51,499 nt of DNA from Akkermansiaceae bacterium (GTDB lineage Bacteria > Verrucomicrobiota > Verrucomicrobiia > Verrucomicrobiales > Akkermansiaceae). Below, in pieces: positions 1 to 51,499 of this stretch. Both the position numbers and the translations under genes were made by a program. Each line of letters starts with the position of its first letter. The first letter of the stretch is position 1. The notes under the pieces were generated by a model, which searched no databases, was not told the DNA's origin, and worked only from the letters and a program-made list of their open reading frames with translations. Location of the stretch: positions 1 to 51,499 of the forward strand of contig JAKMGP010000330.1 of the NCBI GenBank assembly GCA_022424905.1. The letters are read 5' to 3'.

Positions 1-426
1 CATGGCTTTGTGCTGTTTAATTACGCGGGTTACCGCGGTTTTCTCTTCGGGCGTCATGACGCCAACTGAGATTAGGGAGAGGATTGCCTGTCCAAGGCTT
101 CCTCCAAAACTGTTTTGAACGAGGTCCTGCAAGCGGGGCTTGAGGATGCTTTCACGATCTACCTTAGCTTCGTAAACATGTGCCCGTCCCTGAGTATTCC
201 GAACAGCAAGCCTCTTTTTCTCAAGGTTGCGCATGACGGCGAGGGCGGTGGTGTAGGTGCGAGCACTGCCATCGATATTCATTATTTCATGTACGAACCC
301 TACTGTACTTGGACCCTCATTCCATAGGATGGCGAGGGCATGAAGCTCTTGGGGAGATGGTTCGTCGTAACTGGACACTGTGGTTAAATCGAATGGTTTT
401 AAGAAGAAAGCCGAATACTGCACCAT
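1..426 (-). CDS. BlaI/MecI/CopY-type transcriptional repressor (partial, 3' end outside window)
   Basis: On the minus strand an open frame runs off the left edge. It reads as a winged-helix repressor of the BlaI/MecI family: a segment like SPQELHALAILWNEGPSTV, then a recognition region (TYTTALAVMRNLEKK) and a wing-like strand (LAVRNTQGRAHVYEA). Family members bind as dimers to palindromic operators and are often inactivated by proteolysis through a BlaR1-type M56 sensor; any such partner would lie beyond the left edge. The ATG at 426 gives a 16-residue leader before the conserved part. A GTG at 378 would begin directly at the conserved region, and neither start has a good Shine-Dalgarno. The gene lies 45 bp downstream of the thioredoxin-like gene on the same strand. 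The family call is confident; the start is not. Confidence 0.75.
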   Translation of the reverse strand, partial: MVQYSAFFLKPFDLTTVSSYDEPSPQELHALAILWNEGPSTVGFVHEIMNIDGSARTYTTALAVMRNLEKKRLAVRNTQGRAHVYEAKVDRESILKPRLQDLVQNSFGGSLGQAILSLISVGVMTPEEKTAVTRVIKQHKAM

Positions 427-471
427 AGTTCAAGTTTAATCTTGCATGCCTCCGATCAAATATTTCTGACC

Positions 472-1452
472 TTAGTTGCCGTTTTTTGCCCGTGAGGTGC
501 CTTTTGGATCCCTTTTTGGAAGTACGGCATTTATCGTAGGTTCGGTGATTTCTGGATTAATAGCGGTCAGAATCTCCCAAAGACGACGATTGGCGGGGTC
601 TCCGTTGAAAAGGATTTTCCCTTTGTTTGATACTAAAACAACAGTGGGGAAAGAGGAAACGCGCATCAACGAACCCAACGAAAACTTCTCAGTATCGACG
701 AGCCAGTGTGCTGTATTTCCTTGTTTTTTTCTAGCAACTAAATCATCTCCAGCTCTCCTGGCTTCAGTTGTGCTGCTTAAAAGAATGGAAGCTACGGGAA
801 TATTATTTTTGATGAGAGAGCCGCTAATGATTTGAAATTCATCCATTATCGCCATCGCTTGACTCGCCCAAGGACTCCAGAAATGAATGAGAAAAGCTGG
901 TGAGCCTCCTGCGATGGCTTTTAAAGACTTTGATTCACCCTTCACCCTTTGGTCTTCAAATTCCAGGTTAAGATCTAAGGTGATCTTTTTCATTGCTTCA
1001 TTGATACGCATGTCATCGATCAAGGGTGCAAATTGGGTGGCGTGAGAAGGGGCTAGCCAAAAAGCTTCGGTAATATGTTTTTTGAAAAGTGTTGTGTCGT
1101 TGTTTTGAAGGGCAGCAAGAGCCTTGGTGTATTGCACGATGCTCGCGAAATCTTCTTTAACGGCAAAAAGCATCGTGTCATCCGGAGAAAATTTCGGGAG
1201 GTGCGCTTCAAGCTCCGATGAGAGAGTAGCAAGCGCCACCCGATCATCTTCGTTTACAAGAAAGACGAAGCGAGCTTCAAGAAATAGTTGGTCCGGAAGG
1301 CCTGCTGCTTTTCCTGCTTTGATTGCCTGATCTAGTGAAGTTCGATCAGGTGCATTCAGGAGGGCTTCGAGTATCTTTTCTCTATCGTTTGGTAATTCTT
1401 GGGTGAAGGCGGAAAGAATGAGAGAGAGAAAGGCCGTCAGTAAGAGTTTCAT
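472..1452 (-). CDS. Exported thioredoxin-like (TlpA-like) protein lacking the CxxC motif
   Basis: A 326-residue protein with an N-terminal signal peptide (MKLLLTAFLSLILSAF). A helical region of about 170 residues follows, then a C-terminal thioredoxin fold (about residues 185-290). The fold shows the strand-turn HFWSPWAS where TlpA-type proteins have W-C-x-x-C, and a cis-proline loop (SSFPTVVLV). Both redox cysteines are absent, so a classical disulfide-exchange role is unlikely; a binding or scaffold role in the periplasm is an inference. I chose the ATG at 1452 because the longer frame to 1491 would translate through a terminator hairpin. The gene is co-directional with the BlaI-type repressor downstream. 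Confidence 0.7.
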   Translation of the reverse strand: MKLLLTAFLSLILSAFTQELPNDREKILEALLNAPDRTSLDQAIKAGKAAGLPDQLFLEARFVFLVNEDDRVALATLSSELEAHLPKFSPDDTMLFAVKEDFASIVQYTKALAALQNNDTTLFKKHITEAFWLAPSHATQFAPLIDDMRINEAMKKITLDLNLEFEDQRVKGESKSLKAIAGGSPAFLIHFWSPWASQAMAIMDEFQIISGSLIKNNIPVASILLSSTTEARRAGDDLVARKKQGNTAHWLVDTEKFSLGSLMRVSSFPTVVLVSNKGKILFNGDPANRRLWEILTAINPEITEPTINAVLPKRDPKGTSRAKNGN

Positions 1453-1458
1453 TGATAC

Positions 1459-1492
1459 AAAAAAGGTGGGCCAGAGGATAGTCTGGCCCACC
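1459..1492 (-). terminator. Rho-independent terminator of the LysM lipoprotein gene
   Basis: There is a perfect 11-bp stem (arms 1465-1475 and 1482-1492, GGTGGGCCAGA on the plus strand) with a 6-nt loop. On the minus strand it is followed by six T (plus-strand A run 1459-1464). It lies just past the stop of the LysM gene and just before the thioredoxin-like start, so the two genes are probably separate transcription units. Confidence 0.85.
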
Positions 1493-1521
1493 GATTAATG
1501 AAAGGTTCGTAATCCGATTGG

Positions 1522-1944
1522 TTATCGCCCGGGGATGATGAGACTACGACCTTCAATAATCGTGTCGTTCGTCATACCGTTCGTCTCCTTAACAGCATTT
1601 ACGGATGTTCCAAACTTACGTGCGATCCCCCAAAGAGAATCTCCAGCTTTGATCGTGTAAACGTTTCCGTTCAGATCAGGTGAGGGGGTTGGCGCTGGAC
1701 TAGCAGGTGGAGGGGTATAGGGAGCGACTGCAACAGGTGGAGTTCCGTAAGGGGTGGGCAATGGAGCTGCAGGAGGATTGATGGGGGCAATCGGCTGGTA
1801 GGGAGGATTGTAACTTCCGGGAGCGCCGGCATTTGGAACCCCATATTGATTGCCGGTGTTGGCTGCTGGTGCGACGGGTTTGCCTTTCTGGCTGCAGGAG
1901 ACAAGAAATGAAACGAGGGCGAGCAATGTAAGTGTTGCTTTCAT
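1522..1944 (-). CDS. LysM-domain lipoprotein
   Basis: A 140-residue predicted lipoprotein. The signal peptide ends in a lipobox with the acceptor Cys at 17 (FLVSC-S). Residues 20-92 are a Pro/Ala/Gly/Tyr-rich linker with repeated PP and PAP turns. Residues 95-138 form one LysM domain (VYTIKAGDSLWGIARKFG, later IIEGRSLIIPG), which binds the glycan backbone of peptidoglycan. The likely role is a lipid-anchored protein that contacts the wall through a flexible tether. No catalytic domain is present. The gene ends in a strong hairpin terminator and is divergent from uppP, with about 100 bp between the two starts. Confidence 0.88.
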   Translation of the reverse strand: MKATLTLLALVSFLVSCSQKGKPVAPAANTGNQYGVPNAGAPGSYNPPYQPIAPINPPAAPLPTPYGTPPVAVAPYTPPPASPAPTPSPDLNGNVYTIKAGDSLWGIARKFGTSVNAVKETNGMTNDTIIEGRSLIIPGR

Positions 1945-2048
1945 AGCATCAGCATACCTGAGAGATCGGGAAATGCGAAATAAAATTTTGAGAGAGGTGA
2001 TGTGGGGCTTGCCGGCTAACGAGAGGGGGGTTAATCCTTTTGGGAGTA

Positions 2049-2861
2049 ATGGAAATTTGGAAGGCCATCATCGTGGGGATTGTGCAAGGATTGGCGGAGT
2101 TTCTTCCCGTGTCATCTTCAGGACATATCGTGCTAACCCAGTATCTTCTCGGAATTCGAGAGGTGGGAGCAGAGCATCAGCCGGATCTTTCTTTTGAAAT
2201 TATTCTCCATCTAGGAACCCTAGTTAGCGTGCTAATCTTTTTTAAGAAGAGTCTGTGGAGGTTAATCCTGTCACTTTTCGATAATGAGATGAGGGAGGAA
2301 CGAATGATGATTGTTTGGCTCGGGGTGGCTACAGTTCCGGCTGTGGTCGCGGCATTGCTTTTTAAGGATTTTTTTGATGCTGCGCCTGGAAAGCCGGTTT
2401 TTGTTTCAGGTCTTTTGATTGTGACTGGATTTATCTTATTTGTTCCAAGAATATTGAAAGGAAACGCTGCCAAGCTGGGGCTTAAGAGCTCCGTCATTAT
2501 GGGGATCGGACAGGCTTGTGCTATTTTGCCAGGGATTTCTCGCTCTGGCTCGACGATTGCGGCTGGCTTAGTAAGCGGGGTAAAGGCTGAGAAAGCTGCC
2601 GAATTTTCCTTTTTAATGTCAATCCCGGCTATCGTTGGCGGATTCGTGCTGACTCTCAAGGACCAGACGGAACAGACGGGCTCTCTTACAAGAGCCCTCA
2701 ATTCTTGTTTTAATGCGCCCTATGTTGCTGGCGCGATTGCGGCAGCTTTCGTAGGTCTATTTGCAATTTACGTCGTGATGGGGGCGGTGAAGCGCGGGAA
2801 GTTGGAGTATTTTGCTTATTACTGCTTTACAGCTGGAATCACGGGAATGATTTTTTTCTAG
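2049..2861 (+). CDS. uppP: Undecaprenyl-diphosphatase (UppP/BacA)
   Basis: A 270-residue polytopic inner-membrane phosphatase that recycles undecaprenyl pyrophosphate to the monophosphate carrier for peptidoglycan and O-antigen synthesis. The first signature, QGLAEFLPVSSSGH, is at residues 13-26 (the family usually has EG(L/I)TEFLPVSSTGH). The second, PGISRSGSTIAAGL, is near 160. The length is normal. The ATG at 2049 gives the usual N-terminus; an in-frame TTG at 2040 would add three residues. The GGGAG next to 2049 is closer than ideal, and GAGAGGGGGG lies further upstream. The gene converges on the glycosylase gene with about 10 bp between stops. Overproduction of this family gives bacitracin tolerance. 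Confidence 0.95.
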   Translation: MEIWKAIIVGIVQGLAEFLPVSSSGHIVLTQYLLGIREVGAEHQPDLSFEIILHLGTLVSVLIFFKKSLWRLILSLFDNEMREERMMIVWLGVATVPAVVAALLFKDFFDAAPGKPVFVSGLLIVTGFILFVPRILKGNAAKLGLKSSVIMGIGQACAILPGISRSGSTIAAGLVSGVKAEKAAEFSFLMSIPAIVGGFVLTLKDQTEQTGSLTRALNSCFNAPYVAGAIAAAFVGLFAIYVVMGAVKRGKLEYFAYYCFTAGITGMIFF

Positions 2862-2871
2862 TCAAAACTAA

Positions 2872-3687
2872 CTACTTTTTAAAGTAGCTGCGTTGTTTTT
2901 CGGAAACTGGAAGTCCAAGTTTTTCCATGATGGCTAGCATATCCTCCCAGACCTTACGTTTTTCTCCGAGTCCGTCCTCTTGCCTCAGAAGATAGGAAGG
3001 GTGGTAGGTAACACGGAGAGGGATTCCTTGGAATTGGTGCCAAGATTCGCGCAGTTGGCCGACTGGTTTATCAGAGCCGAGAAGGCCTTGAGCCGCGCTG
3101 CCTCCGAGCGCCACGATGACGCTTGGTTTTACGATATCAATCTCGGCCTTCACAAACGGAAGGGATGTTGCCATTTCTTCGGGAGAGGGTTTGCGGTTGT
3201 TAGTGGTTTGGTTCCGGGTGGCAGGCCGGAATTTACAAACATTGGAAATGTAGACTTTTTCGCGTGCGAGCCCCATAGCCTTGAGGATTTGATTCAGTTT
3301 TTCTCCCGCTGGGCCTACGAAAGGTTCGCGTTTTTGTTCTTCTTGAAATCCAGGGGCTTCGCCTACGAGCATGAAATCAGCTTCGGGATTGCCGGCGGAG
3401 AAAACCATAGTATCCCGGAGACTGCCAAGGGATTGTGCCGGTTGCCAGGTTTTGGCGATGTTGGCAAGCGAGGCTATTTTTTCGGCTGCGGTGTTACCTT
3501 GCGCGACGATTGAGTCCGGCTGTAACTTCGTATTGGTTTCAACTATACTGGGCTTTGCAGGGCGGCGGGCGCTCCCACGGGTGTAGAGTTCGCGAAGAAC
3601 TGACCGTGCGTGGTCATCGATTTCTACATGGTCGACTCCCTGTTTTTCGAGCTGCTTTAAGTAATCAAGGAGAATCGGGGCTTGCAC
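2872..3687 (-). CDS. Uracil-DNA glycosylase, family-4-like, lacking Fe-S cysteines
   Basis: A 271-residue protein of the UDG superfamily, which removes uracil from DNA for base-excision repair. Visible motifs are GEAPGFQEE near 110 (motif A), EPFVGPAGEKL (121-131), SNVCKFRPATRN (149-159) and YHPSYLLR (228-235, motif B-like). Family 4 enzymes normally carry a 4Fe-4S cluster on four Cys: CxxC before the first strand, the Cys of KCRP, and a Cys about 15 residues later. Here the only Cys is C151, shifted by one position, and the other sites are non-Cys (SLPFV in place of CxPFL). The first about 70 residues look like a separate extension. The start is GTG at 3687; an in-frame stop lies about 12 nt upstream. 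Confidence 0.82.
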   Translation of the reverse strand: MQAPILLDYLKQLEKQGVDHVEIDDHARSVLRELYTRGSARRPAKPSIVETNTKLQPDSIVAQGNTAAEKIASLANIAKTWQPAQSLGSLRDTMVFSAGNPEADFMLVGEAPGFQEEQKREPFVGPAGEKLNQILKAMGLAREKVYISNVCKFRPATRNQTTNNRKPSPEEMATSLPFVKAEIDIVKPSVIVALGGSAAQGLLGSDKPVGQLRESWHQFQGIPLRVTYHPSYLLRQEDGLGEKRKVWEDMLAIMEKLGLPVSEKQRSYFKK

Positions 3688-3728
3688 ACAGCGAGAAAAT
3701 CATACCTGAAAGGGGATTTCCAGTTCAT

Positions 3729-3744
3729 CCTATTAAATAATAGG
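3729..3744. repeat. Perfect AT-rich palindrome between the glycosylase and rpmB
   Basis: CCTATTA-AA-TAATAGG is a perfect inverted repeat with 7-bp arms. It lies 34 bp upstream of the -35 proposed for rpmB and 42 bp upstream of the divergent glycosylase start. It could be an operator, or simply overlap a -10 element for the minus-strand gene. Confidence 0.4.
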
Positions 3745-3777
3745 AGTGAAAAACCTTAAGGAATTTTCGGAAACGGC

Positions 3778-3805
3778 TTGACCCATTCTGAATTTCGCAT
3801 ATCTC
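3778..3805 (+). promoter_or_regulatory. Candidate sigma-70 promoter of rpmB
   Basis: TTGACC at 3778-3783 and TATCTC at 3800-3805 are separated by 16 bp, which would put transcription start about 20 nt before the rpmB ATG. The -35 is near-consensus and the -10 is weak. Inferred from sequence only. Confidence 0.45.
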
Positions 3806-3830
3806 ACCCCTCCACCAGTTTTCAAGATCT

Positions 3831-4094
3831 ATGGCAAGAGTATGCAGCATCCGCGGTTCTAAAGTTCGTGTTGGACGTAAAATCCACCGTTCTGGTTTGG
3901 CCAAAAAGAAAGGCGGCATTGGCCGTCACGTGACCAAGACGGTGAAGCGCAAAGTTTCTCCTAACCTTCACACCAAGCGAGTTTGGGTTCCGGAGCTCGG
4001 TAAATATGTTCGTGTGAAAGCGAGCGCTAAGGCGCTCAAGACCATCAATAAAAATGGTGCCTATGCGACTCTGAAAAAAGCAGGCCTAATTTAA
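3831..4094 (+). CDS. rpmB: Large ribosomal subunit protein bL28
   Basis: An 87-residue basic protein that starts MARVCSIRG and continues through VGRKIHRSG, SPNLHTKRVWVPELGKYVRVKASAKALKTI and a Lys-rich C-terminus, as in bL28 of the 50S subunit. Only one Cys is present, so this is the zinc-free form. The gene is monocistronic by appearance: it has its own candidate promoter 25-55 bp upstream and a hairpin terminator about 30 bp after the stop. Confidence 0.96.
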   Translation: MARVCSIRGSKVRVGRKIHRSGLAKKKGGIGRHVTKTVKRKVSPNLHTKRVWVPELGKYVRVKASAKALKTINKNGAYATLKKAGLI

Positions 4095-4121
4095 GGCGCT
4101 TTTTAGATAATACTCCTTCAA

Positions 4122-4149
4122 AAGCTGGGCGGAAACGGCCGGCTTTTTT
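4122..4149 (+). terminator. Rho-independent terminator of rpmB
   Basis: The stem is AAGCTGG (4122-4128) with CCGGCTT (4139-4145), one G-T pair included, followed by six T. The opposite strand has a shorter T run, so it may also serve the convergent hisH gene. Confidence 0.8.
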
Positions 4150-4167
4150 CGTGTCAGCCTATGTCAT

Positions 4168-4779
4168 TTAGGCTTCAAAGAAGTTTTCGAGTAGTTTGAG
4201 GCCGGCATGTTGGCTCTTTTCTGGGTGGAACTGTGTGGCAAACAATTTTCCCTGCTCAATGGCTGCACAAAAGGTTTCGTCGCCATATTTACAAGTTGCT
4301 GAAACAATTTTAGGGTCCACGTCGTCCGGATAATACGAGTGGACGAAATAGAAGTAAGGTGCAGGGTTAAATCTAGCCCAGTAAGGAGAGTTCTTTTTTG
4401 TATGAAGGGTGGCATTCCATCCCATGTGAGGAATTTTAATGTCTCTACTGGTGAATCGTTTGACGGTTCCGGAAACGACTCCTAGTCCGGCAGTGCCGGG
4501 AGATTCTTCGCTAGCCTCAAAAAGGAGCTGAAAGCCGACACAAATCCCGAAGTAGGGCTTTCCTGCCGCAATCCATTCTTGAAGAGGCGTGTCTAGTCCC
4601 AGCCGGTGCAGGCTTTCCATGCAGTCTCCGAAAGATCCTTGTCCAGGGAAGATGAGATGCGTAAATTGTTCTAGCTCTTCGGGCTTGGTGATTAGGGTGG
4701 GGTCATGCCCCAATGCTTTGCAGGCGTTGATGACACTTCGAAGATTACCCCGACCGTAGTCGATCATTCCGAGTTTCAT
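4168..4779 (-). CDS. hisH: Imidazole glycerol phosphate synthase, glutamine amidotransferase subunit
   Basis: A 203-residue class-I glutamine amidotransferase. It releases ammonia from glutamine for the HisF subunit, which makes imidazole glycerol phosphate and AICAR in histidine biosynthesis. The triad is visible: C80 in FGICVGFQLLF, H185 and E187 in TQFHPEKSQ. The N-terminus MIDYGRGNLRSV is typical. The gene lies 6 bp downstream of hisB on the same strand, so the two are co-transcribed. hisF and hisA are not in the window, so the two HisFH subunits are encoded at separate loci or just outside. Confidence 0.96.
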   Translation of the reverse strand: MKLGMIDYGRGNLRSVINACKALGHDPTLITKPEELEQFTHLIFPGQGSFGDCMESLHRLGLDTPLQEWIAAGKPYFGICVGFQLLFEASEESPGTAGLGVVSGTVKRFTSRDIKIPHMGWNATLHTKKNSPYWARFNPAPYFYFVHSYYPDDVDPKIVSATCKYGDETFCAAIEQGKLFATQFHPEKSQHAGLKLLENFFEA

Positions 4780-4785
4780 ATCGAT

Positions 4786-5376
4786 TTAGAGCACTTCCTT
4801 AGTGGATGGGATACCTTCGCGGCGCGGGTCATTTTCCGAAGCGATCCGAAGTGCGACGGCCATGGATTTGAAAACCGACTCGGCAACGTGGTGCCCGTCT
4901 CGGCCATAAAGAACTTCGATATGGAGGTTGCAGCGAAGGTTTGAAGAAAGTGCGCGACAGAATTCTTCCACGAGGGTAAAAGGAAAGTTCTGAGCATCTG
5001 CCGTTTGTTTAGGTGTCCGGAGCTCGAGTTGCGGGCGGTTGCTCAGATCGATCACGCTGCGGCAAAGGGTCTCGTCCATCGGCACGTAGGCGTGTCCGTA
5101 GCGTCGAATGCCATCTTTGTCTCCCATAGCGGTTTTGATGCATTCACCGAGGACAATGCCAGTGTCCTCTACGGTGTGGTGAAAATCGACTTCAACATCC
5201 CCATCGACTTCGATATTCAAGTCGATGAGCGAGTGACGAGAGAAGAGGGTTAACATGTGATCAAAGAATGGAATCCTAGTGGCAATTGAGGATTTTCCGG
5301 AACCATCAAGATCGAGGCTGAGCTTGATCTTAGTTTCGGCGGTGTTGCGTGCCTGTGATGCGGTGCGGTTGCTCAT
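4786..5376 (-). CDS. hisB: Imidazoleglycerol-phosphate dehydratase
   Basis: A 196-residue Mn-dependent dehydratase that converts imidazole glycerol phosphate to imidazole acetol phosphate. The metal-binding repeats are present: FFDHML (37-42), FHHTVEDTG (65-73) and GRDGHHVAES (158-167). The length fits the monofunctional enzyme, with no HAD phosphatase domain as in enterobacterial HisB. The ATG at 5376 was chosen because it gives the family N-terminus; the frame is open much further upstream but overlaps the preceding gene. It is placed directly before hisH, its pathway neighbour. Confidence 0.95.
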   Translation of the reverse strand: MSNRTASQARNTAETKIKLSLDLDGSGKSSIATRIPFFDHMLTLFSRHSLIDLNIEVDGDVEVDFHHTVEDTGIVLGECIKTAMGDKDGIRRYGHAYVPMDETLCRSVIDLSNRPQLELRTPKQTADAQNFPFTLVEEFCRALSSNLRCNLHIEVLYGRDGHHVAESVFKSMAVALRIASENDPRREGIPSTKEVL

Positions 5377-5416
5377 AGAATTAAGTGAAGATAAATGTTT
5401 TGGGACGAGAAGACAC

Positions 5417-7645
5417 TCACTCGCCGGAGATGACTGAGTCAAGAAGTTCGGTAAGTTCCTCAATCGTAGATACCTGCCCGAGGGCTTCGCCAGCACGAAT
5501 GAGGACAACCGAAGCTGTTCCTTTTGCTGGTGGAAGCCCGGTGAGGGGAGTGAGAGAAGGGCTGGCGGATTCTGGGCGAATGGTGAGGAACGATAGATAT
5601 TTTGGAGCGTTCAGAATAGAAATGAATTGTTTGCCAAGTTCACTCGCTATATTCCCCTGAACAATTGCTATTAGAGGGGAGTCACCGAGTGAACATGATG
5701 AAATGTAGTCGGTATGATACACCACTCTGCCTTTCGCCTGACGGGCGATATATTTTCGGTGAGCGTCTAGGATGTCCCCGTAAGCCTCATTTCCGGTCAG
5801 AGCGTAAAGTCGACTCAGAGTTTGATCAGAAATGCCTAGGGTAGATTCACCGAAGATCATACTCACACTGAATTGCTCTAAAGGAACAATCTGTTCTTCT
5901 TTCGTGACTTCGGTCAGAATCTTTCCTGAATAGCCGAATTGCTGAATGTTATGGTCTACAATTTCAGTTGCGCTTTTTAGCCAACCTTGGTTGAGAGTGG
6001 CCTGGTAAAGTTCGTTCAAAGATCGACCAACTGCCATGGCGTCTTGGCATCGTGCGGGGACCTTTGTTGAATCCGATATAATGCGGAACAATCCTTTTTC
6101 GGGTTCCCAGTAATCTGATAAGATTCTATTTGCAGTTGTGTTCGCTGCGTCGAAATGAGCTGGTGATCTAGTATGGTTGGCTCTTAGGATTTGCGCTCTT
6201 AAAACCAAGGCTAGGTCTTTAACAGTCAAGGTGCTTTCCCTTATGATTTTAATTTGCTCCCTGCGAAATGTCAGCAGTTTGGATTTTATGGTCTTCACGG
6301 CCTTTGATGCGTCTTCCGCCGAAAGTTGAAGTTCGTTGGCGATTTCTTGGGTGGAAGTTTTACCTCGAAGTGAATTGAGGTTGAAATAGTTTCCAAGAGG
6401 ATCGGTTTCGAGTGGGATATTACCGGTTGGTTCGAGGGAAAATGCGATGGTGGCTACCTTAAGTTGTTCCGGGTTGAGGATTTTTTTAAGAGTTCTATAA
6501 TCCCAAAAAAATGCCCCACCTATGTCGGCGTTACCATTTGGGCATTTACTAGAAATTTCTTTCGTCAGCCATTCAGTTTCTAGGAGCTCAAGTAATTCTA
6601 AGCCCTGCTTGGTAAATTGTTCATCACCGATTAGATTGCCAACCTTCAGTAAGGTTGCGGCGACTTTGGCTTGGGAAAGGAGGTCTTTGGAAAAAAAGGG
6701 AAGCGTCCAATCGTCTGTTCTCCGCGCGTAAAAATAAGAACCGGTCAGGTGATCCTTGAGAGCTCCCGAGGTTAGCTCTAGGGTCATTATTTTAGCAGCT
6801 TCTCTGCTTTGTTCGCGAACTTCTCTCGTTAAACTTGCCGAATGTGATCCGATGGCAAGAAGTTCGATGCTACTGGAGGGAATCAATCCTCCAATAAAAT
6901 CTAGATTTTTGTCTCCGAAGCTGTAAAGAGAACTGAGTTGGCGAGCTTCTCTTTGAAAGAGTTCATTGCGTGTTATTGGCCGTTTAAGTTCCTCGATGTT
7001 TGGTTTTAAGCGAAGCTGTCTTTTTTCATTTTCGCTGCGGCTGTTTTCAACCGTGTATCGCGATGATTTGGTCCAAAGGTCCTCTACCACGTTCGCGAGG
7101 TTTGAGACGATGACTTTCAACTCGCGCCCGGAAATATTCCCTACGGGGTCTGAAGCAATGGGTGAGCCTTCATGGCTCAACCAAATAATCATGGGGAAAG
7201 CGGCACTTTTTTTGTCTTCGGCAGAAAGACGGTATCCCAAATTAGCCATTTCAGGGTTTACTGTTGAGTCTATTACGGTGCAGACCGCTTGGGTGGAGAT
7301 TATTCCTCGAAGATCCTGGCTCTCGTTCAGTTCGTCAACGACGGACCGCGAGGCGCTTCCGAGAGGCGAACATAAAAGGGCAAAGATCGGGCGCTGAGCA
7401 TCTTTCGCTTTCTTAAGGATCTCGTGATTCCATTTTTGCCAGGCGATCTGGTGGGTGGACAAAGATCTGAGGAAATCAGTCTCGCCCGTGGCCATTTCAT
7501 TTTTAAAATCAATGGCGCTATCCGGGACCTCGGAATCAAAAAAATAGTTCTTCTCAACATCTTTTTTTTCCGTGGTTTTTTCATCTGAACATGAAGATAA
7601 CTGAAAGAAGTATAGAAGAGGCAGGATTGAAAAGTATGTTCGCAT
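5417..7645 (-). CDS. YyaL/SSP411-like lipoprotein (degenerate thioredoxin domain plus alpha/alpha barrel)
   Basis: A 742-residue protein with a lipoprotein signal (lipobox LSSC-S near 19). It then has a region resembling the thioredoxin-like head of YyaL/DUF255 proteins: HQIAWQKWNHEILKKAKDAQ, then RPIFALLC, where the family has NPVDWYPW...KPIFLSIGYSTCHWC. The CxxC is reduced to one Cys. The remaining about 550 residues match the layout of the family's six-hairpin glycosidase-like barrel, weakly (DPLGNYFNLNSLRGKTS; ARCQDAMAVGRSLNELYQAT). Function is unknown even for canonical members. Export as a lipoprotein is unusual for what is generally a cytosolic protein. It sits 40 bp upstream of hisB on the same strand. 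Confidence 0.62.
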   Translation of the reverse strand: MRTYFSILPLLYFFQLSSCSDEKTTEKKDVEKNYFFDSEVPDSAIDFKNEMATGETDFLRSLSTHQIAWQKWNHEILKKAKDAQRPIFALLCSPLGSASRSVVDELNESQDLRGIISTQAVCTVIDSTVNPEMANLGYRLSAEDKKSAAFPMIIWLSHEGSPIASDPVGNISGRELKVIVSNLANVVEDLWTKSSRYTVENSRSENEKRQLRLKPNIEELKRPITRNELFQREARQLSSLYSFGDKNLDFIGGLIPSSSIELLAIGSHSASLTREVREQSREAAKIMTLELTSGALKDHLTGSYFYARRTDDWTLPFFSKDLLSQAKVAATLLKVGNLIGDEQFTKQGLELLELLETEWLTKEISSKCPNGNADIGGAFFWDYRTLKKILNPEQLKVATIAFSLEPTGNIPLETDPLGNYFNLNSLRGKTSTQEIANELQLSAEDASKAVKTIKSKLLTFRREQIKIIRESTLTVKDLALVLRAQILRANHTRSPAHFDAANTTANRILSDYWEPEKGLFRIISDSTKVPARCQDAMAVGRSLNELYQATLNQGWLKSATEIVDHNIQQFGYSGKILTEVTKEEQIVPLEQFSVSMIFGESTLGISDQTLSRLYALTGNEAYGDILDAHRKYIARQAKGRVVYHTDYISSCSLGDSPLIAIVQGNIASELGKQFISILNAPKYLSFLTIRPESASPSLTPLTGLPPAKGTASVVLIRAGEALGQVSTIEELTELLDSVISGE

Positions 7646-7783
7646 GATGGATTCACCCTAATGCGGGCTTCCTGAAATTAAGAAATAGAGAGAAAATGAC
7701 CAGACAAAGGAGCTTCTAAATGATTCCATTGCGCAAGGCCTATCGGGAATAGGTTTTCCAAGTTTTATTTTAGATTTTTTTCA

Positions 7784-8560
7784 GTGACCACTCTAGCCAT
7801 CACAAGTCAGAAAGGAGGCGTCGGGAAAACGACTCTCTCCATTAATCTAGCCTATGCCTTCGCTCGCAGTGGACGCAAAACTTTGCTTGTTGATACTGAT
7901 CCTCAGGGTTCAGTGGGACTTTCCCTGACTCGCCAATCGCGCCATCTCTCTGGCTTTTACGATTTCCTTGAAAACCCAGTTATGAATGTTGGGGAGCTTA
8001 TTGTGCCTACCCGTCTTCCAACATTTAGTCTTGTCGCGGCTGGTCAGAGTAGTGCCTATGAATTTGGGAGCGGTCCGGTTTCGGGAAACGTCCATCGAAT
8101 TAGGAGTTTTGTCTCACAAATCCGCGCAATGAAATACGATGTCTGTATTTTTGATACGGCAGCAGGGTTATTTGGTGTCACTGCTGATGTTCTTGGAGTT
8201 TCGAATGGGGTAGTGGTACCCCAGCAATCCGAGCCACTTGGGGTTCGTTCAGTTCCCAAGATGCTGGAAGCATTGACCCGGATGCGCGCTGTCAACCCCA
8301 GCCTTCAGATTCTAGGAGTCGTTTTAACGATGGTGAAAAAGGAGCTCTCTGAAAGCTTAGAGTCTGCTCAAGCACTTCGAGGACTTCTTCCAGAGGAAAT
8401 GGTGATGCAGACTGAAATCCCCAGAAATGATCTTTATGTGCAAGCTAGCGCGAGGGGTCTTCCAGTTGGAGTGATGGCAGAAGGCTCAGAAGCTTTGGCG
8501 ATTTTTGAACAACTCCGTCTTGAGCTAGAGGAGCGCATCAACCCTCCGATTCCAGCCTGA
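7784..8560 (+). CDS. ParA/MinD-family ATPase
   Basis: A 258-residue P-loop ATPase of the ParA/Soj type. The deviant Walker A motif KGGVGKTT is at residues 10-17, LLVDTDPQGSVGL at about 34-46, and the FDTAAG motif at about 122. The C-terminal half is typical of Soj-like proteins (VVVPQQSEPLGVRSVPKMLEAL, LGVVLTMV). Such ATPases position cargo such as plasmids, origins or protein clusters by gradients on the nucleoid or a pole. No parB gene and no parS-like site are visible. The start is GTG at 7784. A partner gene begins 4 bp after the stop, which suggests translational coupling. Confidence 0.88.
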   Translation: MTTLAITSQKGGVGKTTLSINLAYAFARSGRKTLLVDTDPQGSVGLSLTRQSRHLSGFYDFLENPVMNVGELIVPTRLPTFSLVAAGQSSAYEFGSGPVSGNVHRIRSFVSQIRAMKYDVCIFDTAAGLFGVTADVLGVSNGVVVPQQSEPLGVRSVPKMLEALTRMRAVNPSLQILGVVLTMVKKELSESLESAQALRGLLPEEMVMQTEIPRNDLYVQASARGLPVGVMAEGSEALAIFEQLRLELEERINPPIPA

Positions 8561-8564
8561 AACT

Positions 8565-9278
8565 ATGAACGAAAACGAAGTTGTGAGTCAGTGGCTCGAC
8601 CCTGACGAAGTCCGGTCGCTTGCCGAAGGTTTGCTAGCTAAAACTCCGGTATCACAAATCCCTTCTCACGAATCAGTTTTTGGTGAGAATTTTGAGGGTT
8701 TCGACGGGGAACCCAGTTCTTCTGCTCCACCATTGCAATCGATTGCTTCCGAGCCATCCAATCCGTTTTCTCAGACTGCGCCAAAACCTAAGTCGCATCG
8801 CCCTGCTATTGAAGAGCTCAAGCAGCCGGCCCGACCTGATTCGTTTTATGAACAACAATCTCCAGTTGCTCCGACTGCTTCTGCACAAAAAACTGCGCGT
8901 CCCTCTGGGCTTTCGTCACTGCCCCGTGCTCTTGGCGCATTTTCGGATTGGCTAAAAAAACAGACTCCTATTCTGGCTGCATTTGTCTGCGATCCGAAGG
9001 GACAGATTATGCTTGATGAAGTTGGAAGTGAGAAACTGATCAAAGTCGCGAGATCACTTGTGCATGCTTCAATCACGAAAGGTGTAGGCGAGCCTGGTGA
9101 GCTTCTGCAGGTCGTGATTGCTGAGGACCGAATGATAGAAATCCTCCCGCTCAAATCTAATGAAGGGCATTCTATTGCGGGGCTGGTAGTCGCCCGGCCA
9201 TTGACCCCCGAAGCGCTGACGCTGATTCACCGAAGCTTCAAAACAGTACTTTCGCGTTCTCTAACGCCGGGTGAGTGA
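8565..9278 (+). CDS. ParA-partner protein: Pro/Ser-rich N-terminus plus roadblock/LC7-like domain
   Basis: A 237-residue protein of unknown function. Residues 1-120 are acidic, then Pro/Ser/Ala-rich low-complexity sequence, likely disordered. Residues 125-237 are compact and alternate helix and strand (TPILAAFVCDPKGQIMLDEV, LQVVIAEDRMIEILPL, SIAGLVVA, ALTLIHRSF). That pattern resembles the roadblock/LC7 fold of MglB-like proteins; the match is by eye and weak. Position 4 bp after a ParA-type ATPase suggests it is that ATPase's regulator or cargo adaptor. The stop overlaps the end of the convergent ABC transporter gene by 18 bp. Confidence 0.55.
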   Translation: MNENEVVSQWLDPDEVRSLAEGLLAKTPVSQIPSHESVFGENFEGFDGEPSSSAPPLQSIASEPSNPFSQTAPKPKSHRPAIEELKQPARPDSFYEQQSPVAPTASAQKTARPSGLSSLPRALGAFSDWLKKQTPILAAFVCDPKGQIMLDEVGSEKLIKVARSLVHASITKGVGEPGELLQVVIAEDRMIEILPLKSNEGHSIAGLVVARPLTPEALTLIHRSFKTVLSRSLTPGE

Positions 9279-12200
9279 GTAGTTTAGAAAGCTTGCGGCC
9301 GGAAGAAGGAAAGCAGTTGTAAGGAGTATCAAAAAGATGCGGCAGTACCATTGGGTGCTCAGATTGATGCCAAAGAGGGGCTTTTCTTTTGCCAAAAAAA
9401 TGGTGGGTTTGTCATTTCTTCTGCGATCAAGTCTCAGAGTCTCGGCAAGATCAACCATGTTTTCGACTCGTTCGTTTACAAAGAATTGAGAAACTGAGCG
9501 AGTATCGCGATCGAGTACGGGTTCAAGTCCTTCCATCTCCTCCTTTTGAAGTTGTTGTAATTGCCCAAGCGGATCACTTAGGACCTCGTCAGCCTGAGAG
9601 GAGGTTTTTGCAACCGATGCAAAGAGAACTCCAATCTTATCTCCGGCTTTTTTGAGTTCATCTTCCTCCGACAATTCCAGCTTTTCCTTGTCTTTGAGTA
9701 TATCGATCGTTTTCTGAATGGGCCTTCGCGTTTTTTCAAAGCGATTCGCTGTGGCTTGGGTCACAATGCTGCCTTCAAAGGCATAGCGCAGCGGCATGAT
9801 GGCTGAAGGCACTGGTTCACCTCCATTATCGCGGCCTTCATCTCCACCGACAAAAAGTCCGCGGTTCATTTCGGTGAAGGGAATGAGGGCGCCTGCGAGT
9901 AGAATTTGTGGAACAAGGATCAAAGGAATGGATCCTAGGGCAGTGCGCTCGGACCTCGAAATGACAGAGACCATAAGGGCTAGCGCAGTTCCACAGGACC
10001 CCGTGAGTATCATCCAACCGAGGTGATTCCAAAACATGTGATGAAGATCGAGAATCTGATGCGCAACCGCGATGAAGACCGCGGATTGAACTGCTACAGT
10101 GAGAATTAGCACTGAGAATTTTGAGCCAAGATAAAGAATGGGGTGTGGTCGGCAATTACGCTCGCGTCTTAAAATGGGGCGATCCCGCAGGACTTCGGTT
10201 GCGCTGTTTGTGAGCCCGAAAAACATCGCTACCGTAACGGCTAGAAAGAGGTAAGAGGGCAGATGAAGAGCCGAATGGAATTGGTAGCTCCCATCGGGGG
10301 AAGCTCTCAAGGTTAGGCCGATCAGTCCTGCAAGTAGCGGAGCTTCCAACAAGATAGAGTTGAAAGTCCCCCGGTGGCGGAATTTTGATTTGGCGGCCCG
10401 TGCCAGGTAGGTTTTGAAAATCATCCACTTCTGCCGACGTCCGTGCGCCGGAGGTTCAGGCGCCGCGACTTGGTCATCGGCGGTTGGTAAATCTATTTCA
10501 CCGGCAATGGGGCTGGGCTTGGGCAGTGAGAGATGATCCATTACGCAGTGGTTCTCAAATCTTTCCTGCCAGAACTCGGGCTGGAAACGTCTGCGCGATT
10601 TACCAGGGGTGTGGAGCTTCATCATTGTGGTTTCGAGAATATCGAAAACAAAGTCAGCTCCCTGAGGGGTGAGATCGGATTGGCGCTCGATCTGTAAATC
10701 TTTGGAGGCTTGTTTGAAGTAATTTACTAGATCTTTTTGGGGTCCCAAATAGGCCATTTTCCCTCCACGATCGAGGAGGAGGACCGTATCAAAAGCTTCT
10801 AAGACTTTTTCGCTGGGACGGTGAAGGGAGGCAACCACGATCTTGTCTCGTGCGAAGTTGTGGAGGGCATCGACGACGTTTTCGGCATCTTTCGAGGAAA
10901 GCCCTGAGATGGGCTCGTCAAAGAGAAAAATTTCACCGCCTCCAACTAAGTCGAGCCCCGCATTGAGTCGGGAGCGTTCACCTCCGCTGAGGCTTTTGGA
11001 CTCCGGGCTTCCTACCCGGCGGTGCCCGATTCGTTCCAGTCCAAGCTCGCCGACGAGGAAGTTCACGCGTTTTTCGATCGATTCGGTCGAGAGGTGGGGG
11101 CGGCGAATGGCAGCGGCATGGACGAGGTGCTCATAAACGGTAAGCTGCTCGGTCAGGGCATCTTCCTGCGGCATAAAGGAGATTAAGGGCGCAAGCCTTT
11201 TTGGGCGGTCGTAGAGGGAGATGCCATTCAGCTTAACTTGTCCATTTCTTGGTTTCCGTTGACCAGCTAGGATTTCAAGAAGCGTGCTTTTACCGCTTCC
11301 ACTAGGTCCAATGATACACATCATTTGACTACGCTCGAGCCGGAAAGAGAGGCTGTCGATGGCCTTTCCGCCTTTCCAAAAACTGTGGTTGAGATTCTCC
11401 ACCTCAAGATGGCGAACGAGGTTCCTTTCTTCATCTAGAATGTTATCCGAGAAGCGGCAACGGAGGGCCTGACGATTGCTGAGACGAATCATCGAACCAT
11501 CAGGCAAGGGCTCTTCCTTAACTTGTTGGCCATTCACAAGAATAGCATCGGTGGATTCGATGACTGCCAGCTCGCCAATTCCTGTTTTAGGGTCGAATTC
11601 GAGCTCTAAGACAAAGCGCCCAGCAAGACCCGGGGTGAGGAGCAGGCTGTCACCTGAAAGTCGGTTGGGATCATTTGAAACACGAACTCTTCGACGTCCC
11701 GCTGGAAGAACAAATCGCTGTCCAGTTTGTTGTGTGAGCCGCCTCAGGACTTCGAGGGCGAGGGGTTCCTTTTCGTCCACACGTATTACGTCATGGTAAT
11801 CGAGTTTGTAGGTGGTTGCGGCAATGAGAGGGTTTCGTGAGCGTCCGGTGAGACATCCGTTTTTAAGTGGAGTGACGTGGACGCGGTGTCCAAAAGCGAT
11901 CTTGGCAAGGGCCAGACGTGATTTGTTTCGGCTCAGGGTGAGTTCTTTGTCTTCTTCGATTAAGAAGAGTGCAGGAGGAATTCCTTTTTCTTCTGCCTGT
12001 AGGAAGAAGATGAGATCGTTGTAATTTAAGCGCCATTCTCCCGCGATGACTTCGTCTGAAGGTCGGATGAGTAAGAGGCGATCTGAGTCGAGCTGATAGC
12101 CTCTCACCCAGAGAGGTTGATCGCGGAGGTTCCGAATAAGAATCAGTGCTCCCGCTTGGTAACAGCGAAACCGGGGCGTGTCGTCTTCTTCTTTTAGGCG

Positions 12201-12698
12201 GACATCACATGATTTATCAGAGCCAAAGTCTACTCGTGCCAAGAGATTGTCTTTTGGTGCGTCAAATTGCCCGAGTTCACGTAAGACGGAAGTGGTGATC
12301 TTACCATTACCGATAGCCTGCATCACTTCGGAGAACTTTTCTTTTTCCGCGGGGTCGTCCCCGCCTGCTCTGATGATTGAATAGAGCTGGAGGGCTAAGG
12401 GGATCCTGTGTTCTGTATTTAGGTTTTTCTTGAGATGTTTTAGCGCTTCATTAATCGGCTGGGGCCAAGCAACTGCAGACTCTAGCGATTTTCCAAGAAT
12501 CCCATGATCGATATCCGGGAAAACATTACGCACAAAGTCATAAACGATCTCAAGCTCCCGTCGCGACGCGTGACCATCGTGATTAATAAAGGATGCAAAG
12601 ATTTGTGAGAGCGCTTGGGCTGTTTGTTCATGACGCCGCTCAAGCGCGTCTCGGAAGACGAGACGCTTGGTTCGGGCGAGAACTCTCCGCAGACGCAT
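9261..12698 (-). CDS. Large ABCG-type ABC transporter with N-terminal TerB-like and FHA-like regions
   Basis: A protein of about 1145 residues. In order: a helical TerB/DjlA-like segment at about 23-130 (FINHDGHASRRELEIVYDFV); two beta-rich stretches at about 152-237 and 337-417, the second FHA-like (ILVNGQQV...LPDGSMIRL); an ABC ATPase at about 428-660; and an ABC2-type membrane domain at about 782-940 with a final helix near 1120. The ATPase has Walker A GPSGSGKST, signature SLSGGERSR, Walker B IFLFDEP and H-loop SLHRP. The ATPase-before-membrane order and ATEVLRDRPILRRER match WHITE/ABCG half-transporters. I took the ATG at 12698, which leaves 75 bp for divergent promoters; an ATG at 12752 is possible. 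Substrate unknown. Confidence 0.8.
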   Translation of the reverse strand: MRLRRVLARTKRLVFRDALERRHEQTAQALSQIFASFINHDGHASRRELEIVYDFVRNVFPDIDHGILGKSLESAVAWPQPINEALKHLKKNLNTEHRIPLALQLYSIIRAGGDDPAEKEKFSEVMQAIGNGKITTSVLRELGQFDAPKDNLLARVDFGSDKSCDVRLKEEDDTPRFRCYQAGALILIRNLRDQPLWVRGYQLDSDRLLLIRPSDEVIAGEWRLNYNDLIFFLQAEEKGIPPALFLIEEDKELTLSRNKSRLALAKIAFGHRVHVTPLKNGCLTGRSRNPLIAATTYKLDYHDVIRVDEKEPLALEVLRRLTQQTGQRFVLPAGRRRVRVSNDPNRLSGDSLLLTPGLAGRFVLELEFDPKTGIGELAVIESTDAILVNGQQVKEEPLPDGSMIRLSNRQALRCRFSDNILDEERNLVRHLEVENLNHSFWKGGKAIDSLSFRLERSQMMCIIGPSGSGKSTLLEILAGQRKPRNGQVKLNGISLYDRPKRLAPLISFMPQEDALTEQLTVYEHLVHAAAIRRPHLSTESIEKRVNFLVGELGLERIGHRRVGSPESKSLSGGERSRLNAGLDLVGGGEIFLFDEPISGLSSKDAENVVDALHNFARDKIVVASLHRPSEKVLEAFDTVLLLDRGGKMAYLGPQKDLVNYFKQASKDLQIERQSDLTPQGADFVFDILETTMMKLHTPGKSRRRFQPEFWQERFENHCVMDHLSLPKPSPIAGEIDLPTADDQVAAPEPPAHGRRQKWMIFKTYLARAAKSKFRHRGTFNSILLEAPLLAGLIGLTLRASPDGSYQFHSALHLPSYLFLAVTVAMFFGLTNSATEVLRDRPILRRERNCRPHPILYLGSKFSVLILTVAVQSAVFIAVAHQILDLHHMFWNHLGWMILTGSCGTALALMVSVISRSERTALGSIPLILVPQILLAGALIPFTEMNRGLFVGGDEGRDNGGEPVPSAIMPLRYAFEGSIVTQATANRFEKTRRPIQKTIDILKDKEKLELSEEDELKKAGDKIGVLFASVAKTSSQADEVLSDPLGQLQQLQKEEMEGLEPVLDRDTRSVSQFFVNERVENMVDLAETLRLDRRRNDKPTIFLAKEKPLFGINLSTQWYCRIFLILLTTAFLLPAASFLNYSLTRR

Positions 12699-12773
12699 GA
12701 TTACGTGGGGAGGTATAGCCCTGAGCTCTCTGGAAAACAAGAGAGGGATCATGGCATTGCCATTGGGGACAAA

Positions 12774-13346
12774 ATGGGCATCTTTAGAGGAGTGAAGCGT
12801 CTCGTCCTTTTTCTTCCCGTGATCGCGGTAGCAGTCTGCTTTGGTTTGGGGTTCTCGAGTTGCACTCTTACGCCCCCCACATTTTATGTCAGTAACCCTA
12901 CCCCTAAGGCAGCGCAATGGTTGAAGAATTGTAACAGGATTAGTTGGCTTCCTCGTCAGGTCAGTGGTCGTTACGATGGCGCGTCTGCATTAGATAACCT
13001 CAACCATGCTGCTGCCGGTTATGCTGTTAAGCGGAGTTCTTATGGCACTGCTCCGGGTGGCTACGTGGGACTTGATCACAGAATGCTTTGGGCTATCTGT
13101 GACCTCGCAAGCCGGGGATATACCTTTCGGGTAATTGCCATAGCAGGAGGAAGTCATAGCAGGAATTCACGTCATTACGATGGACTTGCTTTTGATGTCG
13201 ACACAATCAATGGCCAGCGAGTGAGTTACGGAAATCGCTATTGGCGAGGGTTTTTGAAGCGTTGCCGAGAACTCGGTGCTACTGAAACTCTGGGTCCGGG
13301 AGACCGTGGGCATTCGACCCACATCCATGCGGCTTGGTCGAAGTAG
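12774..13346 (+). CDS. M15-like (D-alanyl-D-alanine-type) zinc metallopeptidase, exported
   Basis: A 190-residue protein with an N-terminal hydrophobic segment ending in FSSC (possible lipobox, Cys30). The C-terminal half carries the zinc pattern of the M15/hedgehog-type peptidases: SRHYDGLAFDVD (H134, D141) and STHIHAAW (H183, H185). This family trims peptidoglycan peptide cross-links or stems in the periplasm. The overall sequence otherwise diverges from VanY/DacB-like enzymes, so the exact bond is not predictable. The ATG at 12774 has a GGGGA Shine-Dalgarno 6 bp upstream; the open frame extends to 12615 but would overlap the divergent transporter gene. Confidence 0.72.
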   Translation: MGIFRGVKRLVLFLPVIAVAVCFGLGFSSCTLTPPTFYVSNPTPKAAQWLKNCNRISWLPRQVSGRYDGASALDNLNHAAAGYAVKRSSYGTAPGGYVGLDHRMLWAICDLASRGYTFRVIAIAGGSHSRNSRHYDGLAFDVDTINGQRVSYGNRYWRGFLKRCRELGATETLGPGDRGHSTHIHAAWSK

Positions 13347-13396
13347 CTACTTTGACTTTGGATAACCTATCCATCAGGTCAAGCGGGGCCGCAGAG

Positions 13397-14404
13397 CTAT
13401 GGGGTGGCGAGCGCGAGATTAGGGTCAATGCCGATTTCGAGAGAGTCGCTGGGTCGGTTTTCGGAAGCGAGAAGGGCGGCGAGGGCAATCATACCTGCGT
13501 TATCGGTGGTGAGTGCTGGTGGAGTGGGCTGGACTTTCATACCGGCGGTTTGTGCCGCAAGGGTAAGAGCTTCTTGCAAAGTTCGGTTACAAGCAACACC
13601 ACCGGAAAGCGCAATTAAGGTGTGGCCAGTTTGACGAGCCGCTTTAATCGTTTTCTTGACGAGGGCATCAATGACGGCATCCTGAAAAGAGGCACAGAGG
13701 TCAGCGAGTTGAGCTTGGGGGTCGTCGAGCTTTTGAAGTTGGTAAAGAACAGCAGTTTTAAGGCCAGAAAAAGAGAAGTCAAAGGGCGCGTCTTTAAGGT
13801 GGGCACGGGGAAAAATAAAGGATTTTGGGTTTCCCTCGCGGGCGTGTTTTTCGATTTCGGGGCCGCCGGGGTAGGGGAGTTTGAGCATGCGGCCGACTTT
13901 GTCGAAGGCTTCGCCACCGGCATCATCGATGGTACGGCCGATGAGTTGATATTGTCCGTGTGCTTGGACTGAGATGAGCATGGTATGTCCCCCGGAGACG
14001 ATGAGGCTGAGGTGGGGTGGGATTATGCCTTCTTTAAGGAAGGGAGAGAGAAGATGGCCTTCCATATGATTAATCCCGAAAAAGGGTTTGGCCGAAGCGG
14101 CGGCCAGGCCTTTCGCGTAGGCGAGGCCGACGAGAAGAGATGAGGCGAGTCCGGGGCCGCGAGTGGCAGCGAAAGCGGTGATGTCATCGAGACTGACTCC
14201 TGCATCATCAAGAGCTTGTTGGACAAGGGGGCGAATTCGTTGGGCATGATTACGGCAGGCTACTTCTGGAACAACGCCACCGTATTGGCGGTGGATCTCG
14301 ATTTGTGATGAGATCAGTGAGGTCAGGAGTTTAGTCGTCTGCCCTTCCCGCCGGATGATAGCAACCGCGGTCTCGTCGCAGGAGGATTCGATGGCGAGTA
14401 TCAT
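13397..14404 (-). CDS. tsaD: tRNA N6-adenosine threonylcarbamoyltransferase
   Basis: A 335-residue ASKHA-fold enzyme that, with TsaB and TsaE, transfers threonylcarbamoyl to A37 of ANN-decoding tRNAs (t6A). Hallmarks are the N-terminus MILAIESSCDETAVAI, the metal ligands H113 and H117 in NHMEGHLLSPF, VSGGHTML, DDAGGEAFDKVGR and LSGGVACN. The length is normal. Its ATG directly abuts the stop codon of the upstream prenyltransferase gene (TAA-ATG), so the two are translated from one mRNA. It converges on the M15-like peptidase gene with a 50-bp gap. Confidence 0.97.
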   Translation of the reverse strand: MILAIESSCDETAVAIIRREGQTTKLLTSLISSQIEIHRQYGGVVPEVACRNHAQRIRPLVQQALDDAGVSLDDITAFAATRGPGLASSLLVGLAYAKGLAAASAKPFFGINHMEGHLLSPFLKEGIIPPHLSLIVSGGHTMLISVQAHGQYQLIGRTIDDAGGEAFDKVGRMLKLPYPGGPEIEKHAREGNPKSFIFPRAHLKDAPFDFSFSGLKTAVLYQLQKLDDPQAQLADLCASFQDAVIDALVKKTIKAARQTGHTLIALSGGVACNRTLQEALTLAAQTAGMKVQPTPPALTTDNAGMIALAALLASENRPSDSLEIGIDPNLALATP

Positions 14405-15322
14405 TTAAGTGGCAGGGGCGATTTTTTGAAGTCCAAGGGCGGCGATAGCGAGAAGGGGGCAGGCAATCAGGACAAGAAGATTTGGAGCAAGGGGAAAGAT
14501 GATTAAGTAGTCCACCAGGGGAATGGCAGCAAGAGTCCGGGAGACAAACATACCGACGTTGTGACGAGCCCGAAGGTTTCTGACAATGATTGCGAGGATT
14601 CCGATGAAGAGGATAAGCGGAATCAGAGCAGATCCGTTCTTGGTAAGAAGGAGGGGGGCTGAGAAAAAGAAGATGGGAGAGCAAAGACAGAGAATAGGGA
14701 AAGTCTTACGCGCGTCGCTGATGGGGTCCTTGGAGGTTTCTGCTCTCGCGGTGAGGGAAATTCCGAGGATGTATCCTCCGAGGCCGACCCCGAGAAGAAT
14801 CAGGAGGCCGGTGATTTGGTCTCCTGATTGAGTGAATTGATTCCAGGAAAGAAGGGAAAAGGCGGCGGTTGGATAAATGAGGGCACGTGCTCCCGCCATG
14901 AAGAAGAAACTCGCAGGATTGATTTTGTGCCACTTGGTGTAAGCGAGAATGCAAATTATGATACCAAGGGCGAACAGTCCGGCGGGCGGGCTGACAAAAG
15001 CGATAAGAGCGAGTCCTCCACCCATGAGGATGGTGGAGAGTGAAAGAATGGTTTGGCGAGGCCAGCGTCCGGAAGGGATGGGGCGGTCTGGGCGGGTTTT
15101 CGTATCAAAATCGAGATCGTGCCAATCGTTAAAGAAGCATCCGCCTAGGTAAAGAAATGAAAGAGAGATGCCGAGTAGGGTGAGGCAGATTGGACAAAGG
15201 TGGGCTTGGTCGCGGAAGGCGATCCAACCGATGAGAACTCCAAGGAGGCCATTTGACCAAACGGTTGGGAGGTTGGCGAATCGGCTCATGGCGAGCAGGT
15301 CGATGACTTTTTGGCGGGTCAT
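14405..15322 (-). CDS. UbiA-family prenyltransferase
   Basis: A 305-residue integral membrane protein with about eight hydrophobic segments. The first catalytic Asp-rich motif, NDWHDLDFDTKTRPDRPIPSG, starts at N65 and matches NDxxDxxxDxxxxRPxRPxxSG, which binds prenyl diphosphate through magnesium. The second Asp-rich motif is less clear (around DPISDARKTFP). Family members prenylate aromatic acceptors (quinone, heme, chlorophyll) or make archaeal-type lipids. The acceptor cannot be told from sequence. Menaquinone synthesis is not indicated by neighbours, and an Ebo-like role is another option. The ATG at 15322 is preferred over an upstream TTG at 15343. Confidence 0.82.
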   Translation of the reverse strand: MTRQKVIDLLAMSRFANLPTVWSNGLLGVLIGWIAFRDQAHLCPICLTLLGISLSFLYLGGCFFNDWHDLDFDTKTRPDRPIPSGRWPRQTILSLSTILMGGGLALIAFVSPPAGLFALGIIICILAYTKWHKINPASFFFMAGARALIYPTAAFSLLSWNQFTQSGDQITGLLILLGVGLGGYILGISLTARAETSKDPISDARKTFPILCLCSPIFFFSAPLLLTKNGSALIPLILFIGILAIIVRNLRARHNVGMFVSRTLAAIPLVDYLIIFPLAPNLLVLIACPLLAIAALGLQKIAPAT

Positions 15323-15637
15323 AGCTGTTTCGGAGAAGATCAAGCAGGGGTGGAGTTTGGAAGTCTAATCGTGAGTTCCTTTCTTTACTCGCCAGCTCAG
15401 CTCTGGGAAGAGGCCTGCTCGCGATTACTTTCTCGCGGGCGAAAACGATCTCGATAACAAATATGGAAATTGGTCCGTATGTTAAAAAACAGAGGGCGCC
15501 AACGTTCCATTACGGAAAGTGTTCCCACTGGTTAAAGGCAGCGGGGGCAGAATTCCTGAAATGATGAAGTGGCTTTGGTGGGATTAGAAAGAGGAGAGAT
15601 GGTTTCCAAAGCTCTCATTATGGTGGGGCTAAATGGG
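15323..15637. other. Intergenic stretch, no convincing gene
   Basis: Just over 300 bp separate the UbiA-family start from the Minf_1886-family stop, both on the minus strand. It should hold the promoter of the prenyltransferase-tsaD unit. The only frame of note is a 28-codon minus-strand ORF at 15532-15618 ending in FCPRCL. It has no Shine-Dalgarno, and I do not call it a gene. No strong terminator hairpin was found here. Confidence 0.5.
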
Positions 15638-16024
15638 CTATGCCCTTGCGAGGAAAGGGGCTTTAAAAGCGTCCTCGAAAGCGTAGGCTTCGCCAAAGTC
15701 ATCGAGCTTGTCGGAGTCTTGTTTTCCAAAAACTCCGTGCTCGATGAAGATAAATACGATTTCCCCGACATGATGGCATTTTTTGATGCCCCAGTCATCA
15801 AGGACGGTGGCGCCCATCGGTCCGTATTCCTGTAGAACGTAGTCGCGGAACCCAATGAGAAGTTCATGTCCGCTAACGTGACGTTTTTCGTTGTTGGATG
15901 CCTTGGAAAGGCGGTCGACCGTAAAATCAAGAGCCTCTCTGACAAGAAAGTAGGCTCCGGGTTCAAAGCGCTTTTCTTTTTCGATAATTGAGGAAACGGC
16001 GTGCTCGAATTGGTTGTGCTGCAT
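15638..16024 (-). CDS. Minf_1886-family conserved protein
   Basis: A 128-residue soluble protein matching, from memory, the Minf_1886 family described from Verrucomicrobia and Planctomycetes. Features are the helical opening QFEHAVSSIIEKEKRFEPGAY, YFLVREALDFTV, the conserved HVSGHELLIGFRDYVLQEYG, and VFIFIEHGVFGKQDSDKLDDF. The function is unknown. There is no signal peptide or metal motif; the His/Cys around KKCHHVGEIV may be structural. It follows rpoD on the same strand but is separated from it by a strong hairpin terminator, so it is probably expressed from read-through or its own promoter. It is a useful taxonomic marker for the PVC group. Confidence 0.75.
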   Translation of the reverse strand: MQHNQFEHAVSSIIEKEKRFEPGAYFLVREALDFTVDRLSKASNNEKRHVSGHELLIGFRDYVLQEYGPMGATVLDDWGIKKCHHVGEIVFIFIEHGVFGKQDSDKLDDFGEAYAFEDAFKAPFLARA

Positions 16025-16042
16025 TTGAAAATCGTTTCTTAG

Positions 16043-16077
16043 AAAAAGCCCGCGGTTTTCTAACCAGCGGGCTTTTT
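16043..16077 (-). terminator. Rho-independent terminator after rpoD
   Basis: A perfect 11-bp stem (AAAAAGCCCGC at 16043-16053 with GCGGGCTTTTT at 16067-16077) and a 13-nt loop. The A/T ends provide a T run in both directions. It lies 10 bp after the rpoD stop. Confidence 0.88.
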
Positions 16078-16086
16078 AAAATTTGG

Positions 16087-17949
16087 TTACATAGGTAATT
16101 CGATGAAACCTTCCAGCTTCCGAATACGGGTCGGGTGACGCATCTTGCGGAGTGCTTTCGCCTCGATCTGACGAATTCGTTCACGGGTGACTTGAAACTG
16201 TCTGCCAACTTCCTCAAGAGTTCGGGAATAGCCATCTTTAAGTCCAAAGCGCTGCTCGAGAACCTCTCGCTCTCGCTCGGTTAGAGTATCGAGGACCTCA
16301 ATGATCTTGTCCTTGAGCATGGCGAAACCAGCCTCCTCCATGGGGTTTTCTGCGGATTTATCTTCGATGAAGTCGCCGAATGAAGTGTCGTCGGAATCAC
16401 CAACGGGAGCTTGTAGCGATATGGGCTGCTGGGCCATCTTGAGGACGGCGCGGACACGCTCGACGGGCAAGTGAATTTCCTCGGCGATCTCGTCTGGGGT
16501 TGGTTCACGACCATATTCTTGCACGAGCTGTTTTTGGACGCGCATTAGCTTGTTGATGGTTTCGATCATGTGGACCGGTATACGGATAGTCCTAGCCTGA
16601 TCGGCGATGGAACGGGTGATCGCCTGGCGGATCCACCAGGTTGCGTAGGTCGAAAATTTGTATCCGCGACGATACTCAAATTTCTCAACCGCCTTCATGA
16701 GGCCCATATTGCCTTCCTGGATGAGATCGAGGAAAGAAAGTCCCCGGTTGGTATACTTTTTAGCGATCGAAATAACGAGGCGAAGGTTTGCTTCGACCAT
16801 TTCGGTCTTGGCTTTTAGCGCCTTACGCATCCAAAGGCGGAGACTCTTGTTAGTGTCCTCAAATTGCTCGACGTTGTGCCATGCCTCTAGAGAGAGCTCC
16901 TTGATCGCGGTCTCGGCCTCTGCGCTTTTTTTGCGGGAGTATTTCCAAATCTTCTCCTGATACTCGGCTACCACATCACAGAAATCTTCGATGACTTTTT
17001 GTTTGAAGTAGAAGCGGCTATACAGGCGGGCGATAGTTTGAAGGTTTTTTGAGAGGGTGGTCTCGAGCTTCTTTTTGCCTCGGGGTGCTTTAGCCGAGAG
17101 TTTTTTGATGATTGTGGTAGTTTCTTCGTGAGTGCTACGCACCTGATCACAAAGCTTTGGGAGGGCTTTCATGTAGCGCTCACGGCTTTCGATCTTCTTA
17201 TCGAGAATAACTCGGTCGAAGCGTTCCTTGCCGCGCATGAGTTTGTCGGCGAGGGCGAGGTATCCGCTGGCAGTGAAGCCAAAAAGATGGAGGAATTTTT
17301 GGACCTCGATTTCAGCGTCCTCGATTCGCTTGGAAATTTCGACCTCTTGCTCACGAGTAAGCAGGGGGACCTGACCCATTTGCTTGAGATACATCCGAAC
17401 GGGATCGTCGAGGATGTCGAGTTTCTGGTCTTTGGTGTCTTCTTCAGAATCGAGATCACCTTTCTTCTTGTCCTTGAAGCGGTCAACCTCGGAGGCGTCG
17501 ATGATCTCGAACTCCATTTGGCGGAGCCTTTCAAGGATGGCTTTGATATCCTCCTCCTCGATAAGGTTGTTAGGTAGGATTTCGTGAATATCGTCGTAAG
17601 TGAGATATTCTTGTTCCTTAGCAAGTTTAATGAGTTCCCGAATTTTTTCCCGAATTTCAGGAGTGTCGATACGGTTTTTTGGCTTCTTGCTCGCCTTGGT
17701 CTCGGGAGCTAGAGTCTTTTTGGTTGCCTCTTTTTTGGCTGGAGCCTTTTTGGCTGGAGCCTTTTTGGCGGCCTTTTTGGCTGGAGCCTTTTTGGCGGCC
17801 TTTTTGGCGGCCTTTTTAGCGGCCTTTTTGGCTGGAGCCTTTTTAGCGGCCTTTTTGGCAACCTTCTTAGCGGCTGATTTCTTGGCGGGGGCTTTCTTGG
17901 CTGAAGCCTTTTTGGTTACCTTCTTAGCGGTTGTTTTCTTTTTTGCCAT
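16087..17949 (-). CDS. rpoD: Primary RNA polymerase sigma-70 factor with Lys/Ala-rich N-terminal tail
   Basis: A 620-residue housekeeping sigma factor. Residues 1-80 are almost only Lys, Ala, Pro and Thr in AKKAPAKKA-type repeats, like the tail of histone H1. Next come a region 1.1-like module ([20 protein letters not shown]), region 1.2 ([22 protein letters not shown]), a non-conserved insert and region 2 ([39 protein letters not shown]). Region 3 ([13 protein letters not shown]) and region 4 ([35 protein letters not shown]) complete it. The ATG at 17949 starts [10 protein letters not shown]; the longer frame to 17991 would run over the promoter. Regions 2-4 are intact, so it should direct normal -35/-10 promoters. 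Confidence 0.96.
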
Positions 17950-17993
17950 GATGGAGAGCTGGGAAGTCGAGATGTTTTGGACACACCTCACCT

Positions 17994-18023
17994 ATTATAG
18001 GTCAAGCAGGAGTCTCCTGCCAG
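17994..18023 (-). promoter_or_regulatory. Candidate rpoD promoter
   Basis: On the minus strand CTGGCA (18018-18023) and a consensus TATAAT (17994-17999) are 18 bp apart. The -10 lies in a 13-bp palindrome (17990-18002, ACCTAT-T-ATAGGT). The start point would be about 38 nt before the rpoD ATG. Sequence-based prediction. Confidence 0.55.
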
Positions 18024-18077
18024 AGGCCGTTTCTTCGCGACTGAGAGGGTTTGGTCAAGTTTTTTTCAACTATAACC

Positions 18078-18881
18078 TTAATCTTGCTCTTTTTGCTCTC
18101 TTTCGTTGCCTAGATCATCTCGATTAATTAAGTATTTTTTTGCGCACCGTGGGCATTGGAGGACTAGCTTGAACTCATCACCGAAAAGTTCATCGGGTTT
18201 GTCTTTCCAGGCGCTGAGTGTCGGGATGATTTTTTCAAGAGAGCATCCGCATGCAAATTTAAATCTTCTTGTTTCTAGGGCCTTGGTTTCCTCGTCGTCA
18301 GCAATTTTAGCAACTTGCTCAATGTTTAAGCCCTCGAACCATTCCTGATCAAAGTCAGGTTGAGCTGCAATCAAAACATAAGTATCATTTGGGAGCTTGA
18401 ACGCGCGGCCAGGCCTTTGTTCGGACTGGTCGTAAAAGTGCCGCAGCCACTCAAGCGGATCAGATGTTTCGACTTCTATAGTGGAGGTGCGTGGCTCTTT
18501 TCCCTGGGTGGTTGTTTGGGAGTAGAGAAAATTACGATCAGGTTCTCGAACGTCTTCGGTAAAAAGACGACCAGTGATATATTCGTGAGCCGAGGATCCG
18601 GTCGCGAAGAAGTTAACGCGGGGAGCTCGTGTATTAGCGGTCCATGCAATGGTCTCGGCCCATGGTCTGGCGGTGAGGTGTAGGGTGAGAATTGCGAGGA
18701 GGTCTTTAAGAGTGGTGTCGAGATTTTCTGGATGGCGTTCCTCGATGTCCATGAGGTGGAGGTAGTAGTCTGTGAAGATGGGGGTGAATTCAGCGCGGAT
18801 CATCAAGCAGTTGCGATGGCGGACGAAGATAGATTCGACTTTAGTGAATTCTTGGACTGGTTCGGGGTCGGGCTCTTGCAT
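18078..18881 (-). CDS. hslO: Hsp33-family redox-regulated chaperone (divergent)
   Basis: A 267-residue protein. The C-terminal zinc/redox switch fits Hsp33: C211-x-C213 in KFACGCSLEKII, then 29 residues, then C243-x-x-C246 in LQCPRCAKKYLI. The preceding HFYDQSEQRPGRAF (148-161) matches the family's YYxQSEQxPT. The N-terminal domain is much more diverged and is recognisable only by position. In Hsp33, oxidation releases zinc and unfolds a linker that then holds unfolding proteins. The window member should keep the switch because all four Cys are present. The gene begins 5 bp after the DNA methyltransferase stop and is co-transcribed with it. Confidence 0.8.
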   Translation of the reverse strand: MQEPDPEPVQEFTKVESIFVRHRNCLMIRAEFTPIFTDYYLHLMDIEERHPENLDTTLKDLLAILTLHLTARPWAETIAWTANTRAPRVNFFATGSSAHEYITGRLFTEDVREPDRNFLYSQTTTQGKEPRTSTIEVETSDPLEWLRHFYDQSEQRPGRAFKLPNDTYVLIAAQPDFDQEWFEGLNIEQVAKIADDEETKALETRRFKFACGCSLEKIIPTLSAWKDKPDELFGDEFKLVLQCPRCAKKYLINRDDLGNEREQKEQD

Positions 18882-18886
18882 CAGTT

Positions 18887-19714
18887 TTAGAGAAAGTGTT
18901 GTGAACTATCGGCGGCGTCAATATCGAGTCTTTCGCGAGCGATTTGCAGGTATTCGTCGTCGATATCAAAGCCAGTGAACTTTTCGATTTTCATTCTTTG
19001 GGCGGCTAAAGCAGATGTCCCAATGCCGATGAATGGGTCAAGTAGATGTTTTGTTCTTCTGAGCCCATGAATACGAATGCATTGTTCGACAAGGGCGACC
19101 GGGAAGGTCGCCGGGTGGGGGCGTTCTTTGGTGCGTGATTGAATCGTATCGTATGGAATGAACCAGTTATTGCCCCGACAGCGTTTATCTTCGCCGCTGG
19201 TATGACTCCATCGAGCGATGTTCGACTTGTCAGCATATTCTACCCCAGCGGCCCGTCTTTCGAGTGGGACCTCACCAGTTTTGGTGAGATGAAAAACATA
19301 TTCGTGGCAGTCGTTTACAAAGCGCTTTGAGTTGATGGGCTTGAAGTGGCCGGCGGAAATAGTTTCTCCTTTTCGGGTTTCGACACTGATTGACTTGATC
19401 CAATGAAAGGTATTTTGGAGGATGAAATTTGGCTGTTTTCGGGTGAGGGCGAGGACGAGTTGGTGCGGGAGAAGTGGATCTTTTGGCGCTGCCCCTAAAT
19501 TTAGAAAAAAGGAGGCTTCGTCTTTCATGACTCGATGAACCTCCGAAGCCCAATCCTGGCACCAATCAATGAAGTCATTACATTCCAATTTGTCTTGGTA
19601 TGTTCTGTAGTTGATTCCTAAATTGTAGGGAGGAGAGGTGATGACAAGATCCACACATTCGGACGATAGCCGTTTCATGCCTGCGAGACAGTCTTCATGG
19701 TGGAGTTCGAGCAC
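18887..19714 (-). CDS. Solitary DNA methyltransferase (beta-type, N4-cytosine or N6-adenine)
   Basis: A 275-residue methyltransferase with the catalytic motif TSPPYNLG (26-33) near the N-terminus and the AdoMet-binding motif LLDPFIGIGTSALAA (from about residue 222) near the C-terminus. This order defines the beta class. SPPY occurs in N4-cytosine and some N6-adenine enzymes. The region RPHPATFPVALVEQCIR before the AdoMet motif is also conserved. No restriction endonuclease, specificity subunit or mismatch endonuclease is adjacent. It may therefore be a solitary regulatory methyltransferase or a restriction-modification remnant. The target sequence is unknown. It is divergent from the tetR operon (150 bp between starts) and is followed by the hslO-like gene. 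Confidence 0.85.
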   Translation of the reverse strand: MLELHHEDCLAGMKRLSSECVDLVITSPPYNLGINYRTYQDKLECNDFIDWCQDWASEVHRVMKDEASFFLNLGAAPKDPLLPHQLVLALTRKQPNFILQNTFHWIKSISVETRKGETISAGHFKPINSKRFVNDCHEYVFHLTKTGEVPLERRAAGVEYADKSNIARWSHTSGEDKRCRGNNWFIPYDTIQSRTKERPHPATFPVALVEQCIRIHGLRRTKHLLDPFIGIGTSALAAQRMKIEKFTGFDIDDEYLQIARERLDIDAADSSQHFL

Positions 19715-19808
19715 GCTTGAGTGTCTCTTTCCATTAGGACGAAAGGAAGTCTTGCTTCGAGCTAATTTGGAGATTTCGGTTCTTCCAACACGCCAAAGAC
19801 AAAAATAG

Positions 19809-19860
19809 TTTAAACAATCGTTTGAAAAATCTCAAAAATGATTTAAACAATCGTTTAAAC
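19809..19860 (+). promoter_or_regulatory. Tandem palindromic operators of the TetR/RND operon
   Basis: There are two nearly identical palindromes. Site 1 (19809-19827) is TTTAAACAATCGTTTGAAA. Site 2 (19842-19860) is TTTAAACAATCGTTTAAAC, with perfect 7-bp arms around AATC. The centres are 33 bp apart, about three helical turns, so two dimers could sit on one DNA face. Site 2 ends 3 bp before the tetR ATG. This arrangement is typical of autoregulation by a TetR protein. A -35-like TTGAAA lies inside site 1. Confidence 0.8.
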
Positions 19861-19863
19861 TCA

Positions 19864-20493
19864 ATGGCGAAAATTGAAAGCACATGTGGGACACGGGTTG
19901 CTCTAATGGAGGCAGCTGCCGCTTTGTTTGCTGAAAAAGGTTTCGAAGTGGTTTCGGTCCGGGAGATTACCACACTTGCACGAGCTAATGTGGCTTCGGT
20001 CAAGTACCACTTCGGATCACGAGAGGGATTGATCGATGCAGTGGTGGCTCGCATGGCTAAGCCGGTAAATGACGAGCGCCTGAAAAGAATCGAAGAACTT
20101 GAGGGGCTTGAAGCAGTAACGGTCACCGAGCTTATCACAGCATTTTTTGAGCCTCTTTTTTCGCAGATCCAAAATAGTCCTCTTAGTGAAAAGCTTTTTA
20201 CTAAGTTGATGGGAAGAGTGGTGGGAGATCGTTCTTATGAATTGCCGGAGGAAGTGATGGGACAATTCCGTGAAGTAGCCTCTCGCTATGTCCCCGCTTT
20301 TATGGAGGCCTGTCCGGGCTTATCTGCTGATGACGTGTTTTGGCGGATTCATTTTTGCTTTGGTGTTCTTGCTAACACGCTAACTCACCGTGATATCCTC
20401 AAAAAGATTAGTGATGGGAAAATAGGTGATGAAAAACTTTCAGTGACACTCAAACGCATTATCGATTTCTGCGACGCAGGTTTTAGACAATGA
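19864..20493 (+). CDS. TetR-family transcriptional regulator of the efflux/PKS operon
   Basis: A 209-residue repressor. The N-terminal helix-turn-helix is clear: AAALFAEKGFEVVSVREITTLARANVASVKYHFGSREGLIDAVV at about 13-56, with the HTH and the YHFGSRE signature. The C-terminal ligand/dimer domain is typical in length; it includes a segment like that of the DUF1956/CerR-type group (LFTKLMGRVVGD), though I am unsure of the subgroup. The ATG at 19864 was chosen because an upstream in-frame TTG at 19822 lies inside the operator. The stop overlaps the start of the outer-membrane factor gene (ATGA). It probably represses its own operon and is released by a small ligand, perhaps the polyketide made by the last gene. 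Confidence 0.88.
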   Translation: MAKIESTCGTRVALMEAAAALFAEKGFEVVSVREITTLARANVASVKYHFGSREGLIDAVVARMAKPVNDERLKRIEELEGLEAVTVTELITAFFEPLFSQIQNSPLSEKLFTKLMGRVVGDRSYELPEEVMGQFREVASRYVPAFMEACPGLSADDVFWRIHFCFGVLANTLTHRDILKKISDGKIGDEKLSVTLKRIIDFCDAGFRQ

Positions 20494-21902
20494 AAAAGAT
20501 TCTCCATCTTATAGCGGCTGTGCTGGCTGGTTGCTCAGCAAGTATTCCCGAATCGCGAATGGAAGTAGTTAAAAAGGGGGTTCCATTGCGTTGGTCGGCA
20601 AGCCCAGAAGCTTTGGCTGGGATTGATACAAATTGGGTCCGGCGTCTTGGAGGATCTCGGGCCGAGGCTTTGGTGAGTGAGGCCTTTCGGCGTAATCCTG
20701 ATATGCGGGTTGCCGCCGAGAGGGTTAATCGAGCTATCGCTTCAGCAAAGTCCGCAGGAGCAGCAATGAAGCCTCAGGTTTCAGCTGGCCTCAATACTAG
20801 CCGTCAAAAGCAACTCTTTATTGGCATACCACTTGGCGGCGAAGGTGGTATTCCTTCGGCTAACTTCAGCAACTTTGGAGCTAATATGACGGTTTCGTGG
20901 GAGCCCGATATTTGGGGCCTCCGTCGAGCGGAGCAGGCGGCCCTGTTAGCTGATGCTCAAGCCGAAGGGAATGCTTACCGTGCTGCACGAGCCTCTCTTG
21001 CAGCCCAAGTGATGAGATCTTGGCTGGCTCTTGCGGAGGCTAACGAGCAAATCATGTTAGCGATGGAAACGCAGGAACTTCTCAGGGCGACGAAGGAGAT
21101 CGTTATTGACCGTTACAACAATGCTCTTGCTGCCGATGGTGGATCTGCCGCCGAGGTTCGATTAGCCGAGAGTGAGGTTGCGACTAACAAAGCTTTGATT
21201 GCGCAGCGTAAGGGTGAACGGGAGCAGGCGGTTAGGCAATTAGAGTTGCTTCTGGGGAGGTATCCTAAGGGCATACTACAGGGTGTGGTCTTTCTGCCTG
21301 AAGTTCCGGCTACACCACCATCAGGTTTGCCGTCCGAGCTGCTTTTACGTCGACCCGATATTCTCGAAGCGGAGCGCCGTTTCGCCTCGTCTGGGAGTCT
21401 TGTTAAGAAGGCTAAGCGTGCCTCTTATCCCAGTTTTATCCTTACGAGCGGTGCTGGGACGACAACCGATACAATGCGAACGATTTTCAATTCTGATTTT
21501 GGGGTTTGGTCACTAGCGGGTGGTTTGACCCAGCCGATTTGGGCGGGTGGAAAATTGCGGACAGAATATGCTAAATACCAGGGGGATGATCGCTCGAAAC
21601 TTGCTGAGCTACAAAGCGTCGTGCTCAAAGCGTTCGGCGAAGTTGAGCAGGCGATGGTAGCTGAAAAATTTTTATTTTCCCGTGAGCAGGCTATTATCGA
21701 AGCACTCAAATTTGCCGAGGAAGCTACAGATGCGGCAGCTAGCGAATATGCGGGTGGTTTGGGCGAAGTCCTGACTTTGATTACTGCACAGAGAAGTCGG
21801 ATCAATCTAGCTTCGCAAAAAACAACTCTAAAGAGGCTACGCCTCGATAATCGAATTACTCTTCATCTCGCTTTGGGTGGAGATTATCGATCTCAAAATT
21901 AA
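20490..21902 (+). CDS. RND efflux outer-membrane factor (OprM/NodT family lipoprotein)
   Basis: A 470-residue TolC-like lipoprotein. The lipobox is LAGC-S (Cys15). It has two related halves rich in long helices, with family landmarks VSWEPDIWGLRRAEQA (around 130-145), LLLGRYPKG, LPSELLLRRPDILEAERR (around 277-294), LTQPIWAGGKLR and a C-terminal LALGGDYR. It forms the trimeric outer-membrane and periplasmic channel of a tripartite pump. It starts in the TetR stop codon and ends 6 bp before the membrane-fusion gene. Confidence 0.93.
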   Translation: MKKILHLIAAVLAGCSASIPESRMEVVKKGVPLRWSASPEALAGIDTNWVRRLGGSRAEALVSEAFRRNPDMRVAAERVNRAIASAKSAGAAMKPQVSAGLNTSRQKQLFIGIPLGGEGGIPSANFSNFGANMTVSWEPDIWGLRRAEQAALLADAQAEGNAYRAARASLAAQVMRSWLALAEANEQIMLAMETQELLRATKEIVIDRYNNALAADGGSAAEVRLAESEVATNKALIAQRKGEREQAVRQLELLLGRYPKGILQGVVFLPEVPATPPSGLPSELLLRRPDILEAERRFASSGSLVKKAKRASYPSFILTSGAGTTTDTMRTIFNSDFGVWSLAGGLTQPIWAGGKLRTEYAKYQGDDRSKLAELQSVVLKAFGEVEQAMVAEKFLFSREQAIIEALKFAEEATDAAASEYAGGLGEVLTLITAQRSRINLASQKTTLKRLRLDNRITLHLALGGDYRSQN

Positions 21903-21908
21903 GTGATT

Positions 21909-23069
21909 ATGAAAACTGTCATTACGACCATCGTTGCTATCGTTACCGTCCTAGGATTGACGATTTTTGGAGTTTATCTTCTCAAGGAAAATGCGCCCGA
22001 AGCTGAAAAAAAGAAAAGGGTGGAAGCAACTCCTGTCGTCGAGGTTGAGGTCGTCAGTAAGAGTGATCTTAAATTTTCTCTTGAGAGCGAGGGAGTCGTC
22101 GTGGCGCGCCGGGAGACCATTCTTTCCCCACAGGTTGGCGGCAGGCTTGCGCTTGTGGATGATAGGTTTGAGGTAGGGGCAACTTACAAAAAAGGGCACG
22201 TAATTGCTGAGATTGATGCGGTTGATTATCAGGCTGCGGTTGCGCAGGCGGATTCAACCCTCGCAGATGCAGAATTAGCTTTAATTCAAGAAGAAGCTCG
22301 GGCCCAACAAGCGGTGCGGGATTGGGAGAAAATTGGTGGAGCAAAACCAGCGAGTGATCTCGTGTTACGGGTCCCGTTTTTAAAAAGTGCAAAGGCGCGG
22401 GTGGCGGCGGCAATTGCTGCTAGAGATAAGGCGGGAGCTGATCTGGCCCGGACAAAGATTGTCGCGCCCTTCGACTGTCGTGTTCGATCGGTAAATATGA
22501 ATCTCGGGGCGACCATGGTTCCTGGAGCAAAGCTTGGAACGATTTATGATCCTAATAATCTCATGATTCGATTGCCGTTCTCATTAGATGATTACGCGCA
22601 GTTGCCAGAAAAAACGGACATTACTCTTAATGCTGATATCGGAGGGAAATTGTACGAGTGGAAAGCTGAGATGATGTGGGAGCTGGGAGAGGTTGATCAA
22701 CAGACCCTTTCCTCGTTTGTGTTGGCTAAGATTATTGCGAATAGCGATCATCCCTATCGATTCAGTCTGCCTTCGCCGGGGGTGTTTCTCAATGCTACCG
22801 TGAAGGGTGGTGTTTTGCCGGGGGTGATTGCGGTTCCCCGCTCCGCTGTTCGGGGGCAGAACCAGATTCTTGTGCTTAATGGGGAGAATAAGTTGGAGCA
22901 GCGTGAGTTGATGGTGGCTCGGCAAAATGCCAATCACGTCTTTGCAACTCAAGGAATTGCTGATGGTGAGAAGGTAATCCTCACAAAGGTTGATATGCCG
23001 GTTCCGGGAATGACCTTGGAATCGACAAAGATAGACGGAAAAGAAGAGGGCAAAATCAAGTCCAACTAA
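21909..23069 (+). CDS. RND efflux periplasmic adaptor (membrane-fusion protein)
   Basis: A 386-residue HlyD/AcrA-type adaptor. The N-terminal membrane anchor is at about 3-25. A barrel-sandwich half (EGVVVARRETILSPQVGGRL) is followed by a long coiled-coil hairpin at about 100-175 rich in Ala/Glu/Arg. The second lipoyl half is DLARTKIVAPFDCRVRSVNMNLGATM, then a beta-barrel and membrane-proximal domain (GVIAVPRSAVRGQNQILVL). No lipobox Cys is present, so anchoring is by the transmembrane helix. The ATG at 21909 is used; a GTG six bases upstream is in frame. It links the outer-membrane factor to the RND pump encoded 4 bp downstream. Confidence 0.92.
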   Translation: MKTVITTIVAIVTVLGLTIFGVYLLKENAPEAEKKKRVEATPVVEVEVVSKSDLKFSLESEGVVVARRETILSPQVGGRLALVDDRFEVGATYKKGHVIAEIDAVDYQAAVAQADSTLADAELALIQEEARAQQAVRDWEKIGGAKPASDLVLRVPFLKSAKARVAAAIAARDKAGADLARTKIVAPFDCRVRSVNMNLGATMVPGAKLGTIYDPNNLMIRLPFSLDDYAQLPEKTDITLNADIGGKLYEWKAEMMWELGEVDQQTLSSFVLAKIIANSDHPYRFSLPSPGVFLNATVKGGVLPGVIAVPRSAVRGQNQILVLNGENKLEQRELMVARQNANHVFATQGIADGEKVILTKVDMPVPGMTLESTKIDGKEEGKIKSN

Positions 23070-23073
23070 AATC

Positions 23074-26000
23074 ATGCAGAAGTCGATCAAATGGTTCAGT
23101 GGCAATCACGTCGCGGCCAATTTTCTCATGCTGGCCGTCTTAATCGCCGGTTTTACGGCATGGTTTCAGCTCCGAAAAGAGGTCTTTCCGGAGACCTCTT
23201 TTGATGCAGTGATTGTTAGTGTTCCGTATCCAAATGCAACTCCCGAAGAAGTTGTAAATGGCGTGGTGATTCCGATCGAGGAAGCGATTGCGGAGGTTGA
23301 GGGCATAAAACAGGTGACTTCAGCTGCTGTCAGAAATATTGGGACGCTGACGATTGAGGTCGAGACTGGTTACAATACCCGGGATGTCATGGGTGACATA
23401 CAAACTAACGTTGATGCTATCGATAATTTTGCTGAAAAAGCCGAGGAGCCAAAATTTGAAGAATTAGTCGTAAATCGGCAAATTCTTAGTCTTGCCATCA
23501 CCGCTAATACAGACGAAGGCAGCCTTCGCCAATATGCTGAAGGAATTCGTGACGGCTTGCTGACCTATCTTCCACCCAAGCCGGAATCGAAAAAAAAGGC
23601 CTTTTTTGCCGATCCTGGAGGTTTTGTTCAAGGTTTGCTGAAAGGGCAGGAGACCATCAAGAAAGTGGAGTTGGCATCGGTCCGTCCGTATGAAATTTCG
23701 ATCGAAGTTTCAGAGGATGCCCTGAGGCGATACAACCTCACGTTGCAACAAGTCGCGATGGCTGTTCGCGGCGCTTCGCTTGATCTCCCCAGTGGATCGG
23801 TGAAAACGAATTCAGGCGAAATTGTGGTGAGGGCCCTAGGCCGGAAATACCGTGGCGAGGAGTTTCGGGAAGTGACTGTCAAAAAGATGCCAGATGGATC
23901 TGATTTGAGCTTAGGTGAGATTGCTACGGTAATCGATGGGTTCGAGGATATCGAACTCGTGTCTACATTTAATGGTCGCCCGGCGGTCGTGCTTCATGTC
24001 TTTCGCGTAGCCGATCAAGACACTTTGGCGATTGCTAAGCTTGCTCGGGAATACGTGGATTCACTGGAGAAGCCTGAGGGTGTAGAGATCGATGTTTGGA
24101 ATGATCAAAGTGTTATTCTTAAGGGCCGATTAGATCTCCTCAAAAGCAATATTGGGATAGGACTCATTCTAGTTCTATTAGTGCTTGCGCTTTTTCTTCG
24201 GCCAAGTTTGGCGTTTTTGGTGGCACTGGGGATTCCGGTTTCCTTCGCTGGTGGTCTCTGGTTGATGCCTGGCCTTGGGATTTCGATCAATATGATTTCG
24301 GCCTTCGCTTTTATTCTTGTTTTGGGAATTGTAGTGGATGATGCCATTGTGGTTGGTGAGAACGTTTATACCCGTATTCAGCAAGGTGAGCACCCTAAAG
24401 AAGCGAGTTGGAAAGGGACCCACGAGGTAGGGATCGTAGTGATTTTTGGGATTCTTACGACTATGGCGGCGTTTACCCCTATGCTTGGCCTGAGTGGAGT
24501 GAGTGGGAAGATTTGGCCTAATATTCCCTTGGTGGTGATTCCGGTTTTGGGTTTCTCCTTGTTGCAGTCAAAGTTTGTTTTGCCTGCTCACCTTGCACTT
24601 CTCAAACCGCATTCTACAACTCCAAGTGCTAATCCATTGACTCGCTTGCAGCGTAGGATTTCGAGTGGGCTTGAGCGATTTGTGAAGGTCGTTTATTCCC
24701 CGTTTCTAAAGTTATGTTTGAAGTTTCGTTACGTGGTTTGGACTGTTTTTATTGCCCTCGTAATCCTTTCGGTGTCGCTGGTGAAAACTGGATGGTTGCC
24801 CTTTCAGTTTTTTCCGAAAGTGGAGGGTGAAATTTTGTCTGCAAAACTTGAAATGCCTTTGGGGGCCCCGTTTTATAACACTCAGAAAGTGGTGAAGCGG
24901 TTGGAAGCGGCAGCTCTTAAACTTGGTGAAACAACGCAGGACAACGATGGAAATTCGATTGTTGTCAATCAGCTGGCGACGGCAGGGATGCAGCCATTCC
25001 AGGGTGGGTTTTCGCCTAACACACCCACTGGAACTCACTTAGGGGAAGTTACCCTTGAGCTTGCGGCCGCAAAGAATCGGGACCTTTCCAGTGCAGAATT
25101 AAAATCGATGTGGCAGGAGCTTGCAGGTGAAATTCCAGAGGTGGTTTCCCTCGCATTCAGGGCAGAAACGGCGGCAGGTGGGAATGCGATCGATATCAAT
25201 TTCACTGGGCCGGATAACGATCAATTGGTAGCAGCTGCAACGTGGGCGACTGAGCGTTTGCGTAATGATTACAAAGGAGTGGTTGATGTTTCAAATTCCG
25301 ATCGGCGTGGTCGAGAGGAGTTGATCGTCCGTGATCTAACGCCGCGAGGTAAGGCCTTAGGTTTCGATCTTAATATGGTGATGAACCAGGTTCGGGATGC
25401 TTTCTATGGCAATGAAGTGCAGCGACTGCAGCGCGGTCGTGACGAGGTGAAAGTGATGGTCCGCTACCCCGAATCAGAGCGGGGCTCGCTTTCCAATTTT
25501 GAGAAGATGAAACTAAGAACCCCAGAGGGAGAAGAGGTGGCCCTCCTTGATGTCGTGGTTCCTGAATACGGTCGAGGTCCTGCTACGGTGACCCGTGTGG
25601 ATAGGTTTCGCACGATCAGCCTCAAGGCTGATGTTGATCTCGCTAGAGGTTATAATGCAAACGAGATTGTAGAAAAATACACTGACGAGGTTCTCGAAAA
25701 AATTGCAGAAAAATTCCCAGGGGTGCGGTATTCCTTCAAGGGTGAGCAGAGCGATCAACGCGACAGTATTCGCGAGATGGGGATCGGCTTTGTAGGCGCC
25801 CTATTACTCATGTATGTTTTGATGGCGATCCCACTAAAAAGCTATTTGCAGCCTCTGATCGTGATGAGCGTGATCCCATTTGGAATGGTTGGCGCGGTAG
25901 CGGGACATATTTTCATGGGGCTGAATATGAGCATCATGTCAATGTGTGGGATTGTTGCACTGGCTGGAGTTGTGGTGAATGACTCCTTAGTCCTCGTTGA

Positions 26001-26340
26001 CTACGTGAATCGTAATAGGAAAAGTGGAACGGGTATTTTGGAGGCCGCTCGGAATGCTGGAGTGAGGCGATTCCGCCCGATCCTTCTGACTTCGCTTACG
26101 ACTTTTGTGGGCCTCATGCCGATGCTTTTGGAAGATGATATGCAGGCAAAGTTTCTCATACCCATGGCTGTTTCGCTCGGCTTTGGCATTCTCTTTGCGA
26201 CCGCGATTACTCTCATCTTGGTTCCATCGCTCTATGTGATTCTTGAAGATATTCGTAACCTGGGCACTGATTTGCTCACAAGTCGAAATAAACCTTTGGA
26301 AAATCCACAAACTAGGGGAAGTTCATCGCATGTTCCTTGA
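23074..26340 (+). CDS. RND-family efflux pump (HAE1/AcrB-like)
   Basis: A 1088-residue inner-membrane proton antiporter. The N-terminus ([19 protein letters not shown]) is the first membrane helix; [20 protein letters not shown] is typical of the porter domain. A transmembrane helix near 405-425 carries the proton-relay Asp pair ([16 protein letters not shown]). The duplicated C-terminal half has a matching segment ([21 protein letters not shown]). There is an unusual Lys-rich insert at about 168-190 ([14 protein letters not shown]) that I do not recall from AcrB. Substrate unknown. The final codons overlap the start of the polyketide synthase gene by 11 bp. Confidence 0.93.
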
Positions 26341-27337
26341 AGCTCTTGCGAGCGCCTTTCCTCCTTATACTTACACCCAAAAAGAGTGTTTTGAATTCAC
26401 GAAGACGACTTCTTCCTATCAGTCACTAAGTAGGCGCGGGCAAGGGATCATGGAGAGGGTGCTCTTAGGAGATTCTGGGATTAAACAGCGAAATTTTTGC
26501 ACTGATAACCCTGCTGCGATGTTCAAGGTGGGGGCGCAGAAGCTCAATGAATACTTTGAAAAGGAAGCTCCAGCCCTTTCGATTGCGGCACTGGAAAAAA
26601 CGGGTGTCGATCCGTCTGAAATTGATGCTCTTATCATCTGCACCTGCACAGGATATCTGTGCCCTGGGGTAACAAGTCATGTGGCTGAGAATCTGGGAAT
26701 GAGAGACGATGTGTATCTTCAAGATATTGTCGGCTTAGGCTGCGGCGCAGCCCTTCCAATGATGCGCGCTGCCGAGGGGTTTCTGGCCGCAAATCCTGGT
26801 AAAAAAGTCGCAACAGTGGCGGTCGAAATTTGTTCGGCGGCTCTCTTTATGAATGAAGAGCCTGGCGTGCTCATTAGCATGTGTTTATTTGGTGATGGTG
26901 CTTCAGCGGCGATTTGGTCTGATGAAGGAGCTGATGGGAAGTGGAAGGTGGGAAAGTTCGACACGATTCATGTTCCCGAGCATAGGGAAAAAATCCGGTT
27001 CATTAATTCTGGTGGAAAGCTACAGAATAAACTTCATCGGACGGTTCCCGAATTGGCGGCAGATGCAGTTGAAAAGCTTTGGCAGAATCGGCAGGGTGAT
27101 CCGGATCAAGTGCTTGCGCATACTGGAGGGAGAGATGTGATTGAAGCTCTCGAAAAGCGAATGGGATGGGATTTACCTGAAACACGCGCGGTACTGAAAA
27201 AGACTGGAAATTGCTCTAGTCCCTGCATTTTTTTCGCTCTGGAGGAGCGTTTGAAGCAATCAGAAAATGATTCTCGCTATTGGTTGACTAGTTTCGGTGC
27301 GGGGTTTGCGGCTCATTCTTGTGAGATGTGGCGTTGA
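26330..27337 (+). CDS. Type III polyketide synthase (chalcone synthase-like)
   Basis: A 335-residue thiolase-fold enzyme. The type III PKS triad is visible: Cys138 in [15 protein letters not shown], His264 in LAHTGGRDV (usually HPGG) and Asn294 in [10 protein letters not shown] (usually GNMSS). The C-terminal GFGPG-type loop reads [10 protein letters not shown]. These homodimers extend a CoA starter with malonyl-CoA and cyclise to pyrones, resorcinols or phloroglucinols. The family call is firm; a KAS III-like role is less likely because of the GLGCGAA motif. The ATG at 26330 has AGGGGAA 9 bp upstream and lies inside the RND gene. The product is unknown. Position in an efflux operon suggests the product is exported or sensed by the TetR protein. 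Confidence 0.88.
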
Positions 27338-27344
27338 CACATCC

Positions 27345-27358
27345 TCATCTTCAGATGA
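27345..27358 (+). repeat. Small inverted repeat between the PKS and FKBP genes
   Basis: TCATCT-TC-AGATGA is a perfect 6-bp inverted repeat in the 34-bp gap. A TTGACA at 27334-27339 overlaps the PKS stop, but I see no matching -10. It might be an operator or a weak attenuator; the FKBP gene may still be read from the upstream operon. Confidence 0.3.
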
Positions 27359-27371
27359 CCGTCCCTCCGAC

Positions 27372-29069
27372 ATGATTAATAGAAAACGCCGGCTGATTTC
27401 CGGTTTACTAAGTGGCGCTCTCGGTTTGACTGCGATTGCTCAAGAGCCTGCAGCTCCGGCAGGCGATCAGTTCAAGGCACCTGCAAACGTGGCGGCCGCT
27501 CCCGCTGAAGCTGCAAAAACACAGTCTGGCTTGGCTTCATTAGTTCTGAAGAAGGGGACTGGAACAGAGAAGCCTTCTGCTACCGATACGGTGAAAGTTC
27601 ACTACACCGGATGGCAGGCTTCCGACGGAACGATGTTCGATAGTTCGCTGCAGAGGGGACAGCCTGCTGAGTTCGCTCTTAATGGGGTTATCAAGGGTTG
27701 GACTGAAGGTCTCCAATTAATGGTTGTTGGAGAAAAGCGCCGCTTTTGGATTCCTTCTGATCTAGCCTATGGCGACCAAGGACGGGTTGCTGGTAATCTT
27801 ACTTTTGACGTGGAGCTGCTTGAGATCGTCAAACCTCCAGCAGCGCCTAAAGAACTTGTTGCTCCGGCCGATGCTCTTGCTACCGAGTCCGGGCTAAAAT
27901 CCAAGATTCTGAAGGTCGGGGAAGGTGATCTGACTCCAGGACTCGAAGATGTCGTGACCACTCAGTTTACGGGTTGGAAAGCCGACGGGGAATTCCTGAC
28001 GACCTCAACTCGTAATCCTCAGCCTGCGCAGTTTAAGCTGAACGAACTGAACATCAAAGGGTGGACCGAGGGTCTGCAGCTTATGAAAAAGGGCGAAAAG
28101 CGCCGCTTCTGGATTCCTGCGAGCCTTGCCTTTGGTAAAGAGGGGGAAGCGCCTGCCGGTTCTCCTGCGGGCGATTTGATTTTTGACTTTGAGTTAATCG
28201 ACTTCCGCTCAGTTCCTAAGCCACCACCGCCACCGAAGGATCCAAATGCTCCAAAAGATGTTGCCGCTGCCCCCGAAAGTGCGACTAAGACGGAATCTGG
28301 AATGGCCTATACGGTCATAAAGGCTGGCGAAGGAGATGCTTCTCCGGCTGATGGTGATCTTCTTAAGGTGAATTTTAAAGGATGGGACACAAATGGTGCT
28401 TCAATTGGTTCCAGTGAAACAATGGGTGGTCCTATGGCTCTTTCTCTCGACCAATCCCCAATCAAAGGATGGGCCGAAATTTTGAAGACAATGAAAAAGG
28501 GTGAGAGTCGCCGGGTCTGGATTCCTGAGAACCTTACTTTCGAATCGAAAGGCCGTGGAGCTCCCGAAGGCGCTTTGACTTTCGACCTCGAGCTGGTTGA
28601 GTTCAAGCCAAAGCCAGTAGCACCCAAGGCCCCAGCGGATGTGGCTGCGCCTCCAGCCGATGCGACCAAAACTGCTTCGGGACTCGCCTATAAGGTTCTC
28701 AAAGCGGGAACGGGTAAGCGCAAACCGACTGCAACCGACACGGTTAAGGTCCACTATGCAGGCTGGACTACAGACGGGAAACTCTTCGATAACTCGATTG
28801 AGCGAGATGAGCAGGCTCAATTTCCTTTAAACCAGGTGATCAAAGGTTGGACCGAAGGAGTTCAATTGATGGTTGAAGGTGAAAAGAGGCGTTTTTGGAT
28901 TCCGGTTGAACTTGCCTACAATAATCAGCCGGGTAAACCTGCAGGAATGTTGGTGTTCGATATCGAACTCTTTACGATAGTTACTCCCGCGGCTCCCAAA
29001 AAAATCGAGGCTGTGACTCCGCCCATCGAGGTGAAGCCGGCTAAGCCTAAAGATAAAGCAGCCGAGTAG
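27372..29069 (+). CDS. Exported peptidyl-prolyl isomerase with four FKBP domains
   Basis: A 565-residue protein with a signal peptide (to about 23, AIAQ-EP) and four tandem FKBP domains at about 50-153, 171-278, 308-411 and 434-537, separated by Pro/Ala-rich linkers. Domains 1 and 4 keep the usual pocket: VHY(T/A)GW, FD(S/N)S, VIKGWTEG, RFWIP, LAY, and a final FD(V/I)EL. Domains 2 and 3 have lost several of these (QFTGW and NFKGW in place of VHYTGW; TTSTRN and GSSETM in place of FDSS). They are probably non-catalytic binding modules. FKBPs speed proline cis-trans isomerisation, so the likely place is folding of exported or outer-membrane proteins. It ends in a strong terminator and may be the last gene of the PKS operon. 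Confidence 0.9.
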   Translation: MINRKRRLISGLLSGALGLTAIAQEPAAPAGDQFKAPANVAAAPAEAAKTQSGLASLVLKKGTGTEKPSATDTVKVHYTGWQASDGTMFDSSLQRGQPAEFALNGVIKGWTEGLQLMVVGEKRRFWIPSDLAYGDQGRVAGNLTFDVELLEIVKPPAAPKELVAPADALATESGLKSKILKVGEGDLTPGLEDVVTTQFTGWKADGEFLTTSTRNPQPAQFKLNELNIKGWTEGLQLMKKGEKRRFWIPASLAFGKEGEAPAGSPAGDLIFDFELIDFRSVPKPPPPPKDPNAPKDVAAAPESATKTESGMAYTVIKAGEGDASPADGDLLKVNFKGWDTNGASIGSSETMGGPMALSLDQSPIKGWAEILKTMKKGESRRVWIPENLTFESKGRGAPEGALTFDLELVEFKPKPVAPKAPADVAAPPADATKTASGLAYKVLKAGTGKRKPTATDTVKVHYAGWTTDGKLFDNSIERDEQAQFPLNQVIKGWTEGVQLMVEGEKRRFWIPVELAYNNQPGKPAGMLVFDIELFTIVTPAAPKKIEAVTPPIEVKPAKPKDKAAE

Positions 29070-29095
29070 TTCAATATTCTGTAAATCATTCAAAC

Positions 29096-29130
29096 CAGCC
29101 TGTTACGTAATCGTAACAGGCTGTTTTTTT
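29096..29130 (+). terminator. Rho-independent terminator after the four-FKBP gene
   Basis: A perfect 12-bp stem (29096-29107 CAGCCTGTTACG with 29112-29123), a TAAT loop and seven T. It sits 26 bp after the stop codon. Confidence 0.92.
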
Positions 29131-29189
29131 GTGGGCTATTTGGGAGTAATTTCTTGTGAGTTTGCTCTGGCTTATTTACCTGCAGAGTC

Positions 29190-30203
29190 ATGTACATTGA
29201 TTTGCGGAGTGATACCGTAACCCAACCGACTCCTGAAATAAGGGCGGCTATGTGTCGTGCAAAAGTGGGAGATGATGTCATGGACTGTGATCCAACGGTC
29301 TCTCGGCTTGAAGAGATGTCTGCGGAGATGTTGGGGAAAGAAGCGGGAATGTTCGTTCCTAGCGGGACCCAGAGTAACCTCTGTGCCCTGCTTGCTCACT
29401 GCGAAAGGGGCGATGAGTATCTTGTCGGTCAAACCGCTCACACCTATCTCTTCGAGGGTGGGGGAGCAGCCGTTTTTGGAAGTATCCAGCCCCAGTCTCT
29501 TGATCAGGAAGAAGATGGGACATTAGCGCTGGATAAACTCGCTGCACTTGTGAAGCCCGACGATTTTCATTTCGCACGAACGAAGCTTTTATGTCTTGAA
29601 AACACAACGTGGGGCAAGGTTCTGCCATTGGACTATCTCAAATTAGTTCAATCGTTTGCGAGTGATTATCAACTATCGCTTCATCTCGATGGTGCTCGGC
29701 TCTTCAATGCTTCTGCTGCAACTGGGATCTCAGCGATTCAATTGGCGAGGCCCTTCGAGTCGGTGTCAATTTGTTTGTCCAAAGGGCTGGGAGCTCCCGT
29801 GGGTTCTGTTCTTGTCGCTTCCGCTAGTTTCATCAAAGAAGCAAAAAGGTGGCGCAAGATGTTGGGTGGGGGAATGCGTCAGTCAGGAATGTTGGCAGCA
29901 GCCGGTATTTATGTGTTAAGAAACCACATCGAGCGATTGGTCGAGGATCACGAAAATGCTCGTCAGTTGGGAGAGAGCCTAGCTGGTATATCCAAGCTGA
30001 AGGTAGACCCGATTCAGACGAACATGGTCTTTGTTGATCTGTCTCGATTTGATGGCGCGACAGTGTCACGAAGCCTTGAAGCGAAAGGGATAAAAATTGG
30101 GGGATACACCGGCGGGAAACAACGCCTCGTGACTCACTTGGGAATTTCCGCTAAGGATATCGGGTATGTGGTAAAGAGCTTCGAAGAAGCATGCGCGGAG
30201 TGA
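29190..30203 (+). CDS. ltaE: Low-specificity L-threonine aldolase
   Basis: A 337-residue PLP enzyme that cleaves L-threonine or L-allo-threonine to glycine and acetaldehyde. It starts with the family's IDLRSDTVTQPT. The active-site His is in QTAHTYLFEGG (84), the PLP Asp in LHLDGARLFN (167) and the Schiff-base Lys198 in CLSKGLGAPVGS. Length and order are standard. It stands alone, between two terminators, and is transcribed in the plus direction toward the convergent NuoEF-type gene. The gene symbol follows the family name; glycine-forming activity on the allo isomer cannot be told from sequence. Confidence 0.94.
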   Translation: MYIDLRSDTVTQPTPEIRAAMCRAKVGDDVMDCDPTVSRLEEMSAEMLGKEAGMFVPSGTQSNLCALLAHCERGDEYLVGQTAHTYLFEGGGAAVFGSIQPQSLDQEEDGTLALDKLAALVKPDDFHFARTKLLCLENTTWGKVLPLDYLKLVQSFASDYQLSLHLDGARLFNASAATGISAIQLARPFESVSICLSKGLGAPVGSVLVASASFIKEAKRWRKMLGGGMRQSGMLAAAGIYVLRNHIERLVEDHENARQLGESLAGISKLKVDPIQTNMVFVDLSRFDGATVSRSLEAKGIKIGGYTGGKQRLVTHLGISAKDIGYVVKSFEEACAE

Positions 30204-30242
30204 CTTCCTCTAATAATTCTTGCAGCATAAACGCATAAAAAA

Positions 30243-30287
30243 CGCCCCGGACGAACTGCCTGCGAAAAAGGAGGACCGCCCGGGGCG
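30243..30287 (-). terminator. Hairpin terminator downstream of the NuoE-NuoF fusion gene
   Basis: The stem is CGCCCCGG (30243-30250) with CCGGGGCG (30280-30287), and on the minus strand it is followed by a run of T. The 29-nt loop is long for a terminator and the hairpin lies 165 bp past the stop, so an additional role is possible. Confidence 0.6.
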
Positions 30288-30452
30288 CATTGAAGAACGG
30301 GTTGGATTAATTTCCCGATCGCTCGCCAGTAAGCCAAAAAAACTAGAGCTATGACAGCAAAAGTTTAAAAAGAATTTAATCTTGTTTAGGTGATCTAAAC
30401 TACCCAAGCGGAATCCCTTTATTTCAGACGCTTCTCCAGAATAGGAACTGGA

Positions 30453-32147
30453 TTACGTAGCGGCTTCAATCTGTTCGGGAAAATACTTCATTAGTGATTC
30501 CGTGACGTGGGGTGCAGCCATCCCAAGCCCACAAGCTGATGTTGCTTTCATGGCCTCATTAATGTCGATCACTTCTTGGGTCCATGCCGCTAAATCTAGT
30601 TTTTTGGCGTCGCCATTCAAGCGCTCGGTCAGCCGTTGAGTGCCGATACGACACGGGAAACACTTGCCACAGGATTCGTGTGCGAAAAACGCCATGGCAT
30701 CGTGGGCAGCTTTCATCATATTACGGGAGTCATCAAAGACCATGATTCCACCGGCTCCAAGGAAGGAACCGTGCGAACGAATACAAGGATCATCTAGTGT
30801 AAGGTCATCAAGGATTTGATGACCGAGGAATCCTCCCGAGAGCCCTGCCATGGTGACGGCTTGAATAGAGCGTCCATCTAATGGTCCGCCTGCCCAATCA
30901 TAGAGGAGAGTTTTTAGGGGGAGGCCGATGGGGATCTCGTAGTTGCCGGGTTGTTTGATATCGCCGGAAAGCGATATTAATTTGGTGCCAGCATGTTCAT
31001 TGATCCCTAATGATTGATACCATTCAGCTCCTTTGATGATAATGTGGGGAATTGCGCAAAGAGTTTCGACATTGTTGACCGCGGTCGGTTTGTCTTCAAA
31101 TCCGTGGGTGACAGGAAACGGTGGCTTGTTGCGGGGAAAAGGGTGTTTGCCTTCCAGCGAGTTTAGAAGCGAGCCTTCTTCACCACAAATATAAGCGCCT
31201 GCGCCCCGGCGGATATACAGATGAAATTCAAACTCAGATCCGAGAATGTTGTTTCCAAGGAGTCCGGCTTCCTCGACTTCAGCTAGGCATCTTTCGAGAA
31301 GGATGTTGGTCTCGGGATACTCGTAGCGAAGGTAGATAAATCCGCGCTGAGCTCCGGTCGCTAATCCCGCAATGATCATGCCCTCGATGAGAGAGAATGG
31401 ATCGTAGTCCATGAGAGCCCGGTCCTTGAAACATCCAGGTTCACCTTCGTCAGCATTACAGACGATCGATTTGGGGTGGCGGTCGCACTCGGCAACAGCT
31501 TTCCACTTCAATCCGGTGGGGAACCCAGCTCCCCCACGCCCTGCGAGTTTTGATTCAGTAATGGTTTCGATGACACGAGTCGGCCCCGCTTCGAGAGACG
31601 ATTCTAGAGCTTTAAAGCCGCCGTTAGCTTGATAGCCCTTTAAGGTGTTGTGACCTTGCTTGCGAATATTTGAGAAAAGGGCCTCTTCATTTCCACTAGG
31701 ATTAATGGGAGGAAGTGGGGATGGAGTGGGCTTCAGGCTGGCTGCTGATTCGCCCGCCAAGGTAGTGTGTGCCGTGAGAACTGGGATGGGTTCGTCACAA
31801 CGACCTGAGCAAGGCATTCCAGTAGCATTTTGTCCCTCTTCTTTTAAAGTTTTGAGTATGTCGTCAGCTCCCCGAAGGCAGCAAATATTCCCGGTGCAAA
31901 CACGAGGCGCTTCTAATCCGCCGGGAGTGCGTGAGAAGTGGTGGTAGAAGGTCACTGTGCCGTAAAGATCTGCGAGAGGTGTTTTTAATCCTTCCGATAC
32001 CGCGCGGAGGGCTTCATCAGAAAGGTAGCCATCGCGATTATGAAATGCGTGAAGGAGAGGGAGAAGAGGGGCGGGTTCATTTTTCCACTGCTCGATAAGT
32101 TGTTGATCGCAACCTGAAATGGCCATGACAGGAGACTGACGGGTCAT
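30453..32147 (-). CDS. NuoE-NuoF fusion: NAD(H)-binding diaphorase subunit
   Basis: A 564-residue fusion. Residues 15-130 are a NuoE/HoxE/FdsG-like thioredoxin-fold [2Fe-2S] domain with C84-x4-C89 (VCTGNICC) and C113-x3-C117 (MPCSGRCDE). A linker follows. Residues 160-564 are NuoF/HoxF/FdsB-like: the FMN/NADH region GRGGAGFPTGLKWKA and CNADEGEPGCFKDR, RRGAGAYICGEE, and the [4Fe-4S] motif ESCGKCFPCRIGT plus ACGLG. Such modules pass electrons between NADH and a catalytic subunit in complex I, NAD-dependent formate dehydrogenase or hydrogenase. No partner subunit is in the window, so the donor or acceptor is unknown. The likely start is ATG 32147; an alternative M8 is possible. Confidence 0.9.
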   Translation of the reverse strand: MTRQSPVMAISGCDQQLIEQWKNEPAPLLPLLHAFHNRDGYLSDEALRAVSEGLKTPLADLYGTVTFYHHFSRTPGGLEAPRVCTGNICCLRGADDILKTLKEEGQNATGMPCSGRCDEPIPVLTAHTTLAGESAASLKPTPSPLPPINPSGNEEALFSNIRKQGHNTLKGYQANGGFKALESSLEAGPTRVIETITESKLAGRGGAGFPTGLKWKAVAECDRHPKSIVCNADEGEPGCFKDRALMDYDPFSLIEGMIIAGLATGAQRGFIYLRYEYPETNILLERCLAEVEEAGLLGNNILGSEFEFHLYIRRGAGAYICGEEGSLLNSLEGKHPFPRNKPPFPVTHGFEDKPTAVNNVETLCAIPHIIIKGAEWYQSLGINEHAGTKLISLSGDIKQPGNYEIPIGLPLKTLLYDWAGGPLDGRSIQAVTMAGLSGGFLGHQILDDLTLDDPCIRSHGSFLGAGGIMVFDDSRNMMKAAHDAMAFFAHESCGKCFPCRIGTQRLTERLNGDAKKLDLAAWTQEVIDINEAMKATSACGLGMAAPHVTESLMKYFPEQIEAAT

Positions 32148-32191
32148 TCAAAAGAAACAAGAGGGAAGCGCCCGTCGACCTTCGATCGTGA

Positions 32192-34129
32192 CTAAAAAGT
32201 AGTCCCAATAGCAAAGTGGAAAGCGCCACCAGGTTCTCCGCTGTTTTGTGACAGGGAACGACCGTATTCCAGTCGAATGGGTCCTACGGGGAGGCTGATG
32301 CGAACTCCCAAGCCAGCGGCTAGTTCGATGTCGGAGTCGAGTCCCGCAGCATCGCAAAAGACAAGGGCTTCAAATGGACCGGCGAGGTTGTGCATGTATT
32401 CAGCATTCGCTAGCCACCACTCTGTTCCTCCCAAAGCGTTACCGTTGAAAGATGCCCCCATCTTAAGTTCGGGAAAGGAGCGGATGGTGTTTGCTCCACC
32501 TAGAAACTTTCGTAGGTCGATGGGTAGGTTTTGGTTCTCGCTAGCTGGGGAAATGAAACCTCCCCGCAAGCCCAAAGCGTAAGAGGAATTTTCGTCCAGT
32601 GTTTGATAGTAGCTGATTTGGCTTTCGACCTCAAAAAATCCAACGGTGTCATCTCCATCTGAAAGGCCAAGAGAGGTGTTGAGGCGAGCAAACCAACCGT
32701 CTGAAGGCAGTGCAGAATTATCGCGCTTATCGAATAGTTGTTGCAGGCCAAGTCTTGATACCGTGTAGCTTCGTGGGCCAGCCAATTCTCTAGGAATCGG
32801 TGTGTTAATCGAAGTTTGGGACACAGTCAGACCAACCGTGCTTGAGTAGTTATTACCCCATTTCCATGTCAGTTCACTGCCAATTCCTCCTTCTAATTTG
32901 TCATAGTTGTCGAAGTCTTGGTTAACGAGAAACGCGCGGTTGGCAATCCTTAGATCTTGGCCCAAAAAGAACGGGTTACTGAGGCTGATGGCACCCAAGC
33001 CACCCAAAGAAGTGATTTCGGCCACTGCCGATAAATTTGATAAGCGTCCCCATGGGTTACGGTCGAAGTAACGAAGTCCGAGGGTATAACCCTCAATTGA
33101 TCCGTATCCCAAAGCGACGGAGTATCCCCTCGCCTTGGCTTCCTTGAAATGAAGGGTCAGATCTAGTTCAGCATCGTTAATCTGCGTTTTCTCAAGGCGT
33201 ACACTGGAAAAGGCTCCCGTTGAGAGTAGCTTCGTGATGTCTTGGTTCGCTGATTCTTCGTCAAATTTTTCACCGATCAGTTTGCTGAAGCGGTTCTGAA
33301 TATTAGAGGGTCTGGTTTTTTTGAGGCCGGCGGTCTGGAATGATCGAACGATGTATTTCTTTCCCGGTGTGATCAGAAAGTTAAGAAGGAGTCGGTCATC
33401 CAGGGTTTCTTTTAACATCACTAGCGAAATATCGGTATATCCTTGTCTTCGATAGTCTTCGGTAATGCTGCGGCGAAGCGAAATGATGTTTTCAGCGGTG
33501 GCTGTTGCTCCTCGAGCCTCACCAGCTAATTTTTTTAGAGCGGCCGAGGGCTGGACTTGGCTTTCTAGATTAGGAGTTTCGAGGATGAAAAGTGGTCCTT
33601 TCTCGACCTTCAAATTGAATGGGATTTTGCCGTTAGCTTGACGCGATTCTTGAACTGCTGTGACGATGCTTTCCCAGTATCCATTCGTGCGCAAAAGATC
33701 ACGAACTCTTTCAAGGCCCTCTTCAATAAATTTGGCTTCAAAGGCCCGTCGTTTAACCGTCTCGGGAAATGTCGCTTGGAATTGCTCTTGAATTGCCTCC
33801 ACGTCATCGAATCCAGTGACTTTGATCGATCCCAGAAATTGTGAGAGCCCCTCCTCAATGGTGAGACGAATTTTTTCATCTGAGATTTTTTGCCCCGTAA
33901 TCACAGCATCTGGCAGGCCGTGGGTTCTTAGATAGGATTCGACGAGGTAGGCCGCATCGTCGGCACGTGAATCGGTGGCCTTTCGCTTACGAATATAGTC
34001 CATTCGACCAGCGACTGCTTCCAAGAGGCTCTCTGAGGTGAATGATTGCAAGCCGACAAATTCGACACGTGCACCAGAAGTCAATGCTTGGGTGATAAGC
34101 AGAATCAAGATTATGATTCGAAAAACCAT
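32192..34129 (-). CDS. tamA: Omp85/TamA-like outer-membrane assembly factor
   Basis: A 645-residue protein with a signal peptide (to about 19), POTRA domains to about 340 (GSIKVTGFDDVEAIQEQF, KYIVRSFQTAGLKKTR) and a C-terminal 16-strand-type barrel (about 345-645). The barrel includes RLGLQQLFDKRDNSALPSDGWF and the GGANTIRSFPE turn, which corresponds to the (V/I)RG(F/Y) substrate-contact motif of the family (here IRSF). It ends in Phe, as outer-membrane barrels do. With TamB it inserts outer-membrane proteins or lipids. The gene starts 5 bp after the TamB stop, so the pair is an operon. BamA itself is longer; the neighbour supports the TamA assignment. Confidence 0.85.
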   Translation of the reverse strand: MVFRIIILILLITQALTSGARVEFVGLQSFTSESLLEAVAGRMDYIRKRKATDSRADDAAYLVESYLRTHGLPDAVITGQKISDEKIRLTIEEGLSQFLGSIKVTGFDDVEAIQEQFQATFPETVKRRAFEAKFIEEGLERVRDLLRTNGYWESIVTAVQESRQANGKIPFNLKVEKGPLFILETPNLESQVQPSAALKKLAGEARGATATAENIISLRRSITEDYRRQGYTDISLVMLKETLDDRLLLNFLITPGKKYIVRSFQTAGLKKTRPSNIQNRFSKLIGEKFDEESANQDITKLLSTGAFSSVRLEKTQINDAELDLTLHFKEAKARGYSVALGYGSIEGYTLGLRYFDRNPWGRLSNLSAVAEITSLGGLGAISLSNPFFLGQDLRIANRAFLVNQDFDNYDKLEGGIGSELTWKWGNNYSSTVGLTVSQTSINTPIPRELAGPRSYTVSRLGLQQLFDKRDNSALPSDGWFARLNTSLGLSDGDDTVGFFEVESQISYYQTLDENSSYALGLRGGFISPASENQNLPIDLRKFLGGANTIRSFPELKMGASFNGNALGGTEWWLANAEYMHNLAGPFEALVFCDAAGLDSDIELAAGLGVRISLPVGPIRLEYGRSLSQNSGEPGGAFHFAIGTTF

Positions 34130-34134
34130 GAAAC

Positions 34135-37100
34135 TTACTTAAAGCGAACCGAGAAAACGAGAAAAGCTCTCGTTTGTCCTTGCTCATCGATTTGGGTGGT
34201 GAAATCCCAACGATCGTCAAGATTGAGAGTTGCTGAGGAAAAATTTTGACCTGAGTATTGATTTGTTTCGCCAAGTGAAAGTTTGATTTGACTGGAGTTT
34301 TTGAGGAATCTTTGGATTACCGATTTATCCTTTTCACCATTCCTGCGACGGAGGGTTTCGAAAAGGTATTGAAGTGCCTTTCGCGAGGCGACTTCTTGAT
34401 TTGCTAGTTGTGCTGACAAGGTGCCGGTCGCTAAAAGAACCATGATTTCACTTTCGGGAAGCGGTGGGTCCGAGGTGAGGACTAGTTTAGGGTTTTGAAG
34501 AGTACCCGATACGTAAACCTGAACGAGGTAGGAACTGACTTTGGAGCTTCCTTTAAGATCTAGGTATGGATTGGCTGGTGAATCAGGGCGCAGGGTGATT
34601 GATCCTGACTGCACTTCTAGCTTGCTGAAAGGAAGGTCAGCAACAAGGTCTTCCGAAATTACAATGCCGGAGGTCGTAGGCGATCCTATCGTTCCTCCGA
34701 GCTTCAAATTTTGGCCGGTGATCTGGCCATCTATAAGATTACCGCGAATAAGGACGGGGTCTTCGGCGGTGATATCAATCTCAACGTTCCAGTCCATGAT
34801 TCCGGAGGGAGTTGAAATGATTTGATTATCTATTCTGGGGCTTTGCGAAAATGAGGGAAGGTTTGGTTTTGGTATTTCGGTTGTTCGAGGGACGCCAAAG
34901 GGAAGGATTTCGACATCCTTGTATATGAGGCTGTCAGCGATTTTGAGTGTCCCTGCGATTTTAGCCTTCGAATAGGGGCCTGCGATTGTGAGGCTAGGGT
35001 GGCCACGAAAATTTAAGTCCTCCGTGCGATAGAGAAGAATATCTTGTCCCTCTACACTAAGATCGAAGACAGGATCGAAATCAGCATCTCTTGAAGCTAG
35101 GTTAATGGTTCCTCCGATGGTCGCTTTGCCGCCAGATGCTATGATAGAGCTTTTATTAAATGATATGACGTCATTTGCGAGGGTGAGAATGATTCGTGAG
35201 TCACGGAATTCCGACCCGGGAGAATCATCAAGGCGCATTTTTTTGACACTTAAGTCGGCATTCCCTGAAAACTGTGGGTTGGAAATTGTTCCAATGGCTT
35301 TGATATTCACCTCTAAACTTCCCTGAACATCTTTGACTATAGGAACAAATGGCTGGACTTGGCCTAGATCGACTTCGGCATCCTTTATTTCAAGTAGGAA
35401 TTCTTTTTCAGGCTCTGATTCTGGAAGTCCCAACCATGTTTCTGGTTGTAGAGGTAGGTTTCCGGAGATTGTCATAAAGTTGGAAGTTCCGTTTTTTCCT
35501 GATCCATTGAAAGTGAGTTCTTGATTGGTGGTTTTAAGTGCTAAATTTAAACCAAAGTCCGGAAGGTTAGGCTGAAGGCTAGTATTCAGATTATTTGCGT
35601 TAATATTTCCGTTCAATCGAGGTTCCATGAGTGAGCCCGATAATCTTAGATCTAGATTAAGTGTGCCCATGATATTGGGAATGAAGGGGGTGAGCGGTTG
35701 GATGCGGCGGAGGTCCAGTTGGTCGTTTTTGACGGTTAGGGTAAGAGGTGAATCAAGCGGGATCATTTTTTGATTGAGCCATTTCCGGGGAAGAAATGGG
35801 AAGGTCCCATCTAATTTGAGTAATTGTCCTGCGGGATCTTTTGCTTCGACGCCTACCATAAGTTTCTGAGCGTCGGTTCGCAGATCAACTACCATTTCAG
35901 CAGGAGGGATTTGTGGCATAGTAGTTGATTTAAAACCTTTTAAGGAGATCGTTCCATTCAGTAATGGATTGGCGAAAGTGCCGCTAAGGTCAAAGTTTTC
36001 AGCATGAAGAATCCCGGAAAGTTCGGGTGGGACAGGAAAAAATGATGAGAGTCGTTCGAGGGTGAGAGGCTTAGATTTAATCTTCAAGGCGATTTCTTTT
36101 TCTGATTCTAAGATGTCATCCAGCGAGCGAGTTGAAAGAGGTGCTGGAAATTTTGCTTTAATGGTGAGAAGTTCTTCGTCTTTTTCAAAAACTTTAAAGT
36201 AGTCAACTCCAAGAGTGTCATTCGACCAGTTGAGTTTGGTCTCAGCGACTCCCTCAGGGGTCATTATTTTGAGGTGCTCAAACGCAATTTCATTGGGCCA
36301 GTTCCAGGTGATCGTCCCATTTGTGACGACTTGCGGAAAGTTGGGCGGATGGAAGCCCAACGCTAATAGGTCTGTTGAGCCTAAGTGCTGGGCCATTTTA
36401 AAATCACCCTTGGCTGTTGTGGTGAAATTTAGAGAGCCTTTAAGATTCTCATTGAGAATCGTCGCGTCATTGATCTCTGAGTAAACTTTCGCTTGGTAGG
36501 TTTGTGGATCAACCTGAAATTGAGCGCTGGCTCTCAGGTCACCAAGAGTTGAGGCAAAGACGCGAGCTTCTCGTGAATCGTAATGAAGTTCAGCACTAAT
36601 AGTAGGGAACTTGGGCCAATCAATGGTGAGATCTAGCTCGGCTGAGGAATCAAGAATTTGGCGGTCTAGCACCACAGTTCCCTCAGCTTTTATTCTATCA
36701 TCAATTGCGATATGAATATCGACTAGATTTTCAAAGGGCGAGAGGAGATCTGCTGTTCTTGCCTCAATTGAGGTGTGCGAGATTTCTTGATTTTTATACC
36801 TCAAGTCACAAGCCTCTAAGGCGAGCAAGCCAGTTGCGGTATCAATTTTGAGCTTTGTGATTTCGCCCGATGATTCAAGTTCGGGTTTTGCGAGATTGAG
36901 AAGACTAGGAATCGACAAGGAAGGCGATTTAAGTGAAATTCGGTAGGATGATTCTAAATCTGATTCCGCAAAGATTTCGCTGCCGGCGACTGAGATAGTC
37001 ATTGAAGCTGATTTCTCTGGTTTGAAGGATATATTTCGAACCGAAAGCTGTGGGTTAAAGGTAATTTGGTCGATGAAGATGCCCTCTCTATTCCAAGTTA

Positions 37101-37734
37101 GCAAGGACTCCGGATTGTAAATGTTACGGTCGAGATGGTCGCGTGATTGAAGATCCGAGATGAGATAGTAATTTTCACCCGCGGTATGAGTGAGGGATCC
37201 CAGAGAAACTTGGGTGATGTCATCGATTTCAACTTTAAGGTCGCTGATCGAGATTTTGGTCGGCTGGATGAATTTTTTGATAAGACCTAGGATCTCTGTG
37301 AGAGAGGTTTTGGGGCCGGAGGCCGGACCCTGAGTTCGGTCGCTTGAAAAGATTTCTGTTTTGGGCGCCTCTGGGTCGATGACAATATGAATCCGATTGA
37401 GGGCGATAGATTCGAGCTCCAAATCAATCAATGATCCAATTGACCATTCAACTTTGATTAAATCGGATTCAACGTGTTGGATGATTGATGTTCCGTTGAG
37501 GGAGATATCACGAACCGAGATTCCGGAGAGTGCTGAGCCCTCGAGTATGAAGTTTCCTGAAAGATCCTGAGTCTCCAATTGTTGTGAAATAATCTTTTCG
37601 AATCCCCAACGAAAACCGGGTCCGTTGACCCATGTCAGGAGGCCGACGATTAGAATGAAAGGGTAAAAAATACGCCTTCTCCAACGCCGATGGGGCACTG
37701 AAGGTTCTTTAGTTTTATCCTCAAGAGGTGACAT
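34135..37734 (-). CDS. tamB: TamB/DUF490 translocation and assembly module protein
   Basis: A 1199-residue protein with an N-terminal membrane anchor at about 22-40 and a long beta-rich periplasmic body of TamB/AsmA-type repeats. The C-terminal DUF490 signature is clear: QNLKLGGTIGSPTTSGIV, LEVQSGSITLRPDSPANPYLDL and LTSDPPLPESEIMVLLATGT. TamB-like proteins bridge the two membranes as a hydrophobic groove for phospholipid or protein transport. The stop lies 5 bp before the TamA-like gene. The body is somewhat shorter than the E. coli protein. Confidence 0.9.
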   Translation of the reverse strand: MSPLEDKTKEPSVPHRRWRRRIFYPFILIVGLLTWVNGPGFRWGFEKIISQQLETQDLSGNFILEGSALSGISVRDISLNGTSIIQHVESDLIKVEWSIGSLIDLELESIALNRIHIVIDPEAPKTEIFSSDRTQGPASGPKTSLTEILGLIKKFIQPTKISISDLKVEIDDITQVSLGSLTHTAGENYYLISDLQSRDHLDRNIYNPESLLTWNREGIFIDQITFNPQLSVRNISFKPEKSASMTISVAGSEIFAESDLESSYRISLKSPSLSIPSLLNLAKPELESSGEITKLKIDTATGLLALEACDLRYKNQEISHTSIEARTADLLSPFENLVDIHIAIDDRIKAEGTVVLDRQILDSSAELDLTIDWPKFPTISAELHYDSREARVFASTLGDLRASAQFQVDPQTYQAKVYSEINDATILNENLKGSLNFTTTAKGDFKMAQHLGSTDLLALGFHPPNFPQVVTNGTITWNWPNEIAFEHLKIMTPEGVAETKLNWSNDTLGVDYFKVFEKDEELLTIKAKFPAPLSTRSLDDILESEKEIALKIKSKPLTLERLSSFFPVPPELSGILHAENFDLSGTFANPLLNGTISLKGFKSTTMPQIPPAEMVVDLRTDAQKLMVGVEAKDPAGQLLKLDGTFPFLPRKWLNQKMIPLDSPLTLTVKNDQLDLRRIQPLTPFIPNIMGTLNLDLRLSGSLMEPRLNGNINANNLNTSLQPNLPDFGLNLALKTTNQELTFNGSGKNGTSNFMTISGNLPLQPETWLGLPESEPEKEFLLEIKDAEVDLGQVQPFVPIVKDVQGSLEVNIKAIGTISNPQFSGNADLSVKKMRLDDSPGSEFRDSRIILTLANDVISFNKSSIIASGGKATIGGTINLASRDADFDPVFDLSVEGQDILLYRTEDLNFRGHPSLTIAGPYSKAKIAGTLKIADSLIYKDVEILPFGVPRTTEIPKPNLPSFSQSPRIDNQIISTPSGIMDWNVEIDITAEDPVLIRGNLIDGQITGQNLKLGGTIGSPTTSGIVISEDLVADLPFSKLEVQSGSITLRPDSPANPYLDLKGSSKVSSYLVQVYVSGTLQNPKLVLTSDPPLPESEIMVLLATGTLSAQLANQEVASRKALQYLFETLRRRNGEKDKSVIQRFLKNSSQIKLSLGETNQYSGQNFSSATLNLDDRWDFTTQIDEQGQTRAFLVFSVRFK

Positions 37735-37874
37735 TGTGCAGGAACTGTCTTTTTAAGACGATGATGCGACAATTTTCATCGCGTTTTTTTGCCCAATTGG
37801 TGGGAAAAGGCAACAAATGTCGATTTTCGGGGCGACACTGCAGTTGGGAAGATGCTGGGACCAGAGCCCTGAAG

Positions 37875-38780
37875 TTATTTGGCGAAGGCTTGGTAGGCCT
37901 TTTCGACGGAATCCTTTTTAAAAGTTCCGGTCTGCATCAAGAGGCCGTATTTCTGGGTGAGCGAATCGCCCTTCCTGAGAGTGTAATTACCGTTTCCCTT
38001 TTTGGTGAAGCTTTTTTCGCCAAAGGGGTTTGCGGTGAGAAGGCCATAGGTGCGGGCGTGCCAGAACGTGGGGTGATTATGGTTTGAAGGATGGTCCATC
38101 ATAGTAATTGTGACGTCTTTATGAGAGCTGTCGGGGCCGTAGTAGCTGACCCAGCGTGCGCGCTTGCCCCAGGCCTTCTTATCAGTCTGGCCCTCAGAAT
38201 TGGCGATGTGGCCTTTTGCAACCTTGCCTTCGTGCCGTAAGGTTGGGGAAACACGAAGGGCAAAGGAACCCTCCTTGGTGTCACCAAATTTCACTTCGGT
38301 CGCTGCAGTCAGGGTCGAGTGGACTTCGATCGCGAGTGATTTTTCACTGGGTTTACTGAAGTTGTAGGTCCGAGTTTCTTTAAGGAGCACTTCCTTGTCT
38401 TGCTGCCACTCAAGGCTGACTGAAAATGACCCATCTTTGCATTTCCCGAAGGATTTGTGAACAATGTTTGATTTGTGATCTTTTGAGTGCCAGAAATCGT
38501 GGCCGTTGACATCGCCGTGAGTGAACCAAAAAGAGCGATGGTGGGGGTGATCTGGTTGCTCACCCTCAACATTTTTTTTCATGGGGAAGTTTCGAGTGAG
38601 CCCAACTCCGGTGGGACCTACGAGAGGATAGAGGTAGGGTAGATGATGGTCGGTTCGGTATTCCGTGATCAGGGTGTCACCGTCAAAAAGCTTCAAGGAG
38701 GATTCGGTTTTTTCCTGACGAAAGCCGGCGAACGCGGATTGAGCGAGAAGGGCGGTGATTAGGAGAAAAGTCGATTTCAT
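37875..38780 (-). CDS. DUF6807 (PmoA-like) exported protein
   Basis: A 301-residue protein with a signal peptide (MKSTFLLITALLAQSAFA). The body matches DUF6807: DGDTLITEYRTDHHLPYLYPLVGPTG, DHPHHRSFWFTHGDVNGHDFW, MDHPSNHNHPTFWHARTYGLL and ANPFGEKSFTKKG. The family is frequent in Planctomycetes and Verrucomicrobia, where it occurs near sugar or sulfatase loci. Many members are labelled PmoA from methane monooxygenase annotation, which is not evidence for that role. The His-rich conserved parts suggest a metal or sugar-binding beta-sandwich. The ATG at 38780 starts the signal peptide; the frame to 38909 is not needed. Confidence 0.85.
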   Translation of the reverse strand: MKSTFLLITALLAQSAFAGFRQEKTESSLKLFDGDTLITEYRTDHHLPYLYPLVGPTGVGLTRNFPMKKNVEGEQPDHPHHRSFWFTHGDVNGHDFWHSKDHKSNIVHKSFGKCKDGSFSVSLEWQQDKEVLLKETRTYNFSKPSEKSLAIEVHSTLTAATEVKFGDTKEGSFALRVSPTLRHEGKVAKGHIANSEGQTDKKAWGKRARWVSYYGPDSSHKDVTITMMDHPSNHNHPTFWHARTYGLLTANPFGEKSFTKKGNGNYTLRKGDSLTQKYGLLMQTGTFKKDSVEKAYQAFAK

Positions 38781-38879
38781 AGCTGGACACCGATAATCTC
38801 TTTCGCACGAAAAATAAAGAAGGGAAATTGCGAGAATAATTGTGCGACAGTTTTTTCGAAATGTCAGATCAACAAGTTG

Positions 38880-39156
38880 ATGATGCAATTTAACGATGTG
38901 GTGGAGCAATATGGCAGGACTTTGTATCGCTTTAGCCTCATCTTAACTAAGAAGCCCGACCGAGCGGCGGATTTTGTCCGGCAGGCTTTCGTGAGCATAG
39001 CGCGCGGGAGGCATCAGCTCAGAAATAGTGCCCATGCTAAGACTCTCTGAGTCCCTCGATTTTATGCAAAAGCTACCCTCAGAAAGGGTGTTCATGGTTA
39101 AAGGGCGAGCAATCGCTGAAAAATTGGGGGAGAAACGTTATTGTGAGATCATTTGA
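38880..39156 (+). pseudogene. Decayed ECF sigma factor gene (frameshifted, internally deleted)
   Basis: From ATG 38883 (or 38880) a 55-codon frame reads as sigma region 2: VEQYGRTLYRFSLILTKKPD, then RAADFVRQAFVSIARGRHQL, with an early TGA at 39048. In another frame from 39043 to 39156 there is a region-4-like piece: LDFMQKLPSERVFMV and RAIAEKLGEKR. The linker between regions 2 and 4 and the final helix-turn-helix end are missing or scrambled. ECF factors are normally about 170-190 residues. This is therefore a remnant, located between the DUF6807 gene (divergent) and ispG. A separate short frame at 38861 (MSDQQVDDA) may be its original N-terminus. Confidence 0.6.
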
Positions 39157-39166
39157 TAAACCTAAT

Positions 39167-39301
39167 ATGAGCACAATCTGGAAATGTGGGCGTTGCGGGC
39201 GGGACGTTTTTACCTTAGAAGTTTGCAGAACCCTATGGCACTTGAACTACGCTACTGCAAAAATCTCTTCAATTACTCACGTCGCGAATCGCGGGAGGTG
39301 A
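39167..39301 (+). CDS. Short zinc-ribbon-like ORF, possible gene remnant
   Basis: A 44-codon frame starts MSTIWKCGRCGRDVFTLEVC, with a CxxC zinc-knuckle pattern. It then continues into sequence that belongs to ispG in another frame. It starts 11 bp after the ECF remnant, on the same strand, and only the first about 20 residues look protein-like. I read it as the 5' end of a gene whose rest was lost at the ispG junction. It may not be expressed. Confidence 0.3.
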   Translation: MSTIWKCGRCGRDVFTLEVCRTLWHLNYATAKISSITHVANRGR

Positions 39302-41007
39302 CTGTTGGAAACGTAAAAGTGGGTGGCGGTAATCCCGTCGTGGTGCAATCGATGATCACCTCCGATACCCGTGATACCCAGGCCTGTGTTGAAGAGGTAC
39401 TTCAGCTAGCGGATGCGGGATGTGAGGTGGTTCGGATTACGGCCCAGACACGAAAGTATGCTGAAAATCTCGAGAATATCCGTAATGGAGTTCGCGCTGC
39501 TAATTGCGGGGTTCCCTTAGTCGCGGATATTCATTTTAAGCCGGATGCGGCCTTTGAGGCTGCGAAGTGGGTGGAAAAAGTACGGGTTAATCCGGGGAAT
39601 TACGCGGATAAGAAAAAGTTTGAGATCCGGGAGTATACCGATGAGCAATACGAAGAAGAGCTGAGGCGGATTCGGGAGGAATTCACACCGTTGATCACTC
39701 TTTGTAAAGACCTCGGTCGTGCGGTGAGAATCGGAACCAATCACGGTTCGCTCTCCGACCGTATCATGAATCGTTATGGTGACACTCCTCTTGGAATGGT
39801 GGAAAGCGCGCTGGAGTTTGCGCGGATCGCTCGGGACGAAAAATTTCATAATTTTGTTTTTTCGATGAAGGCTTCGAATCCAAAGGTTATGATTGAGGCT
39901 TATCGCCTGTTGGTGGCACGACTAGAAGCGGAAGGTTCCGATTGGAATTACCCCCTTCATTTAGGGGTGACGGAAGCAGGTGATGGTGAGGATGGCCGAA
40001 TTAAGAGTGCGATTGGCATTGGGAGTTTGCTGGCGGACGGAATCGGAGATACCATTCGCGTGAGTTTGACCGAAGACGCAGTGCATGAGGTTCCGGTGGC
40101 GAAGGCTTTGGTGAGAGCGATTCCGGAGGGCGGATGTGAGACTAGGGTGAAAGAAACTTGGAATTCTTTCGAATACGAGCGCCGCAAGAGCAAGGTTCAA
40201 CGTGTGGCCGGGTTGTCTTTGGGCGGCACGGAATTAATGCGGGTTTTCACTTCTCGTGAGAAGTGGGATTCGGTGGCTCACAAGATTGACCAGATGGGCG
40301 ATTTTAAGCCTGAAATTGTCAGCGAGGATTCAGGTGTAGTAGAGCTCGACCCCCGGGAAGACGAGGTAATCTTTGAAATTAATCGAGCGAATGAGTCGAG
40401 ATTGCTTACGGTAAAAGATGGTTTGGACCTTCCTACCATTTCTGCTTTCCGCCTATTGGCAGCAAAGGCTGACGCCCGGCATTCAATTCTGCTTAAGGAT
40501 ACCCTCGCTCCATCGAATAATGCGGCGGCTGATTTTCTTCCTACCTTGTTGAAGGCCTCGATGAATTTGGGTTCGTTGATTTGCGATGGAATTGGAGACG
40601 CGATTTTGGTGCAGGGCGAAGAAGCTCCAGGACAATCACTTCGACTTTCCTATAACATTCTTCAGGCGGCGGGGGCACGAATTTTTAAGACTGACTACGT
40701 AGCGTGCCCAAGCTGTGGACGCACCTTGTTTAATCTTCAAGAGACGACCCAGAAGATCCGTGAAGCGACCGGGCATTTGAAAGGAGTCCGAATTGCAGTC
40801 ATGGGATGTATTGTAAATGGGCCTGGAGAGATGGCGGACGCTGACTTTGGTTATGTCGGCGGAGCCCCGGGTAAAATTAATCTTTATGTCGGTAAGCAGG
40901 CCGTGAAATTTAATATCCCAGAAGGTGAAGCGGTTGAGAGGCTGCAGGATTTAATTCGTGAACATGGACGCTGGGTAGATGCGCCAGAACAAGTTGTCAA
41001 AGTTTAG
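39235..41007 (+). CDS. ispG: 4-hydroxy-3-methylbut-2-enyl diphosphate synthase, long form
   Basis: A 590-residue [4Fe-4S] enzyme that converts MEcPP to HMBPP, the penultimate step of the MEP isoprenoid pathway. The N-terminal TIM-barrel part is clear (VKVGGGNPVVVQSMITSDTRD; VRVNPGNYADKK; MVESALEFARIA). A large insert sits between the TIM barrel and the C-terminal cluster domain, as in plants, Chlamydia and PVC bacteria. The cluster Cys are C491 and C494 (YVACPSCGRTLFNLQE) and C525 (VMGCIVNGPGE). ATG 39235 gives MALELRYCKNLFNYSRRESREV, close to relatives; an ATG 51 bp upstream is in frame. clpS follows 3 bp later. Confidence 0.95.
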   Translation: MALELRYCKNLFNYSRRESREVTVGNVKVGGGNPVVVQSMITSDTRDTQACVEEVLQLADAGCEVVRITAQTRKYAENLENIRNGVRAANCGVPLVADIHFKPDAAFEAAKWVEKVRVNPGNYADKKKFEIREYTDEQYEEELRRIREEFTPLITLCKDLGRAVRIGTNHGSLSDRIMNRYGDTPLGMVESALEFARIARDEKFHNFVFSMKASNPKVMIEAYRLLVARLEAEGSDWNYPLHLGVTEAGDGEDGRIKSAIGIGSLLADGIGDTIRVSLTEDAVHEVPVAKALVRAIPEGGCETRVKETWNSFEYERRKSKVQRVAGLSLGGTELMRVFTSREKWDSVAHKIDQMGDFKPEIVSEDSGVVELDPREDEVIFEINRANESRLLTVKDGLDLPTISAFRLLAAKADARHSILLKDTLAPSNNAAADFLPTLLKASMNLGSLICDGIGDAILVQGEEAPGQSLRLSYNILQAAGARIFKTDYVACPSCGRTLFNLQETTQKIREATGHLKGVRIAVMGCIVNGPGEMADADFGYVGGAPGKINLYVGKQAVKFNIPEGEAVERLQDLIREHGRWVDAPEQVVKV

Positions 41008-41010
41008 GCC

Positions 41011-41301
41011 ATGAATGCGGTAGATGCCCCGGCTCACGAAGGCCAAACGAGGACTAAGAAAAAATCTGATAAGCCTTGGCAGGTGGTCGTCCTAGATGAT
41101 CCGGTTAACCTGATGGAGTATGTGAGTCGTGTCCTCACGAATATTTTTGGGTTCTCAACGGAGAAGGCGAAGGAGCTGATGATGGCGGTGCATCAAAAAG
41201 GAAGGGCCGTTGTTTGGGTTGGGAATCGCGAGAAAGCGGAAATGTATGTGAGCCAACTTCATAGCGCCCAACTGCATGCCACTCTTGATAGAGCAGAATG
41301 A
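41011..41301 (+). CDS. clpS: ATP-dependent Clp protease adaptor ClpS
   Basis: A 96-residue adaptor that delivers N-degron substrates to ClpA/ClpC-ClpP. The core is typical: WQVVVLDDPVNLMEYVSRVL at about 24-43, then a helix (FGFSTEKAKELMMAVHQKGRAVVW) and a final strand. The N-terminal 20 residues are charged and disordered, as usual. The DDPVN loop corresponds to the DDxxN that binds ClpA; the usual H-x-T/S follow-on is replaced by L-M-E. It lies between ispG and a DUF2017-like gene, and the stop overlaps the next start by 4 bp (ATGA). The Clp ATPase is not in the window. Confidence 0.92.
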   Translation: MNAVDAPAHEGQTRTKKKSDKPWQVVVLDDPVNLMEYVSRVLTNIFGFSTEKAKELMMAVHQKGRAVVWVGNREKAEMYVSQLHSAQLHATLDRAE

Positions 41302-41747
41302 CAGTAGGACCAACAGTTGCTGGTGGATTGAAATTAGTGCCCGAAACAGAGCATGATTGGATGCTTCTGGTCGGGATCGCGGGAGATAGTGATTCGGATT
41401 TGGCGGGAAGGCTTGCCGGATTGATGGATGAGGACTCGATGTGGGATGATATTGTGGCGCCTGAACTGGCCGAGGAATTTTCAAAACAGCGAATCAAGGT
41501 AGTGAAGGAGGTAATGAGGGCTAAGGAAGAGGATGGTGATATTCATATTTTGAAGGGGAGTGTTGATGTTTGGTATGGTGCCTTGAATCAGGCTCGGCTG
41601 GCCCTTGAGGACAAATACAAATTCGGGGCCCGTGAGGAAGTAGATCCAAAAATATTTGAAGATTCCTCAGTGCGCGCCGCTTACTTTCGCAACAACTTTT
41701 ATAGCCACGTTCAGGGCTTGTTGCTTCAGTATGTGATGGTTGATTAG
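41298..41747 (+). CDS. DUF2017-like protein coupled to ClpS
   Basis: A 149-residue helical acidic protein. The order clpS-DUF2017 is known from Actinobacteria, and the segment DDIVAPELAEEFSKQRIKVVKEVM is DUF2017-like, but similarity is judged by eye and could be limited. The function is unknown. The 4-bp overlap with clpS implies translational coupling, so a role with N-degron proteolysis is a reasonable inference. No signal peptide, metal motif or membrane segment is visible. Confidence 0.6.
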   Translation: MTVGPTVAGGLKLVPETEHDWMLLVGIAGDSDSDLAGRLAGLMDEDSMWDDIVAPELAEEFSKQRIKVVKEVMRAKEEDGDIHILKGSVDVWYGALNQARLALEDKYKFGAREEVDPKIFEDSSVRAAYFRNNFYSHVQGLLLQYVMVD

Positions 41748-41795
41748 AAAGCTGTCAGGGTAGCTCCAACCAGTCTGGCGATCTCATCACCATCC

Positions 41796-42791
41796 TTATT
41801 CGCCGAAAAGAGAGCGGGCTTCGGCCAGAGCTCTAGCTGATGTGATCTCAGTCATGCAGCGATGATCTAAGGGACACTTGTTTAGGAGGCAGCCGCTACA
41901 GGCAACGTGTTCGTGAATAACTTGGTGAATTTTGCCGAGAGGTCGTCGCCATTCCGGTTCGTTCGGGCCAAAGAAGACAAGAGAGGGTGTGCCTACGAAA
42001 GCAGCGAGATGTGGGATGGAGCTATCGCTTGCGATAAGCCCATGGCAGGTTGCTAGGAAATCGATTAGCTCAGTGCCTTCGCATGAGCAAACTTGCTTGC
42101 CGAGAGAGTTAGCAAGAGCGAGAGCGGGCTCTGGTCGATCAGGGTGCGGAATGATCGCGAGATCAAATTTGCCGGAGAACTCATTTGCTAATTCTGTGAA
42201 ACGATCAATTGGCCACTCGGCAGCATCTCCAAAATCGGATCCAGGTGAGATCGCAAGAATCGGAAGTTCTGGTGCCTGAGGTCTTGGTGGAGGAGCGAAA
42301 TAAGCAGCATGGAAAGGGTCAAATCCAAGTTTTTTGACAAAGTTGAGATAGCTCTGAACGCGATGTACGATGGGGCCTGACTTTTGGGCGACCCTTACAG
42401 ACTGAGTGAGATATCTGACAAGCTTTTCATTGGGGAAGCCTAAGCGATTTTTGATTCCAATTTTAGCAAATGCCTGAGCTGCGGAGTTATTCTCCCACGC
42501 AATCGTAGATTCAATGTTTAGATTAGAATCTCTGATTAAATTACTGATTTTCCGGGCAGAATCAGAGCGAGAATGCTCAACGACTCGACTGACTTCGTCA
42601 ACCTTGCGCCATAATGGAGCTGTTTCATGGTTAGCAACGACTGCAATCCGAACGGCTTGAATCCCTCGAACTGCAGGAATACTAAAACAGGTCTCCGCAA
42701 TAGAATCTGGTGAAGCGATTGCCAGGTAACCTTCGTTCAACTGGAGGTAAGGTCGGTCTTGGGAAAGCACGGCCTGAGACGTTTCGGGCAT
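41796..42791 (-). CDS. Glycosyltransferase family 9 (ADP-heptose:LPS heptosyltransferase-like)
   Basis: A 331-residue GT-B glycosyltransferase. The N-terminal motif GYLAIASPDSIAETCFSIPAVRGI matches the start of WaaF/WaaC-like proteins. The C-terminal half has LAISPGSDFGDAAEWPIDRF (nucleotide-sugar region), LIASDSSIPHLAAFVGTPSLVFFGP and a Cys cluster HVACSGCLLNKCPLDHRCM common in heptosyltransferases. It transfers heptose or another sugar to the LPS core on the cytoplasmic face. The ATG at 42791 was chosen because it precedes the motif; longer frames overlap the neighbouring gene. A CBM9-like gene ends 31 bp upstream on the same strand. Confidence 0.85.
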   Translation of the reverse strand: MPETSQAVLSQDRPYLQLNEGYLAIASPDSIAETCFSIPAVRGIQAVRIAVVANHETAPLWRKVDEVSRVVEHSRSDSARKISNLIRDSNLNIESTIAWENNSAAQAFAKIGIKNRLGFPNEKLVRYLTQSVRVAQKSGPIVHRVQSYLNFVKKLGFDPFHAAYFAPPPRPQAPELPILAISPGSDFGDAAEWPIDRFTELANEFSGKFDLAIIPHPDRPEPALALANSLGKQVCSCEGTELIDFLATCHGLIASDSSIPHLAAFVGTPSLVFFGPNEPEWRRPLGKIHQVIHEHVACSGCLLNKCPLDHRCMTEITSARALAEARSLFGE

Positions 42792-42822
42792 GTGGAAAAG
42801 ATAGGGGGGATGTGGTGAGATG

Positions 42823-43428
42823 TCACGCGAGAGTGATCGGATCAAGCGGAGGAAATCTTTTTGGGCGGTGGTAATCAGGATTTCCATCACCAAGATTACC
42901 TGCGCTGACAAAGATTTGGTCCGGTGAGTTCAGGATGAAGCAGGCGTTCAGGAGTGTGGATTTACTGAAGTCATAGCTTTTTTCTAACCATGACAATGGA
43001 ATGCTGGCGCGAGCCTGCCAGCCCTCGCGATTCACTTCCGCTGATGTCTCCACATCAGGAATAGGTAAGGGTTCGCTTGGAGCAGGGATCAACGGGCCGC
43101 AAAATGCGCTCGACCACCATCCGCCATTCGGAGCAAGGTTGAATTCGAGATATCTGTTTTTATCAGATGAAAGCAGGAAGAATTCAGCGACATCATATTT
43201 CCAAAGTTCGGGCTGATACTGCCCCGGTTGGCTGTCTGGATGGTTTAAGCCAGGAGTGCCTTCTTGGCTTGCGAGAAAGTGAAAATGAGTTTGATCAATC
43301 CAGAAGAGGAATTTTGGTAATTTTGTAATCTTCGAGCTCGACCAATCCGTTAAAAGGGCGGTGCCGTGGCGCTCGAGATCAAAAAAAGTTGGGGTTCTTT
43401 CTGCAAAAATGACCGGAATTTTTTCCAC
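42823..43428 (-). CDS. Protein with CBM9/DOMON-like beta-sandwich, function unknown
   Basis: A 201-residue protein without a visible signal peptide. The middle, YDVAEFFLLSSDKNRYLEFNL followed by GGWWSSAF, is typical of family 9 carbohydrate-binding or DOMON-like modules, which bind sugar or heme ends. The C-terminus continues as a beta-rich segment (ASIPLSWLEKSYDFS). The start is GTG at 43428; an ATG near 43435 is out of frame. It is probably co-transcribed with the GT9 gene. A cytosolic sugar-binding module next to a glycosyltransferase is unusual; export by a longer N-terminus cannot be excluded. Confidence 0.6.
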   Translation of the reverse strand: MEKIPVIFAERTPTFFDLERHGTALLTDWSSSKITKLPKFLFWIDQTHFHFLASQEGTPGLNHPDSQPGQYQPELWKYDVAEFFLLSSDKNRYLEFNLAPNGGWWSSAFCGPLIPAPSEPLPIPDVETSAEVNREGWQARASIPLSWLEKSYDFSKSTLLNACFILNSPDQIFVSAGNLGDGNPDYHRPKRFPPLDPITLA

Positions 43429-43567
43429 GTGTCATACAAGATGAAAAAATATCTCTTTTCTCAAGAAGAACGACAGATTTTCACTCGTCACATCCGTAGA
43501 AATATGAGACTTCTTAGCATCAAACATAAGTTTAATGAGACCAATTGAGTATATCGGGGCTGCCCCG

Positions 43568-44254
43568 ATGAAAAAAAAGCGCCGAAGCTCATTTGGTGGG
43601 TGGCTTCTCGTCGCTTTTGCGGTCGCTCTGGGCGGTTTTTTTCTCCGCCCTTTGATTCCTTTTCTCCGCGCTCAAACTGACTTGACCTCCCCTGCGAATG
43701 TTCGTGAATCGATCACTACCCTTGAATCAGATGGTGATTTTGGCTCCCGGTTAGCAGCAGCGGCTCTTGAAAGGACCCAGGCTCAGGTTAATTACGATGG
43801 TTCATATTTTAAAATTGATTTTCCTAATGGAGATATTGCTCCAAATCGTGGGAAAGCAGAGGATTTGATAATAAGGGCGTATCGGAGTCTTGAAGTTGAT
43901 CTCCAAGTTGATGTTCACGCCGATCTGAAAGAAAATTTTTACTCCTATCCGCAGATCTTTGGTTCTAAAGGGCCAGATACCAATATCGACCATCGGCGGG
44001 TCCAAAACCTTCAGCGATTTTTCACTCGTAAGGGACAGGTTTTAGGAGTGAGTCAAGATCCCGAGGATTATGGATTTGGTAATATTGTCATTTGGCAATT
44101 ATTAGATGGGAATAAGCATATTGGGATTGTCGTTCCAGGTCCGGGTGCCAAAAAAACTGAGAAGTGGGTCGTCCATAACATAGGGAACGGTCCTCAGTGG
44201 GAAAAGAAGCTCTTTGATTACTCGATCAAGGGGCATTACCGCTACGGAGAGTAA
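43568..44254 (+). CDS. DUF1287 family protein lacking the usual active-site cysteine
   Basis: A 228-residue protein with an N-terminal membrane anchor or signal (about 10-30). The DUF1287 core is clear: YFKIDFPNGDIAPNRG, AYRSLEVDLQVDVHADL, GPDTNIDHRRVQNLQRFF and NKHIGIVVPGPG. DUF1287 members have a GVCTD motif right after the GD(V/I) motif, and that Cys is probably the nucleophile of an NlpC/P60-like fold. Here the same place is GKAED (95-99), with Cys lost, while H184 of HIGIV remains. It is probably a pseudoenzyme. The ATG at 43568 is preferred to a TTG at 43535. The function of the family is unproven. Confidence 0.75.
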   Translation: MKKKRRSSFGGWLLVAFAVALGGFFLRPLIPFLRAQTDLTSPANVRESITTLESDGDFGSRLAAAALERTQAQVNYDGSYFKIDFPNGDIAPNRGKAEDLIIRAYRSLEVDLQVDVHADLKENFYSYPQIFGSKGPDTNIDHRRVQNLQRFFTRKGQVLGVSQDPEDYGFGNIVIWQLLDGNKHIGIVVPGPGAKKTEKWVVHNIGNGPQWEKKLFDYSIKGHYRYGE

Positions 44255-44433
44255 TACTTCTATCCTCTGTGGCTTCCGGAGGAGTGGTGAACTAGACGCG
44301 GCTACTTTATCCGGCCCCTGGTTCAGGATGGTATTTGATTAGAGGGTGGTAAAGGATGGAGGGTCGATTTATTTCTTTGCCGAAATGGAAATTGCTTTCC
44401 CTAAAACTGGCCAATCCATGTGAAATATGGGTC

Positions 44434-46818
44434 CTAGCGGAAGGTCACGGGGAGTGACTTTTCGAGGTGAGCTCGAAGCTTGTCGTGGGCAGTGTCGATT
44501 TCCTTTTGCTTCATCGTGCCCTTATGAGATCGATAGCCAAATGAGTAGGCGATGGATCGTTTGTCAGCCGGCATTTTCTTCCCAGACGGATCGTGGAATT
44601 GATCGAAGCAAGTGGCGGAAACTAGCAGAGGATCGTTGTGTTTACCGAGGGCTTTTTCGATTTCAGCATTACTGGTTGTGAGGGGGAGCTCCATTGCGAT
44701 GTCGCGGCTCGAGCCCGGAAATTGAGGGAGTGGCTCGATTTGGAACATATCTTGTTTGATTCCAAGGACCTTTTTCTGATCGAGTTCGGCGAGGTAGATG
44801 GGAGCTTTGAAGCCGATTTCACGAGCCCGGGAGGGCATGATCTGGGCAAAGGTACCAATCGGTTTGCCGCTGAGTTGAATATCGCCACTGAGGAGAAAGC
44901 CTTCGCGAGCACGGGTCGTGAATTGAATCGAACGATTTCCAAGCGCGGCTTGGATGGCAGCCTTGAGATCGTAAAGGTCAAGTTGTCGATTCTCATCACG
45001 AGTCCAAGAAAGAGGGCTGGCTTCTCCACCGAGGAGAAGTGCGATAGAATCGGCTTCAAGATCGGTGGCTTTGCCACCCCCGACGTTTCGAAACTGGCGT
45101 CCGGCTTCGAAAAAGCGCAGGTTTTTGGCACCTTGTCGGAGATTGTTTTCGGCCGTGGCAAGAAGTCCAGGAGTGAGTGAGGGGCGCAGAATGGCGTGAT
45201 CTTCACTGAGTGGCCGTGCTACTTTTACGAGATCGCCGTCTTGCATAGGCCGAAGTGGAAGGCAGTCACGGAGTTGATTTTCTGCGATGAGCTTAATGGT
45301 TTGGCTTTCGTGAAAGCCCAATGCGACTAGATTCTTTTTGAAATCAAGGAGGCGGTCGTATTCGTGGTCGATTTTACTTTCATCGACCGCAGTCCCGCCA
45401 GTACGGGATGGAATATTCTCAAGTCCGTGGGTGCGGGCGATTTCTTCGACAAGGTCAGCGGAACGTTCCAGATCGCCTCGCCAGCTTGGAATTTTCCAAG
45501 TCTTCAGATCAGATGAAGAAAGACCGAGGCGAGAAAGAATGATTCCAGCATCTTCCAGTGAGATACTGTTGTCCATCAGTTGTAGCATACGATCTACGTC
45601 GAGTTTGACTGATGGAAGTTCTTTGGGGAGGTTTCCAGCAGTTGCGGTTCGTGGAGAAACTTCCCCGCCGGCAATTTCAAGAATGAGGGCGGCGGCGAGG
45701 GCCGAGGCAGGCAAGACTTGTTGTGGATCGACTCCGCGCTCGAAGCGATAGGAGGAATCCGATGTCAGAAAGAGGCGGCGCGAGCTCCGGCGAATCTCGG
45801 AAGTGGTGAAGTAAGCTGATTCGAGGAGGATATCGGTGGTTGAGTCAGTCACTCCACTGTCAAGCCCACCCATGATACCAGCGAGGGCGAGGGGTGTGCC
45901 AGATTGGTCAGAGACGACACAATCGATGTCTCTGAGGTCGTAGGTTTCTTCATCGAGGGCTTTAAATTTTTCGCTCTCCGAAGCTTGGCGAACGTGAATA
46001 GCTCCATCGACTTTGCTGGCGTCGAATGCGTGAAGCGGTTGTCCGATTTCGTGGAGGACGTAGTTTGTGATATCAACAATGTTGTTGATGGGGCGGAGGC
46101 CAATGGCTTTGAGCTTCTTGGTAAGCCAATTCGGGCTTGGAGCAACTTTGACTCCTTTGATCCTAAGGACCGAATAGAAGGGGCAAGTCGCGGAATCGCT
46201 AGTGACAACTCCGGCATCTTCGGCGAGTTCGGTGGGGTGTGATTTTACGACCGGCTTGGTTTCGGTATGAAGAAGCGCGGCAAGTTCACGGGCAAGGCCG
46301 GAGTGGGAAAGGAGGTCGGGACGGTTTGGTGTGATCTCGACTTCGATGAGGGTATCAGAATCAAAAAGGTCTTTTACCGGAGTTCCGACTTTAAAATCGG
46401 CATCAAGAATGAGTAGGCCATCTTCCTTATCGGTGAGACCGATTTCGGATCCGGCAGCGAGCATGCCCTTAGATTCGATTCCGCGCATTTTGGTTTCGCC
46501 TATTTTAAATCCGCCGGGAAGAGCGGCTCCGGGGAGGCAGCAGGGGACTTTATCGCCGACTTTGTAGTTAGTGGCTCCACATACAATTTGACGAAGCGAG
46601 CCCTCACCAGCGTCAACTTGGGTGACTTTGAGGCGGTCAGCGTCAGGGTGTTGAACGGCTTCCTTGATTTCGGCCACCACAATTTGGTCGCTCTTGACAC
46701 CGATTTCGTGGAGGCCTTCGATTTCGATGCCAGCAAAGGTGAGGAGGTCGCAGACTTCTTCGAGCGAGCGGGAGCCAAAATCGAGGCGTTCTTTGAGCCA
46801 AGTAAGCGAAACGTTCAT
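44434..46818 (-). CDS. pheT: Phenylalanine-tRNA ligase beta subunit
   Basis: A 794-residue non-catalytic and editing subunit of PheRS. In order: EMAP/tRNA-binding domain at about 40-150 (VVAEIKEAVQHPDADRLKV; IVCGATNYKVGDKVP), B3/B4 editing domain at about 210-380 (GLRPINNIVDITNYVLHEIG; LDEETYDLRDIDCVVSD), B5 region, the catalytic-like core (SIALLLGGEASP) and the C-terminal ferredoxin-like anticodon domain (LPQFPGSSRDIAMELPL; SYRSHKGTMK-like end). The length is normal for bacteria. pheS is not adjacent, which is uncommon. It has its own 240-bp upstream region with a possible promoter. Confidence 0.97.
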   Translation of the reverse strand: MNVSLTWLKERLDFGSRSLEEVCDLLTFAGIEIEGLHEIGVKSDQIVVAEIKEAVQHPDADRLKVTQVDAGEGSLRQIVCGATNYKVGDKVPCCLPGAALPGGFKIGETKMRGIESKGMLAAGSEIGLTDKEDGLLILDADFKVGTPVKDLFDSDTLIEVEITPNRPDLLSHSGLARELAALLHTETKPVVKSHPTELAEDAGVVTSDSATCPFYSVLRIKGVKVAPSPNWLTKKLKAIGLRPINNIVDITNYVLHEIGQPLHAFDASKVDGAIHVRQASESEKFKALDEETYDLRDIDCVVSDQSGTPLALAGIMGGLDSGVTDSTTDILLESAYFTTSEIRRSSRRLFLTSDSSYRFERGVDPQQVLPASALAAALILEIAGGEVSPRTATAGNLPKELPSVKLDVDRMLQLMDNSISLEDAGIILSRLGLSSSDLKTWKIPSWRGDLERSADLVEEIARTHGLENIPSRTGGTAVDESKIDHEYDRLLDFKKNLVALGFHESQTIKLIAENQLRDCLPLRPMQDGDLVKVARPLSEDHAILRPSLTPGLLATAENNLRQGAKNLRFFEAGRQFRNVGGGKATDLEADSIALLLGGEASPLSWTRDENRQLDLYDLKAAIQAALGNRSIQFTTRAREGFLLSGDIQLSGKPIGTFAQIMPSRAREIGFKAPIYLAELDQKKVLGIKQDMFQIEPLPQFPGSSRDIAMELPLTTSNAEIEKALGKHNDPLLVSATCFDQFHDPSGKKMPADKRSIAYSFGYRSHKGTMKQKEIDTAHDKLRAHLEKSLPVTFR

Positions 46819-46901
46819 AAGGCCGGGAGAAGAAAGGCCCGCGAGGCTTTTTTCAATCGAAAATCAAAGAAATCCCGCCCCGGTGCTTTTTGGAGTGTAA
46901 A

Positions 46902-46932
46902 ATAATAGGGGCCTTTTTTCGTTCTATGACAA
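46902..46932 (-). promoter_or_regulatory. Candidate pheT promoter
   Basis: On the minus strand TTGTCA (46927-46932) and TATTAT (46902-46907) are 19 bp apart, about 80 nt before the pheT ATG. The spacing is long, so confidence is low. No T-box or Phe leader peptide was seen. Confidence 0.3.
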
Positions 46933-47057
46933 TGGTAATCCTAGCGATTATCCGATGAACCACAATGCACCGAGAGATCTTGGTCTTGCCCCCCCAGGAA
47001 CCATTTTGTGGTTGAGACCCTTATTTTAAGCTAAATGAAGGGTGCGTAAAGAATCGT

Positions 47058-48227
47058 CTAGCGGATCTCGGGACCACCGAAATCAAAGCCGAATTGTAGC
47101 CAAATAGAATCAGCATTTTCGTCTTTGAGGTCGTCGTGGGAATACTGCAGACGGATCGTAGAGAGCATGATGTCGCTGTGGCGGAATTCGCGGGTCAGGG
47201 CAAGGGTGAGGCGTTTACGCTCGGCGGATTCGAAAGCGTATTCGGTTTCGCCCAAGTGAATATCGGCACCACCTCTAGCTCCTTCTAGGTATTCGTAGCG
47301 GAGGCCGGCAATCCATTGTGGGTGGAAGCGGTAATTGACGTAGGCCATTAAGCTGTTCTGTGAGGTTGCTCCCTGGAGTGCGGGGTCGTCTTCACCCATC
47401 CACTCGACGTCGCGATAGAAGTATTCGGCGCCGATCGAGAATTCCCGCCCGCCTAGTTCGATACCATTTTCTCGCCAAGTATAGACGTAGTCAATCGAAT
47501 GCATCGAGGTGTCACGACCATAGCCGTTGTCTCCCCATGCAGTGTTGATTCCTAAACGATTTTGATGAAAGTCGTTCCAGTTGTAGCTGAGGAGTGCACG
47601 AGTTACGAATACGCTGTCTTCCATGAAGGCGTCCTCGGATGAGTGACCATGCTCGTCCTCTCCATGGCCTTCTTCATCTCCATGGTCCTCTTCATCACCG
47701 TGATGATGATGGGAAGCGGTATTGCTGAAGTTGGATGAGATTGCAAAGAATCCCTGATCGAAGTCTTTTCGCCAGGTTAGCTCGATGCCTTCGCTCATTA
47801 AGCCTTCCTCGCCAAGAAACTGAGAGGTGGTTAGGTTGGAGTTTACCAGAGTCCATGCGTGGAGATGCTGATTATTTTGGAGACCCATCCGGGCGAGCAT
47901 ACGTCCGCCACGAAGCTCAAAGCCTCCAGGGAGGTTCTTGAATTTTAGGAAAGCTTCCTCGAGTTCCCAATCAATCTCGTGGTTCGAATCCGTAAAAACG
48001 TTAATGTTGGTGAAGCCGGCAAGCCAGTCATCGACCCGGAGGTTTAGTCCAGGCTCCAAGCCCTGAATCGCGAAGTTATCAGTGGGATCGTGGGCATGGC
48101 CTCCAATTTCGCTAAAAGAGTCAGCTGAGGTGTCCCCGATGACCCCGTTAAAGTGAAAAGTGGGGTCAAGACTAATGTCTGCAAGCAGGGGGCTTGTGGA
48201 AATCGCGAGGATATGAAACAGTTTCAT
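47058..48227 (-). CDS. Porin-like outer-membrane protein with His-rich loop
   Basis: A 389-residue protein with a signal peptide (MKLFHILAISTSPLLA) and beta-barrel periodicity (paired strands such as FELRGGRMLARMGLQ, GIELTWRKDF, LMAYVNYRFHPQWIAGLRYEYL). The C-terminus is amphipathic but ends in Arg. Residues 173-198 are an extreme His/Asp/Glu/Gly run (four His, then DHGDEEGHGEDEHGH). Such loops in surface proteins bind zinc, copper or nickel, so metal uptake or tolerance is a reasonable inference. It is not a TonB receptor: there is no plug domain. No metal regulator gene is adjacent. Confidence 0.7.
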   Translation of the reverse strand: MKLFHILAISTSPLLADISLDPTFHFNGVIGDTSADSFSEIGGHAHDPTDNFAIQGLEPGLNLRVDDWLAGFTNINVFTDSNHEIDWELEEAFLKFKNLPGGFELRGGRMLARMGLQNNQHLHAWTLVNSNLTTSQFLGEEGLMSEGIELTWRKDFDQGFFAISSNFSNTASHHHHGDEEDHGDEEGHGEDEHGHSSEDAFMEDSVFVTRALLSYNWNDFHQNRLGINTAWGDNGYGRDTSMHSIDYVYTWRENGIELGGREFSIGAEYFYRDVEWMGEDDPALQGATSQNSLMAYVNYRFHPQWIAGLRYEYLEGARGGADIHLGETEYAFESAERKRLTLALTREFRHSDIMLSTIRLQYSHDDLKDENADSIWLQFGFDFGGPEIR

Positions 48228-48389
48228 AATCGCAATTAATTCGCGTTAACGAAGAGCCTTATCAAGACAAATTTCCCAGAATTTTTGGTGGTCGGTCCAA
48301 AAAAGCTGTCTTCGAAGGCGTTTGATACGAAGGACGATAAGGCGTTTTTCTTTAAGGTTGTGATGAGCGGGAGGAAGGCTGCTTCAATG

Positions 48390-49784
48390 CTATTTCGTCA
48401 AGTAGTCACCGCCTAAGGCCAGATGGAGATCGATACGGTTTTGAAGTCGTTGGTTCTTGAGCCGAATCAAGGAGATGCCGGCAGCTTCTGCTCGGCGTTG
48501 GGCTTCAAGGTATTCTAGAAAAGAGGCTCCATCAATTCCAAGGCTGATATCAGAAAGAGCGCGTTTAACGGCAAGCTGGGATTGTTTGACCTCTTGTCGT
48601 AGATAGCGTTCCTGTTCAGTGAGTGATCGGTCTGTTCCAACAGCGGATTCGACCTCGCGGAAGGCCAGCAAAGCAAGGCGGGTGTATTCTTCGATGGCTG
48701 CTCGGTTCTGCTCAAGAGCAGCACGTGCTCGTGCGCTTAGAGCACCACCCTGATAGACGGTTTGTGCAAGCGATGAGGCTATCGAATAAACTAAGAAATT
48801 TGGATCAAAGGCGCGGCGAAAGGTATCTGAACCATTTGAGCTGCCTCCTGTAAGGCGAAGGTTAGGGAGAAGGCTCTTACGGGCTGCTTCAGCATTCTGG
48901 GCTGAGGCAACGAGGCGGGCACGGGCTGCTTCTAAATCGGGTCGTCGTTCGAGTAGTTTTGATGGGAGGCCAATGGGGATGCTTTCTGAAAGGGAGGGAA
49001 GGTCGGTCGACGAATTGATGGTGGCAGCTGGATATCGCCCTAGAAGAACTTCGAGATTCCGGGCAGCGTTGTCGCGGCCAAGTTGCCGGACGCTTAAACT
49101 ACGCTTGGAATTAGCGACATTGTTGCGGGCGAACTGGACATCAACGGAACGAAGGGTGTTTGCCTTGTAACGTCGCTCGACAACGATAAGAGCCTGACTA
49201 AATGACTCGACGTTAGTTTTTGCGAGTTCGAGCTGTTGTTCCGAGGTGACAAGATTACACCAAGCCTTTGCGGTGTTTGCTGCAAGTGAAAGTCTGGCGC
49301 CACGGAAATCGGCTATCGAAGCGGAGTAATTTGCACGAGCAGAGTAATCGAGATTACGAAGCCGCCCCCAGAGGTCAGGTTCCCATACGGCATTGAGAGA
49401 GATTGAATAGTTCTCGTTTGAGGAAATATCTAGGCTATCCGTTTTACGGTATGAGGTTGAGGCATTGATAGAGGGAAGGCGGCTGGCACGGCCGATAATA
49501 GTTCCTTCGCGGGCAGCTTTGAGACGATAAGCAGCGGCCTTGAGCCCTTGATTGTGGGCGAGGGCGTCCTTAACGATTTTGGTCATACGCGAGTCGCGAA
49601 ATTCCTTAATCCATCCGGTTGAAATCTCTGCGTTTTGCCCGGATTTGGCTTGGGAAAAAGCTCCGGGTAAATCGAGTTTCTTAGAGCTGACTGCTTTGGG
49701 GCCCTTCAGGGCCTCGCATGAGACGAGAGTGGCGGCAAGTCCGATGGCAAGAGCTGTGGGGAGTTTTGAAAAAGTAACCAACAT
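48390..49784 (-). CDS. RND-type outer-membrane efflux lipoprotein (second OprM/NodT paralogue)
   Basis: A 464-residue TolC-like lipoprotein with lipobox TLVSC-E (Cys near 23). It shares landmarks with the protein at 20490-21902: AVWEPDLWGRLRNLDY, LLGRYPAA, IGLPSKLLERRPDLEAARARL, LAQTVYQGGAL and the C-terminal LALGGDY. No adaptor or pump gene is on either side within the window. It may serve a pump encoded elsewhere or replace the other factor. The ATG at 49784 has GAGG 9 nt upstream; the longer frame to 49976 would overlap nadC. It is divergent from nadC. Confidence 0.9.
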   Translation of the reverse strand: MLVTFSKLPTALAIGLAATLVSCEALKGPKAVSSKKLDLPGAFSQAKSGQNAEISTGWIKEFRDSRMTKIVKDALAHNQGLKAAAYRLKAAREGTIIGRASRLPSINASTSYRKTDSLDISSNENYSISLNAVWEPDLWGRLRNLDYSARANYSASIADFRGARLSLAANTAKAWCNLVTSEQQLELAKTNVESFSQALIVVERRYKANTLRSVDVQFARNNVANSKRSLSVRQLGRDNAARNLEVLLGRYPAATINSSTDLPSLSESIPIGLPSKLLERRPDLEAARARLVASAQNAEAARKSLLPNLRLTGGSSNGSDTFRRAFDPNFLVYSIASSLAQTVYQGGALSARARAALEQNRAAIEEYTRLALLAFREVESAVGTDRSLTEQERYLRQEVKQSQLAVKRALSDISLGIDGASFLEYLEAQRRAEAAGISLIRLKNQRLQNRIDLHLALGGDYLTK

Positions 49785-49810
49785 TTGAGCGTGCCTCAAT
49801 GTGCGTTGGA

Positions 49811-49855
49811 TTGTGACAGGATACCAGTCACAAAACACCGCCAAAACGCTGGTAT
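49811..49855. promoter_or_regulatory. Overlapping inverted repeats between the oprM-like gene and nadC
   Basis: Two repeats share the 70-bp divergent gap. One is TTGTGAC (49811-49817) and GTCACAA (49827-49833), with perfect 7-bp arms 9 bp apart. The other is ATACCAG (49821-49827) and CTGGTAT (49849-49855), which includes the first two bases of the nadC ATG. The first may be an operator. The second could fold in RNA to hide the nadC start. Predictions only. Confidence 0.45.
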
Positions 49856-50741
49856 GGGCGGGGCGCTTCGCTATGGTTTTGGAGTGGACGAAAGAACTTC
49901 GACTTTGATTGATTTGGCGTTGGCAGAGGATATCGGCCCCGGAGATGTGACATCGTCTTATTTTGTTCCGGAACATCGCGAGGCGCGTGGCTTAATCTTG
50001 TCAAAATCTGAAGGTGTGGTTGCGGGGGTAGAGGTTGCCGAAGAGGTTTTCAAACGGGTCGATGATGAAACTTCGTTCAAGGTCCTCCTTGAGAGTGGGA
50101 ATCAGGTAAGCCTGGGAGCATATGTTATAGAAATCCGGGGCAAAGCTCGTTCCCTTCTGACAGCTGAACGGGTTGCTTTAAATTTTCTGCAGCGACTTTC
50201 AGGTGTGGCGACCAAGACGCGCCAATTTGTGGATTCGGTCGAAGGGACTGGAGCGAAAATTCTTGATACCCGAAAAACAACGCCGGGTTGGCGGGCTTTG
50301 GAAAAAGCGGCGGTGATCGCCGGCGGCGGAGCGAATCATAGAATGGGGCTCTATGACCGGGCAATGGTGAAGGATAATCATTTGGTTGCGGAGAGGGGAA
50401 TCGAGGCTTTGCAGAAGGCTATCAATCAATTGCGTGTTGATAAACCAGGAGTAGAGGTCGAGTTAGAGGCTGACCGGCTCGAGCAGGTTGAAGCATTTCT
50501 GAAGTTAGATGGGGTGGACTATATTCTGTTGGATAACATGAATAATGACTCACTACGAAAGGCTGTAGAAATGCGAGAAGGAAAGGGGCCTTTGCTAGAG
50601 GCAAGTGGAGGGGTTGATTTGCAAACAGTCGCAGCGATTGCGAAAACTGGAGTGGATTTCATTTCAGTCGGAGCTTTAACCCATTCAGCAACAGCGCTTG
50701 ATCTTTCTCTTGAATTTACCGAGTTGTCTGATGGAGAGTGA
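49854..50741 (+). CDS. nadC: Quinolinate phosphoribosyltransferase (nicotinate-nucleotide pyrophosphorylase, carboxylating)
   Basis: A 295-residue enzyme that joins quinolinate and PRPP to nicotinate mononucleotide in de novo NAD synthesis. Landmarks are LALAEDIGPGDVTS, LNFLQRLSGVAT, ILDTRKTTPGWR (substrate-binding Arg), NHRMGLYDRAMVKDNH, EVELEADRLEQVEAFL, YILLDNM, LEASGGVDLQTVAAIA and VDFISVGALTHS. The ATG at 49854 gives a slightly short N-terminal extension; the frame reaches 49785. The last codons overlap the start of the biotin ligase gene by 11 bp, so the two are coupled. Other NAD genes (nadA, nadB) are not in view. Confidence 0.96.
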   Translation: MGGALRYGFGVDERTSTLIDLALAEDIGPGDVTSSYFVPEHREARGLILSKSEGVVAGVEVAEEVFKRVDDETSFKVLLESGNQVSLGAYVIEIRGKARSLLTAERVALNFLQRLSGVATKTRQFVDSVEGTGAKILDTRKTTPGWRALEKAAVIAGGGANHRMGLYDRAMVKDNHLVAERGIEALQKAINQLRVDKPGVEVELEADRLEQVEAFLKLDGVDYILLDNMNNDSLRKAVEMREGKGPLLEASGGVDLQTVAAIAKTGVDFISVGALTHSATALDLSLEFTELSDGE

Positions 50742-51498
50742 TGTTGAGTGGAATGGGGAAACCCTGAAGGAGCTTTCGTCCGAGTGGGGTGAAAGAGTGA
50801 TTTTTTTGCCTGAGTGTGGTTCGACAAACGATGAAGCTCGAAAGCTTGCATCCAAAGGTGCCCCTAATCTTAGCGTAATTCTGACTGAATGCCAGACCTC
50901 CGGGCGGGGTAGGCGGGGACAATCTTGGGTGTGTCCAAAAGGTGAGGGTTTAGCCTTCACCTTGGTCGTCAGGCCAAAAGAAGTTCCGACTTTATGGTCA
51001 CGACTTGCGTTGGCGGCTGGTCTCGCAATTTCAGAGGGACTGGATTCGTTTGGCGTGTCTTCAGGAGTGAAGTGGCCGAACGATGTTTGGGTTGGAGAAA
51101 AAAAGATTTGCGGAATCTTGGTTGAGGCTGATTCGAGTTTTGTGGTGGTGGGAGTTGGATTGAACGTGAATGTGAGGGCTTTCCCAAATGAGGTTTCTCA
51201 CCCTGCCACTTCTCTTGCTCTCGAATTAGGGGAGGAGATTTCGAGAGAGGAAGTGCTCGTTAGTTGTCTTCGTCGATTAGAGTTGAGGCTGGCCCAAATA
51301 GGACCGCATTTTGAGGATTTGCTTGAGGCATGGTCGACGCGTTGCGTTTTGAAGGGAAATAATGTGCGACTTGATGTGGGAGGAATTACTAGAACGGGCC
51401 GTGTCGCCGGAGTGTCGCCCCAAGGTGAGCTGCTCTTACAGACGGCGACTGGGATCGAGAAAATACTGCAAGCAAACGAGATCCGAATTTCAGACTGA
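50731..51498 (+). CDS. birA: Biotin-[acetyl-CoA-carboxylase] ligase, monofunctional
   Basis: A 255-residue ligase that activates biotin as biotinyl-AMP and attaches it to BCCP and other carriers. Motifs are ECGSTNDEARKLA (28-40), the biotinyl-AMP loop SGRGRRGQSW (57-66), KWPNDVWVGEKKICGILVE (114-132) and VGVGLNVN. The C-terminal SH3-like domain ends near the stop. There is no N-terminal helix-turn-helix as in E. coli BirA, so it is a class I, non-repressor ligase. The ATG at 50731 lies within the nadC coding end; the longer frame from 50698 is unlikely. The stop codon is the last complete codon of the window. Confidence 0.94.
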   Translation: MESDVEWNGETLKELSSEWGERVIFLPECGSTNDEARKLASKGAPNLSVILTECQTSGRGRRGQSWVCPKGEGLAFTLVVRPKEVPTLWSRLALAAGLAISEGLDSFGVSSGVKWPNDVWVGEKKICGILVEADSSFVVVGVGLNVNVRAFPNEVSHPATSLALELGEEISREEVLVSCLRRLELRLAQIGPHFEDLLEAWSTRCVLKGNNVRLDVGGITRTGRVAGVSPQGELLLQTATGIEKILQANEIRISD

Positions 51499-51499
51499 G

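Follow-up and report, generated by a model that had tools for sequence, protein, structure and literature searches.

In the window, a stretch of 51,499 nucleotides from an Akkermansiaceae bacterium, a TetR-family regulator, the three parts of an RND efflux pump and a type III polyketide synthase (PKS) are encoded in one tight run. The reading that we favour, with moderate confidence, is that an older operon of a PsrA-like TetR and its pump gained, in one clade of a single genus, the type III PKS of a separate methyltransferase-FAD oxidoreductase-PKS pathway of the alkylresorcinol type, and that pump and synthase are now induced together. The layout is real, yet it looks like a lineage-specific rearrangement and not a self-contained make-and-export unit. 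This reading is argued from the gene order and spacing at the locus, the single clade formed by the linked PKS genes, the presence of the partner genes elsewhere, the existence of pump operons without a PKS and the remnant of a PKS tail in three congeners.

The pump-PKS locus

Open reading frames (ORFs) and domain searches confirmed five genes lying head to tail on one strand of the window, in the order and at the place given by an earlier sequence-only reading of this DNA. Together with the features around them they are:

19809-19826, + strand: operator-like palindrome TTTAAACAATCGTTTGAA, AAAC-N4-GTTT, of the PsrA-box type
19842-19859, + strand: a further operator-like palindrome TTTAAACAATCGTTTAAA, 33 bp downstream of the first one and ending 4 bp short of the tetR ATG
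19864-20493 (ATG), + strand: tetR, PsrA-like regulator (TetR_N 43.3 bits, TetR_C_30 77.6 bits)
20490-21902, + strand: outer-membrane factor (OMF), NodT type (TIGR01845 230.8 bits against a cut-off of 210; OEP)
21909-23069 (ATG; alternative GTG 21903), + strand: periplasmic adaptor (TIGR01730 130 bits against a cut-off of 94.9)
23074-26340, + strand: RND permease, AcrB superfamily (ACR_tran 520 bits; NCBIfam subfamily models match below their cut-offs)
26330-27337 (ATG), + strand: type III PKS, 335 aa, catalytic C138/H264/N294 (domains, triad, predicted fold)
27372-29069, + strand: four-domain FKBP prolyl isomerase (FKBP_C, four stretches)
29096-29123, + strand: terminator-like hairpin and T run after the FKBP (12 pairs, 7 of them G-C)

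With OMF, adaptor and RND permease co-encoded, the locus has the complement of a tripartite RND efflux system. The tetR and OMF genes overlap by 4 bp, 6 bp separate the OMF gene from the ATG of the adaptor (the two abut if the GTG at 21903 is used), 4 bp lie between the adaptor and RND genes, and the PKS starts inside the pump gene with an overlap of 11 bp. The spacing had previously been given as 4-bp overlaps or 4-6-bp gaps, with the PKS start inside the pump; the RND/PKS overlap is of 11 bp and not 4. Among the 18 congeners in which the two genes are linked, window included, the distance from RND to PKS always falls within -11 to +41 bp, and since it is kept in this way the layout cannot be put down to chance; the short spacing holds down to 73-75% PKS identity. 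An overlap is present in 11 of these 18 genomes (ten of 11 bp, one of 1 bp) and gaps of 14-41 bp in the other seven, which does not favour the description of the pump as a translational partner of the PKS.

In agreement with the single operon proposed earlier, no sign of a promoter or terminator was seen between pump and PKS. The promoter scan listed no + strand promoter-like site between 23376 and the PKS start. Of the terminator-like hairpins, the strongest (12 pairs, T run) is the one past the FKBP; weaker ones of 6-7 pairs fall within the PKS gene, at 26822, 26865 and 27202. As the total counts of the scan fall below the shuffle means it is weak evidence; the conserved spacing points the same way. 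Since the FKBP gene begins only 34 bp after the PKS, the run of genes may be longer than five and extend through the FKBP, and the hairpin at 29096-29123 is the likely end of the unit.

A TTGACA that overlaps the PKS stop, followed by N17 and GACCGT (window 27328-27372), may be the FKBP's own promoter with an unusual -10, and may also be the reason for the survival of the PKS tail in three genomes described below. By strict match, TTGACA-N17-GACCGT/GAGCGT is found before the FKBP in 13 of the 18 linked loci and in the three loci from which the PKS has gone. Outside the 26 loci there are 47 matches to TTGACA-N17-GA(C/G)CGT, which are not a clean background because the loci concerned include second copies of the same genes. 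In one linked genome (G290) the FKBP spacing was computed as 253 bp, probably an alignment effect; an ATG is visible there 34 bp past the PKS stop. Elsewhere in the window, on the minus strand at 16087-17991, an ORF reads, by its translation, as a sigma-70-type factor whose long N-terminal tail, rich in lysine and alanine (PAKKAAKKA), is histone H1-like.

The synthase and its relatives

By its domains, triad and predicted fold the enzyme is a true type III polyketide synthase. PF08392 and PF00195 score above cut-off and PF02797 just above it. C138, H264 and N294 stand, counted from the ATG at 26330, where the sequence-only reading had placed them, and are conserved without exception in the 28 aligned orthologues. 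For the predicted model (pLDDT 92) Foldseek ranks PKS11 of M. tuberculosis first; by its title that protein is an alkylpyrone synthase. At the position of Phe265 in chalcone synthase (CHS), located by alignment with a stilbene synthase, the enzyme has Asn233, also invariant in 28/28. HidC-clade enzymes carry Met at this position according to the excerpted part of PMC8086630, and the window PKS, having Asn, therefore lacks this mark of the clade. To judge from sequence the products are probably greasy phenol compounds of the alkyl-phenol type. A second PKS copy in the window genome was rejected, the sole other match being weak (32% over 118 residues) and probably due to a KAS III gene. More distant type III PKS genes, at about 26-30% identity (L393, L395, L396), occur in another family of the order, by eye near YceI-like genes; as a separate lineage with different neighbours they were set aside.

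The surroundings of the PKS were compared in a sample of 288 genomes of the order, 183 of which have a PKS match at E 1e-20 and 108 an orthologue at E 1e-50. One hundred PKS neighbourhoods were cut out, 11 from the genus of the window and 89 from other genera, and 101 loci (window included) of the 108 PKS-bearing genomes were compared. An RND gene adjoins the PKS in none of the 89 neighbourhoods outside the genus; in L037 and L119 an RND match that is unrelated (23% identity) lies some 5 kb away from the PKS. By ORFs, an FAD oxidoreductase is near the PKS in at least 83 of the 101 loci and a methyltransferase in at least 71, counts that are lower bounds because the ORF caller recovered the PKS itself in just 95 of the 101. 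The partners are mostly upstream in the order methyltransferase-oxidoreductase-PKS, with the oxidoreductase inverted or downstream in L062, L066, L071 and L074. Among named loci, taking the best 80 of 542 relatives, the gene immediately upstream of the PKS is the oxidoreductase in 64, an RND gene in 11 and neither in 4, and in one the contig ends. All 11 RND-linked loci belong to the genus of the window and are within the first 16 listed (68-93% identity); they overlap the sampled congeners and are not an independent sample. Nearly all of the 80 are labelled verrucomicrobial, with L367 assigned to Proteobacteria and L317 just to Bacterium. The PKS of the relatives is usually the last gene of a methyltransferase-FAD oxidoreductase-PKS operon, which is the layout of alkylresorcinol operons.

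Operons of this kind are known from other phyla. In Planctomycetota the PKSs of a methyltransferase-oxidoreductase-PKS operon act as alkylresorcinol synthases (PMC10896814, in excerpt). In the excerpts of PMC10896814 and PMC8086630, this operon and hidABC, the cyanobacterial hierridin operon, have the gene order of most relatives of the window PKS, with the PKS last. The window departs from both: its pathway is split, with the PKS standing behind a pump, and Asn replaces Met at the Phe265 position. RND transporters have also been described in type III PKS clusters of cyanobacteria, namely the Microcystis MKS clusters and the cytochrome b5 clusters, which share with the window the combination of RND genes and a type III PKS; the MKS clusters are hybrid type I/III with two RND and one MFS transporter, and no PsrA-like TetR is mentioned in the excerpted part of the source (PMC8086630). 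A plasmid-borne PKS of Caballeronia sp. SBC2 (L391), 34% identical over 98%, has the CTGYxCPG motif and the Asn at the Phe265 position in common with the window enzyme; its cluster begins with the PKS, followed by methyltransferase-FAD oxidoreductase-ACP-KS, and has no pump in the stretch shown. The ACP and ketosynthase of this cluster suggest ACP-bound starters for this group of PKSs. A type III PKS cluster has been reported in a verrucomicrobial isolate, transporter detail not being given in the excerpt (PMC9865893), and no description of the pump-PKS layout in Verrucomicrobiota was found among the open-access papers listed. The layout thus looks undescribed, in line with the sequence-only reading, but its kind was already known from the cyanobacterial clusters (PMC8086630, in excerpt).

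A split pathway in the genus

The genus, of the Akkermansiaceae, is one of uncultured marine bacteria, and 27 congeners were sampled, window included. The pump is present in all 27 and the PKS in 26 (G291, 87% complete, has no PKS match and is left outside the 26). The PKS lies behind the pump in 18 of the 26 and elsewhere in eight. Its absence from the pump operon of close relatives had been named in advance as evidence against a pump-PKS unit, and is thus found in these eight and not in the 18; the proposed search for the same gene order in relatives succeeded in the genus and at none of the 89 loci from other genera. In the PKS tree the linked genes form one clade (99/95).

In seven of the eight unlinked congeners the oxidoreductase stands immediately before the PKS (cut by the contig end in G299). 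The other, G301 (L252), has a PKS-FKBP pair at a third genomic site, where it follows genes of protease-like and TrkA-like type; its methyltransferase-oxidoreductase pair stands at argB already, and the genome represents an intermediate or independent state. The idea that the tailoring genes were lost from the linked genomes was rejected. Methyltransferase and FAD oxidoreductase matches are found in 27/27 congeners, some cut by contig ends or broken; in the window genome the pair is on another contig (G000:C334:14145-15757), between argB and sanA/folP, and it lies beside argB in 17 of the 18 linked genomes (the piece from G290 is without argB), as well as in G301 and G291. The genes of the pathway have therefore been kept, but split, and the earlier view that the window unit is self-contained except for its starter-CoA is not supported. 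In two congeners the loci are broken by draft-genome error or decay: G296 (L263) has a fragmented pump gene and a PKS match that is shortened and contains a stop, and G302 (L267) has the methyltransferase, oxidoreductase and argB in pieces.

Three of the unlinked congeners, G276, G269 and G268, bear on the history of the linkage. In the pump tree, a quick tree that omits the short sequences of G288 and G294, they nest with linked G275 and G298 (SH-aLRT 99), and their PKSs group with those of unlinked G254 and G293 (99/96). The pump and FKBP genes are 88 bp apart in G276, 34 bp in G269 and 86 bp in G268, and a remnant of the end of a PKS gene occupies this gap and the end of the pump gene; it is plain to see in G276 and G268, and in G269 it has decayed and the pump frame runs into it. 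All three genomes carry an intact three-gene operon elsewhere, and have argB and sanA-folP together without the methyltransferase-oxidoreductase pair (the argB side in G268 and G269 was taken from coordinates). Read most simply, the three genomes lost the two halves of the split pathway and have in their place an intact operon, obtained by transfer or present as an old second copy. It is less likely, because of the pump tree, that the PKS tail came with the FKBP as its promoter region and that no whole PKS was ever there. Under either reading the pump does not need an adjoining PKS, and the three enzymes PKS, methyltransferase and oxidoreductase appear to serve a single pathway. At its root the pump tree is ambiguous in branching order, and at least three changes of linkage are required, so that the linkage could be older and have been lost several times.

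The TetR-pump operon with its operator-like sites also occurs free of the PKS, both in congeners and in other genera. In 15 pump loci from other genera, hand-picked and so not a rate, TetR-OMF-adaptor-RND follow in that order in 13 and TetR is missing in two; none has a PKS. Less than 200 bp before tetR an exact AAAC-N4-GTTT is present in 7 of the 13, and one-mismatch sites in the other 6 (counted without a shuffle control). On these comparisons the TetR-OMF-adaptor-RND operon looks older and widespread, and the PKS looks like a lineage-specific addition. Across the 288 genomes (cut-offs E <1e-50 for the PKS and E <1e-240 for the pump) 68 have both, 40 the PKS only, 50 the pump only and 130 neither. 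Pump and PKS are accordingly not always inherited together, and neither gene needs the other. In the 276 genomes outside the genus the numbers are 56, 40, 50 and 130, an odds ratio of 3.6 (p 1e-6) that is uncorrected for ancestry.

Regulation and competing explanations

The top NCBIfam match of the TetR protein is PsrA at 117.4 bits, far below the equivalog cut-off of 300, and its best PDB match is 2fbq, which we take to be Pseudomonas PsrA, PA3006; the similarity is near full length (residues 13-208 of 209, E 5e-20). These matches point to a resemblance to PsrA-type fatty-acid sensors, a likeness and not membership. The PsrA box has been given as C/GAAAC-N2-4-GTTTG/C, with oleic acid as a releasing ligand (PMC13104628, in excerpt). 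Before tetR the window has the AAAC-N4-GTTT core twice, with outer bases T and G/A against the published C/G...G/C. Sites of this type just before the regulator gene may be a further likeness to Pseudomonas PsrA, as far as the excerpt of PMC13104628 goes; unlike that protein, the window TetR heads a pump operon and has its full 18-letter site at its own locus only. An exact search of the window genome for the 18-letter pattern TTNAAACNATCGTTTNAA finds it twice, both times before tetR, and at no other locus; with up to two mismatches there are 11+7 sites against 13+7 in the reversed control, i.e. no excess. A wider TetR regulon marked by this 18-letter site was rejected on these counts. In 19 congener loci two exact cores precede tetR in 15, one in three and none in one, and the sites are there whether or not a PKS follows, in congeners and other genera alike.

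The phl genes of Pseudomonas fluorescens offer a regulatory parallel. The repressor PhlF is a member of the TetR family, and psrA and emhABC presumably lie elsewhere than phl in this species. PhlF controls an operon with the type III PKS PhlD, which is also under direct PsrA control, and the RND pump EmhABC is listed among the factors acting on the phl product (PMC3510223, in excerpt). As may hold in the window, a type III PKS operon is under a PsrA box; unlike the window, phlF is divergent and the operon, phlACBD, is without an RND pump (PMC3510223, in excerpt).

If the PKS was captured by the pump operon as we propose, the most likely effect would be that an alkyl-phenol synthase became co-inducible with a lipid-responsive pump. 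The PsrA-like repressor would act on the operon through the two AAAC-N4-GTTT operators and would be released by a long-chain fatty acid, acyl-CoA or similar lipophile, upon which pump and PKS would be produced together. From fatty-acyl starters and malonyl-CoA for their extension, the PKS would build an alkylresorcinol or alkylpyrone, to be finished by the methyltransferase and oxidoreductase at the distant locus. The gain would lie in a synthase induced when acyl starters are plentiful; the product may or may not be carried by the pump. It counts against this explanation that the PKS has Asn233 at the position of the HidC-clade Met, that the TetR scores far below the PsrA equivalog cut-off, and that no operator was found in the 160 bp upstream of the methyltransferase-oxidoreductase pair, so that induction would reach a single gene of the three in the pathway. 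A bolder version, which we hold to be doubtful, makes the locus a lipid valve in which the repressor would sense surplus acyl chains, the captured synthase would turn them into phenolic lipids and the co-induced pump would pass these to the outer membrane, a split biosynthetic operon having then been rewired by the capture, and this undone later in one sublineage.

A PKS or PKS-FKBP segment might also have landed behind the pump by chance and be transcribed by read-through, with no regulatory or export link, the short distances being kept because bacterial gene order decays slowly. Unrelated-looking neighbours are indeed kept too (the FKBP after the PKS, and upstream of tetR genes of DNA methylase and Hsp33-like type), three congeners have a pump operon with a mere remnant of the PKS tail, and 90 of the 288 genomes have either PKS or pump without the other. 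Such neutral hitch-hiking is nevertheless somewhat unlikely, given a spacing so consistently short in all 18 linked genomes even at the lowest PKS identities, and a co-occurrence of pump and PKS above expectation outside the genus, where ancestry is uncorrected. The co-occurrence, the one tight operon and the phl parallel, with a PhlF-controlled PhlD operon and EmhABC named as one influence on the product (PMC3510223, in excerpt), would also suit the proposal of the sequence-only reading that pump and PKS are a dedicated biosynthesis-and-export unit whose TetR senses the polyketide. That proposal is weakened by the PKS-free pump operons and by the independent occurrence of either gene, and we regard it as quite improbable: the regulator is most like PsrA and keeps its operators where no PKS follows, the partner enzymes are at another locus, and pump and PKS are apart in eight congeners. 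Finally, the split itself, and the lack of a second good PKS match in the window genome for the pair to serve, could mean that the PKS now works alone on a new product while the methyltransferase-oxidoreductase pair serves another pathway. This we think extremely improbable, as the pair is retained in 27/27 congeners, and as G276, G268 and G269 lack both halves at the split sites yet have the intact three-gene operon, which fits one pathway.

The locus is a clear example of a three-gene natural-product pathway in which one enzyme moved under a different and older regulator while its partners stayed elsewhere, with a likely later loss of linkage that is marked by a footprint. It also carries a warning: two tailoring genes are overlooked when the window is taken for a self-contained cluster. 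Were the TetR a fatty-acid sensor, the arrangement would connect acyl supply with the synthesis of phenolic lipids in a way open to testing, in a phylum that has been little studied.
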